NCBI GenBank assembly: GCA_030054095.1
Contig: JASGCO010000002.1
Location: 1 to 64,000 of the forward strand
Length of the DNA stretch: 64,000 bases
From: Sediminibacterium sp.
GTDB lineage: Bacteria > Bacteroidota > Bacteroidia > B-17B0 > Aurantibacillaceae
Reading direction: 5' to 3'
Shown: piece after piece, positions 1 to 64,000 of the stretch
Numbering within the stretch: the first letter of the stretch is position 1
Layout of the letters: each line of letters opens with the position of its first letter
Position numbers and translations under genes: made by a program
Notes under the pieces: generated by a model
Told to the model about the DNA's origin: nothing
What the model saw: the letters and a program-made list of their open reading frames with translations, nothing else
Database searches by the model: none

Positions 1-1579
1 TCATGTCCGAGTAGGGCAATAATGGCCCATCCGAATTAAAATCTAAAAGCGGGTTATTGATCTTTAAACCTAAACTAAATAATAAAGGGAGGCCTATTAC
101 AATTATAACGACAATGATATACCCCACAAACTTATTATTAACAAACACCTGAATAGCAGCTGTAAAGGCACAGATTAGTATAAATGAAGCAAATACAAAT
201 CCCAATAATGCACGCATATAAAGTATCACCTCAAAATGATAGTACCCATGATAGGTCTGCATGGCCATTCCGGTAAGCATGGCTCCCAGTAACATACTAA
301 AACTTAATAAGCACAATGCACTGAACTTTGAAAGAAAAAGTACCCAATTTTTTACCGGTGAAGCACCTACTAACTCATCTACTTTTGCTTCCTTTTCCCG
401 CCAAATGGTAATGCCTGAATAAAACACCATCATAATCAACATAAAAAATGAAAAAAGACCGCCGCTAAACTCAATCATCTGGTAGGTAACAGGATACGTT
501 TTAGTTCCGTAAATCAATCCGGCTGAACTAACGGTAACAGCCGTCAGTAATATGGATAAACCCAGTATAATAGGGAAGAAAACAGATTTAACAAATTTCA
601 GAAATTCAAAACGGGTCAAAAACCAATATTGCTTCCAGCTATAGGCAATGCTAAAATCCAGATGTGGTTTTAAAATCTGATCAATACTGAATACGGGCTT
701 AGATACAGCCGACTTCTCTTCCTTCCGTTTTCGGAAAAAGAAGGCAACCGGATTTAAAAACTGGCTGAAACTGAACCTAGAATACGTCCATAAAAAAACA
801 CCTGCCGACAAGCCAAGCCATATTAAACGATTGGCTAACAAAACACCCCAAAGCGGCACACCATTTTCATTCCGCTCTACGGGAGTCCAATACTCCGTAA
901 TAGTCCGTAACGCTTTACTTCCAAAAGGATCCAGTATAGCACCAAGCGTTTTGTTATCCAGATCTTTGGTAATAGCATTGGTAACACCCACCAGTACAAT
1001 TAACACCAAACTGGCAACGTACCCCGCCGTTAAATTACGCGTAAACGTTACCAGCGAAAAAAACAAAGCACTCAGAAAAAACGTATTTACCACCGTAAAT
1101 ACCAAAAAAGGAACAGCATAATTAATAAACGAAAAAGGGCCAATTTGTCCGTTATCGTTAGGTGCCAGCGCAAACGCCAGCGTAGCGCCAAACATAACGC
1201 CCAACATGCAGAATAAGGTTACCAGAAAAGACGCGAAAAAACGGCCGAGCAGATAATGCTGTTTGCGAATGGGTTTTGTAAAAAACAAGGCGTGGGTATT
1301 ATACTGAAAATCTTTATTAACAGCGTTACCCATTACCGCTACAATAATGATGAGGGTAATAAAGCCCAGCAAAAAATTACTATTGAAACTGGTTAACAAT
1401 CCACTGATCGAAACTGATGAGTTTATATACGTGTTGGTATCGCGTGCGTTCCCGCCAAACATACCGGTAGCTGCTGCCCCAAGTAAAAACGTAATAATAA
1501 AAAAGAGGAAAAAATAGATGTAAACACCGGGGCGTTTAAACCATTGCTTCAGTTCAAATGAAAATAGTTCTTTAAACAT
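1..1579 (-). CDS. ABC-2 type exporter permease, 3' end cut by window edge
   Basis: Reading from an ATG at 1579, the frame stays open to base 1, giving about 526 residues with no stop inside the window. The N-terminus is short and basic and is followed by many hydrophobic segments in two sets (about residues 20-190 and 350-510), as expected for an ABC-2 permease in the inner membrane. It lies 26 nt downstream of an ABC ATPase gene on the same strand, so the two should form one exporter. In Bacteroidota this permease type is often fused to a C-terminal M1 aminopeptidase-like domain. That part would lie outside the window, so the fusion is only a possibility. The transported substrate cannot be inferred. 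Confidence 0.85.
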   Translation of the reverse strand, partial: MFKELFSFELKQWFKRPGVYIYFFLFFIITFLLGAAATGMFGGNARDTNTYINSSVSISGLLTSFNSNFLLGFITLIIIVAVMGNAVNKDFQYNTHALFFTKPIRKQHYLLGRFFASFLVTLFCMLGVMFGATLAFALAPNDNGQIGPFSFINYAVPFLVFTVVNTFFLSALFFSLVTFTRNLTAGYVASLVLIVLVGVTNAITKDLDNKTLGAILDPFGSKALRTITEYWTPVERNENGVPLWGVLLANRLIWLGLSAGVFLWTYSRFSFSQFLNPVAFFFRKRKEEKSAVSKPVFSIDQILKPHLDFSIAYSWKQYWFLTRFEFLKFVKSVFFPIILGLSILLTAVTVSSAGLIYGTKTYPVTYQMIEFSGGLFSFFMLIMMVFYSGITIWREKEAKVDELVGASPVKNWVLFLSKFSALCLLSFSMLLGAMLTGMAMQTYHGYYHFEVILYMRALLGFVFASFILICAFTAAIQVFVNNKFVGYIIVVIIVIGLPLLFSLGLKINNPLLDFNSDGPLLPYSDM

Positions 1580-1605
1580 GATAAATTTCTTTAAGAATGA
1601 GGGAA

Positions 1606-2472
1606 TTAACGGTTAATGTAAGAGAAATACACATCTTCCAGATCTGGTTTTACCATTTCAAAATCCGGCGCCGGGCGGTCTTCCGCAAAAGCATGTACCT
1701 CTATCTTTCCTTCTACTACCCGTGTTGAAATAACCTTATACCGTTCACGGTACGACGGTAACTCCTCCTTATTAATTTTACTTTTCCATATCTTACCGTT
1801 TATCAGATCCAACGCACCTGCTGTTTTCCCGTGATACAACACCTGCCCCAGATTCATGATGGCCATATTCGGACATAGATTCCTGACATCCTCTACTATA
1901 TGCGTTGACAGAATAACAATAATATTCTCCCCTACTTCACTCAGTAAATTATGAAAACGGTTCCGTTCCTGTGGATCCAACCCCGCGGTAGGTTCATCTA
2001 CAATTACCACCTTAGGATTCCCCAATAAAGCCTGAGCAATGCCAAAACGCTGGCGCATCCCTCCACTGTAATCACCGATATAACGGTGCCGTACCTCATA
2101 CAAATTGGTTTGATGAAGTAAAGCGTCACATACCTCCTTACGTTCCGCTTTATTACTTATTCCTTTTAAAATCGCAAAATGATGAAGCATATCTTCCGCG
2201 CTTACCTTTGGATAAAAACCAAAATCCTGAGGTAAATATCCCAGGTAACGCCGCATCTCTTCCTTATTGCCTATCACATCCAGATCGTCCAGAAAAATAC
2301 TGCCGGTACTAGGCTCCTGAAGGGTCGCAATGGTACGCATCAAACTCGATTTTCCTGCGCCATTAGGCCCCAGCAGGCCAAACATGCCACTTTCAATTGT
2401 GAGGTTAATATCTGCCAGCGCTTTCAGGCCATTAGAATAGGTTTTACTAAGATTTGAGATGTTAAGGATCAT
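1606..2472 (-). CDS. ABC transporter ATP-binding protein
   Basis: A 288-residue cytoplasmic ATPase with the full nucleotide-binding set: Walker A GPNGAGKS at residues 35-42, Q-loop Gln about 82, signature SGGMR at 136-140 and Walker B VVIVDEPT at 155-162, followed by the switch His of STHIVED. After the ATPase core there is a roughly 70-residue tail, usual for ATPases paired with ABC-2 permeases. The start ATG at 2472 leaves no room for further N-terminal domain. It is the promoter-proximal gene of the pair with the permease that follows 26 nt downstream. It powers export by that permease; the substrate is unknown. Confidence 0.93.
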   Translation of the reverse strand: MILNISNLSKTYSNGLKALADINLTIESGMFGLLGPNGAGKSSLMRTIATLQEPSTGSIFLDDLDVIGNKEEMRRYLGYLPQDFGFYPKVSAEDMLHHFAILKGISNKAERKEVCDALLHQTNLYEVRHRYIGDYSGGMRQRFGIAQALLGNPKVVIVDEPTAGLDPQERNRFHNLLSEVGENIIVILSTHIVEDVRNLCPNMAIMNLGQVLYHGKTAGALDLINGKIWKSKINKEELPSYRERYKVISTRVVEGKIEVHAFAEDRPAPDFEMVKPDLEDVYFSYINR

Positions 2473-2547
2473 AACTATACTTTAATAACGGTAAATATAT
2501 CCCTTAAACCAAGTTCCACCAAACCGTTTAATGCATTTAACAACCAT

Positions 2548-3393
2548 TCATGCAGCCCCGCTCTTTGGCAAAATACGCGGAATCCCTTTCAGCCAAAGCA
2601 GATAAGGCAACAGAGCCGACAATCCGAATGTTATAAGGCCCATGTTAAAAATTATAAAAATATGCATCAATACCCCAAACCATAAAAAAACTACCGCGTA
2701 ACGACGACTGAACGCCAGAAAAGGAAATCCGATCTGATAAATCAGAATACTATAATTCAGCACCTGCCACAGCCAAAACAACGACACAGGCATCTGCCAT
2801 AAATTAAACGCCGGCTCCGCCATAATCATTCCCAAAGCACTTCCCTCCCGCCATTCAGGGTAAACCACTTTACTAACACCCGCTGCTACATACATGAAAC
2901 AAATTTGCCCGGTTAAACCGAACGCACTTAAATTATGCAAAATCCCCGGCACGCTTCCCGCTGTTACATCCGGCGCTTTTTGCATAAAAAGACTTGTTAT
3001 CACCATTACCTGTAGTAAATACTCCCCACCCGATAAACCGGTATAAACAGCCTGATGTATATTGAGCAAAATAAGCCAAAGCAACACATGAATAAACCAG
3101 TAACTCCGCTTCAGCAGTAACGCAAGAAAAGACAAAATAAGCAGCGCCACACTAAATACCAAAGCTACATGTATAGCCGGATTAGAATACAGTATAAAAA
3201 CAGGCCGCCAGTAAACCGGCACCGGAGACATACTTCGGTAAACCAGCGCGTCATTACCAAAATACGTATTCAGCGTAACCAACCAGAAAACACTTTTACA
3301 AAACAGAAAAAGATATAATGCATTTAAAAACCATCTGCTGCGTGTTTGGTAAAACAGCCGTTCAAACAGTATGTTTTTTAGCCACTTTACCAT
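2548..3393 (-). CDS. HTTM-domain integral membrane protein
   Basis: A 281-residue protein with about seven hydrophobic segments, starting after a basic patch (ERLFYQTRSRW). Composition and order resemble the HTTM (horizontally transferred transmembrane) domain, the family related to the membrane part of vitamin K-dependent gamma-carboxylase. Typical features are the early Arg-rich turn, a conserved YxxAGxSK-like segment (YVAAGVSKVVYPEW at about 168-181) and a late Phe/Leu-rich helix pair. No carboxylase catalytic region is present and the biochemical role of stand-alone HTTM proteins is unknown. It overlaps the end of the upstream gene by 7 nt, so the two are co-translated and probably work together in the membrane. 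Confidence 0.7.
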   Translation of the reverse strand: MVKWLKNILFERLFYQTRSRWFLNALYLFLFCKSVFWLVTLNTYFGNDALVYRSMSPVPVYWRPVFILYSNPAIHVALVFSVALLILSFLALLLKRSYWFIHVLLWLILLNIHQAVYTGLSGGEYLLQVMVITSLFMQKAPDVTAGSVPGILHNLSAFGLTGQICFMYVAAGVSKVVYPEWREGSALGMIMAEPAFNLWQMPVSLFWLWQVLNYSILIYQIGFPFLAFSRRYAVVFLWFGVLMHIFIIFNMGLITFGLSALLPYLLWLKGIPRILPKSGAA

Positions 3394-3875
3394 AACCAGT
3401 AATAACGCGATTCCCGTTCAGGTTTTACAGAATTTACCACCATACAATACGCTAAAACAGGCAAGGGTGAAAACTCAGATCGCTTAAAAAGCCCTTTAAT
3501 CAACTGCTCCCACACCTTGCGCGAAGCCGATACCAGTATTAACCCACCAGAAACGGATTGTGCCGCTAAGGTTTGCCGTAAATGGAACGAGGCATTATAA
3601 AGGCTCAACCTCAAAAATTCATTTCCACCACAGATCTCATCAATACTATACCACCGAACCTCGCCCTGCTGCTTTAGCAAAACAAATGTTTGCGTGTGCT
3701 CGTGCAATGGTTCCGCAAACAACTGCCAGTCCTGTTGAAAATAGGGATATACATAGTACTGATACACCTTTCCTAAAGCGGTTCGCCCTTGCAGTCTGTC
3801 CGCCTGATAACATATCAGAAAACCGAAATGAACTGCTAAAAAAAATAATCCGCCAAAAGCAATTAGTATTTTAAT
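3387..3875 (-). CDS. Membrane-anchored hypothetical protein, partner of the HTTM protein, non-ATG start
   Basis: A GTG at 3767 would give 126 residues, but the frame is open upstream to a TGA at 3888-3890 and encodes a clear hydrophobic anchor (roughly IKILIAFGGLFFLAVHFGF). I therefore place the start at the ATT codon at 3873-3875, giving 162 residues: a short basic N-terminus, one membrane helix and a mostly beta-rich soluble domain. There is no ATG or TTG in this stretch, so the exact start (ATT, ATA or an upstream sequencing indel) is uncertain. No family is recognised. The 7-nt overlap with the HTTM gene indicates a two-gene unit. Confidence 0.6.
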   Translation of the reverse strand: MKILIAFGGLFFLAVHFGFLICYQADRLQGRTALGKVYQYYVYPYFQQDWQLFAEPLHEHTQTFVLLKQQGEVRWYSIDEICGGNEFLRLSLYNASFHLRQTLAAQSVSGGLILVSASRKVWEQLIKGLFKRSEFSPLPVLAYCMVVNSVKPERESRYYWLW

Positions 3876-3877
3876 CC

Positions 3878-3885
3878 TATCTTTG
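3878..3885 (+). promoter_or_regulatory. Possible promoter -7 box (TATCTTTG) for the DPP IV-type gene
   Basis: TATCTTTG matches the Bacteroidota -7 consensus TAnnTTTG. It lies 110 nt before the peptidase start codon, which would give an unusually long leader of about 100 nt. No good TTTG is seen at the expected -33 spacing, so support is modest. Confidence 0.35.
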
Positions 3886-3995
3886 ATTCACTAAAATTAA
3901 AACTTTATACATGAATATAGCCATGTTTCCGAAACTCAACTACAAATGCCGGATGCGTGCCTGTTCTTATACCAACTAAAAATACAATTTCACAC

Positions 3996-6140
3996 ATGAA
4001 ACTAAAGTACATAATAGGCTCTCTGGTTATTACTGCCAGTGTTTGCACATTCGCACAAAATAAACTATTAACTATCCAGGATGCAGTTTGGAAAGGACGA
4101 ACTACACTAGCTCCCAAACGCCTTGCCAACCTGGGATTTGTTCCCGGCAGCAATCAGTTTTACTATACAGAAGGTAACGTTATTAAAACCGGTGATCATC
4201 TTACAGGTAAAACTACGGACGCATTGAATCTTACTACCTTAAACGCGTCGCTCAAAGCTGGCAATCAGGACACCTTAAAAGCCTTGTCTGCCATTAGTTT
4301 CAGCGACAAAAATACACTACAGTTTTCAAACGGAAAATCGGAGTTTAAATACGATCTGAACAGCAAAACCTTAAGCCCTAAAGCGGCGGATAAAGCACTC
4401 GAAAATGAGAATGCTGAAAAAAGTCCCGACGGAAAACTAACAGCTTATACACGTGACAACAACCTTTACATCAGTGCCGAAGATGGCACCGAAAAAACTG
4501 TAAGCAAAGATGGCAGCTACACGCTGGTATATGGTAAAAGCGTACACCGCGAAGAATTTGGCATCAGCAAAGGCACCTTCTGGAGCCCCAAAAGCCACTA
4601 TCTGGCCTTTTACCGCATGGATCAAAGCGATGTAACCGATTACCCTGTCATTGACTGGAGCAAATACCCAGCTCAAAATAAAAACATCAAATACCCCATG
4701 GCCGGCAACAAATCGCACTATGTAACCGTAGGTATTTACGATGTGGCCACCAATTCCTCTATCTACTTAAAAACAGAAGGCCCAAAAGATCAGTATTTAA
4801 CCAATATTGCCTGGAGTCCCGACGAAAAATTCATCTACATAGCCGTACTTAACCGCGAACAAAACCATTACAAACTAAACGAATACGACCGGACCACCGG
4901 TAATTTTGTACGCACCATTCTCGAAGAGCAGGACGAAAAATATACTGAACCCCTCAACGAAATGGTATTTGTAAAAAACAATCCCACTCAGTTTATCTGG
5001 CAAAGCCGTAAAGACGGGTACAGTCACCTTTACCTGTACGACATTTCCGGTAAACTACTGAAACAACTCACCAAAGGTAACTGGGAAGTAAAAGCTCAGA
5101 ACGGTTTCGATGCCAAAGGTGAACGTTTCTTTTTTCACGCCAATGAACAAAGCCCTGTAAATCAGGATTTTTATTCAGTAACGCTGAAAACCGGCGAAGT
5201 AAAACGCTTAACTTATGGCAACGGCTTCCATACCGCTATCCTCAATGAAAACGGAGAAAGTTTTATTGATAATTTTACCAGTGTTAACATTCCACGCGAA
5301 TACAACATCATTCAAACTGCCAGCAAAAAAGCGGTAAACATTTTTAAAGCTGAAAACCCGGTTAAAGATTATCAGCTTGGTACGTGGAAATTGTTTACCC
5401 TAAAAAATAAAGAAGGCATTGATTTATACGCGCGTTTGTTTAAACCCGTTAATTTCGACAGTACTAAAAAATACCCCGTACTGGTTTACCTCTACAATGG
5501 CCCCCACTCGCAAATGGTTACCAATAGCTGGATGGCAGGTGGCGAGTTATGGTATCAGTACATGGCTCAAAAAGGATTTATTGTATTTACACTCGATGGC
5601 CGCGGCACCTCTTACCGTGGTAAAGCCTTTGAGCAAGCTACATTCCGTCAGTTAGGCCAGAAAGAAATGGAAGATCAGTTAGCTGGTGTTGACTATCTTA
5701 AAACCTTACCGTATGTAGATGCCGCCCGTATTGGTGTACACGGTTGGAGCTTTGGCGGGTTTATGACAACTTCGTTAATGACTCATTACCCAGGCACTTA
5801 CAAAGTAGCCGTAGCCGGTGGGCCGGTTATTGACTGGAGTTACTACGAAATCATGTACACCGAACGGTACATGGACACGCCACAGGAAAACAAAGAAGGT
5901 TACGAAAAAACCAACCTCTTAAATCGTGTGGATAAACTAAAAGGCCGGTTACTGATGATTCACGGCGCGCAAGATGATGTAGTGGTTTGGCAACATAGCA
6001 TGATGTATGCTAAAAAAGCGGTTGATAAAGGCGTACAAATTGACTACTATATGTACCCCGGACATTTCCACAATGTACTAGGTAAAGACCGTGCACATTT
6101 AATGGAAAAAATCTGCAATTACTTTATTGAACATTTGTAG
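3996..6140 (+). CDS. S9B family dipeptidyl peptidase (DPP IV-type), secreted
   Basis: A 714-residue serine exopeptidase expected to release X-Pro or X-Ala dipeptides in the periplasm or outside the cell. I place the start at ATG 3996 because it opens directly into a signal peptide (MKLKYIIGSLVITASVCTFA); a GTG 39 nt upstream would bury it. The N-terminal two thirds form a DPPIV_N beta-propeller carrying the diagnostic HREEFG motif, whose paired Glu (186-187) bind the substrate N-terminus. The C-terminal alpha/beta hydrolase has nucleophile Ser585 in GWSFGGF, Asp660 in GAQDDVV and His690 in PGHFHN. All catalytic residues are present and the length is normal. It is a single-gene unit with divergent and convergent neighbours. 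Confidence 0.93.
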   Translation: MKLKYIIGSLVITASVCTFAQNKLLTIQDAVWKGRTTLAPKRLANLGFVPGSNQFYYTEGNVIKTGDHLTGKTTDALNLTTLNASLKAGNQDTLKALSAISFSDKNTLQFSNGKSEFKYDLNSKTLSPKAADKALENENAEKSPDGKLTAYTRDNNLYISAEDGTEKTVSKDGSYTLVYGKSVHREEFGISKGTFWSPKSHYLAFYRMDQSDVTDYPVIDWSKYPAQNKNIKYPMAGNKSHYVTVGIYDVATNSSIYLKTEGPKDQYLTNIAWSPDEKFIYIAVLNREQNHYKLNEYDRTTGNFVRTILEEQDEKYTEPLNEMVFVKNNPTQFIWQSRKDGYSHLYLYDISGKLLKQLTKGNWEVKAQNGFDAKGERFFFHANEQSPVNQDFYSVTLKTGEVKRLTYGNGFHTAILNENGESFIDNFTSVNIPREYNIIQTASKKAVNIFKAENPVKDYQLGTWKLFTLKNKEGIDLYARLFKPVNFDSTKKYPVLVYLYNGPHSQMVTNSWMAGGELWYQYMAQKGFIVFTLDGRGTSYRGKAFEQATFRQLGQKEMEDQLAGVDYLKTLPYVDAARIGVHGWSFGGFMTTSLMTHYPGTYKVAVAGGPVIDWSYYEIMYTERYMDTPQENKEGYEKTNLLNRVDKLKGRLLMIHGAQDDVVVWQHSMMYAKKAVDKGVQIDYYMYPGHFHNVLGKDRAHLMEKICNYFIEHL

Positions 6141-6179
6141 CATCTGGTACAGGCCGTTCCCCCAACCATCAGGAAAAGT

Positions 6180-6390
6180 TTGACAAGTTTTTCAATTGTA
6201 AATTATCAATCTAAAAAATTGTCAATGCGTGTTGGGTTGGGGTCGGGCCATACGCTATAGCTTGCTTGCCCCTTGCGGCTTTTGCTGCGGCTTGCGGGGG
6301 TCTTCGTGCCTCAGCCTCCGCGCACGCGCAAAACCACGCAAGGTTCGGCGCAAGGCTGTCGCTCCTGTCCCTCACGGATGGGTTGATACT
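6180..6390 (+). repeat. GC-rich intergenic element, probable interspersed repeat
   Basis: The first part (6180-6225) is an AT-rich imperfect inverted repeat, TTGACAA...TTGTCAA with T/A tracts. The second (about 6229-6385) is far more GC-rich than the surroundings and is dense in short inverted and direct words such as CTTGC, GCGGCTT and GCGCAAGG. Its ends, GGTCGGGCCATACGCTATAG and GCTCCTGTCCCTCACGG, resemble from memory the ends of an interspersed intergenic element seen in many Bacteroidota genomes (GTCGGGCTnTCCGCT ... CTATCCCTnACG). Reading frames through it look like low-complexity shadows, not genes. Only this copy lies in the window, so repetition in the genome is inferred. Confidence 0.5.
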
Positions 6391-6418
6391 AAAATAGCAG
6401 GTTACCAAAAATTCTAAA

Positions 6419-6538
6419 ATGAAACGTAACACCAAAAAAACTCATAAACGGATTCTTTCCATTTACGTTTTTATGAACACTTTAACCCAGATCCTAACAA
6501 AATTTATACGAGCATTAATGTTCTCAAATCTTAAATAG
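6419..6538 (+). other. Possible small ORF, 39-residue basic peptide
   Basis: An ATG-initiated frame just after the GC-rich element encodes 39 residues: a strongly basic N-terminus (MKRNTKKTHKR) followed by a hydrophobic or amphipathic stretch (ILSIYVFMNTLTQILTKFI). A charged head with a hydrophobic tail is a pattern seen in small membrane peptides. There is no clear ribosome-binding site or promoter, and in AT-rich DNA a frame of this length is not unusual. It could equally be chance. Confidence 0.2.
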
Positions 6539-6543
6539 TTTAA

Positions 6544-6561
6544 GAACCATCATAATGGTTC
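6544..6561 (-). terminator. Weak hairpin downstream of the RmlD-like gene
   Basis: GAACCAT-CATA-ATGGTTC forms a perfect 7-bp stem with a 4-nt loop. On the minus strand it lies 24 nt past the stop of the reductase and is followed by a broken T-rich run, so it could end that operon. The lack of a solid U-tract lowers confidence. Confidence 0.35.
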
Positions 6562-6584
6562 ACACAGCGTTTCTTCCCCCACGA

Positions 6585-7511
6585 TCACTTCATCTTCGCC
6601 AGTTGCTCCTCCAGAATTTTAATACCTTCCACAAACGAATGCGGATTGTATCCTAATTCCTTTCTGGCCTTATCTATAATAAAACCGGTTACCGGCGGAC
6701 GTTTAGCAGGTTGCTTAATATCCTCGCTCTTACTTGGCTTAATCAGGCTCTTATCCAACTTATAATAATCGGCCACCAGATGGGCCAGTTCCAGAATACT
6801 ATAGAAATCAGGGCCACTGATATTGTAAATACCGGTAGCGCCCTTTTCCGCTATCAGAATACAACCATCCGCCAGATCTTCGGCCAATGTTGGCGTTCTA
6901 AACTGATCATCCACCACGTTAATGGATTTGCCCTGTTCTAAACTGCCTTTTACCCACAACACAATATTGCTGCGACTCATATTATCCACAATACCATATA
7001 CCAGAACGGTACGCGCAATGGCCCATTTTAACCGGCTGTTCTGAACAATAACTTCAGCTGCCAGCTTGCTCTCCGCGTAATAACTTAAAGGATGCGGTTC
7101 GGCTGATTCATCTAACGGACCATGACTTCCGTCAAAAATAAAATCCGTACTCAGATGAATGTAATGCGGTTTATAACCCGGATTTTCTGTCTGTAACAAT
7201 TCCAGCGTTTCCACCTGATACTGAACAGCCAGTACATTCATCTTCCAGCAATTATCACGATCCGTTTCACAAGCATCCACATTTGTCATGGCCGCTGTAT
7301 TAATAATCACATCCGGCTTATGTAAACGCAACACCTCATTTACCTGCAACGGATCCGTAATATCCATTTCCTGATAAACATACCCATTTTGATTCAGTAA
7401 ACGGTTAGCACCCCGTGCAGTTGCCACCAACTGAACCGAAGGCTGACTCTTCAGTTTATACACCAATTTTTGACCCAGTAAGCCATTGGCACCCGTAATA
7501 AGAATTTTCAT
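6585..7511 (-). CDS. RmlD-like SDR family NAD(P)-dependent sugar-nucleotide reductase
   Basis: A 308-residue extended short-chain dehydrogenase. The Rossmann glycine motif GANGLLG is at 7-13, the STDFIFDG motif at 121-128 and the catalytic Tyr145-x3-Lys149 in YYAESK. The order and spacing fit the dTDP-4-dehydrorhamnose reductase (RmlD) family, which reduces a 4-keto sugar nucleotide. No rmlA, rmlB or rmlC lies nearby, so the exact substrate is uncertain; Bacteroidota carry several orphan RmlD-like reductases. It starts 9 nt after the potassium-channel gene on the same strand and is probably co-transcribed, although a functional link between the two is not evident. Confidence 0.8.
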   Translation of the reverse strand: MKILITGANGLLGQKLVYKLKSQPSVQLVATARGANRLLNQNGYVYQEMDITDPLQVNEVLRLHKPDVIINTAAMTNVDACETDRDNCWKMNVLAVQYQVETLELLQTENPGYKPHYIHLSTDFIFDGSHGPLDESAEPHPLSYYAESKLAAEVIVQNSRLKWAIARTVLVYGIVDNMSRSNIVLWVKGSLEQGKSINVVDDQFRTPTLAEDLADGCILIAEKGATGIYNISGPDFYSILELAHLVADYYKLDKSLIKPSKSEDIKQPAKRPPVTGFIIDKARKELGYNPHSFVEGIKILEEQLAKMK

Positions 7512-7520
7512 AGTAATTCG

Positions 7521-8555
7521 TTAAGCTGTTAATATCGCCTTTAATCGCCTGATCTGTTCAGGCGTTCCCAAAACAAAAATTTTCGATTGAGGCATAATCT
7601 TTGTATCCGCGCTCGGGTTAACAACATAGTCGCCCATCGCAGTTTTAAAACCTATAATATTAGCCCCCGACCGGTTGCGTATTTCAAGATCTTTAAGCGT
7701 TTTATGCTTAAGATTTTCCGGAATGTGCTCAAAACTAATCTCCTCCAGATTATTATTATCCCCACCCTGTGCCACCACATAATCCAGAAATTCCATTACA
7801 TCTGGCTTCATCACTAAACTGGCCATGTGCGCCCCTCCCACTTTATCGGGCATAATCACATTATCGGCACCTGCAATTTTTAATTTGGTATCACTTCCAT
7901 CATCACTTGCGCGTGATATAATGGTTAGTTTAGGATTCAGATTACGCGCTGTTAATACAATAAACAGGTTATCCGCATCAATAGGAAGCGTCGTTATAAG
8001 TGCCTTAGCCCTTAATATTCCCGCTTTCAGCAATACATCATCCTGAGTAGAATCGCCCGTAACAATAAGATCCGAAAACCGATGGGTAATGCCCTCCGTA
8101 ACTTTAGCGCTTTCTTCAATAACAACAAAGCGCTTATTGTGTTTCTTCAAAATCTGAGCCGCCTGACGCCCGTTTCGTCCGTAACCGCAGATAATAACAT
8201 GATCACTTAATTTTTCAATTGCTGTATTCAAGCGCTTATTTCTGAAAAAATGATTAAACTCTCCATCCGTTACAAAACGCGTAATAGCACTAACGGCATA
8301 AGCAAATGTACCAAAACTTGTGATAATTAAAAACGCTGCAAATAACCGTCCTCCCGTTCCCAGCGGATGAATTTCGCCATAGCCTACTGTAGTAATAGTA
8401 ATCACGGTCATGTAAAACGCGTCAAACAACGGGTAGGATTCAATAAAGTAAAAGCCCAGTGTTCCAATTAACAACAAGGAATTTAAAATATAAATCGGCA
8501 TCAAAAACCGGTTATACTCCCCTAAAAACTTACCTATACGGCCCAAAGCAGACAC
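7521..8555 (-). CDS. RCK (TrkA-N/TrkA-C) potassium channel
   Basis: A 344-residue inner-membrane channel. Two membrane helices (about 18-38 and 70-92) flank a pore loop with the K+ selectivity filter TVGYG at 56-60. A cytoplasmic RCK module follows, with the Rossmann nucleotide motif ICGYGRNGR at 122-130, and then a TrkA-C domain from about residue 255. This two-TM plus RCK layout is that of MthK-like channels, gated by ligands such as Ca2+ or nucleotides. The start MSALGRIGKF is the first Met before the first helix. It leads a two-gene unit with the RmlD-like reductase. Confidence 0.9.
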   Translation of the reverse strand: MSALGRIGKFLGEYNRFLMPIYILNSLLLIGTLGFYFIESYPLFDAFYMTVITITTVGYGEIHPLGTGGRLFAAFLIITSFGTFAYAVSAITRFVTDGEFNHFFRNKRLNTAIEKLSDHVIICGYGRNGRQAAQILKKHNKRFVVIEESAKVTEGITHRFSDLIVTGDSTQDDVLLKAGILRAKALITTLPIDADNLFIVLTARNLNPKLTIISRASDDGSDTKLKIAGADNVIMPDKVGGAHMASLVMKPDVMEFLDYVVAQGGDNNNLEEISFEHIPENLKHKTLKDLEIRNRSGANIIGFKTAMGDYVVNPSADTKIMPQSKIFVLGTPEQIRRLKAILTA

Positions 8556-8718
8556 TTTTAATAATCAGTCAGTGAACGAAATTAACAAATATCTTTTACT
8601 TATTGCAGCAACCATTCATCTCCCTGACGTATTAAACAAAACGGTAAAACAATAGAGCTTTGCATTTAAGAGATCCCATCTTTCGTATAAAAACATCGGG
8701 CACTCTAAAATTTAACTT

Positions 8719-8726
8719 TATCTTTG
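8719..8726 (+). promoter_or_regulatory. Putative -7 promoter box TATCTTTG immediately before a start codon
   Basis: TATCTTTG ends one base before the ATG at 8728. If used, transcription would begin at or after the annotated start, implying a leaderless transcript or a downstream start. No clear -33 TTTG is visible. Confidence 0.35.
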
Positions 8727-8727
8727 A

Positions 8728-9597
8728 ATGCAAGTGTTTAGGTTCACTATTATACTCCTTTTAGCCCTGATCATTTCAGGTAAAACAAAAGCGCAGGACA
8801 TCATCTATACAACTGATGCCCGGAAAATCAATGCCCTTGTTTCGGAAATTAACGAGCAAACCATTTACTTTACACACGCCGCAACGCGTTCAAAAGATAG
8901 CATTTCTATTACATCGGTCTATCTTATCCATTACGCCAATGGATCCACTCAATCCTTCTCTGAACTGGAAGAGAATACCAGTAACACAAAAAAAGAAAAA
9001 ACAGCTTTTATATCCAAAACACCTTACCGCGTTTGCTGGAACGGTCTGGCGTTGTACAATTCCGATTTTTCCATAATGCTCGAACGGCATCTCAGAACAT
9101 CGGAATACAGCCTTGGTGTTCTGGCAGCATACAATCTCAACAAATCCGTAAGCTGGCCCAATTTATGGCTGGCGCCACTTCCAGACGCTAAAAAACAATT
9201 TGATGCAGGCGCGTACATATTGGTTCGTCCCGGCGGGCTAGACCCCAAACAACGCTACTCCCTGTTTGCCGGAGCCATGTTAAAATATACGTTCTTCACT
9301 TTCAAAAAAGAAATAACGGATACCGTTTACATAAATGGCACCAAAAATATCACCTCCCAGTTCGCAAAAACGGATGGCTCTCAACTGGCCGCCATGATCA
9401 TAACCGGTTACGATGTACAACTAAGCCCATCCTGCTTTTTCAGAGGATTGCTGGGTATTGGTGGTTTCCGTCTTAAAGGAGATTATCACAAAACATTTAA
9501 TAACGCGTTCAGCAATGGACGTAGTGTTGAAGATAAAAGCAATATTAATTTTCTACCTAAACTTTATCTGGGAGTTTGTATCGGATGGCAGCTTTGA
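8728..9597 (+). CDS. Secreted/outer-membrane hypothetical protein
   Basis: A 289-residue protein with a clear signal peptide (hydrophobic core IILLLALIISG, cleavage likely after KTKAQ). The first part of the mature region (about 24-80) resembles the short beta domain that begins many Bacteroidota envelope proteins (DIIYTTDARKINALVSEI). The rest is rich in alternating aromatic and glycine segments that suggest an outer-membrane beta-barrel. No enzyme motif is seen. The next gene begins inside its 3' end (13-nt overlap) and has the same architecture, so the pair forms an operon of related envelope proteins. Function unknown. Confidence 0.7.
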   Translation: MQVFRFTIILLLALIISGKTKAQDIIYTTDARKINALVSEINEQTIYFTHAATRSKDSISITSVYLIHYANGSTQSFSELEENTSNTKKEKTAFISKTPYRVCWNGLALYNSDFSIMLERHLRTSEYSLGVLAAYNLNKSVSWPNLWLAPLPDAKKQFDAGAYILVRPGGLDPKQRYSLFAGAMLKYTFFTFKKEITDTVYINGTKNITSQFAKTDGSQLAAMIITGYDVQLSPSCFFRGLLGIGGFRLKGDYHKTFNNAFSNGRSVEDKSNINFLPKLYLGVCIGWQL

Positions 9598-10424
9598 GAA
9601 CATATCTTATTATTTGTTTTTCACTTTTGGGTTCCTGCCTCCTCAACGCTCAGGATAAAATTATTTTCAGGAACGGGAAAGTCAGTCATGGCAAAATCAT
9701 CACTCTTTCAGAAAAATACCTTATTTACACAGATACAGCCAATCCACTCCGTACAATTCAGAAGGATCTGTCAACCATAGCCCTGATTGAAAAAGCGGAC
9801 AGCAATATTTTCCTTTTTAGTGACAACAGTTTAAAACCGAGAAAACAATGGGAAAATGAGCCCGACAGTACCATGGAACGCTGGCGTAACACAGAGGCAA
9901 ACTTAGGAAATAATCTAGTTGGCCTTCAACCATTCAACTGGATTTGGGGTCGGATCACCATAAATTACGAAAGACTGATACTGGATAAACGAATAGGACT
10001 CATGCTACCGCTTTCTCTTACATTCGATCCTTACCCTAAAAGCAATAGTATCATACAACAAAGCGCGTTCCGAAATAATCTCCGCAATTCTACTAATTGG
10101 ATTTATGGGGCTGACATCAACTTTTATTTTACAAGCCGTCCGTTTCAAAAATTTTTTGTGGGCCCGCGCTTCAGATATGGTACTGATATTTTAACAGGTG
10201 TTAGCGGCTCTACATTTCAATTCCAATTCGGATGGATGAAAGGATCTAAAAAACAAAGACTCATGCATCATACCTCAATGGGTTTCGGTATTCTTAAAAC
10301 GGTTAATACCATCAGTTTAAATGACCATTTCTTTTCCTGGTTCAGTGTTAACTACCGGATCAGCTGGCGTACCGGAAAAGGAAATCCTGTTTCTAAAGTT
10401 AAAACAGCATACCGGCAGCCTTGA
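9585..10424 (+). CDS. Secreted/outer-membrane hypothetical protein, second of pair
   Basis: A 279-residue protein starting at ATG 9585, which opens into a signal peptide (LRTYLIICFSLLGSCLLNAQ). After cleavage comes a small beta domain (DKIIFRNGKVSHGKIITLSE) similar in style to the N-terminus of the preceding protein, then a region with aromatic beta strands typical of outer-membrane barrels. No catalytic motif is visible. It overlaps the previous gene by 13 nt and its 3' end overlaps the convergent deaminase gene by 26 nt. Confidence 0.7.
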   Translation: MAALRTYLIICFSLLGSCLLNAQDKIIFRNGKVSHGKIITLSEKYLIYTDTANPLRTIQKDLSTIALIEKADSNIFLFSDNSLKPRKQWENEPDSTMERWRNTEANLGNNLVGLQPFNWIWGRITINYERLILDKRIGLMLPLSLTFDPYPKSNSIIQQSAFRNNLRNSTNWIYGADINFYFTSRPFQKFFVGPRFRYGTDILTGVSGSTFQFQFGWMKGSKKQRLMHHTSMGFGILKTVNTISLNDHFFSWFSVNYRISWRTGKGNPVSKVKTAYRQP

Positions 10425-11310
10425 GCCGGGCCTCGTATCCCGCATTTCCCTGAGTCCCGCCCGTATGTACCATCAACAGTTTACGATCCGGTAAAAGTCT
10501 CCCCTTTTTATAAAGATCATCAATAGCAAAAAGAACTTTAACAGTATAAACATAATCTAAAGGCAATTCACATTTGTCCTCAATATCCCTTTTAAATGCC
10601 AGTAGCTCAGATGTTGACCGGGCATACCCACCAAAATGATACGTATCCAGAATCGTTGATTTATCCAGTATGTTTCCGCCAACACCAATGGGTGAAAAAG
10701 CATAGGACTTACCGTAACGATTTACCGATTCCAGCAAATGATTCTCCCCCTTTAATACAGATATGCCAATGGCAATTTGTTGCTTTTGAAGCGAAGCCAG
10801 TAGTCCGGTAAATGTAGCCGCTGTACCACAAGCACAAAACACATAACCATACACTGTACTTACACCGTTCAGGATTTCTGTGCATCCCCTGATCCCTTCG
10901 GCATTACTACCACCCTCGGGCACTACGCGCACCTTAGGATACATATTAATCAGTTCACGAATCCGCGTGCTATTCTCCTTTTCCTTATAATCGGAACGGC
11001 TTACAAAATGCAAAATCATTCCTTTACTTCTGGCAAACTGCAGGGTAGGAGAATCATGTTCTGCGGAATCTTCCCCCCTTATAATAGCCACCGCGCGTAT
11101 TTCCTTCTCATAACAGTAGGCGGCTGTAGAATAAATATGATTCGAATGTGCCCCGCCGAAAGTCAGCACAACAGTATCGTTATCGTCAGGTAAATTATAC
11201 TTCAGCTTATAATACTTATTACCGCCATATAGCGGATGAATCAGATCCAATCGTAAAACCGATAGATCCAATCCTGAAGGAAGCACTATATTCTGAACCC
11301 CATTGTACAT
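10399..11310 (-). CDS. PLP-dependent ACC deaminase / D-cysteine desulfhydrase family protein
   Basis: A 303-residue fold-type II PLP enzyme. I choose the ATG at 11310 (MYNGVQNIVLPSGLDL); a 33-residue extension from an upstream codon has no family similarity and would run into the divergent promoter. The Schiff-base lysine is Lys32 in YGGNKYYKLK. FGGAHSNH is the substrate-carboxylate loop (compare GGxxSNH in the family) and CGTAATFTG the phosphate-binding loop. Family members deaminate 1-aminocyclopropane-1-carboxylate or desulfhydrate D-cysteine. In non-plant-associated Bacteroidota, D-cysteine or a related D-amino acid is the more likely substrate. The two activities cannot be separated from sequence alone. 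Confidence 0.82.
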   Translation of the reverse strand: MYNGVQNIVLPSGLDLSVLRLDLIHPLYGGNKYYKLKYNLPDDNDTVVLTFGGAHSNHIYSTAAYCYEKEIRAVAIIRGEDSAEHDSPTLQFARSKGMILHFVSRSDYKEKENSTRIRELINMYPKVRVVPEGGSNAEGIRGCTEILNGVSTVYGYVFCACGTAATFTGLLASLQKQQIAIGISVLKGENHLLESVNRYGKSYAFSPIGVGGNILDKSTILDTYHFGGYARSTSELLAFKRDIEDKCELPLDYVYTVKVLFAIDDLYKKGRLLPDRKLLMVHTGGTQGNAGYEARLKAAGMLF

Positions 11311-11379
11311 GCAAATACGAACTGGTAAAACAAGTTTAAAGTCTGTTAAAGTTAAATAAGATTCGTAACCGAAAAGATA

Positions 11380-11387
11380 TATTTTTG
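11380..11387 (+). promoter_or_regulatory. Putative -7 promoter box TATTTTTG for the sensor kinase
   Basis: TATTTTTG matches TAnnTTTG and lies 5 nt before the ATG at 11393. The -33 region has no perfect TTTG. The position is like other start-proximal boxes in this window. Confidence 0.35.
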
Positions 11388-11392
11388 TAAAA

Positions 11393-14272
11393 ATGCGGTT
11401 GAGGAACAATATTTATGCGCTCCTGTTCTTTTACACACTACAAAGTGTAAACTTTATATTAGCGCAAAATCCGTTGCATAAAGTCCTTTCGCCTGAAACA
11501 AAATTCCCATCTGCTACAGTTTATGACATCTACCAGGATAAAGCCGGATTCATGTGGTTTGGTACCGATGCAGGATTAGTTCGTTTCGATGGTAAACACT
11601 ATCAGTTATACCCACCCGATGTGATTACTGGTAAGGCAGTCAGTAATATCCTTGAATCGGAAGGAGGTGTTATCTGGTGTCAGAATTTTTCCGGAAAATT
11701 TTATCACACCCGGAACGACAGCTTAATTTATCAACCACACATTTCACTCTACAGCAATTATGTTGTAGCGAACATCTTAAACGACACCATACTGGCCAGT
11801 CGTTCATCAAAAGGTGTTTCACTTTTTAATACACGAACAGGGCAGCAAAAAACAGTTACCCTGCCTAACACGGATTTTCTCGCCTCTGTTCAAACAAATC
11901 ATAAAGCCTACTTTTTACACAGTTATTCTGGAATCGTATCCGTAGATCATAAGGGCACTATACACACTTACAAAGCAGAGAAAACAGAAGGTTTCAATTA
12001 CTTTGTAAAGCTTAAAGATAGAATCATCGGACTTTCCAAATCCGGAAACTTCGATATGATAGCCAGTTCACCGCCACAGCGCACATCCTTAAAACCACTT
12101 CTTAAAAACAGTATTCTTCAAAATGTTATCGCGCTTCCCCGTAACAGGCTCGCACTTCTAACCACCGCCGGCTTTCACATTCTTGATCAAAATCTGAATC
12201 CCGGTATTCATTACTTTCCGGAAGATAACACTTCCTGTATTTTAGAGGACAAAGAAGGTAATCTGTGGGTTGGTACTCTTAACAGAGGGGTCATCTTTAT
12301 TCCTCACCCCGAAATCCGGTCGTTTCTGAATGACCGCTCTTTTACTGCTATTACAGAGGCAGAACCGGGGTACTTTTTTGCGGGCACTTATCACAATGAA
12401 ATACTGAAAATAACTTACAAAGACTACAAGCCCCAGCGCATAGCCAGCAATACAGAAATTCATCACGTTACCAGTATCTTATACAATAGCCGTCAAAAAG
12501 AACTCATGTATGGCAGTCCTTTTTTATACCGGTACCATAATGGCAAAAATCAGCTTATCTGCCGTATTTCAATCAATGAAATAAAACAACTCGACTCAAC
12601 ACATTACCTGCTATCTGAAGGGGGGTGCCTGAGCTTGTTTCCGGTCCAAAAAAATGACCACTGGTACAATTGGTCAGGCAAAAAGAATATAACGCTTGAG
12701 CAGCAACGCCTTGCTCTTGGTGGAGAATTTATAAGAGTGAAGTCTTCCGAAAAAATAAACGATAGCATTTTTTTTGCCAGTTCCAGAGGATTAATGCGCT
12801 TTTGCCACGGCTCAGAAAAAGAAATCCTATGGCATAACAAATCCCTTCTGGCTACAAAACTGAATAAAAAAGGCGATTCGCTTTTAATCGCTACGCTATC
12901 AAACGGTATTTTTCTTTACTACAAAGGTCTTCTGAAACCATTTGTTGATAGCACTAATGGCTTATTGTCTCATGACATTATTTCCTTCCATTATCACAAC
13001 GGCCTGTTATATATTTTAAGCACTAAAGGCTTCGATATTTTCTCGACCAACGGTCAGAAACAACTTTCCCTACTTCATTCTGAAAGCCTGTTAAACGCCG
13101 GTATCAAAGATTTTTTAATCCGTAACGATACTATAATCGCATTAGGTTCAAGAGGGATTATAGAAATTCCGTTAAGCGTGGCCCGCAAACCCATCATTGC
13201 GCCACGTTTGAAAATAAACAGCTTACTGGTTAACCGGGTACCCATTAAGACCAATCAGCCACTTTACTTTACCCACAATCAAAATGAAATAGAAGTAGCA
13301 TTTTCTTTACTGGATTACCGGGGTCAAAACGCTACACAAATTGTGTACAGCATAAACGGAACACCCTGGAAAGAACTGCACAACGCATCCCTGATGCTAA
13401 CGGCGCTTCAATCTGGAATATACGAAGTAAAGTTAAAAGCGATAAGTGCAAGAGGTTTAGAATCAACCGAAGCAACAGTAAATTTTGAGATAGCGCCACC
13501 TGTCTATAAAACCTGGTGGTTCCTCTCCCTCAGTATTATTATTATACTGACAATACTACTGCTTCTTTTCAGGTATCGTTTGAAAACTGTTGAACGAAAA
13601 ACAATCCTGCTAAGTGAAAAAGCTGAACTCGAGAAAGCACTTCATCAATCCACACTGGCCAGCATAAAATCGCAGATGAATCCACATTTTATTTTTAATG
13701 CCCTTAACACTATTCAATCCTATATCTACTTAAATGACAAGAAAAGCGCGGCCGATTACCTTGTCCAGTTCAGTGAACTAACCCGCCATATACTTGAAAT
13801 GAGTAACAAGGAAAAAGTCAGTTTACACGAAGAACTTAAAGCCCTAAAACTTTATCTCGATCTTGAAAAAATGAGATTTGAAGACGACTTTAATTATCAG
13901 ATTAGTAAACATGATGTGGAAACCGAAACCATTTATGTTCCTTCCATGCTTATTCAACCATACGTGGAAAATGCCATCAAACATGGGTTGTTACATAAAA
14001 AAGGAATCAAATTACTAAAACTGGACTTTGAATTAAAAAACAACAACCTTATCGTTTCCATCGAAGATAATGGTATTGGCATAGAAGCCTCTAAAAAACT
14101 TAATGCATTAAAACCCAAGAAACACGAATCGTTTGCTACACAGGCAAACCAAAAACGTTTCGAGATCTTGAATCAGGCCAGCTTATACAACATTGGTGTA
14201 CAAACTTCAAATATTGAAAATCACATGAAGCAATGTATTGGTACCCGGGTCGTATTATCTATTCCGGTATAA
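11393..14272 (+). CDS. Hybrid-propeller LytS-type sensor histidine kinase
   Basis: A 959-residue membrane sensor. An N-terminal signal or anchor (ALLFFYTLQSVNFILAQ) is followed by about 650 periplasmic residues with two-component propeller repeats (GFMWFGTDAGLVRFDG near residue 55, EDKEGNLWVGTLNRGV near 290) and a Y_Y_Y-like Ig domain. A single membrane helix (TWWFLSLSIIIILTILLLLF) at about 705-725 leads into a coiled coil. The cytoplasmic part is a His_kinase (PF06580) domain with the phosphoacceptor His765 in SQMNPHFIFNALN and a HATPase with PYVENAIKHG and DNGIGI. The cognate LytTR regulator starts 290 nt downstream. The large propeller suggests a saccharide or other extracellular ligand, but none can be named. 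Confidence 0.9.
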   Translation: MRLRNNIYALLFFYTLQSVNFILAQNPLHKVLSPETKFPSATVYDIYQDKAGFMWFGTDAGLVRFDGKHYQLYPPDVITGKAVSNILESEGGVIWCQNFSGKFYHTRNDSLIYQPHISLYSNYVVANILNDTILASRSSKGVSLFNTRTGQQKTVTLPNTDFLASVQTNHKAYFLHSYSGIVSVDHKGTIHTYKAEKTEGFNYFVKLKDRIIGLSKSGNFDMIASSPPQRTSLKPLLKNSILQNVIALPRNRLALLTTAGFHILDQNLNPGIHYFPEDNTSCILEDKEGNLWVGTLNRGVIFIPHPEIRSFLNDRSFTAITEAEPGYFFAGTYHNEILKITYKDYKPQRIASNTEIHHVTSILYNSRQKELMYGSPFLYRYHNGKNQLICRISINEIKQLDSTHYLLSEGGCLSLFPVQKNDHWYNWSGKKNITLEQQRLALGGEFIRVKSSEKINDSIFFASSRGLMRFCHGSEKEILWHNKSLLATKLNKKGDSLLIATLSNGIFLYYKGLLKPFVDSTNGLLSHDIISFHYHNGLLYILSTKGFDIFSTNGQKQLSLLHSESLLNAGIKDFLIRNDTIIALGSRGIIEIPLSVARKPIIAPRLKINSLLVNRVPIKTNQPLYFTHNQNEIEVAFSLLDYRGQNATQIVYSINGTPWKELHNASLMLTALQSGIYEVKLKAISARGLESTEATVNFEIAPPVYKTWWFLSLSIIIILTILLLLFRYRLKTVERKTILLSEKAELEKALHQSTLASIKSQMNPHFIFNALNTIQSYIYLNDKKSAADYLVQFSELTRHILEMSNKEKVSLHEELKALKLYLDLEKMRFEDDFNYQISKHDVETETIYVPSMLIQPYVENAIKHGLLHKKGIKLLKLDFELKNNNLIVSIEDNGIGIEASKKLNALKPKKHESFATQANQKRFEILNQASLYNIGVQTSNIENHMKQCIGTRVVLSIPV

Positions 14273-14561
14273 AAAGCCATTCATACCCACTATACATAAA
14301 AGGTACAATTTATCACTAAAACAGAACTATACCAATTCCGGCTACAGAATAATCTAGTAACAGGCATATTTTTCAGTATCCGAGGCGAAAAAACAGGCAT
14401 AACCGTAGCTATAGCACGTATTTTCAACAAAGAAGAATGGGAAATTTCCGGTCAGGATCAGACTATTTTGCAGCTGGATTTGGTATTACGTGGTAAAATA
14501 GCCATAGCCTTTGGTAAAACCAGTCAGATAAACGACTCGATTAAATTGTACATTTGTTAAT
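14273..14561 (+). other. Gap between sensor kinase and regulator; no confident gene
   Basis: No terminator hairpin is obvious. A frame from 14300 to 14560 is open for 86 codons and reads protein-like near its end (EEWEISGQDQTILQLDLVL), but it contains no ATG, GTG or TTG near its beginning. A TACATTTG box at 14549-14556 fits TAnnTTTG just before the regulator start. The region may be a leader or a decayed coding remnant. Confidence 0.3.
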
Positions 14562-15290
14562 ATGAAGGCCATTATCATCGAAGATGAAAAAAAATCCAGA
14601 CAACTGCTTAGGGTGCTTCTGAATGAACATTGTCCGCAGATTGACGTAGTGGAGGATTGCGAAGATCTTCCTACGGGTGTTAAGGCTATACATAAACACA
14701 AACCCGATCTGGTGTTCCTCGATATTGAACTCCCCGGCCTGAGTGGTTTACAGCTCCTTGATTTTATTAATGAAGAAGAAATTACTTTCTCTATCATTTT
14801 TGTAACCGCCTATAACGACTATGCGATACAGGCATTTAAACTCTCCGCGATAGATTACCTTCTTAAGCCGGTAAATCCGGTTTTACTGACAGAGGCGGTG
14901 GCCCGTTATGAAAAAATAAACACACGAAAACTTCAGCAACTGGCGATATTAAAATCGAACCTAAGCAGTCACGAAGAAAAGAAAATAGCGATTCCCAACA
15001 GGGACACCGTGCATTATATTAAACCCCGTGATATACTTTACGTAAGAGGCGAAGGGGCTTATTCTACCTTTTATATGAATACCGGTGAAAAATACATGTT
15101 AAGCCGCAACCTTAAATACGTGGAAGAAATGATTCCTGCCTTCCCTTACCTTAAACGTTGCCATAAGTCGTATATTATAAATAAGCACTATATCACCTCC
15201 TTCTCACGTCAAAACTACACGTTAACATTACAAAACGGAGAAGAAATTCCCGTTTCAGGAGAAAGAATTCAGGATATCGTTACCTCCTGA
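14562..15290 (+). CDS. LytTR-family response regulator
   Basis: A 242-residue regulator. The receiver domain (1-120) has acidic residues Glu7 and Asp8 (IIEDEKKS), phosphoacceptor Asp54 in VFLDIELPG, Thr in VTAYND and Lys in YLLKPV. The C-terminal LytTR DNA-binding domain (about 140-242) includes YVRGEGAYSTFYM and the conserved RCHKSYIIN helix-strand. It lies 290 nt after the LytS-type kinase on the same strand and is its obvious partner. LytTR regulators bind paired direct repeats upstream of targets; none was identified here. Confidence 0.92.
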   Translation: MKAIIIEDEKKSRQLLRVLLNEHCPQIDVVEDCEDLPTGVKAIHKHKPDLVFLDIELPGLSGLQLLDFINEEEITFSIIFVTAYNDYAIQAFKLSAIDYLLKPVNPVLLTEAVARYEKINTRKLQQLAILKSNLSSHEEKKIAIPNRDTVHYIKPRDILYVRGEGAYSTFYMNTGEKYMLSRNLKYVEEMIPAFPYLKRCHKSYIINKHYITSFSRQNYTLTLQNGEEIPVSGERIQDIVTS

Positions 15291-15310
15291 AAACTATAGC
15301 ATTCAGAAAT

Positions 15311-15547
15311 TTAATTCTTATCGTTACTGATTACGGCAGGTCGCCACATAATAGAAACTATAATCGTAACAAATCCGGCAAGGCACACAATTGGTGCTAA
15401 GGTAATACGTCTGAAATCAAAAATCGCCGGATTAAACACCTCCGGATCCTCACTGCCTCCACCCATCATTAAAATGTACCCTAAAGCAATAAGGGCTATT
15501 CCAGCTAAAAACAAGATATAGTTTTTTTTGGCAAATGGCGATTTCAT
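15311..15547 (-). CDS. DUF3098 small membrane protein
   Basis: A 78-residue protein with two membrane helices (about 9-27 and 47-66) separated by a loop carrying MMGGGSEDPEVFNPAIF and FRRITLAPI, a combination typical of the DUF3098 family restricted to Bacteroidota. The short N-terminus (MKSPFAKKNY) also fits. Function is unknown; in many genomes members lie near division and cell-envelope genes. Here it stands alone, convergent with the LytTR regulator and divergent from gmd. Confidence 0.85.
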   Translation of the reverse strand: MKSPFAKKNYILFLAGIALIALGYILMMGGGSEDPEVFNPAIFDFRRITLAPIVCLAGFVTIIVSIMWRPAVISNDKN

Positions 15548-15654
15548 ATTTACAGGTGTAAATCACAAATATACTGTTTTTTAGCTGTATTCGGAAACCT
15601 TATTTATCCCCCAATTCCATTAAATTTTCTTAATATTGTTATTTATTCCAAATT

Positions 15655-16743
15655 ATGTCAAAAGTTGCTTTAATTACCGGCGTCACAGGTCAGGATGGGG
15701 CCTATCTGGCCGAATTACTATTATCCAAAGGTTACATAGTACACGGAGTTAAACGCAGGAGTTCCCTGTTTAATACAGACCGTATCGATCACCTTTACCA
15801 GGACCGCCACGAAAATAATGTAAATTTTAAGTTGCACTATGGCGATTTAACAGATAGCACCAATCTTATTCGTATCATTCAGGAAGTGCAACCAGATGAG
15901 ATTTATAATCTGGCAGCCCAATCGCACGTAAAAGTGAGTTTTGAAACACCGGAATACACGGCAAATTCAGATGCCTTAGGAACACTTCGCCTTCTGGAAG
16001 CCATCCGCATACTGGGATTGGAAAAGAAAACGCGCTTCTATCAGGCTTCTACCTCTGAACTATATGGGTTGGTTCAGGAAATTCCACAAAAAGAAACGAC
16101 TCCTTTTTACCCGCGTAGTCCATACGGTGTAGCTAAATTATATGGTTTCTGGATCACTAAAAACTACCGCGAAAGTTACGGTATGTATGCCTGTAACGGC
16201 ATTTTATTTAATCACGAAAGCCCTTTACGTGGCGAAACTTTTGTAACCCGTAAAATAACACGTGCGGTTGCTAAAATCAGCTTAGGGATGCAGGAAAAAC
16301 TATTTATGGGGAACCTTGATGCTGAACGCGACTGGGGGCATGCGCAAGACTATGTGGAAGGTATGTGGCTCATGCTTCAGCAAAATGAAGCGGATGACTA
16401 CGTTCTGGCTACCGGAATCAAAATTACCGTTCGCCGCTTCATTGAAATGGCATTTGCCGAAGTTGGTATTATTATACAATGGAAAGGCGAAGGCATTAAT
16501 GAAAAAGGAATAGATACAACAAGCGGTAAAACGCTTATCGAAATTGATCCAAAATATTTCAGACCTGCCGAAGTTGAACTTCTGGTGGGAGATGCCAGTA
16601 AAGCAAAAGCCAAACTGGGATGGAGCCCTAAACGCGATGTGGAACAACTCTGTAAAGAAATGGTAGCGGCCGATCTTGAATTATTCAAACGCGACAAATA
16701 CCTTTTGGATGGCGGACACAAAGTATTAAACTACAAGGAATAA
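15655..16743 (+). CDS. gmd: GDP-mannose 4,6-dehydratase
   Basis: A 362-residue extended SDR enzyme converting GDP-D-mannose to GDP-4-keto-6-deoxy-D-mannose in the cytoplasm. Visible hallmarks are the NADP-binding [12 protein letters not shown] near the N-terminus, the [15 protein letters not shown] segment, [10 protein letters not shown], the catalytic QASTSELYG, and YxxxK in [11 protein letters not shown]. Later come [19 protein letters not shown] and [13 protein letters not shown], all diagnostic for Gmd. Length is normal. The product is used by the GDP-fucose synthase gene 28 nt downstream, so the two make GDP-L-fucose for surface polysaccharide. Confidence 0.97.
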
Positions 16744-16771
16744 CCCGTTTAAAGTTGTACCCTCTCTCTCC

Positions 16772-17713
16772 ATGAAACAAACAGACAAGATATATATAGC
16801 AGGACACCGCGGCATGGTTGGTTCAGCTATTTTAAGAAACCTACAGGAAAAAGGATTTCATAATTTTGTTTTAAAATCCTCTGCCGAATTGGATTTACGA
16901 AACCAACAAGCAGTAACTACGTTTTTTGAAACAGAAAAACCTGACTATGTGTTTCTGGCTGCCGCTAAAGTAGGTGGTATTCAGGCCAACAATACATTAA
17001 GGGCTGAGTTCTTATACGATAACCTCATGATTCAGAACAATGTGATTCATGCGGCTTACCTTCATAAAGTTAAAAAACTGATGTTTTTGGGATCATCGTG
17101 TATTTATCCCAAACTGGCCCCTCAGCCACTAAAAGAAAGTTACCTGTTAAGCGGGTACCTCGAAGAAACCAACGAGCCTTACGCCATTGCCAAAATAAGC
17201 GGCATCAAAATGTGCGAAAGTTACCGCAGGCAATATGGTTGCGATTTTATCAGTGTGATGCCTACTAATTTATATGGGCCTAATGATAATTACAATCTGA
17301 ACAATTCGCATGTTATGCCTGCTCTGATCCGTAAATTTCACGAGGCCAAAGAACAAAACGCTCCCTTTGTGGAAATGTGGGGAACCGGTACACCATTGCG
17401 TGAATTTTTACACGCGAATGACATGGCCGATGCCTGTGTATTTTTGATGCAGAACTACAGTAACGAACAACACGTTAATATTGGAACGGGGACAGACATC
17501 AGTATTAAAGACCTTGCTCTCCTCATTCAATCTGTAGTAGGTTATACCGGCGAAATAAAACACGATTTAAGTAAACCCGATGGCACTCCCCGTAAATTAA
17601 TGGATGTATCCTTACTGCATAGTCTCGGATGGAAACATAACATTGAACTAAAAGAAGGGATTGAACAAGTGTATGCTGATTTTAAACAAAAGGAAAACGT
17701 AAAAGTTTGGTAA
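16772..17713 (+). CDS. fcl: GDP-L-fucose synthase
   Basis: A 313-residue epimerase-reductase of the SDR family that turns the Gmd product into GDP-L-fucose with NADPH. Seen: Rossmann motif GHRGMVG at 11-17, AAAKVGGI, the [10 protein letters not shown] segment, catalytic Tyr-x3-Lys in [11 protein letters not shown], the [10 protein letters not shown] loop and [16 protein letters not shown]. It directly follows gmd and its stop overlaps the next gene, so the operon continues into the RemB-like gene. A fucose-binding LecB-type lectin candidate is encoded elsewhere in this window, but no link between the two is shown. Confidence 0.96.
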
Positions 17714-19272
17714 AACCGCCTGCATATTTACGTTACACCGTTTTAATCACGCTACTTTTTCTGAGTATATCCCATTTCAGGGCTCAGTTTTATGGTCAGC
17801 CTGCAGACTATAGTTTCTCACTACTTACACAAAAGCAACTGGCTAGAGCTGATTCAGTTTTGCATACTGGCATACAGCCTTATATTCCCTTCTGGAATAC
17901 AAATTACCAACATGTAGCAGACACCCACCGCATCTTTAAATACATCACCCGCGATTACGCTTTAGACAAAGTCTTTTTCCAGCATCTCATAGAAATTAAA
18001 TCCAGAGATCCTTGGTTTTGTCTGCGTGTAGATCCTATACTAAATCTGGAAACAGGGAAAGATTTTGGCAACGATACATTATCTGCTGCAAGGCTTTCAG
18101 TAAACACCAGAGGATTCATAATCAGCGGAACTATTGGAAAAGATCTGTATATTGAAAGTACTTTTTCTGAATCGCAGGGCTTTTTTCCGCGTTACATTTC
18201 AGAGTTTGCAAATGCCACCAGCGTTATTCCGGGGCAGGGTCGCTGGAAAGTATTTAAAAAAACCGGTTACGACTACGCGAATGCAACCGGTATTATTTCG
18301 TGGCAAGCTTGCAAACACCTTAATATTCAGGCCGGACACGGCAAACAAAAAATAGGAGATGGCTACAGAAGTCTACTATTGAGTGACAACGCATTCAATT
18401 ACCCTTATATCCGTTTTACCCAACAGTGGTGGAAAGGACGTTTGCAATACAGCCATATATATGCGAGCTTAATGAATCTCGTTTCCGCCAGCACCAGGGT
18501 TCCCGTTAATACCGAACGGCTGTTCCAGAAAAAGGCTGCCGCGTTTCAGTACCTTAGCATCAATCCTGTAAAATATCTGAACATAGGGTTTTTTCAGGGA
18601 CTTATCTGGCGTACACCAGATGAAAGAAACCGCGTACAATTCAGTGCGGAGTATTTTAATCCGGTATTATTTACCAATTTAATTAATCTGGGGTTAAACC
18701 GTACAAATAACATGTTAATCGGATCAACCCTTAAACTTATTCCTGTCCAAAAGGTTGTACTCTATGGTCAGATTATGGCCGACGACCTTAGTAATCATCT
18801 GGGTAACGGGAATGGCTGGGGCTTTCAGGGCGGTATAAAGTATTTTGATGCCCTCACCATTAAAAACCTGTTTCTTCAGGCAGAATATAACAGTGTGTCC
18901 GGAAGTGCTTATCAAAGCCCTGTGGCAACCTCCATGCAAGACTACACCCATTACGGGCAGTATCTGGGTTTTACACCCGGAAGTGGTAACGAAGTTTTAG
19001 TAATAAGCGATTACAAGTACAAACGCCTTATTGTAAATGCCCGCTACCAACAACAATTCTTTAACGGTAATTCAACAACCCTACCATCAAGCACAACTTA
19101 CAGGGCTGCTTCGGTGGGATACCTTATTAACCCGGCTTATAACCTTAACGTGTCTGTTGGTGTGTTGTCCCGTTCCAAAACCTTCTCACTTGTTAACGGG
19201 TTTAACAGCTACACAAATTATCTTTATTTTAGTATCAGAACAAGTTTGTTTAACACCTATTACGATTTTTAA
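17707..19272 (+). CDS. RemB-like (capsule-assembly/gliding) outer-membrane protein
   Basis: A 521-residue protein with a TTG start overlapping the fcl stop by 7 nt, then a signal peptide ([19 protein letters not shown]). The mature part is rich in aromatic beta strands, includes the block [17 protein letters not shown] seen also in the paralogue two genes downstream, and ends in aromatic-Asp-Phe (YYDF), consistent with an outer-membrane barrel. The pattern resembles RemB, a Flavobacterium gliding-motility protein, and the wider Wzi-like capsule family. Its position after gmd-fcl and before a WecA-like transferase argues for a role in surface polysaccharide display. No alternative ATG start precedes the signal peptide. 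Confidence 0.75.
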
Positions 19273-20366
19273 TGATAGTACTTATTCTTGTTTTTGTAGT
19301 TGCCTTTGCCGTTGTGCTCTACTCTACCCCGGCCCTTATTAAAGTTGCCGTACTTAAAAGACTTATTGATTCGCCCAGCGAAGAACGTAAGATTCACAAA
19401 CGTAGTATTCCTACTATAGGTGGTATTATTATCTATGCAGCTACTTTATTCTCCTACTCACTGTGGTTTAGTGTTGATGACTTGCACCAATACGATCTTA
19501 TTTTTCAGTCAATAAAAGAGTTCAAATTATTGGTTGCCACCAGCCTGGTATTGTTCTTTGTAGGAGTAAAAGATGATATTATTGGAACTGCAGCCGTAAA
19601 AAAATTATTTGCTCATATTATTGTAGCGCTGATTCTTGTTTTAATGGGCGACATACGAATAACTGGTTTACACGGCATCTTTGGCGTAGAAGAAATCCCA
19701 TATTGGGGAAGCGTATTTCTATCACTGTTTACTTACATCGTTGTTGTTAACGCTTTTAATCTGATTGATGGCGTTGACGGATTAGCCGCCGGTGTTGGTT
19801 TTATTGCCGCCTGTGCATTTGGCGTATGGTTTATTTTTGCCAAAGATTACGCGCTGGCCTCTCTCGCCTTTTCATTAGCAGGTGCTTTACTCGGATTTCT
19901 TGTGTTTAATTTTGCACCTGCCCGAATCTTTATGGGCGATTCAGGTTCACTTATCATTGGCATGTTTATTTGCGTACTGGCTATTAAATTGATAGAGTAT
20001 CCTGTGGAACGTCTTGATAGTTTCTGGATTACGATTAGTAAGCCCGTTTACGCCATTGCCGCTTTAATCTATCCATTAATTGACACCCTTCGGATTTTCA
20101 TTATCAGGGCTTCCAAGGGACAATCACCTTTTACTGCGGATAAAAATCATATTCATCACCGGTTACTGGAATGCGGTTACGGGCATGCAAAAACTGTAAT
20201 TATCATTTATGTTTTCACCCTCTTTACACTTGGTGCTTCTATACTAAGCTATCTGTTTAATAATCCTAATATTTCCTTATTTGCCGTTATTGCCTGCGGC
20301 CTGTCCTTTGTATTGGTTGTTCTAAGTTTAAAACGCAGAAAAAAACGTGAGTCCGATCAGGAATAG
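19272..20366 (+). CDS. WecA/TagO-like undecaprenyl-phosphate sugar-1-phosphate transferase
   Basis: A 364-residue polyprenol-phosphate glycosyl-1-phosphate transferase with about ten membrane helices. Catalytic signatures are GVKDDIIG (the DD metal motif), NAFNLIDGVDGLAAG, RIFMGDSGS and DKNHIHHRLLE. This fits the GlcNAc-1-P transferase (WecA/TagO) branch of the MraY superfamily, the initiating enzyme for lipid-linked O-antigen or capsule repeat units. Start and preceding stop are fused as TAATG, and the 3' end overlaps the next gene by 20 nt, so translation is coupled to the two flanking RemB-like genes. The sugar specificity is inferred. Confidence 0.88.
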   Translation: MIVLILVFVVAFAVVLYSTPALIKVAVLKRLIDSPSEERKIHKRSIPTIGGIIIYAATLFSYSLWFSVDDLHQYDLIFQSIKEFKLLVATSLVLFFVGVKDDIIGTAAVKKLFAHIIVALILVLMGDIRITGLHGIFGVEEIPYWGSVFLSLFTYIVVVNAFNLIDGVDGLAAGVGFIAACAFGVWFIFAKDYALASLAFSLAGALLGFLVFNFAPARIFMGDSGSLIIGMFICVLAIKLIEYPVERLDSFWITISKPVYAIAALIYPLIDTLRIFIIRASKGQSPFTADKNHIHHRLLECGYGHAKTVIIIYVFTLFTLGASILSYLFNNPNISLFAVIACGLSFVLVVLSLKRRKKRESDQE

Positions 20367-21954
20367 TCTTTTTTTAGTATTGTGGGTTATTACCTTCTTT
20401 TCCAGAGCTCAATACGAACCACTGGCAAGAAACCTTCCAATAAACCGGGATCTCATCAACCTTATTGATGAATGGGATATAAAAAAAAGCTCTCTTTTGT
20501 TTCACTCTGCCTTTAAACCTTACTGGTCAAAAACCCTCTTAAATTATAGTGATTCGTTCTGCAACTACGCGCACTATCCCGTACATAATTTTTTTCTGAG
20601 CAAAACATTTAACGAAGCGCCCGATAAACGAAACCAGTACAATATTCAGCTTCACCCCATTCTGGACGCGCAAACTGGCTACGATCTGTTAACGAACCGT
20701 GCCATTATACAAACCGGTGGCGGTGCGCAAGTCAGGCTAAACGTAAATAATGACTTTACCTTCTCAGGCACCATTTATGGAAGCCGCACACAACTACCCT
20801 TTTTCCTTGATACTCAGGTAGTACAAAACAAATTGATTCCCAACTATGAACAAGCTTACCCGGCTGGAAAAAACACTTACGCGTTACTCGATTATAGCGG
20901 CTATATTTCCTATTCGCCACAACAAAACCGCTTTTTCAATTTTCAATTAGGTAAAGACAAACATTTTATAGGAGATGGCTACCGGAGTGTGTTGCTGAGC
21001 GATTATGCAGCCAATTATCCCTATTTCAGAATCAATGCTAATATCTGGAACATCCAGTACCATGCCTGGTATACCTTAATGTACGACCTGTCTAATGCCA
21101 ACGGAATAAAACGTAATTTCCAGAATAAATTCGGCACCTTCCATTACCTGAGCTGGAACATTATACCGCAGCTGCAAATAGGTTTATTTGAAAACATCAT
21201 CTGGCAAGGAACCGATAGTAACAGGGTAAGAGGATTTGATGTCAACTATCTTAACCCAATCATTTTTTTCAGGCCACAGGAATACGCTGTAGGATCGCCC
21301 GACAATGCCTTTATAGGACTTAATGTTAACGCTAAACTATTCCGTACCTTAAAACTGTACGGACAATTAGGGTTAGATGAATTCTTCCTGAAAGAAATAA
21401 GAGCAAGAAACGGATGGTGGGCCAATAAACAAGCCTGGCAACTGGGCTTTAAGTATTTTAACGCGTTTCATATTCCGCACCTGACGCTTCAGGCTGAATA
21501 CAATGAAGTAAGACCTTACACATACTCTCATGGCGCAGTAGCACAAAATTACGCGCATTATGGACAAGCGCTGGCTCATCCCTTTGGAGCCAACTTTAAA
21601 GAATACATTGGCAATGTGAATTTTCAACTGAACCGCTGGCAAATTACTATACAAGGGATGTATACCATTTTGGGAAGAGATTCCTCTGCTAACCAAAATC
21701 TCGGACAGAATATCTTTCTGAGTTACACCACCCGTCCTTATGATTTCGGGCATAAAACCACACAAGGTTTAAAACAGACTATTTTACAAAGCGATATACG
21801 ATTAAGCTACTTCCTTATTCCTCAGTTAAACTTTAAACTGGAACTAGGCTATATACAACGTAGCGAAAATTACACGCAGCGTTATCAACTTCAAAATCCA
21901 TATTTATATTTTGGCATTCGTTCCAGTTTATGGAATACGTATAAAGATTTTTAA
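20347..21954 (+). CDS. RemB-like outer-membrane protein, second paralogue
   Basis: A 535-residue paralogue of the protein encoded at 17707-19272. It shares the core LGKDKHFIGDGYRSVLLSD, the YPYFRI strand, the QAEYNEV and YAHYGQ segments and a C-terminus ending in Lys-Asp-Phe. It begins with GTG inside the end of the WecA-like gene and has a signal peptide (NSLFLVLWVITFFSRAQ). It is probably an outer-membrane barrel of the RemB/Wzi-like group. Two divergent copies on either side of the initiating transferase suggest a pair with related but separate surface roles, not a recent duplication. Confidence 0.75.
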   Translation: MSPIRNSLFLVLWVITFFSRAQYEPLARNLPINRDLINLIDEWDIKKSSLLFHSAFKPYWSKTLLNYSDSFCNYAHYPVHNFFLSKTFNEAPDKRNQYNIQLHPILDAQTGYDLLTNRAIIQTGGGAQVRLNVNNDFTFSGTIYGSRTQLPFFLDTQVVQNKLIPNYEQAYPAGKNTYALLDYSGYISYSPQQNRFFNFQLGKDKHFIGDGYRSVLLSDYAANYPYFRINANIWNIQYHAWYTLMYDLSNANGIKRNFQNKFGTFHYLSWNIIPQLQIGLFENIIWQGTDSNRVRGFDVNYLNPIIFFRPQEYAVGSPDNAFIGLNVNAKLFRTLKLYGQLGLDEFFLKEIRARNGWWANKQAWQLGFKYFNAFHIPHLTLQAEYNEVRPYTYSHGAVAQNYAHYGQALAHPFGANFKEYIGNVNFQLNRWQITIQGMYTILGRDSSANQNLGQNIFLSYTTRPYDFGHKTTQGLKQTILQSDIRLSYFLIPQLNFKLELGYIQRSENYTQRYQLQNPYLYFGIRSSLWNTYKDF

Positions 21955-21989
21955 GTTGCTTAAATCAGCCTGTAGAATAAATGAACGTC

Positions 21990-23087
21990 TTATACTGTCG
22001 TCAGTTCATTAATAATTTTAGTTTGAGCCGCTGCTACCCAATTCTTAAACCACTGATTGTTGCCATCGTTAGTCCGGCAGTACAATTCAAAACGACTCAG
22101 ATTAAACGTTTTATCATAAATACCGGCACCAGCCTTATGCGCATCGCGTGAGTTACAAAACTGCTCAAAGTGCCCCTGAATCGGCACCATTAATACTGGC
22201 TTTCCCAGATACATGGCTTCGCAAACACTTTCAAAACCAGCCGTACTGGCCAATCCCCGCGCTTTGCTCATTTTTTCCAGAAATAATTTATCATCAATAC
22301 GGTGAATAAATAACTTCTCCTTATTAAAAGTGTACTTACCACTAAGCCCTTCAGGGTTATCTGTAAAACAGTGAATTTCCCGCCCCGGATTTAAACGATG
22401 CCAGTTTAGAATCTCTTCAAAATACCCATTGTTAACCAGATAAACCAAAAAATAATCTTCTGTTTTAACTTCCAGATTAAACACCTCATTTCTCAGCAGC
22501 GGAGGAACTACAACCACTTCGTTATGATGAGTATAAATTTTGTAGAAAGATAAAGCCAGGTTTTTGGAAGAACCAAAAGCTGTTAAACGTGTGAACAATT
22601 TGATAGCCAAACGATCCAGAAAATGACCTTTTGGAAATTCAAAATCAGGATGAAAATAAATGTACTGATGCGCAATACATACCATCTTAAACTTTGGCTT
22701 ATAAAACCGGTAATATAACCCCAGCAATAAATCAAAAAAATTAATGATCACATCCGGCTCATGCTCTTTTAAAATAGCATCCATCTGTTGTAAACTTCTC
22801 CTGAATGTTTTCAACTTCATGGCATTATCAATTAAGGTGCGCGTAATCCGGATGGATTTGTTGTTTTTATCGCAACTGAAATTAGGACTGATTAACTGAT
22901 GAATGGGTACTTTTACCTTATCAAAAAAGAATTGTGGTATATCCCGCTTCCCTCCCGATCCTAATATAACAGCGGAAACGGTGTGTCCCTGTGAAAGTAA
23001 CAATTCATAAAGGCTTATCGCCTGTGTCATGTGTCCACGTCCTTCACCTTGCACTACAAGAACGTATTTTTTTTGGTGTGTATTCAT
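21990..23087 (-). CDS. MurG-like (GT28 superfamily) glycosyltransferase
   Basis: A 365-residue GT-B glycosyltransferase. The N-terminal VVQGEGRGHMTQAISLYELL carries the GxGH-type loop of the MurG/UDP-glycosyltransferase group. The C-terminal half has ASTAGFESVCEAMYLGKPVLMVPIQGHFEQ, the donor nucleotide-sugar binding segment. The acceptor is unknown. Its start lies 3 nt after the stop of the LpxH-like phosphoesterase gene on the same strand; this pairing suggests work on lipid A or another envelope glycolipid. It is convergent with the second RemB-like gene. Confidence 0.82.
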   Translation of the reverse strand: MNTHQKKYVLVVQGEGRGHMTQAISLYELLLSQGHTVSAVILGSGGKRDIPQFFFDKVKVPIHQLISPNFSCDKNNKSIRITRTLIDNAMKLKTFRRSLQQMDAILKEHEPDVIINFFDLLLGLYYRFYKPKFKMVCIAHQYIYFHPDFEFPKGHFLDRLAIKLFTRLTAFGSSKNLALSFYKIYTHHNEVVVVPPLLRNEVFNLEVKTEDYFLVYLVNNGYFEEILNWHRLNPGREIHCFTDNPEGLSGKYTFNKEKLFIHRIDDKLFLEKMSKARGLASTAGFESVCEAMYLGKPVLMVPIQGHFEQFCNSRDAHKAGAGIYDKTFNLSRFELYCRTNDGNNQWFKNWVAAAQTKIINELTTV

Positions 23088-23090
23088 AAT

Positions 23091-23936
23091 TTAATTTAAA
23101 CCGATACCCGGAGAAAGTACTTCTTTAACCGCTCCTATATTTTTCCCGGTATGCTCTTCCTGTTGCAATACCTTTGACGCTTCATGTTCTTTGAGCCATT
23201 CTGAGTAATAAATAATTTTCCAGTTTCCCTCATAGTCTTCTACTAATGCCGATAAGGTCTCCACCCAGTCTCCAGAGTTCAGATACTCAATATCATCTAT
23301 GGTTTTAACCGCAGGCTGATGTATATGCCCGCAGATAACACCGTGACATTTTCGTTTCCTTGCAGCCTTTACCAGTTCCGATTCATAATCGGCTATAAAC
23401 GATACAGCCGATTTCACTTTTCCTTTAACGTATTGCGAAAGCGAATAATAAGGCAATCCACGGCGTTCACGAAAGGCATTATAATGCCGGTTAAGCCACA
23501 ATAAAAATGTATAACCTGTATCTCCTAGTTTAGCTACCCATCGCATCCGGCTGGTAACAGGATCGAAAATATCGCCATGGGTAACAAAATACTTTTTATG
23601 CACTCCATAATGGACATGATGTTTCCTGATTTTGAAATTACCCAGCGAGAAAGGCATTACTTCATCCAGAAAATCATCATGATTTCCTCTAAGATAAATA
23701 ATCTCGTTGCACTTACTCTTGCTTATCAGATTGATAATATACTTGAAAAAGTTACTGTGCTGCTTTTTCCATTTACCATTTTTACGCAACTGCCAACCAT
23801 CTATAATATCTCCATTTAATAAAAGCGTTTCGCATCTGGTATGTTTCAAAAAATGAATAACCTGTTTTGCCTTACTTGCCTTTATACCAAGGTGTAAGTC
23901 AGATAAAACAATAGTTCTGTATTGGGTTCTTTTCAT
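23091..23936 (-). CDS. LpxH-like calcineurin-fold metallophosphoesterase
   Basis: A 281-residue phosphoesterase with all metal motifs of the calcineurin fold in order: LSDLHLG (12-18), LNGDIIDGW, RGNHDDF, THGDIFD and CGHIHQP. The pattern follows UDP-2,3-diacylglucosamine pyrophosphatase (LpxH), which makes lipid X in lipid A synthesis, though Bacteroidota carry related enzymes of other specificity. I use ATG 23936; an upstream Met 11 codons earlier adds a Cys-rich stretch without family support. It is the first gene of a pair with the MurG-like glycosyltransferase. Confidence 0.82.
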   Translation of the reverse strand: MKRTQYRTIVLSDLHLGIKASKAKQVIHFLKHTRCETLLLNGDIIDGWQLRKNGKWKKQHSNFFKYIINLISKSKCNEIIYLRGNHDDFLDEVMPFSLGNFKIRKHHVHYGVHKKYFVTHGDIFDPVTSRMRWVAKLGDTGYTFLLWLNRHYNAFRERRGLPYYSLSQYVKGKVKSAVSFIADYESELVKAARKRKCHGVICGHIHQPAVKTIDDIEYLNSGDWVETLSALVEDYEGNWKIIYYSEWLKEHEASKVLQQEEHTGKNIGAVKEVLSPGIGLN

Positions 23937-24012
23937 TACTAACGCTTTGCACAAAAATCTGCATTTCACTTTTCCTCAGTTTAAAGTGAGGATTAACATA
24001 AAATGAAAAAAC

Positions 24013-24039
24013 GTGCGGGTATTCCACCTGCACGTTAAT
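24013..24039 (-). terminator. Rho-independent terminator, minus strand
   Basis: AACGTGCGGGT-ATTCC-ACCTGCACGTT gives an 11-bp stem (one G-U) with a 5-nt loop. On the minus strand it is followed by six T. It lies about 340 nt beyond the stop of the Crp-like gene and about 95 nt beyond a possible small ORF, so some transcript must run through this gap. Confidence 0.8.
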
Positions 24040-24133
24040 TTTGGTTGTGTTCTTTGTTCATTAATTGTCTCCCGACAATTTATACCTAACTAACTCCCGG
24101 CAAGATCACGAAACGGGATAAATAAGAACCGGC

Positions 24134-24244
24134 TTATTCCTTGTGTCGTTCAGAAAAGCCTTTAGTGTCCCTGGTTGTGTAGTGTATGGGGCCTACATAC
24201 GTTTTGTATAAAACCACCATAGCAAATGCTAAACAGAAAATCAC
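24134..24244 (-). CDS. Possible small membrane peptide (36 aa)
   Basis: Reading from a GTG at 24244, a 36-residue frame encodes a hydrophobic helix (VIFCLAFAMVVLYKTYVG) and a polar tail (PIHYTTRDTKGFSERHKE) ending in TAA. It sits in an otherwise empty 440-bp gap between the Crp-like gene and a good minus-strand terminator, which gives some support for a transcribed small gene. A second possible start is the ATG eight codons later. A short direct repeat, ATGGTGGTTTTAT, occurs both within this frame and about 80 nt upstream of it. No homologue is recognised. Confidence 0.35.
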   Translation of the reverse strand: MIFCLAFAMVVLYKTYVGPIHYTTRDTKGFSERHKE

Positions 24245-24377
24245 AGTGAAAGAAAACAGCTATTTGTGGTTTAACGCATCAAAAATAAAACCACCATTAA
24301 AGTGTACGAATAGCAGAATGCTATTTAATTGTTAGGAATAAATGCAGTGTATTAAAATAAAGTTAAGCCTCAACTTC

Positions 24378-24959
24378 TCACTCCTTCAATAAACCAGCCG
24401 TCATCTTACTGAAAAACTCAGGGGTAACGCCTATATAAGAGGCGATATGCTTTCGTGGCAGGGTATTAATAAGTGTGGGGTAACGTTTACAGAATTTTAA
24501 ATATTGCTCCTTTGCCGGTAAGCTGAGACTATCTATAATCCTCTGTTGATTACTTACCAATGAGCGCTCTACCAATAATCGAAAAAAACGTTCAAACTTA
24601 GGCACTTTCTGATACAGCAGTTCCTGTTTAGCTCTTGGAAGAAGCAGTAAACACGAATCTTCTACCGCTTCAATGGTTTGTATGGCCGGCTGACCTGAAA
24701 AATAGCTGTACAGATCCGCTATCCACCAATCCTTTGGCGCAAAATTTATGATATGTTCAACACCTTCTTCATCGGTAGTATAACTCCTTAAAACACCATC
24801 GCTTACAAAAATACTATCACTGCTTATCTGCCCTGCCTGCAAAACCAAATGCCGGCGTTTTACATAATGTTCCGATAACAGCGATGTAAAATACTCCGCC
24901 TCCCATTGTTCAAGGCTAATGTAACGGGCTACGTTCTGCAATAGTAATGAAACATCCAT
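24378..24959 (-). CDS. Crp/Fnr-family transcriptional regulator
   Basis: A 193-residue regulator with an N-terminal cyclic-nucleotide-binding-like beta roll (about 20-115, including LQAGQISSDSIFVSDGVLRSY) and a C-terminal winged helix (about 140-193, PRKHIASYIGVTPEFFSKM). The PRxxxA(S/A)xLGxxxexxSR-type recognition helix is present in modified form. The typical cAMP-contact RS motif is not obvious, so the ligand may differ or be absent, as in many Bacteroidota Crp-like proteins. It starts 5 nt after the rsmG stop and is the last gene of a four-gene operon. Confidence 0.85.
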   Translation of the reverse strand: MDVSLLLQNVARYISLEQWEAEYFTSLLSEHYVKRRHLVLQAGQISSDSIFVSDGVLRSYTTDEEGVEHIINFAPKDWWIADLYSYFSGQPAIQTIEAVEDSCLLLLPRAKQELLYQKVPKFERFFRLLVERSLVSNQQRIIDSLSLPAKEQYLKFCKRYPTLINTLPRKHIASYIGVTPEFFSKMTAGLLKE

Positions 24960-24964
24960 CTTTT

Positions 24965-25591
24965 TTACAAAGGGTAATAAACTACTTTTTTCGTTTCAAA
25001 AAAAGGCTCCTTATAATAATTCTTTAAATCGTAAAATACCGCTTTATCAAAGTACTTCCCGAACTCCTCCCTCAAATCACCTCCTTTAAGGTAAAGTATT
25101 CCGTTAGGCAAATCATTAAACTGATCGGCATGCTTTTTATCACGCACCCATTTAATAAATTCCGGAAATTCGGTTACTGCCCGGCTAATAATAAAATGAA
25201 ATTTTCCCTTAACCTTTTCCGCACGCTCGTGTTGCGCGGTAAGGTTTTTCAGACCAATGGCCGAACTTACTTCCTGCACTACTTTTATCTTTTTGCCAAT
25301 ACTATCAACCAAATGAAAATGACATTCAGGGAACATAATAGCCATTGGGATACCCGGAAAACCACCACCACAACCAACATCCAGTAGCTGAGTTCCCGGT
25401 TTAAACTGTATCACTCTGGCAATTCCCAATGAATGCAATACATGCTTTTCGTAGAGTGATTCTATATCCTTTCTTGAAATCACATTGATCTGCGCATTCC
25501 AAAAAGCGTATAACTCCTGCAATTGATTAAACTGCTGCAATTGCAATGCTGTAAGTCCCGGAAAATAATCTGAAATAATCTGGCTTTCCAC
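24965..25591 (-). CDS. rsmG: 16S rRNA (guanine-527-N7)-methyltransferase RsmG
   Basis: A 208-residue SAM-dependent methyltransferase that modifies G527 of 16S rRNA. The SAM loop LLDVGCGGGFPGIPMA lies at 69-84, followed by FHLVDSIGKKIKVVQEV, and by the family SRAVTEFPEFIKW segment. The N-terminal LYAFWNAQINVISRKDIESLYEKHVLHSLGI region is also characteristic. Length is standard. The gene begins 1 nt after the sigma-factor stop and sits mid-operon. Loss of RsmG is known to confer low-level streptomycin resistance in other bacteria. Confidence 0.96.
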   Translation of the reverse strand: MESQIISDYFPGLTALQLQQFNQLQELYAFWNAQINVISRKDIESLYEKHVLHSLGIARVIQFKPGTQLLDVGCGGGFPGIPMAIMFPECHFHLVDSIGKKIKVVQEVSSAIGLKNLTAQHERAEKVKGKFHFIISRAVTEFPEFIKWVRDKKHADQFNDLPNGILYLKGGDLREEFGKYFDKAVFYDLKNYYKEPFFETKKVVYYPL

Positions 25592-25592
25592 G

Positions 25593-26219
25593 TTAAATGT
25601 GTTTGGTTTTCATGATCTGATAAAGCACCTCTCTTGCCCTGAATAACTGAGCTTTAATAGTTCCAATAGGCAAATTTAATTGTTGGGCTATCTCCTCATA
25701 ACTCATCTCCTGATAATAAAACAACTCTACCAATTCTTTGTACTTAGGTTTAAGAGTATTTACTACCTCCCTCAATGTTTCTATCTTCTGCTTTTTAAGT
25801 AAATGCTCTTCCGGATCGGGGCCTGCCGATTTAATCATTTGGGCGCCATCCATCTGATCTCCTCCGCCGCTATCCTGCTTTGTATCCAGACTTACCGACT
25901 GCATCTGTTTGCGTTTACGTATAAAATCAATAGCATTATTGGTTGCTATACGAAACAACCAGGTGCTAAACGCGTAGGCGGGAGAGTATTGCTCTAAGCG
26001 TTTAAACGCTCGTCCGAAAGCCTCTATCGTTAAATCTTCTGCATCATCCTTGTTATTTACCATTTTATGCATGGTAAAATAAACTCCTTCCTTATACCGT
26101 TGCATCAATTCGGCATACGCCTTCTGATCGCCTTCAAGAGCGGCCTGCACCAGTTTATAATCGTAAACTGCCTTGGTGGTTAAGTGCTCATCGTTATATT
26201 TACCTTCTAGTTCGCCCAC
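25593..26219 (-). CDS. ECF-type RNA polymerase sigma factor
   Basis: A 208-residue sigma-70 family protein. Region 2 (about 25-95) contains YFTMHKMVNNKDDAEDLTIEAFGRAF and STWLFRIATNNAIDFIRKRK. Region 4 (about 145-200) contains LVELFYYQEMSYEEIAQQLN and the HTH LPIGTIKAQLFRAREVL. No region 1.1 or 3 is present. The linker (about 100-140) is longer than usual and carries Gly/Asp-rich residues. There is no adjacent anti-sigma gene, so its control is not evident. It overlaps the upstream glycosyltransferase by 13 nt and precedes rsmG by 1 nt. Confidence 0.9.
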   Translation of the reverse strand: MGELEGKYNDEHLTTKAVYDYKLVQAALEGDQKAYAELMQRYKEGVYFTMHKMVNNKDDAEDLTIEAFGRAFKRLEQYSPAYAFSTWLFRIATNNAIDFIRKRKQMQSVSLDTKQDSGGGDQMDGAQMIKSAGPDPEEHLLKKQKIETLREVVNTLKPKYKELVELFYYQEMSYEEIAQQLNLPIGTIKAQLFRAREVLYQIMKTKHI

Positions 26220-27349
26220 TTATTGGGTTTATGTAATGCCTTACCAATATGAAAGATAGGATAAACAAATAAAAGAAACAACTCATAGACCAGACTCCCC
26301 CCCCACAAATCAGGTTCATTTAGCCGGATGGCCGCTTTACGCATGACCAAAATCTGAAAAAGAGCCTTCACAAATATAATCACCGGTATTAAGAGCAGGG
26401 TTTCGGGAGTAAGCACCAATGCCAGTAATGCCATCCAAAAAACATATTGTGCCAGAAAATAATTGGTTATTCTGGCTTTTGCTCCAGCCCGGTAATGAGG
26501 GGCGGTAGTAAGGTGCCTTTGTTTCTGTCGCCGCCAGTTACCAAACGTAGTTTTAGGCTTAGAGTAAGTAATACAATTCTCATGAACGGCTACATTTACA
26601 TTACTGGCAGTAGCGGCCTGATTGACGAATAAATCATCATCACCACTTTTAATATGGTAATGGGTAGAAAATCCTTTGTTTCTGAAAAATAGATTTCTTT
26701 TGTAAGCAAGGTTTCGCCCAACCCCCATATATGCCTTGCCCTTAACGGCAGCCGATAAATAAAGTAATGCAATGGTTAACGTATCAAACCGGATCAGTTT
26801 ATTTAACAGTCCTTTTCCTTTTTCATAAGCCCCGTAACCTAACACCATTTCTTTATCCTGTGCAAATCCCATGGCCATTTCCTTTAGCCACTGGTTAGAG
26901 GACGGGTAACAATCCGCATCGGTCAACACCAGGTTATCATACTTTGCGCCCTTAATACCTACCAGTAATGCCATTTTTTTACTATGCTTGTAATAGCCAT
27001 CTTCTATAATATTGGCTTTTCGCAGGTTAGGAAATATTTTTATGTATTCATCAAGTACATGCTCTGTATTATCTTCACTACAATCATTCACTACCAATAC
27101 TTCAAACTCAGGATAATCCTGAGATAAAATTTTAGGCAAAAACTCTGTAAGGTTATCATCTTCGTTCCGCGCACAAATAACAACCGACACAGGATCTAAC
27201 TGGGGCGTTGAAACAAGATGTGTCCGTTTAAGAGAAGCTATGGGAAGGTAGTAAAGGATATAATTCACACACACCCACAACAAAGCTAATGCTGCCAGAA
27301 CAGTTAATAGTTCCGGGAGTTGAAAAGACTGAAACTGTGGTACATTCAT
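26207..27349 (-). CDS. Membrane-associated GT2 glycosyltransferase
   Basis: A 380-residue family-2 glycosyltransferase with an N-terminal membrane helix (about 13-33), a catalytic GT-A domain and two C-terminal helices (about 305-345). Catalytic segments are SVVICARNEDDNL, VLVVNDCSEDNT, the DxD-like VLTDADCYPSS and the RRQKQRHLTTA motif near residue 280, in place of the QxxRW of processive synthases. The gene heads the operon with the sigma factor, rsmG and the Crp-like gene. It probably transfers sugar to a membrane lipid or polysaccharide; substrates are unknown. Confidence 0.85.
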   Translation of the reverse strand: MNVPQFQSFQLPELLTVLAALALLWVCVNYILYYLPIASLKRTHLVSTPQLDPVSVVICARNEDDNLTEFLPKILSQDYPEFEVLVVNDCSEDNTEHVLDEYIKIFPNLRKANIIEDGYYKHSKKMALLVGIKGAKYDNLVLTDADCYPSSNQWLKEMAMGFAQDKEMVLGYGAYEKGKGLLNKLIRFDTLTIALLYLSAAVKGKAYMGVGRNLAYKRNLFFRNKGFSTHYHIKSGDDDLFVNQAATASNVNVAVHENCITYSKPKTTFGNWRRQKQRHLTTAPHYRAGAKARITNYFLAQYVFWMALLALVLTPETLLLIPVIIFVKALFQILVMRKAAIRLNEPDLWGGSLVYELFLLFVYPIFHIGKALHKPNKWAN

Positions 27350-27355
27350 ACCTCA

Positions 27356-27363
27356 CAAAAGTA
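27356..27363 (-). promoter_or_regulatory. Putative -7 promoter box TACTTTTG for the GT2-sigma-rsmG-crp operon
   Basis: On the minus strand TACTTTTG matches TAnnTTTG and ends 6 nt before the ATG at 27349. A -33 match is not clear. It faces a plus-strand box 26 nt away. Confidence 0.4.
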
Positions 27364-27389
27364 GGTTTTACAGGGTCTTTAAATAGTAT

Positions 27390-27397
27390 TACATTTG
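27390..27397 (+). promoter_or_regulatory. Putative -7 promoter box TACATTTG for the HAD phosphatase
   Basis: TACATTTG fits TAnnTTTG, with a TTTT at 27366-27369 about 20 nt upstream acting as a weak -33 element. It would leave a leader of about 20 nt before the ATG at 27423. Confidence 0.5.
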
Positions 27398-27422
27398 CAA
27401 CTATTAAACAAAATAATTAACA

Positions 27423-28085
27423 ATGAAAACACCTGTAAAGGCCGTTATTTTTGACATGGACGGGGTTTTGATCGATAGCGAGCCCCTGTGGCGTCAGGCA
27501 ATGATCCTTGGGTTTAACGCCGCCGGAATTCCATTTACAGAAGACGATTGCCGGGTAACAACCGGCATGAGACTCAGAGAAGTGGTACAATTCTGGTTTG
27601 AAAGGTATAATATTGATAGTCATAAGGCCCAGGAAACCAATATATTTATCTTAGATCACCTCATTTCGCGTATCGAAAAAGAAGGACATGAAATAGAAGG
27701 GGTAAGTCCATTACTGAATCAGCTCAAAACAGGGGGCTATAAAATCGGACTTGCCACCTCATCCGATATACGATTTATGAATACCGTCCTGAACAAACTG
27801 AGAATACTCTCCTATTTTGATGCTGTTGTTTCTGCCGAAAACCTGACGTATGCCAAACCTCACCCCGAAGTATTTTTGAAATGTGCCCAAAACTTAAATA
27901 CAAAACCTCAGCATTGTCTGGTAATAGAAGATAGTGTAAATGGTGTCATTGCCGCTAAAGCCGCCTCTATGCGGGTTGTTGCCATACCCGAGCCTGTTTT
28001 TAAAGACAGGGCCGGATTTAAAATAGCCGATTGGCAAGTTGCAAAACTAGCAGAGGTAAATACTATATTGAATGAACTCCTGTAA
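27423..28085 (+). CDS. HAD-IA family phosphatase, HxpB/beta-PGM-like
   Basis: A 220-residue haloacid dehalogenase-type phosphatase. Motif I is FDMDGVLIDSEP with nucleophile Asp11 and general acid Asp13. A helical cap follows (about 18-85), then motif II in LATSSD, the motif III Lys in AKPHPEVF, and motif IV as VIEDSVNGVIAAKAA. The cap sequence and TTGMRLREVV resemble E. coli hexitol phosphatase HxpB (YniC) and beta-phosphoglucomutases, so a sugar phosphate is the likely substrate. Start, length and motifs are regular. It stands alone, divergent from the sigma-factor operon. Confidence 0.87.
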   Translation: MKTPVKAVIFDMDGVLIDSEPLWRQAMILGFNAAGIPFTEDDCRVTTGMRLREVVQFWFERYNIDSHKAQETNIFILDHLISRIEKEGHEIEGVSPLLNQLKTGGYKIGLATSSDIRFMNTVLNKLRILSYFDAVVSAENLTYAKPHPEVFLKCAQNLNTKPQHCLVIEDSVNGVIAAKAASMRVVAIPEPVFKDRAGFKIADWQVAKLAEVNTILNELL

Positions 28086-28240
28086 ACGGTTCCTCTACTG
28101 CATTAATAGCAAATTATCAATAGTATAAATTAAGCGTCTTCCCTTGTCGTTCCATTAATTTCCATACAGAGCGGACTGTTCACTTCAACCCTTCCATCTG
28201 TTGCTACGTCATTGCTAATACGGAAGATTCCCATTTGGTA

Positions 28241-30106
28241 TCAGACTAACATTAAAGGAATTTCTATCTGATGACGCACGGCATCAATCGTTGCCCCCAG
28301 CAAAAGATCCTTAAAGGTTTTATGTCCATGCCGTCCCATTACCAGTAAATCGCACTGTTGATTTTTTATAAGCCTTGGGATCTCCAACTTAGGATTCCCA
28401 AAGCCCATAGCTGTTTCCACCTTAATACCCATCGTACTCAACTGTTCCTCATATTGCCGTAGTTTTACAAAGTCCTCTTCCCGCTCCATATCACTGGCAT
28501 TATCGCCATATACTACCGCGTTGGCACTCTCCGATACGTGAATCAGTAATACTACCGTACCTGGCGCTTTCATTTGTATGGCCTTACTGATGGCCTTATT
28601 GTCACTGCTGCTAAAATCAACTGTAACGCCTATTTTACGTAGCGGGGCATCATGCTCAGGAACAATGGGTTGGAGCTCCTGATGAATAGAATGCGCATAA
28701 CGGGATAAACGTTTATTTATAAAAGGCACTATCACAATATAGAGCATAACCAAAACACTTAACAAGCAAAGTGGAATTATCAAAAAACTCATCAATAAAG
28801 GCGATCCGGAAGTTGAAATAAGTTCAGAAATTTCATTATACACCATCATGGCATTTAAGGCCACAATAACTGTTACCGATACCCACGAAGCCAGCTTTTG
28901 CCATACCGGAATAACAAAATCACCCATCTTGCGTGGATCACTCACAAAATGGATTAACGGAATAACAGCAAAACCTAACTGAAGACTTAACACCACCTGA
29001 CTTAAAATAAGTAATTTTCCGGTACTCTCTTCACCCATTACCCATATCGTAATAAACGCCGGTACAATAGCGATAAGACGGGTTAACAAACGTCGTATCC
29101 AGGGCTGCAGCCGTAAATTAAGATACCCCTCCATTACTACCTGTCCGGCAAGTGTGCCGGTAACCGTCGAACTTTGCCCGGCGGCAATTAAAGCCAATGC
29201 AAATAAAACAGGGGCCAGTGTACTGCCCAGCATAGGCTCCAATAAACGGTGCGCATCCTGTATATCCGATACCCCTGTGTGTCCTTGCTTAAAAAAGGTT
29301 GCCGCCGATAAGATCAAAATAGCAGCATTCACAAATAAGGCCAGATTCAGCGCAATACCACTATCAATAATATTAAAACGCAATGCGCGCTTAATTCCAG
29401 ACTCCGTTCTGGGAAACTTGCGGGTTTGAACCAGCGAACTGTGCAGATAAAGATTATGTGGCATCACGGTGGCACCAATAATTCCAATAGCAATATAAAG
29501 TGCGTCGCTATTTGCCAATCCTGGAACAAACCCCTTCGTTACTTCAACCAAATCTGGCTTGGCAATACACAATTGAATAAGAAACGATAAGCCAATTAAT
29601 GCTACCAGTGAAATTATAAACGCTTCCAGTTTTTTAATTCCTTTGTTTAAAAGAAATAATAAAAGAAAACTATCCAGTACCGTTATACAAACACCTGCCA
29701 ATATAGAAACAGAAGGAAACAATAAGTGAATACCAATGGCCATACCTATCACTTCCGCCAAATCACAAGCCGCTATGGCCAGTTCAGCCAACACATAAAG
29801 AAAAAAATTGATAAACGGCGGATAACTCTCCCGCGATGCCTGCGCCAGATCTTTTCCACTCACTATGCCCAGACGTGCGCAATGCGACTGTAAAAGGAGT
29901 GCTATTAAATTGCTCATCAACAGTACCCATAGTAAACTATAACCAAACGCGCTCCCTCCGGCAATATCTGTAGCCCAATTTCCGGGATCCATGTACCCTA
30001 CACTAATCATATAGGCTGGTCCGGCAAAAGCCAAAAACCGTTTCCAGCCCCCTCCCTGTACATCGGTGCTAACACTAGCGTGTACTTCCTCTAACGATTT
30101 ACTCAT
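28241..30106 (-). CDS. mntH: NRAMP manganese/iron transporter fused to a UspA domain
   Basis: A 621-residue proton-coupled divalent-metal importer. The first roughly 440 residues are the NRAMP core with metal-binding DPGN at 40-43 in TM1 and MPHNLYLHSS in TM6, plus about eleven membrane helices. The last roughly 145 residues form a universal-stress-protein domain (LRKIGVTVDFSSSD, VMGRHGHKTFKDLLLGATID), which adds the usual nucleotide-binding Gly loop on the cytoplasmic side. Plain MntH proteins are about 410 residues; the USP extension is a known variant and may sense ATP or stress. The start overlaps the stop of the MntR-type repressor by 4 nt (ATGA), so both are made from one transcript. 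Confidence 0.92.
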   Translation of the reverse strand: MSKSLEEVHASVSTDVQGGGWKRFLAFAGPAYMISVGYMDPGNWATDIAGGSAFGYSLLWVLLMSNLIALLLQSHCARLGIVSGKDLAQASRESYPPFINFFLYVLAELAIAACDLAEVIGMAIGIHLLFPSVSILAGVCITVLDSFLLLFLLNKGIKKLEAFIISLVALIGLSFLIQLCIAKPDLVEVTKGFVPGLANSDALYIAIGIIGATVMPHNLYLHSSLVQTRKFPRTESGIKRALRFNIIDSGIALNLALFVNAAILILSAATFFKQGHTGVSDIQDAHRLLEPMLGSTLAPVLFALALIAAGQSSTVTGTLAGQVVMEGYLNLRLQPWIRRLLTRLIAIVPAFITIWVMGEESTGKLLILSQVVLSLQLGFAVIPLIHFVSDPRKMGDFVIPVWQKLASWVSVTVIVALNAMMVYNEISELISTSGSPLLMSFLIIPLCLLSVLVMLYIVIVPFINKRLSRYAHSIHQELQPIVPEHDAPLRKIGVTVDFSSSDNKAISKAIQMKAPGTVVLLIHVSESANAVVYGDNASDMEREEDFVKLRQYEEQLSTMGIKVETAMGFGNPKLEIPRLIKNQQCDLLVMGRHGHKTFKDLLLGATIDAVRHQIEIPLMLV

Positions 30107-30768
30107 CTCCGTTGTTCTACTAAAATATTAGTTCCTGCCTTCTGGCTCAAAAAAATAGTTTGACCGTCCGCCGTCTTCAATTTACACGACGCATCATAAG
30201 CGTTTACCTCCTCTACCCTTACCAAATCCCCTATTTTAAGCCCCAATTCTGTAATATAATTCAGAAAAGGCCGACTATGGTCAGTAACACGCGCTATGCG
30301 GTAATTACCCTTCCGGTCCACCCTTGCTAATGCAATGGCCTGGTTTTTCTGCATTAAACCATCCTTATCCGGTATCGGATCGCCATGCGGATCAAATTTA
30401 GGATACCCTAAATACTTATCCAGTCGTGAAACCAACTCTTCACTCTGAATATGTTCCAATTGTTCGGCTATATCATGCACCTCATCCCATTTAAAATGCA
30501 ATTTTTCCTTTAAAAAAACTTCCCATAAACGATGTTTACGCACAATATTTACAGCTAAACGATAGCCCTTCGCTGAAAGTGAAACACCTTTATATTTTTC
30601 ATAGTGTATCAGCTTCTTTTCCGACAAGCGTTTCAACATATCCGTTACTGAAGCCGCCCTGTTCAACAGATGCCCGGAAAGCCGGTTAGTACTTACTTCC
30701 CCCTGTTCCTGCATCTGAAGCGCAAAAATGGCTTTAATATAATTTTCTTCTGTATCCGATATTTGCAT
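30103..30768 (-). CDS. mntR: DtxR/MntR-family metal-dependent repressor
   Basis: A 221-residue regulator. It has a winged-helix N-terminus (GEVSTNRLSGHLLNRAASVTDMLKRLSEKKLI), a dimerisation and metal domain with RKHRLWEVFL and EVHDIAEQLEHIQSE, and a C-terminal FeoA/SH3-like domain (about 145-221). In the metal site the residue matching DtxR Cys102 is Glu (AEQLEH), as in Mn2+-responsive MntR, while the ancillary His and Glu are kept. It heads the operon with the NRAMP-USP gene, so it most likely represses manganese uptake when metal is plentiful. A DtxR-like palindrome lies 37-54 nt upstream of its start. Confidence 0.88.
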   Translation of the reverse strand: MQISDTEENYIKAIFALQMQEQGEVSTNRLSGHLLNRAASVTDMLKRLSEKKLIHYEKYKGVSLSAKGYRLAVNIVRKHRLWEVFLKEKLHFKWDEVHDIAEQLEHIQSEELVSRLDKYLGYPKFDPHGDPIPDKDGLMQKNQAIALARVDRKGNYRIARVTDHSRPFLNYITELGLKIGDLVRVEEVNAYDASCKLKTADGQTIFLSQKAGTNILVEQRR

Positions 30769-30772
30769 TATC

Positions 30773-30780
30773 CAAAATTA
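30773..30780 (-). promoter_or_regulatory. Putative -7 promoter box TAATTTTG of the mntR-mntH operon
   Basis: On the minus strand TAATTTTG ends 4 nt before the mntR ATG at 30768. A TTTG at 30795-30798 lies 14 nt upstream, shorter than the ideal spacing. Confidence 0.5.
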
Positions 30781-30804
30781 CAATTTTAATTAATCAAAAA
30801 AAAT

Positions 30805-30822
30805 ATTTAGACTAACCTAAAT
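30805..30822. promoter_or_regulatory. DtxR/MntR-type operator palindrome
   Basis: ATTTAG-ACTAAC-CTAAAT is a perfect 6-bp inverted repeat with a 6-nt spacer. Its right half GACTAACCTAA matches 10 of 11 positions of the classical DtxR box half (GSCTAACCTAA). It sits just upstream of the mntR promoter box, in the expected place for autoregulation by the encoded repressor. Confidence 0.65.
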
Positions 30823-30866
30823 CAAGGCCACTGACTACATAGATCCTTCCGCTCTTCCTTATTGGC

Positions 30867-30897
30867 TTTGTTTCTATTGTTCAAATGTGTAGATTTG
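30867..30897 (+). promoter_or_regulatory. Bacteroidota promoter, TTTG-N19-TAGATTTG
   Basis: TTTG at 30867-30870 and TAGATTTG at 30890-30897 are separated by 19 nt, matching the housekeeping -33/-7 consensus of the phylum. The downstream ATG is at 30915, giving a leader of about 12 nt. Confidence 0.7.
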
Positions 30898-30914
30898 CTT
30901 ATTTCTGTTAAACC

Positions 30915-33900
30915 ATGAAACATCTCCTCAACATATCAGTTCTGGCCGTTTTGTCAGTTAGTACATTTGCACAAAAAAAAGACGCAAAGACCGCTTCCTC
31001 AGGCACAGATAAACCTGTCTTTCTGAAAGAAGACACATACGGCGTTTTAAATTTCCGTAGTATCGGTCCCGCCGTTACATCAGGAAGGATCATTGATATT
31101 GCTGTCAATCCCGCCAATAAAAACGAGTGGTTCATTGCCGCCGCCGCCGGAGGTGTATGGAAAACATCAAATGCAGGAGTTAGCTTTACACCTGTATTTG
31201 ATAATGAAGGCGCTTACTCTATTGGCTGTTTGGCTATTGATCCAAATAATCCGAATGTTGTATGGGTTGGTTCAGGCGAAAATAACAATCAGCGGAGTGT
31301 AGGGTATGGCGATGGTGTTTATAAAAGTGAAGATGGCGGAAAATCATTTAAAAACATGGGTTTACCAAAATCGGAGCATATTGGTAAAATTGTTATTGAT
31401 CCGCAAAACGGCGATATTGTTTATATAGCTGCTTATGGGCCGGTGTGGAGCAGCGGGGACGACCGCGGTATTTATAAAACTACGGATGGTGGTAAAACCT
31501 GGAAACAAATTCTGACCGTAAGTGACCATACAGGATTCAATGAAATCCATATAGATCCGAAACACCCGTCTATTCTATATGCTTGTGCTCATCAGCGTCG
31601 TCGCCACGAATGGACCTATATCAGCGGTGGTCCGGAAAGCGCAATATACAAAAGCACTGATGCAGGCGCTACATGGCAAAAACTAAGCAAAGGTTTACCC
31701 TCCGGCGATATTGGCAGAATCAGTGTTGCTGTTTCTCCGGTAAATACAGACGTACTCTATGCAATTACCGAAGGGCGCGACAACAAAGGAATTTACAAAA
31801 GTACTGATCGCGGTGCCAGTTGGACAAAGCAAAGCGGTTATGGTACAGATGGGAATTACTATCAGGAGATATTTGCTGATCCAACGGATGTAAACCGTCT
31901 ATACGTCATGAATACCATTGCTCAGGTATCAAACGACGGTGGAAAAACAGTAAAAGAACTTGGTGAAAAAAACAAACACGTTGATAATCACGCCATCTAT
32001 GTTTTCCCGGATAATACACAACATATCCTGATAGGGTGTGACGGAGGACTTTATGAATCATTTGACGGCGCCGCTACCTGGAAATTCTTTGGGAATCTGC
32101 CAATTACTCAGTTTTACAGAGTATGTACGGATAATGCCAAACCATTTTATAATGTATATGGCGGAACTCAGGACAACAATACTCTGGGAGGCCCTTCCCG
32201 TACTAAAAGCGCAAGCGGTATTACCAATGCCGATTGGTTTGTAACAGTGGGGGGTGATGGGTTTCAAAGTCGTGTGGATCCGAAAGAGCCTAATATTGTT
32301 TACAGTGAATGGCAGTACGGTGGACTCATTCGCTTTGACCGGAATACAGGCGAACTGGTGGACATCAAACCTATGGAAAAAGAGGGAGAAGCCGCTTACC
32401 GATTCAACTGGGATGCCCCTCTGACTATCAGTAATTTTGATAACAAACGCCTTTATTTCGCGGCTAATAAAATATTCCGTAGTAACGACCGCGGAAATTC
32501 ATGGACAGTTATTTCACCGGATCTTAGCAGAGGGATTGACCGTAACAAATTAAAAGTAATGGATAAAGTATGGAGCATGGATGCCATTGCTAAAAACGCA
32601 TCTACAAGTATCTTTGGCAACATTACGGCCTTTTGCGAATCTCCTAAAAACGAAAACCTGTTATTCGCTGGTACCGATGATGGCTTGATTCAGGTGACCG
32701 AAAACGGCGGAAATTCATGGACTAAAATAAGTACTTTCCCCGGAGTCCCTGTTATTACCAATAATGGCCAGTCCTTTGGACCATTAGTGCATTATTTAAC
32801 AGCGTCACAGCATAACGAAAATACAGCCTACGCGGTTTTCAACAATCACAGAAATGGTGATTTTAAGCCCTATATTATGAAAAGTAGCGATAAAGGGAAA
32901 ACATGGGTAGCTATAACAGGCGATCTTCCGGAACGTGGCTCGGCATATTGTATTGCTGAAGATCACATTAATCCTGACCTTTTATTTTGTGGTACTGAAT
33001 ATGGTATTTATTTTACACTAAATGGTGGTAAAAACTGGATTGAACTCAGTTCCGGGTTACCGAAATCGGTTTGTATCAGAGACATTGCTATTCAAAAAGA
33101 GGAAAATGATCTTGTCATTGCTACGTTTGGAAGGGGGTTATACATTCTGGACGATTACAGTTTACTTCAAAATGTGAATAACGACCTATTCAGTAGAACG
33201 GCCTACATTTTCCCTGTTAAAGAAGCATTACTATTTAATCTTTGGACACCTTATGGACACAAAGGAAAATCGTTTCAGGGCGAATCATTTTTCACATCCA
33301 ATAACCCTGAGCAAGGTGCAAAAATCCGCCTATATCTAAAAGAAAGTTACAAAACGCAAAAAGAAAAACGTAAAGAAAACGAAGCCGATAAAACTAAAAA
33401 GAATCTGGACGTATTTTATCCAACCGCGGATAGCATACGATTAGAAGACGAAGACAAGGCGCCGTTGCTCTATGCGCTTATTACAGATTCGCAAGGGGAA
33501 CCTGTTACGCGTTTAAAAGTGGCCAACACCAAAGGTATTCAGCAAATTGTATGGGATGGACGCCATGAATTAACTACCCCTGTTGATTTCAACCAACCTG
33601 ACGCCGAAGATCCGTACTATTCTCCAGACTTGGGACACATGGCGTTACCTGGCACCTACTATGTTCAGGTTATTAAATCGTACCGTGGACAAACCGAAAT
33701 GCTGGGAGATAAACAATCTATTACTATAAAGCCATTATCACATTCAACTCTTCCTTTACAGGATCTGAAAATGGAACAAACCTTTAATAAAGAATTGGCT
33801 GAATTCAGACGTGTGGTACTCGGCACCAATAACTATTTTGACCATCTCAAAACCCGCATCAAATATCTGCGCGCTGCATTTGAAAATAGTGGCAAAAACA

Positions 33901-34232
33901 ATGCTGAAGAATTAACAGAACTCTTTACGCTAGAAAAAAGAGTACAAAAAATAAATCAGGAATTATATGGTGATAACAGTATGGCCCGCCGTGAGTTTGA
34001 AACATTAAGCGGATTCATTGGCTCTCTGGAGACGATAGTTTACGGCAGTTGGGGGCAATCAATGGGTAGCACAGGTACCTATCGCGAAAAATACAACACA
34101 CTAAAAAAACAATTCAAATCCATTTATACAGAAATAACCGGGATTAAAAGCTCGGTTGAAACGCTGGAAAGTAAAGCAGAAAACATGAAACTACCGGCTA
34201 CTTACGGGCGTTTACCTAAATTAAATGATTAA
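30915..34232 (+). CDS. Secreted VPS10/BNR-repeat propeller protein
   Basis: A 1105-residue protein with a signal peptide (HLLNISVLAVLSVSTFAQ). Residues about 40-760 contain many BNR/sortilin-like repeats with the Asp-box pattern S-x-D-x-G-x-x-W (KSTDAGATWQ, KSTDRGASWT, KSSDKGKTWV, LNGGKNWI), as in VPS10-type ten-bladed propellers. The C-terminal roughly 300 residues hold an Ig-like segment and an alpha-helical tail. Such proteins are often labelled glycosyl hydrolase, but the catalytic residues of sialidases are not evident, so I prefer a binding or scaffold role. Followed 23 nt later by an M16 peptidase gene, suggesting an envelope protein-processing unit. Confidence 0.8.
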   Translation: MKHLLNISVLAVLSVSTFAQKKDAKTASSGTDKPVFLKEDTYGVLNFRSIGPAVTSGRIIDIAVNPANKNEWFIAAAAGGVWKTSNAGVSFTPVFDNEGAYSIGCLAIDPNNPNVVWVGSGENNNQRSVGYGDGVYKSEDGGKSFKNMGLPKSEHIGKIVIDPQNGDIVYIAAYGPVWSSGDDRGIYKTTDGGKTWKQILTVSDHTGFNEIHIDPKHPSILYACAHQRRRHEWTYISGGPESAIYKSTDAGATWQKLSKGLPSGDIGRISVAVSPVNTDVLYAITEGRDNKGIYKSTDRGASWTKQSGYGTDGNYYQEIFADPTDVNRLYVMNTIAQVSNDGGKTVKELGEKNKHVDNHAIYVFPDNTQHILIGCDGGLYESFDGAATWKFFGNLPITQFYRVCTDNAKPFYNVYGGTQDNNTLGGPSRTKSASGITNADWFVTVGGDGFQSRVDPKEPNIVYSEWQYGGLIRFDRNTGELVDIKPMEKEGEAAYRFNWDAPLTISNFDNKRLYFAANKIFRSNDRGNSWTVISPDLSRGIDRNKLKVMDKVWSMDAIAKNASTSIFGNITAFCESPKNENLLFAGTDDGLIQVTENGGNSWTKISTFPGVPVITNNGQSFGPLVHYLTASQHNENTAYAVFNNHRNGDFKPYIMKSSDKGKTWVAITGDLPERGSAYCIAEDHINPDLLFCGTEYGIYFTLNGGKNWIELSSGLPKSVCIRDIAIQKEENDLVIATFGRGLYILDDYSLLQNVNNDLFSRTAYIFPVKEALLFNLWTPYGHKGKSFQGESFFTSNNPEQGAKIRLYLKESYKTQKEKRKENEADKTKKNLDVFYPTADSIRLEDEDKAPLLYALITDSQGEPVTRLKVANTKGIQQIVWDGRHELTTPVDFNQPDAEDPYYSPDLGHMALPGTYYVQVIKSYRGQTEMLGDKQSITIKPLSHSTLPLQDLKMEQTFNKELAEFRRVVLGTNNYFDHLKTRIKYLRAAFENSGKNNAEELTELFTLEKRVQKINQELYGDNSMARREFETLSGFIGSLETIVYGSWGQSMGSTGTYREKYNTLKKQFKSIYTEITGIKSSVETLESKAENMKLPATYGRLPKLND

Positions 34233-34255
34233 AAAAGGATATTGAACATAAAGAA

Positions 34256-35500
34256 ATGATCGCTTACGAAAAATTCAAACTGAAAAATAATCTGACGGTT
34301 ATCGTTCATCAGGATAAAAGTACTCCAATGGCTCATGTAAACATTCTTTACGATGTTGGTGCCAGAGATGAAGATGAAAACCGTACAGGCTTCGCGCATT
34401 TGTTTGAACACTTAATGTTTGGTGGCAGTATTAATATCCCCAATTACGATGAACCCTTGCAAATGGTTGGAGGTGAAAACAATGCCTTTACTACTAATGA
34501 TATTACCAACTACTACTGCACTGTACCCGCTGAAAACCTAGAAACTGCCTTTTGGCTGGAAAGTGACCGCATGTTAAGCCTTGCGTTTACAGACAAAAGC
34601 CTTGAGGTACAACGCTCTGTGGTTATTGAAGAATTTAAACAACGCTACCTTAATCAGCCTTACGGCGATGTATGGCTCTTGCTTCGTCCGCTGGCTTATA
34701 CCACCCATCCTTACAAATGGGCGACTATAGGAAAAGAACTGGCGCACATAGAACAGGCAACCATGGCCGATGTAAAAGCGTTCTTTAAAAAACACTATCA
34801 CCCTGGTAACGCTATCATGGTAGTTGGCGGCAATGTTGAACCCGATGACGTAAAACGTCTGGCCGAAAAGTGGTTCGAACCTATTCCCGAAGGAACTAAA
34901 ACGCCACGTCAAATACCGGCAGAACCACCCCAAACCGATGCCAGAAAACTCACGGTTGAAAGGGATGTTCCGGTAAATAGTATTTATAAAGTCTATCACA
35001 TGTGTTCGCGTTACGATAAAGACTATCATGCAATGGATGTTTTGAGCGATATTTTATCCCGTGGAAATTCTTCCCGTCTTTATAAATCCTTACTAAAAGA
35101 ACAAAATCTGTTTAACGACATTAATGCCTATGTAATGGGCGACTTTGATAAAGGACTATTTGTCATATCGGGTAAATTAAACGATGATGTTACCATGGAA
35201 CAGGCAGAACTGGCTATACAAAAAGAAATAGATCAGTTGCAGCAGGAAGTTGTTCCCACCGACGAGTTACAAAAATGTAAAAACAAAATTGAGAGCAGTC
35301 TTACATTTAGCGAAACTGACGCCCTCACCAAAACCACTAATCTTGCTATTTCCGAGTTATTAGGAGACGCTAATTTGATCAATGAAGAAATAGTCAGATA
35401 CAATTCGGTTACCACCGAAGACATAAAACGCCTTGCCCAAACTGTTTTGAAAGAAAGTAATTGTTCTACACTTTACTACCTGAAAAAAAACGCGTCATGA
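34256..35500 (+). CDS. M16 family zinc metallopeptidase, active subunit
   Basis: A 414-residue peptidase of the M16B (mitochondrial processing peptidase/PqqL-like) group. The inverted zinc motif HLFEH is at 48-52, and the third ligand Glu lies at about 125-126 in VVIEEFKQR. The C-terminal half has the usual second M16 domain. No signal peptide is apparent. A second M16 gene lacking the zinc motif is encoded at 38337-39620. M16B enzymes work as an active/inactive pair around a closed chamber, so these two probably associate. The stop overlaps the next start (ATGA). Confidence 0.9.
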   Translation: MIAYEKFKLKNNLTVIVHQDKSTPMAHVNILYDVGARDEDENRTGFAHLFEHLMFGGSINIPNYDEPLQMVGGENNAFTTNDITNYYCTVPAENLETAFWLESDRMLSLAFTDKSLEVQRSVVIEEFKQRYLNQPYGDVWLLLRPLAYTTHPYKWATIGKELAHIEQATMADVKAFFKKHYHPGNAIMVVGGNVEPDDVKRLAEKWFEPIPEGTKTPRQIPAEPPQTDARKLTVERDVPVNSIYKVYHMCSRYDKDYHAMDVLSDILSRGNSSRLYKSLLKEQNLFNDINAYVMGDFDKGLFVISGKLNDDVTMEQAELAIQKEIDQLQQEVVPTDELQKCKNKIESSLTFSETDALTKTTNLAISELLGDANLINEEIVRYNSVTTEDIKRLAQTVLKESNCSTLYYLKKNAS

Positions 35501-36450
35501 TGACTTATTCCGACATCGCACACCGTTTATCTCAGTTAGGCTTCAGTTCCGCCGTACTGGAACGGTATAAAGAACCTCACCGGTTCTATCATACATTTGA
35601 ACACCTGCAGGAAGTGATCAGACATCTTGGTGAAAGTGGCCCCATTTCTGATGAACTGTTTCTTACCGCTGTTTATCACGATGCTGTTTATATTCCGTCT
35701 TCGGTTACTAATGAGGAAGACTCCGCCAGTTTGTTTTTACAGGAATCACGTAACAGTAACATCAGCGAAACCGTAAAGCAATCTATTGAACGTTACATAA
35801 AAGAAACTAAACATCACAAAAGTACTTCAGAAATTTCGCAACGGTTTATTGATGCTGACCTTGCCATTCTCAATGCCTCATTTGATAAATTGCTACACTA
35901 CGAACATGGCATATTTAAAGAGTTTCAGTTCGTTGATTATCCGGTTTATCAGCAGAAAAGAATAGAAGTTCTGAATACTTTAAATCAAAACGGAAAACTC
36001 GATCATCTGATTGCCTACGTAAAGCAAAGAAAACCATTGATTGGTGTATTTGCAGGAAGTTTTAACCCATTTCATAAAGGTCATTACAATGTGTTAATTA
36101 AAGCCGAACGCATTTTTGACAAAGTAATTATTGCATTTGGGAAAAACCCTGAAAAGGAAGCCCGCACCTGGCCGCTCCCCAACGTCATTAAGAACAGGCA
36201 ATTGATGGAGTACTCCGGCCTGCTAACGGATTTTGTTGACTCTTTAGGCTACGAAGTTATAGTTATAAGAGGATTAAGAAATTCAACTGATTTTCAGTAC
36301 GAACAAAATCAGTACCGTTACATACAGGAACTAAAACCCAATATCAAAATAGTAAACGTATTTTGCGATAAAGAATTTGAGCACATCAGTTCTTCTGGTA
36401 TTCGCACCCTTGAAAAATTCAACAGGCACGGACAATACTTACTTGATTGA
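35497..36450 (+). CDS. HD-domain protein fused to phosphopantetheine adenylyltransferase-like domain
   Basis: A 317-residue protein starting at ATG 35497, which overlaps the M16 stop. Residues about 1-175 resemble HD-superfamily predicted phosphohydrolases: YHTFEHL near 31-37, YHDAVY at 60-65 and a later Asp in IDADLAIL. Residues about 184-317 form a CoaD-like nucleotidyltransferase with AGSFNPFHKGH (about 186-196), the family RGLRNSTDFQYE motif and HISSSGIRTL near the end, which replaces the ISSS(L/F)(I/V)RE of PPAT. Normal CoaD is about 160 residues and free-standing. If this is the cell's only CoaD, it carries an HD partner domain whose substrate is unknown. Confidence 0.75.
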   Translation: MMTYSDIAHRLSQLGFSSAVLERYKEPHRFYHTFEHLQEVIRHLGESGPISDELFLTAVYHDAVYIPSSVTNEEDSASLFLQESRNSNISETVKQSIERYIKETKHHKSTSEISQRFIDADLAILNASFDKLLHYEHGIFKEFQFVDYPVYQQKRIEVLNTLNQNGKLDHLIAYVKQRKPLIGVFAGSFNPFHKGHYNVLIKAERIFDKVIIAFGKNPEKEARTWPLPNVIKNRQLMEYSGLLTDFVDSLGYEVIVIRGLRNSTDFQYEQNQYRYIQELKPNIKIVNVFCDKEFEHISSSGIRTLEKFNRHGQYLLD

Positions 36451-36451
36451 T

Positions 36452-37645
36452 ATGCAGAAGCGGACGACTATCCGGTTTAATACCTTTTATTGGCTATTAG
36501 CGCTTATACTCTTTATTTTAATTGCGATCAGGACCTGGTTTATTCCGTTTAGCCACGATGAAACCGCTACCTTTTTCTATTACATTCAAAGCGATAACTA
36601 TCTCCCTTACAAAGCACATGTTTATACAAATAATCATGTACTGAACAGCGCCCTTTCCAATATCTGTTATCACCTCCTAGGTTCACATCCCTTTGTATTA
36701 CGATTACCCAACGTTCTTTCTTTTATCCTCCTTTCATGGGGTGTTTACAGACACTTTAAACACCTTCAAACAACCGGCGGCAAAATAACGCTCATCACTT
36801 TCTATCTGCTTACCTTTTGCTTTTTGGATATATTTCAATTATGCAGAGGGTATGGTCTATCCGTTGCCCTGATGGTTTGGAGCCTGAGCCATCTTATAGA
36901 CTATTTCCAGCATAAAAAGCAATCTGACATTCTACTCTTCTGTACAGGATTACAATTAGCGCTGGCTGCCAACCTGACGTTACTTCCGGCCTGTGTTATA
37001 CTATTAAGTCTTGTCTTCCTTTTTCAACTCACTTACCGCTCTCTTTTCTACAAATCAAGCATTGGGCTAGCGATTCTGAACCTATTACTTCTTGGATTCT
37101 GGACTAAATTTACCTTGTTCTATAAAGAAGCCGGGATGCTTGATGCCGGTTCCTTAACCGATTACTGGAATACTACTTTTGTGTCTTTGGTTGACTTTGT
37201 CTTTTGCAGTAAAGCACCTTTAGTACTGATGTGTTGTATAACGGGTACTCTTCTACTGGTTTACGCGTTATGGCTGTATTTTTTCAGGAACCGGAAACAA
37301 CCTCACAATTTATTTAACCCATTAGGTGTGTATGCCTCTGTATTCCTTTGTCTTATCCTAGGTTTTTTACTTTTGAATAAAATAGGGAACGTTAATTTTC
37401 CGGAAGACCGTACTGCTCTGTTTTTTTATCTCTTTTTTACCCTGGCATTGCCATTTGCACTGGAATACATACACACTAAACTTTCTCTAATTGCAGGTAG
37501 TATCTTATTGCTAAGTTCAGGGTTATACTTTGTGACACACTTTAATTATTCTCATTTCTCTTCCTATTTTTACCACACCATGCCTCCAGACCTATTTCAC
37601 TACTTGCAGAATGAACAGAAAAAACTACTACTCCACTCACGATAG
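36452..37645 (+). CDS. GT-C-type membrane glycosyltransferase-like protein
   Basis: A 397-residue polytopic membrane protein. I place the start at ATG 36452, 1 nt after the previous stop; an extended start further upstream would lie inside the PPAT-like gene. An early loop with HDETATFFY after the first helix matches the acidic catalytic loop of PMT/ArnT-type GT-C transferases. About ten hydrophobic segments follow, with LRLPNVLSFILLSWGVYRHFK in the order seen in family 39-like proteins. Acceptor and donor are unknown. The soluble C-terminal domain often seen in the family is missing; the next gene encodes a separate soluble protein. Confidence 0.7.
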   Translation: MQKRTTIRFNTFYWLLALILFILIAIRTWFIPFSHDETATFFYYIQSDNYLPYKAHVYTNNHVLNSALSNICYHLLGSHPFVLRLPNVLSFILLSWGVYRHFKHLQTTGGKITLITFYLLTFCFLDIFQLCRGYGLSVALMVWSLSHLIDYFQHKKQSDILLFCTGLQLALAANLTLLPACVILLSLVFLFQLTYRSLFYKSSIGLAILNLLLLGFWTKFTLFYKEAGMLDAGSLTDYWNTTFVSLVDFVFCSKAPLVLMCCITGTLLLVYALWLYFFRNRKQPHNLFNPLGVYASVFLCLILGFLLLNKIGNVNFPEDRTALFFYLFFTLALPFALEYIHTKLSLIAGSILLLSSGLYFVTHFNYSHFSSYFYHTMPPDLFHYLQNEQKKLLLHSR

Positions 37646-37667
37646 GCGGCAGTAAATCAAGAGAACT

Positions 37668-37675
37668 TAACTTTG
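37668..37675 (+). promoter_or_regulatory. Putative -7 promoter box TAACTTTG
   Basis: TAACTTTG matches TAnnTTTG and ends 5 nt before the ATG at 37681. No -33 element is clear. Confidence 0.35.
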
Positions 37676-37680
37676 CCTTT

Positions 37681-38334
37681 ATGAATTACAGGGAAGGCTC
37701 ACCTTTGAATCCAATGAACGTGGACGAATGTATGCCCATGTACAACGATTATCAATATGCACTTGACATTGAAAAACCGTATTATTCCCCATATTATGAA
37801 GAAATTATGCGCGATACTGTCTGGCACAGAGTTCTGCTAAAACGAAAAGAACCAATAAGCCGGAAAATACTTATCTGTCAAACAGACAAACGACTCTTAA
37901 AAACTTCTGATGAATTTACGAATTTACTGGACATAAAAGATTCTGCTTTATCTGAACTAAAAAAAGGGAGTCTGAACCCCTTGGAAACTGAAATAGAATT
38001 AAAATTTGAAAAGGTACCGAAGCCCTTTAATGCATTCCTTGTACTTAGTATAAATGACGGTAATGCCAATCAATACGACTACCGAAGAATACCGCTAAAC
38101 TGGTTAGGGGCCAACCTGAACAAAAAAACGTTACATCTTAAATTGACCAGTTGCACATTGCCTTCTAAACTCAGCAGTCTGGTTATTTATATATGGAACA
38201 TTGAAAAACAACCTTATAAAATACATTGTAATCAATTAAAAATCTGTCAACTAAACGGAAAAGGTATTAACTTTAGAGTACCCGAAACATTTTATCCATT
38301 AATGGGTAAAACAAACGGTATCATTCAATTATAA
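37681..38334 (+). CDS. Hypothetical soluble protein
   Basis: A 217-residue protein with no signal peptide or membrane segment. The N-terminal third has many Tyr and Pro residues (MYNDYQYALDIEKPYYSPYYEE) and the rest is beta-rich (LNPLETEIELKFEKV, LTSCTLPSKLSSLVIYIW), like a jelly-roll or C2-type sandwich. I do not recognise a family. It lies 35 nt after a GT-C-like membrane protein and 2 nt before an M16 gene. It may be a detached accessory domain of the membrane glycosyltransferase, but this is only a guess from position. Confidence 0.6.
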   Translation: MNYREGSPLNPMNVDECMPMYNDYQYALDIEKPYYSPYYEEIMRDTVWHRVLLKRKEPISRKILICQTDKRLLKTSDEFTNLLDIKDSALSELKKGSLNPLETEIELKFEKVPKPFNAFLVLSINDGNANQYDYRRIPLNWLGANLNKKTLHLKLTSCTLPSKLSSLVIYIWNIEKQPYKIHCNQLKICQLNGKGINFRVPETFYPLMGKTNGIIQL

Positions 38335-38336
38335 CT

Positions 38337-39620
38337 ATGCTAAACAGAACAATTGCTCCCGAATTTAAAACCATTTCACATATTGATGTGCAACAAGCAG
38401 AATCCCGGCATTTGCAAAATGGTATTCCTTTACATACAATAAATGCGGGGAGTCAGGAGATTACAAAACTCGAATTTATCTTTAAAGCAGGCATGTTCTT
38501 TCAGGATCGCGCCCTGATCGCATCTACTACAAATGCCCTACTCGAAATGGGTACCAAAAGCTATTCGGCTAATCAAATCAGTGATGGTATAGATTTTTAC
38601 GGCTCATTTCTGGAATTAGGCGTTGGTCAGGATTACGCTAACATAACGGTTTACAGTCTTAACAAATACCTTGACCAAACTTTATCGTTTGTGGAAGAAG
38701 TAATTAAATTTCCCGTTTTTCCGCAAAGTGAGTTTGACCTGCTTATTAATACCAAAAAGCAAAAACACTTAATCAATTCACAAAAAGTGAGCGTATTAGC
38801 CCGCCGGCGCTTTGCTGAATTAATTTTTGGCACCTCGCATCCTTACGGTATAGATGTAAAAACAGCCGACTTTGAACGTGTGAGTGTGGATGAAATCAAA
38901 GAATTTCACAACAAACACTATCACTCTGGTAACTGTACCATTATTGCATCCGGTAAATTGCCTGAAAATCTTTCAGCCATTTTGAACGAACGCTTTGGCA
39001 CAGAATCATGGGGACAGGGCATCCACTCCATTATCAAAACGCAACCGGAATTAAGCACACAAAAGGGCAAAACGTGCATTGTGAAAGAAGATGCTATACA
39101 ATCGGCCATCCGTATTGGTAAACCACTCTTTAATAAAACACATGCCGATTACTTTAAATTTCAGGTACTCAATACTATTCTGGGTGGATATTTTGGTTCC
39201 CGGCTAATGGCCAATATACGTGAAGATAAAGGTTACACGTATGGCATCGGTTCCGGACTGGTTTCACTCGTTAACGGTGGATATTTCTATATAAGTACTG
39301 AGGTTGGAGTAGATGTTACAGCGGCTACTCTTGAAGAAATATATAAAGAATTAAAAACGCTTAAAACAGAGCGGATTGATACCCTTGAACTTGAAACCGT
39401 GCGTAATTATATTCTGGGACAATTTCTACAAAGTGTTGCAGGACCTTTTTCACTGGCAGATAAATTTAAAGCAATATGGGAATTCGGATTGGATTACAAC
39501 TATTTTGATAATTACCTGAATGCTGTAAAATCAGTTACTGCTAAAGAATTACAGGATCTGGCGAATAAATACTTTAATGAGGACGACATGGTGGAATGCG
39601 TGGCCGGGAAAATCAAATAA
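38337..39620 (+). CDS. M16 family protein, inactive (non-catalytic) subunit
   Basis: A 427-residue M16B homologue. Where the active subunit has HxxEH, this protein reads TTNALLEMGTKSY, so the zinc ligands are lost. It retains the family C-terminal landmark NIREDKGYTYGIGSGL, whose Arg/Tyr pair helps bind substrate in the partner's active site. It therefore fits the role of regulatory subunit for the HLFEH protease encoded at 34256-35500, three genes upstream. Start ATG is 2 nt after the preceding stop. Confidence 0.88.
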   Translation: MLNRTIAPEFKTISHIDVQQAESRHLQNGIPLHTINAGSQEITKLEFIFKAGMFFQDRALIASTTNALLEMGTKSYSANQISDGIDFYGSFLELGVGQDYANITVYSLNKYLDQTLSFVEEVIKFPVFPQSEFDLLINTKKQKHLINSQKVSVLARRRFAELIFGTSHPYGIDVKTADFERVSVDEIKEFHNKHYHSGNCTIIASGKLPENLSAILNERFGTESWGQGIHSIIKTQPELSTQKGKTCIVKEDAIQSAIRIGKPLFNKTHADYFKFQVLNTILGGYFGSRLMANIREDKGYTYGIGSGLVSLVNGGYFYISTEVGVDVTAATLEEIYKELKTLKTERIDTLELETVRNYILGQFLQSVAGPFSLADKFKAIWEFGLDYNYFDNYLNAVKSVTAKELQDLANKYFNEDDMVECVAGKIK

Positions 39621-39655
39621 TTTTTTAATATTGTATAACAATTATAAAAAACAAC

Positions 39656-40792
39656 TTGGGACTAAAAATTTTCATAATCGGACCTGCTTATCCTTTAAGA
39701 GGTGGCCCCGCGCAATTTAATGAAAATTTATGCAACGAATTACGCAAACAAGGACATGATGCCCAAATCATTTCCTATAGTTTACAATACCCTAATTTTC
39801 TTTTTCCGGGATCATCGCAATACGAACAAAACGGACAAGCTCCGGATGGTATTCCCATTCACACTTTGGTTAATTCCATTAATCCGTTCAACTGGCTGAA
39901 AGTAGCCCGGTTTATCAAAAGAGAAAAGCCGGATTTCATTTTATTCCGTTTCTGGTTACCATTCTTTGGCCCTGCATTAGGTACAATTGCCCGACTGGTA
40001 AAAAATCACACAAAGGTTTTGGCGCTTACAGATAACGTCATTCCCCACGAAAAACGTTTTGGGGATAAACCATTTACCCGCTATTTTATTAAAAATTGTC
40101 ATGGCTTTATCGCCATGAGCAAAACCGTTCTGGAAGATATCGGCCGTTTTACAACAAATAAGAATAAAGTGTACACCCCTCACCCTATGTATGAAACCTA
40201 TGGGGAACCTGTTACAAAAGAAGAGGCTAGAAAAAAATTAGGTTTAAACCCGGATGATAAAATCATTTTGTTCTTTGGTTTAATTCGCCATTATAAAGGA
40301 TTAGATTATCTGATCGAAGCCATGGCACATCCTGCAGTAAGATTAACCGGAGCCAAGTTACTCATTGCTGGTGAGTTTTACGATGACAAGGAGTACTACC
40401 TGAGTAAAATGCGACAATATGAATTAACGGAGGAAACTGTTCTGCTTCATGACAAGTTTATTCCTAACGATATGGTACGTTACTATTTTTGTGCTACCAA
40501 CCTTGTAGCGCAAACGTACCGTTCTGCTACTAACAGTGGTGTTAGTATGGTTAGCTTTTATTATAATAAACCCATGATTGTAACCAATGTGGGAGGCCTG
40601 CCTGAAATTGTAGTGAATGATTATTGTGGTTACGTGGTTGAAAAAAGCAACACGCAAATAGGAAACAAAATCGCCCTTTACTTCAACGAGTCAAAGGAAT
40701 CCCAATTCACTGAAAATGTTAAAAAAGAAAAGGAGAAATATGAGTGGTCGTACTTTATTAACAACCTGTTAGAATTATATAACAAGTGTTAG
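39656..40792 (+). CDS. GT4-type glycosyltransferase
   Basis: A 378-residue GT-B glycosyltransferase. The N-terminal GPAYPLRGGPAQFNENL loop and C-terminal LNPDDKIILFFGLIRHYKGLD plus the E-x7-E-like region near VVNDYCGYVVEK fit family 4. It starts with TTG at 39656: the codons upstream run to an in-frame TAA without any ATG, and the motif-bearing N-terminus begins immediately. No membrane segment. Substrates are not identifiable; it follows the M16 subunit gene by 35 nt. Confidence 0.85.
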   Translation: MGLKIFIIGPAYPLRGGPAQFNENLCNELRKQGHDAQIISYSLQYPNFLFPGSSQYEQNGQAPDGIPIHTLVNSINPFNWLKVARFIKREKPDFILFRFWLPFFGPALGTIARLVKNHTKVLALTDNVIPHEKRFGDKPFTRYFIKNCHGFIAMSKTVLEDIGRFTTNKNKVYTPHPMYETYGEPVTKEEARKKLGLNPDDKIILFFGLIRHYKGLDYLIEAMAHPAVRLTGAKLLIAGEFYDDKEYYLSKMRQYELTEETVLLHDKFIPNDMVRYYFCATNLVAQTYRSATNSGVSMVSFYYNKPMIVTNVGGLPEIVVNDYCGYVVEKSNTQIGNKIALYFNESKESQFTENVKKEKEKYEWSYFINNLLELYNKC

Positions 40793-40965
40793 TAGTTTAA
40801 AACTTACTCTGTTTTCCTGTAACCCCCTTATTTTCAGGGACACTAAAGTCTGCATTGGCTGAAACGGTTAATTTCCCGGCATTTTGTTAATAACGTAAAT
40901 TGAATGCGCCATTCCCGCTTCGTAACTTTATAAGGCTGGCAGATACGGTAAAGTGTAACTGCAGG

Positions 40966-40973
40966 TAATTTTG
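40966..40973 (+). promoter_or_regulatory. Putative -7 promoter box TAATTTTG of the condensin-like operon
   Basis: TAATTTTG fits TAnnTTTG and lies 12 nt before the ATG at 40986. No strong -33 TTTG is visible. Confidence 0.4.
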
Positions 40974-40985
40974 TTTGTGTATTAA

Positions 40986-42224
40986 ATGGCTTTACAGGTA
41001 AACGTTAATGATATTTTATCTCAACTGTACCAAAACAGGAGTACGGTTGAGTTCTTATTTGCTAACCGCGAAAACATAACGGTGAACGAATTGTTGGCAA
41101 AAGGCGACTTGTCGGAAGAGCAATACCAGCGTATGAAATCGCTGGAATTACTTTACGAGTACGAGAACATTGTCAGCCTGAACGACGCGGTAGTAGCGAT
41201 GTTTGAGGATTTTATGGAGATCGGGGAAGTTACGCCAGGCGTGATTAACGATGCCATTAATGAACTTAAACGAAATATCCATTTTTATCAGGAAGTACAT
41301 GAACACCGGTTTTTGCGCAGCATTAAAAAGTATCTTAAAAAAATCAGTCTGGCCTTAACCCGCGAGATTATTAAGTTACAGAAAAATGTAGATGATACTT
41401 ATAAAAACGAGGCTAATTACCGGATTAAACTCCAGAAACTGGAGAATTACCGCGAAAAGCGCGACACCATTATTGATTTTATTCATAAAACAGAACAAAT
41501 CATTGATGAAACCCGGCAATTGTTTACGTTTACCAACGATACGGAATTATATGGTATTGTAAATGCGCTCAAATCCACACTGATCGAAAACCTCGATTAC
41601 CTGATTGAAATACAGACCAACATTACCGATTACATCAACAAAATACAATTTCAGTTAGATGTTTACGTAAAAGCACAGCGTCTGAAAGAAATCAAAGATC
41701 ACGGCACATTGCACTACCGCACCAATTTTACAGAGGTGCTAAAAACGGTAAACACTTTACGCTACAATAATGTGAAAGGGCCGCGCACTAAAATAGCGGT
41801 TGACTTTCTGTTTACAGATGAGGGACACGTTTTATGCAAACGTATAGCAGAAAAATATAAACTCTCTCGCCTGATGATGCGTGGCGTAGCGGGCAAACTA
41901 CCTGGCAATTTTAAAGAACAACTCATTGACCAGCAGATAAAACTCGATACAGAAAAACTGGTGGATCGCTTCCTCAATCAGAACAAACAAAATTTATTTG
42001 AATACCTGATGGATTATAAATTTCCGAAAGCGGTGGGAACCGTAACATTTGAAGACCGATTATCTTTGTTTGTGGAGATTGCCATGGAATACCAAAACCA
42101 TCTGGAATTTAAGTACCGGCTCAACTACTATGATTATGAAGATAACCAGCAACGTAAAAAACGTTTAGGGTACACCATCATACTTCCCAATAAACAGGAC
42201 AAAAAACCTAAGAAAGCCGCCTAA
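40986..42224 (+). CDS. MukF/MksF-like kleisin subunit of an SMC-type condensin
   Basis: A 412-residue, mainly alpha-helical protein. A probable winged-helix start (about 1-80) is followed by long coiled-coil-like helices (about 95-250, rich in Lys/Glu/Ile) and a compact C-terminal region (about 260-412) with LLKTV-like helices and a very basic tail (NKQDKKPKKAA). Sequence similarity to MukF is not obvious by eye. The assignment rests on gene order: it is first of three genes, before a short MukE-like gene and a large SMC ATPase, the arrangement of MukFEB and MksFEB. It should bridge the SMC heads and bind the MukE-like subunit. Confidence 0.65.
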   Translation: MALQVNVNDILSQLYQNRSTVEFLFANRENITVNELLAKGDLSEEQYQRMKSLELLYEYENIVSLNDAVVAMFEDFMEIGEVTPGVINDAINELKRNIHFYQEVHEHRFLRSIKKYLKKISLALTREIIKLQKNVDDTYKNEANYRIKLQKLENYREKRDTIIDFIHKTEQIIDETRQLFTFTNDTELYGIVNALKSTLIENLDYLIEIQTNITDYINKIQFQLDVYVKAQRLKEIKDHGTLHYRTNFTEVLKTVNTLRYNNVKGPRTKIAVDFLFTDEGHVLCKRIAEKYKLSRLMMRGVAGKLPGNFKEQLIDQQIKLDTEKLVDRFLNQNKQNLFEYLMDYKFPKAVGTVTFEDRLSLFVEIAMEYQNHLEFKYRLNYYDYEDNQQRKKRLGYTIILPNKQDKKPKKAA

Positions 42225-42253
42225 ACATTAATTAAAAACAGAAAGTAAAGAAT

Positions 42254-42865
42254 ATGATGACAGCAGAAGATTTCGGACTCCCCAGACAGACACACGATAT
42301 TTTTGCCATTATGGCGAGGGGGCATTTCATAAGCAGTAACGGGACTAAAGACAACATGAGCCGCTTATATGACATCATCAACAATGAAGAAAACTTTCCG
42401 CGGTTACAGGCGTATTTCAATGTCATTAAATACAATATTGAACGAGGAAACAATTACTTCTATTTTTCACGCATAAACGAAGCCAATAGTTTAATTGAAA
42501 AAAAACTGGAAACCTTTGAACGGTATATTGACGTTATTGATTTATTTGCCAGCATGGATAATAAGATCACTATCGGTTCCCGGTTCAGACCAAGTGAAAT
42601 TGCGGAAGAGTGTAATGCCAATGTGCGACTAAAACAAAAACTTCAAAAAATTCCGATGTACCGTTCAGAAACCATGCTAAACAAAGTACGCGATATCTGC
42701 GACCTTATGGCCCGCGATAGTTATCTGGAACTGGAAGATGAAAATACAGAAAGCTATAAGGTTCTTGATTCATACAACTACCTGATGGATGTTATTAATG
42801 CCATCAGTATTTACGAAGAGAGCACCGGAACCGACAGCAATAGCAGTGGAATCATTTATAATTAA
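42254..42865 (+). CDS. MukE/MksE-like (kite) subunit of an SMC-type condensin
   Basis: A 203-residue protein made of predicted helices and winged-helix-like segments (DFGLPRQTHDIFAIMARGHFI, EIAEECNANVRLKQKLQKI). Length and acidic character fit MukE/MksE and the DUF4194-type JetB proteins of Wadjet systems. It sits 29 nt after the kleisin-like gene and 30 nt before the SMC-like gene. Members of this class dimerise and bind the kleisin, modulating ATPase and DNA binding. The family call comes from position and size, not a clear motif. Confidence 0.65.
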   Translation: MMTAEDFGLPRQTHDIFAIMARGHFISSNGTKDNMSRLYDIINNEENFPRLQAYFNVIKYNIERGNNYFYFSRINEANSLIEKKLETFERYIDVIDLFASMDNKITIGSRFRPSEIAEECNANVRLKQKLQKIPMYRSETMLNKVRDICDLMARDSYLELEDENTESYKVLDSYNYLMDVINAISIYEESTGTDSNSSGIIYN

Positions 42866-42895
42866 TTAGAATACTGACGAGAGAGACGCTAACAC

Positions 42896-45800
42896 ATGAA
42901 TACGGAAAACGTAAGAATATTAAACCGCATTGTTGAAATTAATATTGCCAATGTAAAGTATGCCGACATTGAACTATGCGGAAACACCTGTTTTGTAGGA
43001 ACCAATAATTTTGGTAAAACCTCCCTTCAGCGTGCCATCCTGTTTTTTTACAGTGCCAATAGTCGTGGATTAGGGATTGCCCAATCACAAAAAAGTTTTG
43101 AGGAACACTATTTCCGTTACGAAAACTCGTACCTCATTTATGAAATAGCCACAGAAGACAAAAATTTCTTTGTGATGGTGTATCGTCATAACAAACTGGT
43201 ATTCCGTTTTGTGGACGCGCCTTACAATGCCGATTTCTTTTTCAATGCCAATGATGAGGCCATGAAAATCAAGGAAATTGTCTCCGGGATTGAAAAACGC
43301 GGCATTTACGTATCGAATCAGATTGATACTTTTGAACGTTACCGTAACATCATTTATGGGACAGAAACCGATAAACAATTATCAAAATTCCACTTACTGA
43401 AAGGGAATGAAAAATACCAGAACATTCCAAAATCCATTACCAACGTATTTTTAAGTTCTAAAAACAGTATTGACTCCCGTTTTATTAAGGACTTTATTGC
43501 CAACTCGCTTACTACCGAAAATTCAAGCATTCGTTTAGAGCAAGTAGAACGCCAGTTGCGCCAGTTTAACGAAAAATACACGGATATTGAAACCTTCATT
43601 AAAAAAGAAACCCAGCAACTGATTGAACTGATTGATAAAAAATACGATCAGGTGCACCTGCTGAAAGGGTCGCAAATGGAGCTGGCCGATAAACTTGGTA
43701 GCAGTTTACGTTTTGCCGAAACTCAGAACGAAGCCATTCGCGAAGCTTCTAAACGCAAAGAAGAAGAGTTGGAAACCCTTACCAATGACCACGAAAAATT
43801 AACGGAAGACATCGAAAATAAGCAAGGGAATATCCGTGAAGAAATCGGGTATTACGATAAATCCATCCGGGATGCCAATCGCCGGTTACGCGACTACAAA
43901 GACAAAAACATTGATGAAGCTGTTGAAAAAAACGCGGAACGTGAAAAGTTACAGGTAGAATTAAATATTGCCCGCCGTGAGTACGAAAGTCTGACCAGTA
44001 ATGTGGCCAGTATCGAATTAAAATACGCATCGCTGCTTGAACAGTTACGCAACGATAAAATGGCGTACATCAATACCATTAACGCCAAAACCAGCGAAAT
44101 TTTTAACCACTACAATGAACTTCAATTACTCCAGAAAAACGAATATAATAAACGGGATTCTGAATTAAAAAATAAACGTGAAGAAGCGCTGGGCGAGCTC
44201 AACGCGGAAATAACCGCCAAACAAATCGAATTTAATGAGCTTAAAAGCGATGAAAAAGTTATCCGTAATACCCGCTTTTACGAAACAGAGATTAAAGCAC
44301 TCGAAACAGAATTAGCTGAATTACGCGCTATTTCCTACAAAAACAAAAGTGAGCGTGCCATTAAACAAAACATGGTACAAACCTTGCAGCGGGAGTGGGA
44401 AGCCATTGAAGCCAAACTTAAGACTGCGCTGGGGAATGAAATAAACAGGACCAATACCGAAATCATTAAAATTAAAAATGAGATTAAGGAGATTGAAGGT
44501 AAGTTAAATGTGCAACACGATGCCTTTTATGGTTTCCTTGAAAAAAATGTAAAAGACTGGCATCAAACCATCGGAAAAGTAGTTAATGAAAAACTATTGT
44601 TCCGTACCGATATTTCTCCCGAATTAAAAGAAGAAACCGTTAAAACACTTTACGGAGTTAGCCTAAATCTTGAAAATGTTGATGTTATCTCAAAATCCAT
44701 AGAAGAGTACCAATTCGAGAAAAACGAACGTTTAGCGCTGATCCGCGATCTGGAAGAATCACTGAATGCGTTTCAAACAGCCAATAACGAAGAAAAGATG
44801 CTGGCTGCGGATAAGTACGGCAAGCAACTGGGCGAATTTAAAGAAGATGTAAAAGTTCTCACCTACTCACTCGATCTGGCAGATAAACGTGAGAAAAAAT
44901 TAATGGTGGAACTCGAAGACTGGCAAATGAAAGCCGGTAGTGAAATTGAGCAGTCTTTAAGTGGTAACCGCCAGCGCTTAAATATTGTTGAAGAAGAATT
45001 AACCCTACTCAACAAACGGAAAAACAATTTGCTGGATGATTTTAACCGCCAGATGGATCAGTTAAAATCATACAATGAAGATCGCCTTCAGGATTTAAAA
45101 TCCCGTCAGGAAACGGAAATCAGTGAACTGGAAGTTGAAAAGAAAAATCAGGTAAAAGAATTTGAAAGCAAAGAGGAAGAAATCAGTAAAGAAAAAGAAA
45201 CTAATTTTAAATCGAAAGGAGTTGACAGCAAACAACTAAAAGAGGTTGAATCGCGAATGAAAGAGATTCAGGATGCTTTAAAAGAGATTGAGCAATATGC
45301 CCAATTGGTGAGTGATTACCTGAAAGATAAACGTGATATTTTCGATAAACTCCCTGATTTTATACAGAAAAAAGAAGAATACGTTAAAACCAATAACGAA
45401 TTAACCGCTCAACTGGAGGAGGCTACACGTAAGTACAACCTGAAACGCATGGAGTTAAACAAACAAAAACGCGCGTTTGATGAAGAGTTAATTGAGTTTA
45501 ACAACGGGGTAAATTTTTACAGTAATAACTTCCGCGAAACGCCTGTTTACGCCAAGTATTCGGAAATTATTGAACGTGCCGAACCAAAACGTACCAATTA
45601 CAACATTATGGACTTGTGTACGCAGTTGCTGAAAAATGATTCGCATTTTAATGAAGAATATGGAGCCTTCCAGCGTTATGTAAACGATTTTGCAGGCCGT
45701 TTCCGTTTAGAAAACCACTTTAATTTTATTATACGGAACGATGCTACTCAAGGAGAGTATGAGCGCTTTGCTCAAAACCTCAGATCATTTATCAACGAAA

Positions 45801-46585
45801 ATAAGATTGAATTATCCATTGCCGAAACTGCTACACAAATCGGATTAGTTACAGATAGTATTGCCACTAAAGTAAAAGAACTTAGCGGGCAAAAAGATAA
45901 GATCCAACACATCATCAGTTTAATTGCGGAAGATTTCAAGAAAGCGGAATTTGAAGAAAGTAAACTGATTGAGTTTATCAAAATTAAAATTGAAGAATCG
46001 GACAACAAAGTGTACAAGTTGTTGAAACGGATTGAAGAATTCCGAGAGGAACATGGTCTGATTTACAACGAAGGCTTGTTTAACACCGATTATGCGACAG
46101 GAACCAAACGTGAAATCAGCGGACGGGCCGTTAAATTGTTAGAACAATTACGCAGTGCCATTAAAGAACAGGAGCAGGAAGAAATCCGTTTACAGGATCT
46201 ATTCGAGTTAAAATTCAATATTAAAGAGGGAATGAATGAAACCGGCTGGACGCATAAAATTGACAGTATCGGCAGTACGGGTACAGACATTCTGGTAAAA
46301 GCGATCATTTATATTACGCTTTTACACGTATTTATTAAAGAATCCAGTCACCGCAGCAGCAAGGAATTTAAAGTGCATTGTATTATTGACGAGGTAGGTC
46401 AGATTTCGGCGCATTACCTGCGTGAACTTTTAAAGTTTGCCAAAAACCGGAACATTATGATGATTAACGGTTTACCAAATAAAAGCGGACTGGAAAGCCA
46501 TTACAAATACACCTATCAGTTCCGTAAGGAAGACAGTGGAAACGTTCGTATTTTCCCTAGTATTGTAACGGAAGTAGAAGCGTAA
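42896..46585 (+). CDS. MukB/MksB-like SMC ATPase
   Basis: A 1229-residue SMC-type ATPase. The N-terminal head has Walker A GTNNFGKT at 35-42. Long coiled coils run from about residue 215 to 1000, with a break near 540-600 where a small hinge is expected. The C-terminal head has the ABC signature-like DSIGSTGTDILVKAI near 1123-1137 and Walker B VHCIIDE ending in Asp1165-Glu1166. The short hinge and this signature fit the MukB/MksB/JetC branch rather than canonical SMC. With the two upstream genes it should form a DNA-loop-extruding complex for chromosome organisation or defence against plasmids. Confidence 0.88.
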   Translation: MNTENVRILNRIVEINIANVKYADIELCGNTCFVGTNNFGKTSLQRAILFFYSANSRGLGIAQSQKSFEEHYFRYENSYLIYEIATEDKNFFVMVYRHNKLVFRFVDAPYNADFFFNANDEAMKIKEIVSGIEKRGIYVSNQIDTFERYRNIIYGTETDKQLSKFHLLKGNEKYQNIPKSITNVFLSSKNSIDSRFIKDFIANSLTTENSSIRLEQVERQLRQFNEKYTDIETFIKKETQQLIELIDKKYDQVHLLKGSQMELADKLGSSLRFAETQNEAIREASKRKEEELETLTNDHEKLTEDIENKQGNIREEIGYYDKSIRDANRRLRDYKDKNIDEAVEKNAEREKLQVELNIARREYESLTSNVASIELKYASLLEQLRNDKMAYINTINAKTSEIFNHYNELQLLQKNEYNKRDSELKNKREEALGELNAEITAKQIEFNELKSDEKVIRNTRFYETEIKALETELAELRAISYKNKSERAIKQNMVQTLQREWEAIEAKLKTALGNEINRTNTEIIKIKNEIKEIEGKLNVQHDAFYGFLEKNVKDWHQTIGKVVNEKLLFRTDISPELKEETVKTLYGVSLNLENVDVISKSIEEYQFEKNERLALIRDLEESLNAFQTANNEEKMLAADKYGKQLGEFKEDVKVLTYSLDLADKREKKLMVELEDWQMKAGSEIEQSLSGNRQRLNIVEEELTLLNKRKNNLLDDFNRQMDQLKSYNEDRLQDLKSRQETEISELEVEKKNQVKEFESKEEEISKEKETNFKSKGVDSKQLKEVESRMKEIQDALKEIEQYAQLVSDYLKDKRDIFDKLPDFIQKKEEYVKTNNELTAQLEEATRKYNLKRMELNKQKRAFDEELIEFNNGVNFYSNNFRETPVYAKYSEIIERAEPKRTNYNIMDLCTQLLKNDSHFNEEYGAFQRYVNDFAGRFRLENHFNFIIRNDATQGEYERFAQNLRSFINENKIELSIAETATQIGLVTDSIATKVKELSGQKDKIQHIISLIAEDFKKAEFEESKLIEFIKIKIEESDNKVYKLLKRIEEFREEHGLIYNEGLFNTDYATGTKREISGRAVKLLEQLRSAIKEQEQEEIRLQDLFELKFNIKEGMNETGWTHKIDSIGSTGTDILVKAIIYITLLHVFIKESSHRSSKEFKVHCIIDEVGQISAHYLRELLKFAKNRNIMMINGLPNKSGLESHYKYTYQFRKEDSGNVRIFPSIVTEVEA

Positions 46586-46586
46586 T

Positions 46587-46622
46587 AAAAAAAGGGGTTG
46601 TTGATTAACAGCCCCTTTTTTA
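46587..46622. terminator. Bidirectional rho-independent terminator
   Basis: GGGGTTGTT-GATT-AACAGCCCC forms a 9-bp stem (one G-U) with a 4-nt loop, flanked by seven A on the left and seven T on the right. It can end both the condensin operon (plus) and the lectin operon (minus), whose stop lies at 46634. Confidence 0.92.
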
Positions 46623-46633
46623 AAAATAATCGT

Positions 46634-47008
46634 TTACCCACCTGTATTCCAGGCTACTAAAGACACCCAGATATCATTAAAATCACCATCTGAACCATCT
46701 TCTATTGCCAGATTAAAATACTCACCAACCACGTTTCCACTTGAATCGGTGATATTACCGGATGCAATAGAAGGAATCAACTGGTTGGAACTAGGAACAT
46801 TGATGGTTAGCTTAAGATTAGAACCTCCGATTGTTGCTGCTCCTGGCGTTGGAGGAGGCAAAGGGTTTGTACTTTGCCTATTACCATTAATATAGGTTGT
46901 TGATGAATCGGCAAGTGTTACAAACACTTGATTAGCGGCCTGTGTTGTCCAGGACCAGAACATGATTTGCCCTTTATTGAAAGGAACATTAAAATTACTT
47001 GTTGCCAT
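46634..47008 (-). CDS. LecB-type (PF07472) calcium-mediated lectin
   Basis: A 124-residue protein without signal peptide. The C-terminus reads IEDGSDGDFNDIWVSLVAWN and ends in GG. This matches the calcium and sugar site of Pseudomonas LecB (EDGTDNDYNDAVVVINW, ending in Gly): Glu103, Asp107, Asp109, Asn111 and Asp112 align with the five ligands, and a C-terminal Gly can supply the carboxylate in the dimer partner. The N-terminal Asn ligand of LecB is not clearly conserved and a proline-rich insert (PLPPPTPG) lengthens the middle, so sugar preference (fucose or mannose in LecB) is open. Last gene of the minus-strand small-protein island, preceded by leader A and closed by a strong terminator. 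Confidence 0.75.
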   Translation of the reverse strand: MATSNFNVPFNKGQIMFWSWTTQAANQVFVTLADSSTTYINGNRQSTNPLPPPTPGAATIGGSNLKLTINVPSSNQLIPSIASGNITDSSGNVVGEYFNLAIEDGSDGDFNDIWVSLVAWNTGG

Positions 47009-47027
47009 TTTAGTTATGTATTTTGTT

Positions 47028-47090
47028 AATTCTTACTCATAAGGCTTTTCAGTTCCGCCTCCCGTTGATTGAACTGATGGGATATCAGTT
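47028..47090 (-). promoter_or_regulatory. Conserved leader element A upstream of the lectin gene
   Basis: In mRNA sense it has a hairpin (AACTGAT-ATCCC-ATCAGTT, 47072-47090), a linker, the block CTGAAAAGCC and a small hairpin CTTA-TGAG-TAAG (47032-47043), then AATTAA. It ends about 20 nt before the lectin ATG and starts about 42 nt after the stop of the preceding gene, so it is intercistronic. The same order appears in elements B and C. Confidence 0.6.
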
Positions 47091-47132
47091 TGTTTAAAAA
47101 CAGCTTACTATTGCGTCTCTTTCGTATTCTGA

Positions 47133-47792
47133 CTAAACCAGTTGTTGAAGAAATACAGCAGGCTCTCCCGCGCTTACACAGGTAAGGTTACCGAACGAAA
47201 TCCGGTTTCCATCCTTATTTGTGCCGGTGATCATAACGTTTTTCATCCCTGGTTTAAGCGGGCTTACACGTTTGCCACTTATCACCTCTACACCCATCTC
47301 GTGCGGCGTTCCGGTTCTGGTAGCAATAATGTTTCCTACTCCATTTTCAATAAGCATAATCTGACCGATAGCCGGAGGAGGGAAAGGTTGACTTACAGTA
47401 ATATTGGTAAGCGCACCTAATGTAATGTACTGCGGCGCAGATATACTTCCCGACTCCGCAACCGGCGCGTCGGCCGATTGAATCATCGTAATAGTTCTTC
47501 CAAATTTTGGCGTTTTGTCAGCCTCGGTGCAATACATCCAGGGTGTTGTAAACGACTGTCCATCTTCGGTTTGCCCAATAGCGACGTACTGCTTATGAAC
47601 TTCGAGTGGCGCATTACTTTTACCACCTGATAAATCCAGGTTGTAAAACACAGAACGAATCAGCGTTCCTACAGCATATGTACCTGAAGCTCCCTCCAGA
47701 ACAGGAGGAATAACAGGTCCAACGCCTCCTCCATTCCATTGGATATAAGGATAGACATTGACATTTTTTACTTTAACAGGAATTGGTTGCAT
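47133..47792 (-). CDS. Hypothetical protein of the lectin island
   Basis: A 219-residue protein with no signal peptide or membrane segment, rich in Gly, Pro, Val and Thr and probably all-beta. Features include YPYIQWNGGGVGPVIPPVL at the N-terminus, LSGGKSNAPLEVHKQYVAIG, and FPPPAIGQIMLIENGVGN. The PPPAIG string also occurs in the neighbouring DUF1842-like protein (VPPPAIGSYL). I do not recognise a family. It follows the DUF1842-like gene by 39 nt without its own leader element, so these two genes form one translation unit within the island. Function unknown. Confidence 0.75.
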   Translation of the reverse strand: MQPIPVKVKNVNVYPYIQWNGGGVGPVIPPVLEGASGTYAVGTLIRSVFYNLDLSGGKSNAPLEVHKQYVAIGQTEDGQSFTTPWMYCTEADKTPKFGRTITMIQSADAPVAESGSISAPQYITLGALTNITVSQPFPPPAIGQIMLIENGVGNIIATRTGTPHEMGVEVISGKRVSPLKPGMKNVMITGTNKDGNRISFGNLTCVSAGEPAVFLQQLV

Positions 47793-47831
47793 AGTTTTTG
47801 TTTTTAGTTATGTAAATTATTTATTAGTGCA

Positions 47832-48254
47832 TTAACTCTTTTTCACAGGCACATTCTCAACATCATTCCCTCCGTAAGAAAAACTTCCCATTCCGTTCCA
47901 ATTATCATCAATGGCCATACTTGCCGAAAAATGGGCAAGATATGATCCAATTGCCGGAGGAGGAACAGATACGACGTATTCTCCTTCCAGATAAACGACC
48001 TGTGTCACTTTTCCATATCCGGTAGAACGAATCGTCCCTTTCACGTTACGAATAACAATATCTCCATATGGAGGAGCAATGACCTGTGTTATGTGAACTG
48101 TACCATTTACGCTGTTTTGCGAAGGCACTACTACCAGCGAAAAATGCATAATAGGTGCTCCCGGCATTCCTAAATTTCCGGCTGTTCCATTTACCAGATA
48201 CGCCCCGGCAAGTACTTTACTTGATCCGGATGTTTTTGTTGCAGTTGTTGTCAT
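47832..48254 (-). CDS. DUF1842-like small beta protein
   Basis: A 140-residue protein without signal peptide. Landmarks are YLVNGTAGNLGMPGAPIMHF, SVNGTVHITQVIAPPYGDIV and DDNWNGMGSFSYGGNDVENV, a pattern that resembles DUF1842 from memory. A paralogue in the same island (49128-49526) shares the YxVNGxxGN start, the HFSL strand, GDIV and the WxGxGxFxYG-NVP end. The strands suggest a beta sandwich. DUF1842 has no known function. The gene has leader element B and a possible promoter upstream and is first of the B transcript. Confidence 0.6.
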   Translation of the reverse strand: MTTTATKTSGSSKVLAGAYLVNGTAGNLGMPGAPIMHFSLVVVPSQNSVNGTVHITQVIAPPYGDIVIRNVKGTIRSTGYGKVTQVVYLEGEYVVSVPPPAIGSYLAHFSASMAIDDNWNGMGSFSYGGNDVENVPVKKS

Positions 48255-48267
48255 TTGGTTATGTTTT

Positions 48268-48329
48268 AATTCTTACTCGTAAGGTTTTTCAGTTCCACCT
48301 TCCATTACGTAAACTGAATGGAATCAGTT
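48268..48329 (-). promoter_or_regulatory. Conserved leader element B upstream of the DUF1842-like gene
   Basis: Same architecture as element A: hairpin AACTGA-TTCCAT-TCAGTT (48312-48329), block CTGAAAAACC, small hairpin CTTA-CGAG-TAAG, then AATTAA, ending 13 nt before the ATG at 48254. Identity to A is high and most differences are transitions. A further 6-bp hairpin (AAGTGG...CCACTT) lies just upstream. Confidence 0.6.
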
Positions 48330-48377
48330 CGTTTTTTTAAGTGGTTACTGCTCCACTTCATAAAAGCTTTTACATTA

Positions 48378-48385
48378 CAAAATTA
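48378..48385 (-). promoter_or_regulatory. Putative -7 promoter box TAATTTTG for the leader-B transcript
   Basis: On the minus strand TAATTTTG fits TAnnTTTG. It would start a transcript with a leader of about 115 nt that contains element B. The -33 region is unconvincing. The gap 48255-48607 holds only this, element B and a terminator. Confidence 0.4.
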
Positions 48386-48550
48386 CATCCGTGCTACAGG
48401 CATTCCTACCATATAATTGTGTGATTTAAGAATCACGCAATTACTTCCGCTTTAAATTTATCCGGGTATATATATTGACACATAAATATGTCCTCTATTA
48501 AGCATGATTTATATCTGCATCCCGATAATTCTTCTACATCAAAATAAATA

Positions 48551-48582
48551 AACAGGGCCTGAAGAATTCTCCAGGCCCTGTT
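48551..48582 (-). terminator. Terminator downstream of the 48608-49024 gene
   Basis: AACAGGGCCTG-loop-CAGGCCCTGTT gives a perfect 11-bp stem with a 10-nt loop. On the minus strand it is followed by TTTATTTATTTT and lies 26 nt beyond the gene's stop. Confidence 0.8.
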
Positions 48583-48607
48583 ATATCTTATATATATTCT
48601 AAAGTAT

Positions 48608-49024
48608 TTATCCTTTACTGCAAAATGCATCCCAGGTTGTCCAGAATTTGGCATTAGATCCACCTAGTAAAGGGTGTTCATCGGCTACAATTCCTACCAT
48701 AGAAGCACAATTTGAATTACAACCAATTTGTGTCATACTTCCTGGCATAGCGGGAATATCTATCATTGCTGGTGGGTTGATAGAATAATTCATTTGTTGC
48801 ACCTTTATTTCGAATATTCCAGACAATCCAGGAGTTTGAATAGTTTTAGTTGGGTTATTAGATGTAATAGAATCTGACCAATTCCCTTGTGAAAAAGTTA
48901 CCGACCATTCCTTTACAACCTGAGCTGTATTGTTTTGAGGAGAGAGATATACCCAGAACTGGGCGCCTTTCCCTAACGTTAATGTTGTACCTGCATTTGG
49001 TGTTCCTAATGTGTTAGTTGCCAT
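48608..49024 (-). CDS. Hypothetical protein of the lectin island
   Basis: A 138-residue protein, probably all-beta, with no signal peptide. It begins MATNTLGTPNAGTTLTLGKG, much like the lectin's MATSNF start, contains WVYLSPQNNTAQVVKEW and IFEIKVQQMNYS, and has three Cys (two in GCNSNC, one near the C-terminus). No family is recognised. The Asn/Thr-rich N-terminus and strand pattern are compatible with a carbohydrate-binding sandwich, but there is no calcium loop like that of the lectin. It is preceded by leader element C and followed by its own terminator. Confidence 0.7.
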   Translation of the reverse strand: MATNTLGTPNAGTTLTLGKGAQFWVYLSPQNNTAQVVKEWSVTFSQGNWSDSITSNNPTKTIQTPGLSGIFEIKVQQMNYSINPPAMIDIPAMPGSMTQIGCNSNCASMVGIVADEHPLLGGSNAKFWTTWDAFCSKG

Positions 49025-49040
49025 AACTGATTGTTTTAAT

Positions 49041-49099
49041 TTTTAGTCCTTACTCTCTAGGCTTTTCAGGATTACGCCCCGCTTTACTGTGCGGACAGT
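49041..49099 (-). promoter_or_regulatory. Conserved leader element C upstream of the 48608-49024 gene
   Basis: In mRNA sense it has a hairpin ACTGT-CCGC-ACAGT (49086-49099), then the block CTGAAAAGCC and a small stem CCTA...TAAGG, ending about 17 nt before the ATG. The primary sequence diverges from A and B, but both stems are kept by different base pairs. It lies between two genes of one strand. Confidence 0.55.
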
Positions 49100-49127
49100 C
49101 TAAAATTTTATTGCCGTTATTCCTATT

Positions 49128-49526
49128 CTAATACGTATGAATGGGTACATTTTTTATACACTCCGATCCATAATTAAATAATCCGTTTCCCTTCCATGTT
49201 TCATCTATTACTATCTGCGCTGAAAACTGTTCTATTATAGATTCAGAAACACCAGAACGTTTTAAAAAAGCTCCATTCAGTTTTATAGTCTTCATGCTGG
49301 TTGAATCTATTGAATCAATACATCCGTTTAAGTTTTTTACAACAATATCTCCAAATGGCGTTGCCTGGGCAATATTCACAATTCCGCTTACATAACTTTT
49401 ATCTGGGTCAATAAGCAGCGAAAAGTGCATTAAAGGTGCCATCTGAACTTCAACATTACCTAAAATACCATTGACAATATACGTCTTAGGGGAAGGCTCA
49501 TTTCTATCTTTTACATTTTGCTTCAT
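49128..49526 (-). CDS. DUF1842-like small protein, second copy
   Basis: A 132-residue paralogue of the protein at 47832-48254. Shared blocks are YIVNGILGNV, APLMHFSLLI, ATPFGDIVVKNLNG, FSAQIVIDETWKGNGLF and NYGSECIKNVP. Overall divergence is high, so the duplication is old. No signal peptide. It is the first gene of the minus-strand island, 210 bp from the divergent lipoprotein-kinase operon. Its upstream region has an 8-9 nt loop hairpin (ACAGA...TCTGT) but only a weak trace of the conserved leader block. Confidence 0.6.
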   Translation of the reverse strand: MKQNVKDRNEPSPKTYIVNGILGNVEVQMAPLMHFSLLIDPDKSYVSGIVNIAQATPFGDIVVKNLNGCIDSIDSTSMKTIKLNGAFLKRSGVSESIIEQFSAQIVIDETWKGNGLFNYGSECIKNVPIHTY

Positions 49527-49702
49527 TCTTCCTCTTAGTAGATTACGAAGTCAAAGCTATGAAGGCATTTTCCAATCTGACAGAATAGAAATATCTGTTT
49601 CAAAAACCAGTAATTTTTTCGGGTATTAAAAATCAAACGGGTATAAATACCTGTTTTTATAAAAATGGCGCCTGCAACCTGTGTAAAAACCGATTTGTTC
49701 AT

Positions 49703-49710
49703 TATGTTTG
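49703..49710 (+). promoter_or_regulatory. Putative -7 promoter box TATGTTTG of the lipoprotein-kinase operon
   Basis: TATGTTTG matches TAnnTTTG and lies 26 nt before the ATG at 49737. A palindrome GGTAT-AA-ATACC and two ATACCCG words (minus strand) lie upstream and might bind a regulator shared with the divergent island. Confidence 0.4.
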
Positions 49711-49736
49711 CAGCTTAACAATAAATCCCTATAACT

Positions 49737-50321
49737 ATGAAAAAGACAATTTTAAAAAGTATCCTGATTGCCGGTTTATTTGGCGCATGGGCGTGTACCA
49801 ACTCGAAACCCAATCCTGAAAAAGAAATGCCTAAAGACAGTATTGCCGCTGTGAAAGCTACAGGTGTTCAATATTGCGATGCAGATCATTACACAGACTT
49901 AGATGTGGCTATGCATCATATAGAAAATTACGCCTGCTATCTTAAAAACCTGAATGCCAGTCATTGTGATATGTCCATAGATTCGACCAAGGCTTTTCTG
50001 GTGAGTAAATGTGATCTTTTATCTGTACTTGGACTACCTGTTGAAACCCCATCGCAATATGATTACGTACGGGTTTATTTTGGCCTTACAGATAATAATT
50101 CCCCTAAACTTTACATCACCCCTGTTGTAAATGCCGATCCTTCAGCTGGCGTTGCCGGAGAAGATGTTATTCTTACAGGTCCTCCGGGTAGTGGTTTACC
50201 AGCCAAATATGTTCTGGACCTGAACTTTCCTTGCCCAAACTTATGTTCATCTAACAGCCCTCTTAATAGAAACTGCACCACCGCTTCTGCAAACGCAGGA
50301 AAAACAGACACAAAAAAATAA
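49737..50321 (+). CDS. Lipoprotein of a two-component operon
   Basis: A 194-residue protein with a type II signal peptide: basic start, hydrophobic core and lipobox GAWAC with Cys20 as the lipidated residue. The mature part is polar and has six further Cys (QYCDADHYTDL, NYACYL, SHCDM, SKCDLL, and PCPNLC plus NRNC near the end), suggesting disulfides or a metal site. No family is recognised. Stop and next start are fused (TAATG), so it is translationally coupled to the membrane protein and kinase that follow. It may be the external part of their sensor. Confidence 0.72.
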   Translation: MKKTILKSILIAGLFGAWACTNSKPNPEKEMPKDSIAAVKATGVQYCDADHYTDLDVAMHHIENYACYLKNLNASHCDMSIDSTKAFLVSKCDLLSVLGLPVETPSQYDYVRVYFGLTDNNSPKLYITPVVNADPSAGVAGEDVILTGPPGSGLPAKYVLDLNFPCPNLCSSNSPLNRNCTTASANAGKTDTKK

Positions 50322-50986
50322 TGTTGCCTCTGTACATAAAATACATTTTAATCGGGTCGCATCTGCCCATTCTGGTCGTTTGCATATACACTATGGTGAT
50401 TTACAGAAAATTGCCCCGGTTGTTTAAGGTATTTGGCATATTCATTTTTACTACGGCCATTATTCAGGCAATAAGCCTGGTAATGGCCCTTTCTAAACAA
50501 AATAATCTACCTCTTCTTCACTTTTATGTTCCTTTAGGTTTTATTTTGCTGATATGGTTTTATCATCATATTCTGGAAGGCTTCATCAACAAGCGTATTC
50601 TCATATTTACAGCCATTTTGTTTTCGCTTTTCTCAATAGGAAATTCTTTGCTCTTTCAACCCTTTCTTACTTTTAATTCCAATGCGTTGACGGTGGAATC
50701 TGTTCTGCTTGTTATTCTGTCCATTTCCACATACAGTTTTCTGTTAAATACCATTGTAAGGCGTAATCCTCAACTAATTAGTTCTCTAAACTGGATAAAC
50801 TCAGGAATTTTTATTTATTACACTTCAAACCTCTTATTGTTCTATTTTGGATCTAAAATACTTTCAGTTAGCTTCCCGAAAGAATATAGTTTGTATAGTT
50901 GGGTGTTGCATTCGTTTTTTTCCATAATTATGTACACCTGCTTTTTTATTGGCTTATGGAAACGTCCGATCATATCAATTTCATAA
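50321..50986 (+). CDS. Seven-helix membrane protein of a two-component operon
   Basis: A 221-residue protein with about seven hydrophobic segments spread over its whole length and short loops (HLPILVVCIYTMVIYRKL, FVPLGFILLIWFYHHIL, SIIMYTCFFIGLWKR). It looks like a detached 7TM sensor module. It begins at the lipoprotein stop and its end overlaps the kinase start by 31 nt, so the proteins are made together. No characterised family is recognised. Confidence 0.72.
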   Translation: MLPLYIKYILIGSHLPILVVCIYTMVIYRKLPRLFKVFGIFIFTTAIIQAISLVMALSKQNNLPLLHFYVPLGFILLIWFYHHILEGFINKRILIFTAILFSLFSIGNSLLFQPFLTFNSNALTVESVLLVILSISTYSFLLNTIVRRNPQLISSLNWINSGIFIYYTSNLLLFYFGSKILSVSFPKEYSLYSWVLHSFFSIIMYTCFFIGLWKRPIISIS

Positions 50987-51753
50987 ATACACTGCTGCCG
51001 TTTACGGCTGTTGTATTTATTATTGCCATTGGCGTTGTACTGCTCAGCCAGCAATTCAGGCAAAACCTTTACAAACAAAAACTGGAGCAGGAAGAACTTA
51101 AATCGAAACACCAGATTGAACTTTTACGGTACAGTATTCAGGTACAGGAAGACGAACGTAAACGTATAGCCCGGGATTTACACGATGAATTAGGTGCCGT
51201 ACTTTCTATTTTAAGAATGCATCTGGTGCAACTAGAACATTTGCCTTCAAAAGACTACTCGCTACCGGAAAAGTTAGCTAACCTCAGGGGTCTAACAGAA
51301 AATGCTATTGCCAATATGCGTCGCATCAGCCATGAACTTATGCCCCCGCAACTCGAAACATTTGGTTTAATAAAAGCACTTGAATCCCTTATTAATCAGA
51401 TTGAAACCAGTGGCAAAATAGAAATTCAGTTACACCACGAAGGAGCTATTGACACTATGGATTGGCCTGTTAATCTGGCACTATACCGTGTCTTTCTGGA
51501 ATTAATTACCAACAGCCTTAAACATGCGGAAGCTACAAAAATATTTTTTGGTATTACTAAAATTGAAACAGAATTAAAATGCCATTATACCGATAATGGC
51601 GTAGGAATACAATTAAATGACTCTCCGGGAATAGGACTTAAAAGTATGGAAGGACGAATCAAATCTCTATCCGGACAATTCCGTTTCGGAAATCAGGATG
51701 GCGGCGGATTCTTTGCAGACATTGTTATTCCGCTTCAGGAAACCAGTAATTAA
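50956..51753 (+). CDS. NarL/DegS-type sensor histidine kinase
   Basis: A 265-residue kinase starting at ATG 50956 with one membrane helix (about 14-32), a short coiled coil, then HisKA_3 with phosphoacceptor His76 in IARDLHDELGAVL. The HATPase holds NSLKHAEATKIFF, YTDNGVGI and GIGLKSMEGRI. It lacks a periplasmic domain of its own, so signal input probably comes from the 7TM protein and lipoprotein encoded just upstream. The cognate LuxR-type regulator starts 72 nt downstream. Confidence 0.9.
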   Translation: METSDHINFINTLLPFTAVVFIIAIGVVLLSQQFRQNLYKQKLEQEELKSKHQIELLRYSIQVQEDERKRIARDLHDELGAVLSILRMHLVQLEHLPSKDYSLPEKLANLRGLTENAIANMRRISHELMPPQLETFGLIKALESLINQIETSGKIEIQLHHEGAIDTMDWPVNLALYRVFLELITNSLKHAEATKIFFGITKIETELKCHYTDNGVGIQLNDSPGIGLKSMEGRIKSLSGQFRFGNQDGGGFFADIVIPLQETSN

Positions 51754-51806
51754 TAAATGAAAAGTTGATAAGAAAAATGTAAAGCCGTATTATTGTGTAC
51801 TGATTT

Positions 51807-51814
51807 TAATTTTG
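51807..51814 (+). promoter_or_regulatory. Putative -7 promoter box TAATTTTG for the response regulator
   Basis: TAATTTTG fits TAnnTTTG and lies 11 nt before the ATG at 51826, hinting that the regulator can be made separately from the kinase. No -33 match is clear. Confidence 0.35.
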
Positions 51815-51825
51815 CAAATGTAATC

Positions 51826-52497
51826 ATGGAAAAAAAGATCCATATTGGTCTTGTTGAAGATCAGGTGTTGTTCCGGGAGGGGATCAAAGCCATTCTACAA
51901 AGCTGGCCCGGCCTTGATGTTGTGTTTGAATCACCGGATGGCTTCTCTGTTGAAGAACGTTTAAAATCAGTCGCTGTTCTACCGGATGTTTTACTGGTAG
52001 ATCTCTCTTTGCCACCACTTGGAAAAAAAGATTTTGGAGGCATTCAGGTTACTCAACTTATTTTGGAACAATATCCCGAAATGAAGGTTCTCATTCTTTC
52101 TGCGCATCAGGACGAAATGTTTATTGCCCAGCTTATAGAACAGGGGGCCCACGGCTATCTGGTAAAGGATAGCGACCCACAGGAGGTATACGAAGCCATT
52201 CATTCGGTACATACGAAAGGCTCTTACATTAATGCCCGTACATTAAGAGCGATTCAGCAAAACATGGGAAAAAAGACTAAACCTGTGAAAACTTCGGAAG
52301 AAATAACAAAACGGGAAGTCGAAATTCTTCAATTAACCTGTCAGCAGTTTACAGCGGAAGAAATTGCAGAAAAACTTTTTATCAGTGTAAAAACGGTTAA
52401 CGGACACCGAAATAACCTGCTACAAAAAACAGGATCAAGAAACGTGACAGGATTGGTTATTTACGCCATTAAACACCAAATCGTTACTATTATTTAA
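51826..52497 (+). CDS. NarL/FixJ-family response regulator
   Basis: A 223-residue regulator starting at ATG 51826 (MEKKIHIGLVEDQV); a longer frame adds 11 unrelated residues across the promoter box. The receiver domain has Glu11-Asp12, phosphoacceptor Asp59 in LLVDLSLPP and Lys in YLVKDSD. The C-terminal LuxR HTH (about 165-222) reads TKREVEILQL, EEIAEKLFISVKTVNGHRNNL. It is the partner of the preceding kinase. Targets may include the divergent lectin island, but no operator was found. Confidence 0.92.
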   Translation: MEKKIHIGLVEDQVLFREGIKAILQSWPGLDVVFESPDGFSVEERLKSVAVLPDVLLVDLSLPPLGKKDFGGIQVTQLILEQYPEMKVLILSAHQDEMFIAQLIEQGAHGYLVKDSDPQEVYEAIHSVHTKGSYINARTLRAIQQNMGKKTKPVKTSEEITKREVEILQLTCQQFTAEEIAEKLFISVKTVNGHRNNLLQKTGSRNVTGLVIYAIKHQIVTII

Positions 52498-52525
52498 TTA
52501 TCTATACTAAATGCTTGGTGGACTA

Positions 52526-54487
52526 TCAGGTCAACTGTATTCCAATTATACAGATATCATCTATTTGCTCCAGATCTCCCCTCCAGTTTTCGAACTGTTT
52601 ATTTAGCGCGCCCATCTGACTATATAATGGCAGACTGCTTATTTCCTGAAGAAGCTGATTCAGCCGTTTGTACTTGAATTTTTTGCCGCCATTTAAGCGA
52701 TCTCTTTCTGTATCACCACCAAACTGATCTGCATACCCATCTGTATAAAGATATAGCATATCTCCTGGTTGCCAGTTCAGAGTATAGAGATGGAAATTTT
52801 CGTTTTTTTCCATTTTCCCAACCGGAATCTTATCTTTTAACTGCTCCCGCCACTGCCCTCCTGATATCAGTACCGGAGCGTTATTCGCGGCGGCATAACT
52901 TATCTGTTTCGTGTTTCTGTCAAAACAAAGCAAAATTCCGTCCATTCCATCCTGTGAACCACTCTTACCGATAGTAGCTTCTAATCTGCCTCTCACATAA
53001 CTAAAAACTTCATCAGGGGAGTAAAGCCCCTTTTCGTTGATGGCTTCACTTAAAAAACTCATATTCAGTAAACTCATAAAAGCTCCCGGTACACCATGCC
53101 CTGTACTATCGCATACCGCCAGATAAAACCGGTTATTTTGTTCCGTTGACCAGTAAAAATCGCCACTCACTATATCCTTTGGTTTAAATAAAATAAAATT
53201 ATCAGGAAACTCTCTGTCTAAAATTTCACGATTAGATAAAATAGCCTCCTGTATCTGATTAGCATAAGTTATAGAATCCAGAATCTCATGTTGTTTTTGT
53301 TCCAACAAATTCTTTTGTTCCGTAATCAAAACATTAGCTTTACGCTTCTGAGTATAATTTTTATAAACAAAAACCAACAGTCCCAGAATCGCAAGCAAAA
53401 CTACACTTACAATGTATTTGTAGTTCTTTTCCGTTTTTAATTGTTCCTCCCTCATCTTTACATCCATCTGATAGCGCACAGAATCCTGAGTTTTTAACTT
53501 ATTAAAACTGTAGTTTAACTGGATTTTGGTTATTTCTTTAATCTTTTCATCGTTCAATATGCTATCATTCAGCCCTCCGATTATCTTGGTGAAATAAAGT
53601 GCGTGCTTATAATCCTTCTTTAGTTCATAAGCCTCTGCCAGATACCTTGCTATATCCTTACGGGTATTTTGTGAATTAGCCTTTGTAGCGTATAAATAAG
53701 CCTTTTGAAGTGTATCTATCGCTATTCCCTCCTTCTTTTGACGAATCAACGCGTTACCAATATACCCGAGGTTAATGGCCACACTTAGATTGTCGGAAAA
53801 ACTATACCAGGTTCGCAATGCACGGTCGTAGTATATTAAAGCCAGAGGATTATTTCCCATGCCGCTATATGCCAGCCCAATATTTTCATTATTAATAGCT
53901 ACGCTATACACATCATCTAACTTCGAATTAATATTAAGTGCTTTCAGGAAGTACCGTAAAGCAGCCGTATTAAGGCCATGATCCATATATAAAATCCCCA
54001 TGTTATTGTAAGCTGAAGCCTGCCCGGACGGGCTGTTGAGCTTTTGACTAATAGCAAGGCTTAACTTGTAATATTCCAGCGCTTTATCCGATTCTTTCTG
54101 AATGGACGCGATGATGGCAATACCATTATAGCAATCCCCTTTTAACTTTTCTAACCGGCGCGCATCCGCAATCTTAAGTGCTTCATAAAGGAACTGGGAA
54201 GCTACATTGTATATCCCTTTTTCCCGGTTCATGGTTCCAAGTTTGATTAAAAACTCGCACCGGAATGTTTCATTAAGTGAATCGTCAGATAATGTTAAAC
54301 CTTTTTGAAAAATTTGGATGGCTGAATCTAAAGCCCCCCGGCGATAAGTAGCCTCACCGGTTTTTAGTAGTGTTTGGAGTAGCAGTGAATCTACCCGCTT
54401 TTGTGCCAAAATACCTGTTCCTAAATATATAAGAATAGCCAAAAGGGCAAAGCTTCTCTTACATCTACGCGGTTTAAAAACTAACAT
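52526..54487 (-). CDS. TPR-SpoIIE (PP2C-type) serine phosphatase, membrane-bound
   Basis: A 653-residue protein. An N-terminal signal or anchor (FALLAILIYLGTGILAQ) leads into about 300 residues of TPR repeats (KALEYYKLSLAISQKL, AALRYFLKALNINSKL, LALIYYDRALRTWYSF). A membrane helix (YIVSVVLLAILGLLVFVYKN) at about 345-365 follows, then a coiled coil and a cytoplasmic SpoIIE phosphatase with GDFYWS, CDSTGHGVPGAFMSLL and TDGYADQFGG, where the metal-binding Asp residues are present. Such proteins relay signals to anti-sigma/STAS networks or phosphorylated targets. No STAS partner is seen nearby. Confidence 0.9.
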   Translation of the reverse strand: MLVFKPRRCKRSFALLAILIYLGTGILAQKRVDSLLLQTLLKTGEATYRRGALDSAIQIFQKGLTLSDDSLNETFRCEFLIKLGTMNREKGIYNVASQFLYEALKIADARRLEKLKGDCYNGIAIIASIQKESDKALEYYKLSLAISQKLNSPSGQASAYNNMGILYMDHGLNTAALRYFLKALNINSKLDDVYSVAINNENIGLAYSGMGNNPLALIYYDRALRTWYSFSDNLSVAINLGYIGNALIRQKKEGIAIDTLQKAYLYATKANSQNTRKDIARYLAEAYELKKDYKHALYFTKIIGGLNDSILNDEKIKEITKIQLNYSFNKLKTQDSVRYQMDVKMREEQLKTEKNYKYIVSVVLLAILGLLVFVYKNYTQKRKANVLITEQKNLLEQKQHEILDSITYANQIQEAILSNREILDREFPDNFILFKPKDIVSGDFYWSTEQNNRFYLAVCDSTGHGVPGAFMSLLNMSFLSEAINEKGLYSPDEVFSYVRGRLEATIGKSGSQDGMDGILLCFDRNTKQISYAAANNAPVLISGGQWREQLKDKIPVGKMEKNENFHLYTLNWQPGDMLYLYTDGYADQFGGDTERDRLNGGKKFKYKRLNQLLQEISSLPLYSQMGALNKQFENWRGDLEQIDDICIIGIQLT

Positions 54488-54571
54488 TATTAAAATCTAG
54501 CGCCCGAAATTAGCATTTAAAAAATAATTTCACTCATCCACACCATTGATGTCATCTAAAAAGACACAACA

Positions 54572-56644
54572 TTATTCTGCCAACACCAGATTTTCCATGC
54601 CCACCGTCATTTTCATCAGGCCGAATTTAATAAAGACTTTCTGATCTTTAATTTCTTCCACTACTCCTATTTCTGTCCCGTTCAATATTTTGACCTTAGT
54701 ACCCACCTTTAGTTTTGGTTTAATACGCTCTATCTTTTTTTCAGCATAATTATCCAACTTCCTTTGTTTACGTAACTCTTCCTGCTTCTTTGTTTCCGCT
54801 GTAATGCCATCTATAAACCGTTTAATCACCTGTTTACGGTCTTTCTTTTCATTCCAGTCTTCCATCAGGCGAAGGTACTTTGCACCGAAATCGGCAAGCC
54901 TGGCCAGCTCTATCTTACGTTCGCGCTCTCTGTCAATTTTTGCCTGCCAGGTTTGAAAAAGTGTATCGTACTTTTCTTTAGCAATACGTTTTAAAAACGC
55001 TTCATGTTCATTTTTTTCAAGGGCCTCGTTCAATTTCGCCTTTTGGGTCTGTACCTCTCCCAACAACTGACTCAATTTTAATTTTTCCTTATTTACTCTT
55101 TGTTTGGCGCGTTCTATCAGGTGTTTAGGAAAACCAATACGTTCCGCCACTTCAAATGTATAACTACTTCCCGGCTCACCAACACTTAACACATATAACG
55201 GATCCAGACTTTCCACATCAAACAACATACTGGCATTAACAGCGCCTTCGAGTTCTTCGGCCCTTATTTTTACGTTACTAAAATGTGTTGTAATAATACC
55301 CAATGTTTTCGAGTGTACCAGCGATTCCAGTACCGTTTCAGCAATTGCGCCACCTAACTCAGGGTCGGTTCCACTCCCAAACTCATCCATCAACACCAAG
55401 GTACCATCATTCACCTGATCCAATATGTTAATCATACTCTTTAGTTTAGCACTATACGTACTGAGTTCGTTTTCGATACTCTGTGTATCACCTATATCTA
55501 CCAGTATCTTTTCAAAAAAACAAAACCGACTGGTTTCTTTAACAGGAACCAGTAATCCGCTTTGCAGCATACATTGCAATAGCCCAACCGTTTTCAGGGA
55601 AATAGACTTACCACCCGCATTGGGTCCGCTGATTACCACCAAACGTTGAGTTGGTGTTAACCGGAGGTTAAGCGGTACCGTTTTTTTCTGCAACTGCTTA
55701 TTCTGCAAATACAATAATGGATGGCGGGCATCGTAAAGCGCCATGTGTCCCTCTTCGCTCATCTCCGGCAACACTGCATTCAACTGAATAGCTAATTGTG
55801 CCCTGCCCTTAATAAAATCTAACTCTTCCAATAATTCTGAAAACTGCCGTAATTGCCCCGCGTATGAATGAAGCCCATCACACAATTCGCGCAAAATACG
55901 GTTCACCTCACGATGTTCATCCATTTCCAGTTCCGTTACTTCATTATTGATAGCAATGGTTACTCCCGGTTCAATAAAAATGGTTTTGCCGCTTTCGCTT
56001 TTACCATGCACAAATCCGCTTACTTCCGCTTTGTACTCCACTAATACCGCCAGGGTTCGGCGTCCGTTAAAGTAACTTTCTTCATTCTCTCTGAGTACTC
56101 CCAGTTTACGGATTTCATTGATATAGCTATAAAATCGCTTATCACTTTCTCTTCGTTTATCAACTATTTGTTTCCGGATGCGTGTCAACTCGTGAGAAGC
56201 CGAACTTTTCACCAGCCCTTCATGATCTATGATACGGTTAATTTCATTTACCACAAACGTATTATCCGATAAGTCTTTCGCCAGATCGGACAATACCGGC
56301 ATGCTTTGTTTCTTCCCCTTCAGGAAACGTACTTGCGTATTGGCCACTTCCACCATACGGCAGAGTTTTAACAACTCAATCCCCGATAACATGGCGCCCG
56401 AAAGACCTAACAAATTTACCTCACGATGCGCCTCTTCAAAATCCAGATCCGGGAAATATCCAGAAGCCTTTAATACCAAAGCCAGTTCATTGGCTTCATG
56501 AAGCCGTTTGAATATCAGTTCCTTATCGCTGCCCGGACGCAGTTCCTGGGCCTTTAACCGCGCGGCTTTAGTTTGACAGTTCTGAACGATAAGATGAATA
56601 ATTTGTTCGAATTGCAATAGATCCAGCGTTTTCTCCTCTACCAT
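54572..56644 (-). CDS. mutS2: MutS2-family ATPase lacking the Smr domain
   Basis: A 690-residue MutS2 homologue. The clamp and lever region occupies about 1-300, Walker A is GPNAGGKS at 340-347, and Walker B LVLMDEFGSGTD has Asp420-Glu421. A long coiled coil (about 500-620) and a KOW-like C-terminal segment (VGTKVKILNGTEIGVVEEI) follow. Typical MutS2 is about 780 residues and ends in an Smr nuclease domain; here that domain is missing and no DxH-type Smr motif is visible. MutS2 acts on branched DNA and, in some bacteria, collided ribosomes. Without Smr the protein would lack the usual nuclease. Truncation by frameshift is not apparent because the KOW-like region precedes the natural stop. Confidence 0.9.
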   Translation of the reverse strand: MVEEKTLDLLQFEQIIHLIVQNCQTKAARLKAQELRPGSDKELIFKRLHEANELALVLKASGYFPDLDFEEAHREVNLLGLSGAMLSGIELLKLCRMVEVANTQVRFLKGKKQSMPVLSDLAKDLSDNTFVVNEINRIIDHEGLVKSSASHELTRIRKQIVDKRRESDKRFYSYINEIRKLGVLRENEESYFNGRRTLAVLVEYKAEVSGFVHGKSESGKTIFIEPGVTIAINNEVTELEMDEHREVNRILRELCDGLHSYAGQLRQFSELLEELDFIKGRAQLAIQLNAVLPEMSEEGHMALYDARHPLLYLQNKQLQKKTVPLNLRLTPTQRLVVISGPNAGGKSISLKTVGLLQCMLQSGLLVPVKETSRFCFFEKILVDIGDTQSIENELSTYSAKLKSMINILDQVNDGTLVLMDEFGSGTDPELGGAIAETVLESLVHSKTLGIITTHFSNVKIRAEELEGAVNASMLFDVESLDPLYVLSVGEPGSSYTFEVAERIGFPKHLIERAKQRVNKEKLKLSQLLGEVQTQKAKLNEALEKNEHEAFLKRIAKEKYDTLFQTWQAKIDRERERKIELARLADFGAKYLRLMEDWNEKKDRKQVIKRFIDGITAETKKQEELRKQRKLDNYAEKKIERIKPKLKVGTKVKILNGTEIGVVEEIKDQKVFIKFGLMKMTVGMENLVLAE

Positions 56645-56764
56645 TATCAGTCGTATTATGCGTAACAGGGTTCCTTACGGCACCTGCTTTTCTTAAAGTC
56701 TGTTTAAATTAAAACGTTTTTACAAGTTACGCCTTTTTTTCTTTTCAAACAATAAAAATACACT

Positions 56765-56795
56765 TTTGTTGATTGCCCCGAATGCCTTATTTTTG
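56765..56795 (+). promoter_or_regulatory. Bacteroidota promoter, TTTG-N19-TATTTTTG
   Basis: TTTG at 56765-56768 and TATTTTTG at 56788-56795 are 19 nt apart, a full match to the phylum's -33/-7 consensus. The DUF349 start ATG at 56818 follows with a leader of about 15 nt. Confidence 0.75.
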
Positions 56796-56817
56796 GTGTT
56801 TTCAAGATTTTTTAGAA

Positions 56818-58545
56818 ATGAAAACTGAACTTATTGCCAAACTGGAAGAACTGCTCACAAAAGATGCAGGTGAAGTTGCTGCTGATGTACGTGCCTTACA
56901 ACGGGAGTATCAAAAACAATGGTCTGCGGAATTTGAAAAAGCCCGTCAGACATTTATTGATGAAGGTGGAAAAGCCAAGGAATTTGAATACCCGAAGCAA
57001 GCCGAAGACGAGCGTTTTGACCGCTTGATGGAACAGTACGCGAAGCAGAAAAAAGAAAGCGATCAGAAAGAAGCGGCAGAGCAGGCTAAAAATCTGATTA
57101 TACGGGAAGAGATTATTGCCAAAATAAAAGATCTGAGTCAACTTAGTGAAAATGTTGGCGCTGCCATCAAAAAACTTCAGGAGTTACAAACCCAATGGAA
57201 AGAAACAGGTTCCGTTTCTCCTCACAAGTATAAAGATGTTCAGGCGGAATACAGCAAAGCCATTGAAAGTTTTTTCTATAACCTGAATATCTACAGAGAA
57301 CTTCAGGAACACGATCTGAAAAAAAATTATGAGCTTAAAAAAGCTATGGTTGAAAAATTCAGGTCTATTCAACAGGTTGAAAACATTAAAGAAGCCGAGC
57401 GTTTAGTTAAAGTGTACCGCAATGACTGGGAAGATATTGGCCCGGTACCTAATGATAAATGGGAAAGTTTAAAAGCGGAATACCGGTCCGTAATGGACGA
57501 AACATACGCCAAAATTAAAGGTTATTATAACGCCGTTGAAGAAGAGCGCGAAACGAATGCCAAATTGAAAAAAGAGATTATTGCAAAAGCCCAGGCTTTA
57601 CTTGCTTTTGAAAAAGAAGCAACCGCTGCACAATGGAATGATCGGACTGAAACTATATTAACCTTACAAACTGAGTGGAAAAGCACAGGACGTGTATCGG
57701 AAAAGGATAATGAAAAGTTATGGTCTGAATTTCGAGCGGTATGTGATGAATTTTTCAACAACAAAAAACTATTTTTCGAAGGCCTGAATGAAAAATTTGC
57801 CGCTAATCGTAAAATAAAACAAAATCTGATACAGAAAGCGGAAGCGCTGCAAAACAGTGCCGACTGGCAGAAAACAGGATTAACATTAATCAAGTTACAG
57901 GAAGAATGGAAAAAAAATCCTTCAGGAGGAGATAAAGAAGAACCCAAATTATTTCAACGTTTCCGTAAAGCCTGTAACACGTTTTTTGACGCCAAAAAAG
58001 CCTATTATGAAAACCTTGAAGTAGGATACGAAGGGAATCTGGCTGCAAAAGAAGCTGTACTCGAACGCTTAAACACGTTTGTTCCGGGTGAAGACATGAA
58101 CAGCAACCGCGACACATTAAAGCAGTTAGCATCCGAATTCAGCGCTGCGGGAATGGTTCCAATGAAAGACAAAAAACGGGTAAACGATGCGTTCTACAAC
58201 AAACTGGATGAGTTATACGAACAAATGAATTTGAACCGTTCCGAAAAACTGATGATGCAATTCAAAAGTAAAATTGAACGCTTTGTGGCATCGGATAACG
58301 CGTATGATTTATTACGCAAGGAAGCTGAGTTTTTGAAAAAGCAAATGGACGAAATTAACGGGCGGATCCGTACCTACGATAATAACCTCGGTTTCTTTAA
58401 AAGCGCTAAGGGCAAAAATGATTTCATGAAAGAAATCGAAGAAAAAATTGAAGCTGAAAAAAGTAAATTAAAAGATTTTGAAGCTAAACGCAAGTTGGTT
58501 ATTGAAGAACAAACCAAACTACGGGAAGCTAATACTGTAAAATAA
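56818..58545 (+). CDS. DUF349 domain protein
   Basis: A 575-residue cytoplasmic protein built of repeated roughly 70-residue helical units, each with a W-x-x-x-G-x-V/x-P/K core: QWKETGSVSPHKYKDVQ, DWEDIGPVPNDKWESL, EWKSTGRVSEKDNEKLW and a weaker EWKKNPSGGDKEEP. This is the DUF349 repeat. A Lys/Glu-rich coiled coil ends the protein. I take ATG 56818 because the promoter box lies between it and an upstream in-frame codon. DUF349 proteins have no agreed function. The gene is monocistronic with a clear terminator. Confidence 0.9.
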   Translation: MKTELIAKLEELLTKDAGEVAADVRALQREYQKQWSAEFEKARQTFIDEGGKAKEFEYPKQAEDERFDRLMEQYAKQKKESDQKEAAEQAKNLIIREEIIAKIKDLSQLSENVGAAIKKLQELQTQWKETGSVSPHKYKDVQAEYSKAIESFFYNLNIYRELQEHDLKKNYELKKAMVEKFRSIQQVENIKEAERLVKVYRNDWEDIGPVPNDKWESLKAEYRSVMDETYAKIKGYYNAVEEERETNAKLKKEIIAKAQALLAFEKEATAAQWNDRTETILTLQTEWKSTGRVSEKDNEKLWSEFRAVCDEFFNNKKLFFEGLNEKFAANRKIKQNLIQKAEALQNSADWQKTGLTLIKLQEEWKKNPSGGDKEEPKLFQRFRKACNTFFDAKKAYYENLEVGYEGNLAAKEAVLERLNTFVPGEDMNSNRDTLKQLASEFSAAGMVPMKDKKRVNDAFYNKLDELYEQMNLNRSEKLMMQFKSKIERFVASDNAYDLLRKEAEFLKKQMDEINGRIRTYDNNLGFFKSAKGKNDFMKEIEEKIEAEKSKLKDFEAKRKLVIEEQTKLREANTVK

Positions 58546-58563
58546 ATTCAGGTATTCCTTTTT

Positions 58564-58597
58564 AAAAAGCCCTGAATATACAGGGCTTTTTATTTTA
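58564..58597 (+). terminator. Rho-independent terminator after the DUF349 gene
   Basis: AAAAAGCCCTG-AATATA-CAGGGCTTTTT is a perfect 11-bp stem with a 6-nt loop, running into a T-rich tail. It ends 41 nt before leuS, so leuS needs its own promoter in the short spacer. Confidence 0.92.
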
Positions 58598-58637
58598 ATA
58601 CCCTAATACTAAACGCTAAGGCAATACTACATCCAGG

Positions 58638-61409
58638 ATGGAATATAATTTTAACACAATAGAAAAAAAATGGCAGGCCCGCTGGGCAAACGATAAAACC
58701 TTTAAGGCTGACAATCACTCTTCCAAACCCAAATATTATGTTTTGGATATGTTCCCTTACCCCAGTGGTGCAGGTCTTCATGTGGGGCATCCATTAGGAT
58801 ACATCGCTTCGGATATTATGGCACGGTATAAACGGCATAAAGGGTTCAATGTATTGCATCCTATGGGTTACGATAGTTTTGGGTTGCCTGCTGAACAATA
58901 CGCCATCCAGACCGGACAACACCCCGCTGTTACTACAGAACAAAATATTCAACGTTATCGCGAACAACTCGATAAAATTGGTTTTTCATTCGATTGGGAT
59001 CGTGAAGTGCGCACATCGGATCCTGCGTATTACAAATGGACACAATGGATTTTTATACAAATCTATAATTCGTGGTACAATACAAAAACAGATAAAGCGG
59101 AATCGGTTGACACCTTAATACAATTATTAGAGACAGAAGGTAATGCCAGCGTTGAAGCGGTTTGTGATGAAGATACACCCATCGTTAGCGCGACGCAATG
59201 GAAGCAGTTTTCGGAAAAAGAACAATCTGATTTTCTGATGAAATACCGCTTGGCGTATCTGGGTGAAGCGTATGTGAATTGGTGTCCGGCTTTAGGAACC
59301 GTTTTAGCCAACGATGAGGTGAAAGACGGTGTAAGCGAACGTGGCGGCCATCCGGTAGAACGAAAATTAATGAAACAGTGGAGCATGCGGATTACAGCGT
59401 ATGCCCAACGTTTACTGGATGGCTTGGAAAATATTGACTGGAGTGAAAGTCTGAAAGAATCGCAACGCTATTGGATAGGGCGAAGTGAAGGCAGTAGTTT
59501 AAACTTTAAATTACAAGATCACAACGCATCTATCGAGGTATTTACAACACGACCCGATACGGTATTTGGTGTAGCATTTGTTACACTGGCACCAGAACAC
59601 GAGTTGGTAGCTCAGATTACAACTCCTGAGCAAAAAGCAGAAGTAGAAAGTTATGTCATTAAAGCTAAGAACCGCAGTGAACGCGAACGTCAGGCAGATG
59701 TAACACGTATCAGCGGCGTATTTACCGGCACCTATGCGGAACACCCGTTTACTGGTAAACCTGTTCCGGTTTGGGTAGGAGATTATGTATTGGCCGGTTA
59801 TGGAACCGGCGCGGTTATGGCTGTACCAGCGCATGACGAACGGGACTACAAATTCGCGAAACATTTTGGGTTGCCTTTACCACAAGTAATTGTTCCCACC
59901 CGTGAACACGATTTTGAGACAGAAGCCTGGGGTGAAAAAGAAGGGCAACTGATTAATTCCGATTTTTTGAATGGACTGGATGTAAAAACCGCCATCAAAA
60001 CGATCATCACCGAAATTGAGAAGCGCGGACTAGGGAAAGGTAAAGTTAATTACCGCTTACGCGATGCAGTGTTTGGTCGGCAACGCTACTGGGGCGAGCC
60101 TATACCCGTGTATTACAAAGATGGAGTTCCGTACGCTTTACCGGAATCAGAGTTACCATTGGTACTACCCGAAATTGACACCTTTTTACCAACTGAAGAC
60201 GGAGAGCCACCACTAGGAAGAGCTACCGGATGGAAATACAAAGGACAATATGACTATGAGTTAACGACCATGCCCGGATGGGCCGGTAGCAGCTGGTATT
60301 TTTTACGATACATGGATGCTCAAAATACCAATGCCTTTACCGATCGTACACTAAGTGATTACTGGCAATCGGTAGATTTATACATTGGTGGCAGCGAGCA
60401 TGCCACAGGGCATTTACTTTATGTGCGTTTCTGGACAAAATTTTTAAAAGACCGTGGTTTTATTGGTACCGATGAACCCGCTCAGAAACTGATTAATCAG
60501 GGGATGATACAGGGTACTTCTACAATGGTACACCGCGTAAATAATAGTAACAAAATTGTTTCCGCAGGATTGAAAAAACAGTATGAAACCACTGCTATAC
60601 ATATTGATGTAAATATTGTAGATAATACAATCGTTGATGTGGACGCGTTAAAAAAATGGCGTGATGATTTTGCCGGTATGGAATTTGAACTGGAAAACGG
60701 TAAACTTATATGCAGTACAGCTGTCGAAAAAATGAGTAAACGCTGGTACAACGTGGTAAATCCAGACGACATTTGTGAACGCTTTGGAGCAGACACTTTA
60801 CGTTTATATGAAATGTTTCTGGGACCATTGGAACAAAGCAAGCCCTGGAATACCAATGGGATTACAGGAGTAAGCGGCTTCCTGAAAAAATTATGGCGTT
60901 TGTTTTATCAGAATAATGCATTCACATTAAGTGATGCCGAACCTACCAAAACGGAATTAAAAACCCTTCATAAAACCATTAAGAAAATAAGTGAAGATAT
61001 TGAACGCTTTTCATTTAATACATCAGTAAGTAATTTTATGATTTGCGTAAATGAATTGACAGAAGCGAAATGCAACAAACGCGCTATACTAGAACCCTTG
61101 TTAATACTGGTTTCGCCTTATGCACCACACATTGCCGAAGAATTATGGGAGCAATGCGGTCATACTGAAAGTATAGCCTTTGCTTCGTTCCCGGTTTGCG
61201 ATGATAGCTATTTACAGGACGATGCCTTTAATTATCCGATTTCGTTTAACGGTAAAACGCGTTTAATGATTGAACTACCTGCCCATCTGAATCAACAAGA
61301 GATTGAAAAAGAAGTAATGAGCCGGGAGGAAGTTCAGAAATTATTGAATGGTGCCAGCCCGAAGCGGATTATTATTGTTCCGAAAAAAATCGTGAACATT
61401 GTGATGTAA
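58638..61409 (+). CDS. leuS: Leucyl-tRNA synthetase
   Basis: A 923-residue class I aminoacyl-tRNA synthetase that charges tRNA-Leu. The HIGH motif is HVGH at 48-51 within [16 protein letters not shown]. The editing (CP1) domain holds [13 protein letters not shown] and [15 protein letters not shown]. The catalytic loop is KMSKR at 698-702, with [30 protein letters not shown] in place of KMSKSRGN is a variant I associate with Bacteroidota enzymes. The anticodon-binding and C-terminal domains are complete. Confidence 0.97.
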
Positions 61410-61877
61410 ACTTTCTTATAAACGAAGTGTCAGTAAATAACTAAATAAACCCATTTCGTTTTAACACAGATTATTCACTAGGAATTTGTAGTGAGAGCAA
61501 AAAGACCTATAAAACCGTAACTTTTCCGCTTGAGGCATAATCTACACTATGGTGAATGAGCGAAAGTTGCGAAGCCTCAGATTTTGCAGGGTTTTTGTAC
61601 GGAGTAGAATCTCTAATGCGTAATATGGGGTCAATACGCATAGGACTCTGTTGACTTCCTAAACAATATCTTGTATAAAGTATTGCAAGGCATCTGTATC
61701 GTACTCATATCTTATTACATATCTGCCTATTAAGTATATAAATATGTTTTAAGACAATATGTTAGCTTTAATGACTCTTGCTATTATAACTTTAAAAGGG
61801 CATTGAAACTCCGAAAAAAGAATATCTTTGATCGTTCATAATTTGTAAAAGAGCGAGAATTTTTACTTATTAATAGT
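61410..61877 (+). other. 468-bp gap with clustered inverted repeats, possible structured RNA
   Basis: No coding frame is convincing. Four inverted-repeat units occur in about 210 bp: TCACTA/TAGTGA (61475-61494); two pairs in crossing order, AACTTTTCCGCT/AGCGAAAGTT and TGAGGC/GCCTCA, within 61519-61579; ATGCGTA/TACGCAT extended by imperfect outer pairs (61606-61649); and CAATATCTT/AAAGTATTG (61664-61685). Crossing pairs are what an H-type pseudoknot needs. The region is AT-rich and matches no RNA family I know. Strand is uncertain. Confidence 0.35.
61803..61830 (+). promoter_or_regulatory. Putative promoter, TTG-N17-TATCTTTG
   Basis: TTG at 61803-61805 and TATCTTTG at 61823-61830 lie 17 nt apart, giving a leader of about 40 nt before the MBOAT ATG at 61878. 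Confidence 0.55.
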
Positions 61878-63305
61878 ATGGTATTTAGTTCAATCCTATT
61901 TATTTGCTTCTTTCTTCCTGTAGTCTTCATAAGCTATATACTTGCAAGCCGTTCGCTCAAAAACCCAATCCTTTTACTCTTTAGTATATTATTCTACGCC
62001 TGGGGCGGCCCTAAATTTATAGTGGCGATTTTAATAACGACTACCATAGACTATTGGATGGCTTATCTTATGGATAAAACCGAAAAGTATAAAAAGTTAT
62101 TTCTGGTTATTTCCCTTAGCATGAACCTTGGCTTATTATTCTATTTTAAATATTGTAATTTCTTTGTTGACAACATCAACACCGCTTTGGCCTGGTTCGG
62201 CATCCAAGATGCGCTAGTTATTCCACACATAATTTTACCAATAGGAATTTCGTTCTACACATTTGAAAGTATTACATACCTTGTTGACATTTACCGAGGC
62301 GAACATAAACCTTTGAAGCGCTTTTGGGACTACCTCCTCTATATCCTCTTCTTTCCTAAACTTATTGCCGGCCCAATTATCCGCTATCAGGAAATAGAGC
62401 ATCAACTAACTAACAGATTCGATACAGATACGATTGACAATAAACTGAATGGGCTTTTCCGATTTTTTATTGGGCTGGCCAAAAAAGTACTCATAGCAAA
62501 CATAATGGCGGAACAGGCCGATAAAATATTTGCACTTAGCGGATCGGAACTGGATACATTAACGGCATGGAGCGGCGCTTTATTCTACACCTTTCAGATC
62601 TATTTTGATTTTTCCGGTTATTCAGACATGGCGATAGGGCTAGCGCTTCTATTTGGTTTCCGGCTCACTGAAAACTTTTCCAACCCATATACCTCATCTA
62701 GCATCACCGAATTCTGGAGACGATGGCACATCACCCTAGGAAATTGGATGCGTAATTATCTTTATATCCCACTTGGCGGCAACCGGGTTAATTCAAAATA
62801 CAAATTATTCTTCAATCTATGGTTTGTATTTCTATGTTCGGGATTCTGGCATGGCGCTAATTGGACATTTATTTTATGGGGTGCTTTTCACGGAATATTT
62901 CTCATTTTAGATCGCTTGTTTCTATTAAATTTTTATAAACATCTACCCAAATTTATTTCCATTATCTTAACATTCATTATTGTGGTGATAGGTTGGGTTC
63001 TGTTCAGATCTGACAATTCAATAAAGGCCTTTGAATTCATCCGCACTATGTTTGAATTTAAAATAAGTAATGATTTTATCTCTTACTTTGAACCAAAGGT
63101 TATATACACGTTTGCATATGCCGCGTTCTTCTCATTTATATGGGACATCCCTTATATGAAGCAACTTCAGGATAAAATCCTGTTTGATCCTCCAGGGATA
63201 ACATTGTCTCTTTTCAAAACAATCATAGGCATCTTCATTTTTATCATTTGTATGGGCGCACTTGCCAGTAATAGTTTCAATCCTTTCATTTACTTTCGGT
63301 TCTGA
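61878..63305 (+). CDS. MBOAT-family O-acyltransferase, AlgI-like
   Basis: A 475-residue polytopic membrane enzyme. Typical MBOAT landmarks are the N-terminal FSSILFICFFLPVVF, PIGISFYTFESITYLVD, FFPKLIAGPIIRY, FDFSGYSDMAIGLALLFGF, the WRRWHITLGNWMRNYLYIPLGG segment and catalytic His325 in GFWHGANW. It should pass acetyl groups across the inner membrane for O-acetylation of an exported polysaccharide. The next gene, which overlaps by 1 nt, encodes the AlgJ/AlgX-like partner that delivers acetate to the polymer. The identity of that polymer is unknown. Confidence 0.93.
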   Translation: MVFSSILFICFFLPVVFISYILASRSLKNPILLLFSILFYAWGGPKFIVAILITTTIDYWMAYLMDKTEKYKKLFLVISLSMNLGLLFYFKYCNFFVDNINTALAWFGIQDALVIPHIILPIGISFYTFESITYLVDIYRGEHKPLKRFWDYLLYILFFPKLIAGPIIRYQEIEHQLTNRFDTDTIDNKLNGLFRFFIGLAKKVLIANIMAEQADKIFALSGSELDTLTAWSGALFYTFQIYFDFSGYSDMAIGLALLFGFRLTENFSNPYTSSSITEFWRRWHITLGNWMRNYLYIPLGGNRVNSKYKLFFNLWFVFLCSGFWHGANWTFILWGAFHGIFLILDRLFLLNFYKHLPKFISIILTFIIVVIGWVLFRSDNSIKAFEFIRTMFEFKISNDFISYFEPKVIYTFAYAAFFSFIWDIPYMKQLQDKILFDPPGITLSLFKTIIGIFIFIICMGALASNSFNPFIYFRF

Positions 63306-64000
63306 TGAATATTTTTAAAAAAATAGTCTTTGCCTTAAGCCTTATTGCCTTATCGTTACCGGCTGTAGAAACATTCGTTAAATTTTTTAAAACCAACAAG
63401 TTACAAGGAGCTTATTTTCCAAAAAACAAGCCTATGTTTTCCGATTCAGCATGGCTCAGTAATTCATATCAAAAACAAGCTGAGGAATATCTGACAGATA
63501 CTTTTGGCTTCAGAAATACTTTGATAAGACTATATAACCAGATTGATTATGATCTATATAAAAAACTACACGCTTATGATATTGTCGTTGGAAAGGGCAA
63601 TAGTTTGCAAGCTACCACTCATTATGATGCCTATCTCGGAAAATTAGATATTCCTCATTACAATTTTGACAGTTTAACTTTTAAATTTAAAAGGCTTCAG
63701 GACACACTACAAAAACTAAATAAATTTCTTTTTTTTGTTATAGCACCAAGCAAAGGATGTTATGCTTTAGACAAAGCTCCATATTGGTATAATACAAAAA
63801 AGAAAAACAAGTCGTTTTATAAAGAACTGACGGAACGATTTACAAATAAAAACATTAACTATTTAGATTTTAACTACTTATTCAAAAACAATAAAAACAA
63901 AAAACTCTTTACTGATTATGGAGTGCATTGGGCCAGATTTTCGGTTGTAAAGGCGTACGATACATTACTACGCTTTATAGAGCACAAATCCTGTTACAAA
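63305..64000 (+). CDS. AlgJ/AlgX-like O-acetylation partner, cut by window end
   Basis: The ATG at 63305 overlaps the MBOAT stop (TGATG). The frame stays open to base 64000 (232 codons, no stop). It begins with a signal-anchor (KKIVFALSLIALSLP), then a polar region with TDTFGFRNTLIRLYNQIDY, FVIAPSKGCYAL and the DYGVHW motif near the end, which matches the catalytic Asp-x-x-x-His-Trp of SGNH-like AlgJ/AlgX acetyltransferases. The nucleophile Ser would lie in a short motif; APSK is one candidate. Paired with the MBOAT gene it should transfer acetyl groups to exopolysaccharide in the periplasm. Confidence 0.85.
   Translation, partial: MNIFKKIVFALSLIALSLPAVETFVKFFKTNKLQGAYFPKNKPMFSDSAWLSNSYQKQAEEYLTDTFGFRNTLIRLYNQIDYDLYKKLHAYDIVVGKGNSLQATTHYDAYLGKLDIPHYNFDSLTFKFKRLQDTLQKLNKFLFFVIAPSKGCYALDKAPYWYNTKKKNKSFYKELTERFTNKNINYLDFNYLFKNNKNKKLFTDYGVHWARFSVVKAYDTLLRFIEHKSCYK

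Follow-up and report, generated by a model that had tools for sequence, protein, structure and literature searches.

Three divergent members of the DUF805/DUF805b RNA clan in Sediminibacterium and the predicted pseudoknots of their long form

In this study we describe three related minus-strand elements of a Sediminibacterium sp. contig, within the 64,000-nucleotide stretch of DNA that was analysed (the window). By sequence homology, they almost certainly belong to the DUF805/DUF805b RNA clan, as divergent members of its long form. From their sequences and those of their relatives, the elements are likely to be cis-acting 5′ leader RNAs, predicted to work as a switch on translation initiation. 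The DUF805 RNA family is already in Rfam and the copies reported here are not a new class; the long form and both pseudoknots look new, as judged solely against the Rfam model as printed by cmscan.

Three elements, their genes and their clan

The copies lie at 47028..47090 (A), 48268..48356 (B) and 49041..49099 (C), ahead of start codons at 47008, 48254 and 49024, respectively. The preliminary description had placed three copies at these sites and ATG distances, and the sequence bears this out. Moreover, an external profile (R1), a sequence-only model of 45 elements that all come from other genomes and none from this one, picks out exactly these three sites in the 64 kb searched, with E values of 4e-9, 7.9e-7 and 3.5e-4. 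The 5′ hairpin of copy B, P1 (48341-48356), had not been included in that description.

In Rfam, the three copies fall in clan CL00115 (DUF805/DUF805b) with E values of 2.4e-4 to 1.1e-3, under the curated scores. The DUF805 model (RF03081) gives 36.8, 35.3 and 29.0 bits for A, B and C (whole-genome E 8.5e-5, 1.9e-4 and 0.0057), all below the gathering score of 51.1, and in copy B its match spans 48266-48361. The DUF805b model (RF02914) gives 25.3, 25.5 and 23.8 bits, all below the gathering score of 35.6. A core profile drawn from other genomes matches all three copies significantly, and intermediates carrying both the P1 hairpin and the long-form hairpin P1b, at about 40-47 bits, bridge the window copies to members over the cut-off. 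The element is thus not unique to this island but belongs to the clan. Other Rfam matches nearby (McaS, MicC and others) lie mostly on or around a terminator hairpin, and we regard them as chance matches. The single-sequence folding energies of the three copies are no better than those of shuffles (z -0.95, -0.82 and -0.05); energy alone does not discriminate here, and would have missed the structure.

Each copy precedes a gene on the same strand: copy A a protein of 124 aa without a Pfam family at cut-off (46634..47008), copy B a DUF1842 protein of 140 aa (47832..48254, E 4.8e-17) and copy C a protein of 138 aa of no known family (48608..49024). The earlier label of a lectin island is not supported by Pfam or NCBIfam, which give two DUF1842 genes and no family for the others. 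The second DUF1842 gene (49128-49526, minus strand) stands at the head of the island and has no recognisable element before it, and a large DUF3584 ATPase-like gene (42896-46585, plus strand) is convergent with the island. A long G+C-rich inverted repeat with a T-rich tract behind it (48553..48580, minus strand), between the gene of copy C and copy B, is read as a putative intrinsic terminator, which would imply a separate promoter for copy B.

Copies A and B are alike over about 60 nt and islands with several copies exist, so that the similarity might be suspected to be a by-product of recent gene duplication that included the flanks. The three downstream proteins are mutually dissimilar in pairwise comparison (best E 0.63, 3.1 and 0.41), and hence the likeness of the elements is not due to duplicated flanks. 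Homologous RNAs precede unrelated genes across the phylum as well, and as a full explanation duplication is refuted and may be regarded as most improbable; the original claim withstood this check.

A core pseudoknot and an additional hairpin

All three copies contain a GGC/GCC helix (S1; GGT/ACC in B) whose 3′ strand is preceded by the unpaired block GAAAA and followed by GAGTA. In the wider family, the bases immediately 5′ of GAAAA pair with those immediately 3′ of GAGTA to form a second helix, S2. Among 120 elements the first position (m1-p1) is paired in 118, the second (m2-p2) in 116 and the third (m3-p3) in 72, counts that were not attained at any of the three positions in 2000 shuffles. 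The pairs vary: the first is C-G, T-A or T-G, the second C-G, T-A, A-T or G-C. Across the same 120 elements, positions m4-p4 to m6-p6 pair no more than expected by chance. As S2 crosses S1, the two helices make an H-type pseudoknot. The pairing set took in only elements with intact GAAAA and GAGTA, and the invariance of these blocks is therefore partly a matter of selection; the pairing was not selected in this way.

A hairpin, P1, is often present at the 5′ end of family elements, and a second pseudoknot arises where its loop (AG-n1-n2-n3-AG) pairs with the two bases that adjoin S1 on the 5′ side. This helix, S3, occurs as CC/GG, TC/GA, AC/GT and CT/AG, and is formed in 74 of 82 cases against 53.6 expected (sd 1.9). 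In 34 short-form relatives derived with a covariance model, the four-helix model leaves 93.6% of cells paired, with two-sided changes at 9 of its 12 pairs. Its covariation score is 0.421, compared with 0.166 for shuffles (sd 0.017), which leave sequence relatedness in, and with 0.02-0.14 for slid partners, which remove it. We hold the S1/S2/S3 fold predicted from these comparisons to be correct with high confidence: a compact, conserved, aptamer-like structure with invariant unpaired bases.

These results revise the fold first proposed, in which a leading hairpin was followed by a second small one of the type CTTA-nGAG-TAAG. The first half stands: the hairpin, here P1b, is present in all three copies, and its loop additionally pairs with what had been called the linker. 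The second half does not. The small hairpin is complete in only 19 of 120 relatives and, in the 34 relatives used for covariation, shows no compensatory change and scores like shuffles; unsupported as a hairpin, the same bases belong to the pseudoknot instead.

P1b defines a long form of the element, found in the window copies and in about twenty others, in which it is inserted before S1. Here the second pseudoknot is made by a helix of 4-8 bp (S3b) between the loop of P1b and the bases that directly adjoin S1 on the 5′ side. The sequence of this helix differs nearly every time, being for instance TTCGC/GCGAA, TCCCGAC/GTCGGGA or TTTATCA/TGATAAA in other elements. For elements selected without using this pairing, S3b averages 4.25 bp; swapping loops and targets lowers the mean to 2.77 (sd 0.18), and the highest swap gives 3.36. 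In a further variant, noticed by eye at six loci, an ordinary hairpin of the CCTGA/TCAGG or CCCGG/CCGGG type adjoins S1 and replaces P1 or P1b.

In copy A, P1b is formed by 47084-47090 pairing with 47072-47078, and its loop TCCC (47079-47082) pairs with the GGGA immediately 5′ of S1; S1 is GAGGC/GCCTT, with its 5′ strand at 47057-47061 and its 3′ strand running from 47045 down, and S2 is CT/AG, of 2 bp. Copy B is the only one with a recognised P1 (GTGG-AG...-CCAC type; GTGGAGCAGTAACCAC), which an A-rich linker separates from P1b at 48311-48330. Its S3b reaches 7 bp (TTCCATT/AATGGAA), S1 is AAGGT/ACCTT, and S2 is again CT/AG, of 2 bp, around the same GAAAA and GAGTA. In copy C, P1b is ACTG/CAGT, S3b CCGC/GCGG, S1 GGGC/GCCT and S2 TCCT/AGGA, the latter of 4 bp and spanning GAAAA and GAGTA. 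Copy C had been said to rebuild both stems with different pairs; this applies to P1b, S3b, S1 and S2 but not to CTTA/TAAG, which is not rebuilt.

With DUF805 RNA (RF03081), the elements share the P1 hairpin (as recognised in copy B), the A-rich linker, ACGG, the GGC/GCC helix, GAAAA, GAGTAGG and the site before start codons. The window copies differ by the inserted P1b, whose loop pairs with bases 5′ of S1, and A and C in that no P1 is recognised in them; furthermore, the Rfam model as printed by cmscan holds P1 and the GGC/GCC helix only, without pseudoknots. DUF805b RNA (RF02914, same clan) has the S1/S2 core pseudoknot with GAAAA and GAGTA; it lacks P1, and its segment before GAGTA is often longer, 9-10 nt rather than 7. 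The SAM-II, SAM-V and preQ1 classes likewise place a short H-type pseudoknot in a leader beside the start codon, and SAM-V is reported to control translation (PMC6061858). The window copies match none of the Rfam families of these classes, and differ from them in that the Shine-Dalgarno sequence is missing or outside the fold and that the genes have no metabolic theme.

Placement before unrelated genes and spread across phyla

In 110 of 118 cases, S2 ends 15-25 nt before the ATG; the spacer between fold and ATG is 63% A and 3% G. The proteins encoded downstream have no common sequence (114 and 110 sampled, mean column identity 4%); these two samples match 30 and 42 Pfam families, respectively, among them TRL, PixA, DUF5684, TM2, bacteriorhodopsin, PKD, Yip1 and DUF1842. 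With so many unrelated genes, the conservation of the element is not explained by inheritance alongside any one of them. In 4 of the 114 family-level downstream genes, a DUF805 or DUF805b RNA lies directly 5′ of a bacteriorhodopsin family gene.

The repeats could instead be a DNA-level operator or promoter that only resembles hairpins. TAnnTTTG-like boxes are weakly enriched 9-23 nt upstream of P1, which shows that promoters are nearby; compensatory changes, however, link distant positions in several helices, and orientation and distance are fixed relative to the ATG and not to a promoter. This reading is largely refuted and very improbable. The stricter idea of a Bacteroidota promoter box at a set place upstream of P1 was dropped because of the weak enrichment. 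Similar sequences of the GGCTGACCACCTAATGTGACA type occur 10-30 nt upstream of P1 in several genomes (five loci), and are perhaps a regulator or promoter site.

The genome itself holds about 15 copies of the element. Outside the window, four are on contig C69 (284-288 kb) and others on C3, C41, C49 (375 kb), C2, C38, C6, C67 and C46, and RF02914 is over its cut-off at four other places in the genome. The C69 copies form a second island (284482-287435) of four long-form elements, each before a different small protein; one of these proteins belongs to the PixA family and another weakly matches baseplate Gp10.

In genomes of the same taxonomic family, RF03081 is found in 50 of 87 and RF02914 in 68 of 87. 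Across the phylum, RF03081 occurs in 59 of 395 genomes (E <= 1e-5, strict filters), and among 14 control genomes in only one, the sole Bacteroides. The exact pattern, searched in 84,980 species, gave at least 118 stretches, in Flavobacterium, Chryseobacterium, Tenacibaculum, Aquimarina, Pedobacter, Chitinophaga, Algoriphagus and Bacteroidales MAGs, as well as in Ignavibacteria and Kapabacteria MAGs. The expectation that a search would find further copies is thus upheld, both in the genome and across Bacteroidota.

The RNA also occurs outside these groups. It is carried by 5 of 199 sampled Pseudomonas genomes, every one above cut-off (five loci in Pseudomonas and relatives were collected), by Enterobacter sp. 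Ag1 and by the conjugative plasmid pNK6d of Bradyrhizobium diazoefficiens (62.2 bits, locus L310:2914-3270). In Pseudomonas, Enterobacter and pNK6d it is of the short form and precedes a cystatin-like gene of about 90 aa (weak cystatin matches), which also follows the RNA in a Pedobacter locus and in one long-form locus. The copies in Proteobacteria retain the fold, nearly all have a GGAG Shine-Dalgarno sequence in the spacer between fold and ATG, and the Pseudomonas element sits upstream of the Shine-Dalgarno sequence, not over it. From these sequences, the RNA and the cystatin-like gene appear to have moved together into Proteobacteria, which argues, without proving it, that the RNA needs no phylum-specific partner. 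On pNK6d the pair is flanked by annotated transposases. Seven IMG/VR contigs (L279-L285) also carry the RNA with the cystatin-like gene; the protein they encode has no match in the deposited phage collection, and these contigs may hence be mis-called bacterial DNA.

A predicted control of translation initiation

One orientation, one distance and many unrelated genes point above all to cis-regulation of translation initiation. At the outset it had been proposed that a structured leader acts after transcription has started, probably on translation; covariation across genomes, fixed orientation and fixed ATG distance support it well, and we consider an action on translation quite probable. A signal, more probably a small molecule than a protein, would be bound by this compact structure, in which GAAAA and GAGTA are invariant and unpaired. 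Depending on how the RNA is folded where the 30S footprint has its upstream edge, translation initiation of the next gene would then be raised or lowered. The sensing of a signal is inferred from the compactness of the fold and the conservation of its unpaired bases. A small-molecule riboswitch is a plausible prediction to which we give slightly less than an even chance. The regulated genes show no metabolic theme, which would be atypical of a riboswitch for a metabolite. No alternative pairing with the start region stood out as conserved, and the effect of the fold on the ribosome is thus not explained. It also counts against the proposal that the window copies are below the gathering scores, that S2 has only 2 bp in A and B, and that no P1 is recognised in A and C.

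A conserved RNA-binding protein might instead recognise GAAAA and GAGTA in the pseudoknot and repress or activate translation of the regulon. A set of dozens of unrelated genes without a metabolic theme would fit such a protein, and the strict ATG distance suits an operator near the ribosome site. The RNA is, however, retained in Pseudomonas, Enterobacter and the Bradyrhizobium plasmid, where a Bacteroidota-specific protein would be absent; unless the protein is universal, this makes the explanation rather doubtful. It is also unlikely that the element is a constitutive enhancer, recruiting ribosomes in place of the Shine-Dalgarno contacts missing in Bacteroidota and sensing nothing. The constant place at the edge of the 30S footprint, the A-rich spacer and the wide range of genes served would agree with this, but the element is retained in Pseudomonas despite a normal Shine-Dalgarno sequence, the majority of genes in these genomes lack it, and its invariant unpaired bases suggest specific recognition.

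Returning to a signal-sensing leader, we tentatively propose that the DUF805 clan could be one widespread riboswitch class, responding to a general signal such as growth state or a signalling nucleotide and controlling translation across Bacteroidota. It would be assembled in modules, as a chain of pseudoknots whose hairpin loops each pair with the base of the helix that follows; the long form would add a further hairpin to this chain. It would also be self-contained enough to move between phyla with its gene. Little is understood of translation control in this phylum, and an orphan leader RNA that precedes dozens of unrelated genes, in up to more than 10 copies per genome, is a candidate for a global regulator there. 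The corrected fold, the long-form subclass and the natural copies in Pseudomonas and on the conjugative Bradyrhizobium plasmid offer direct routes for seeking its signal.
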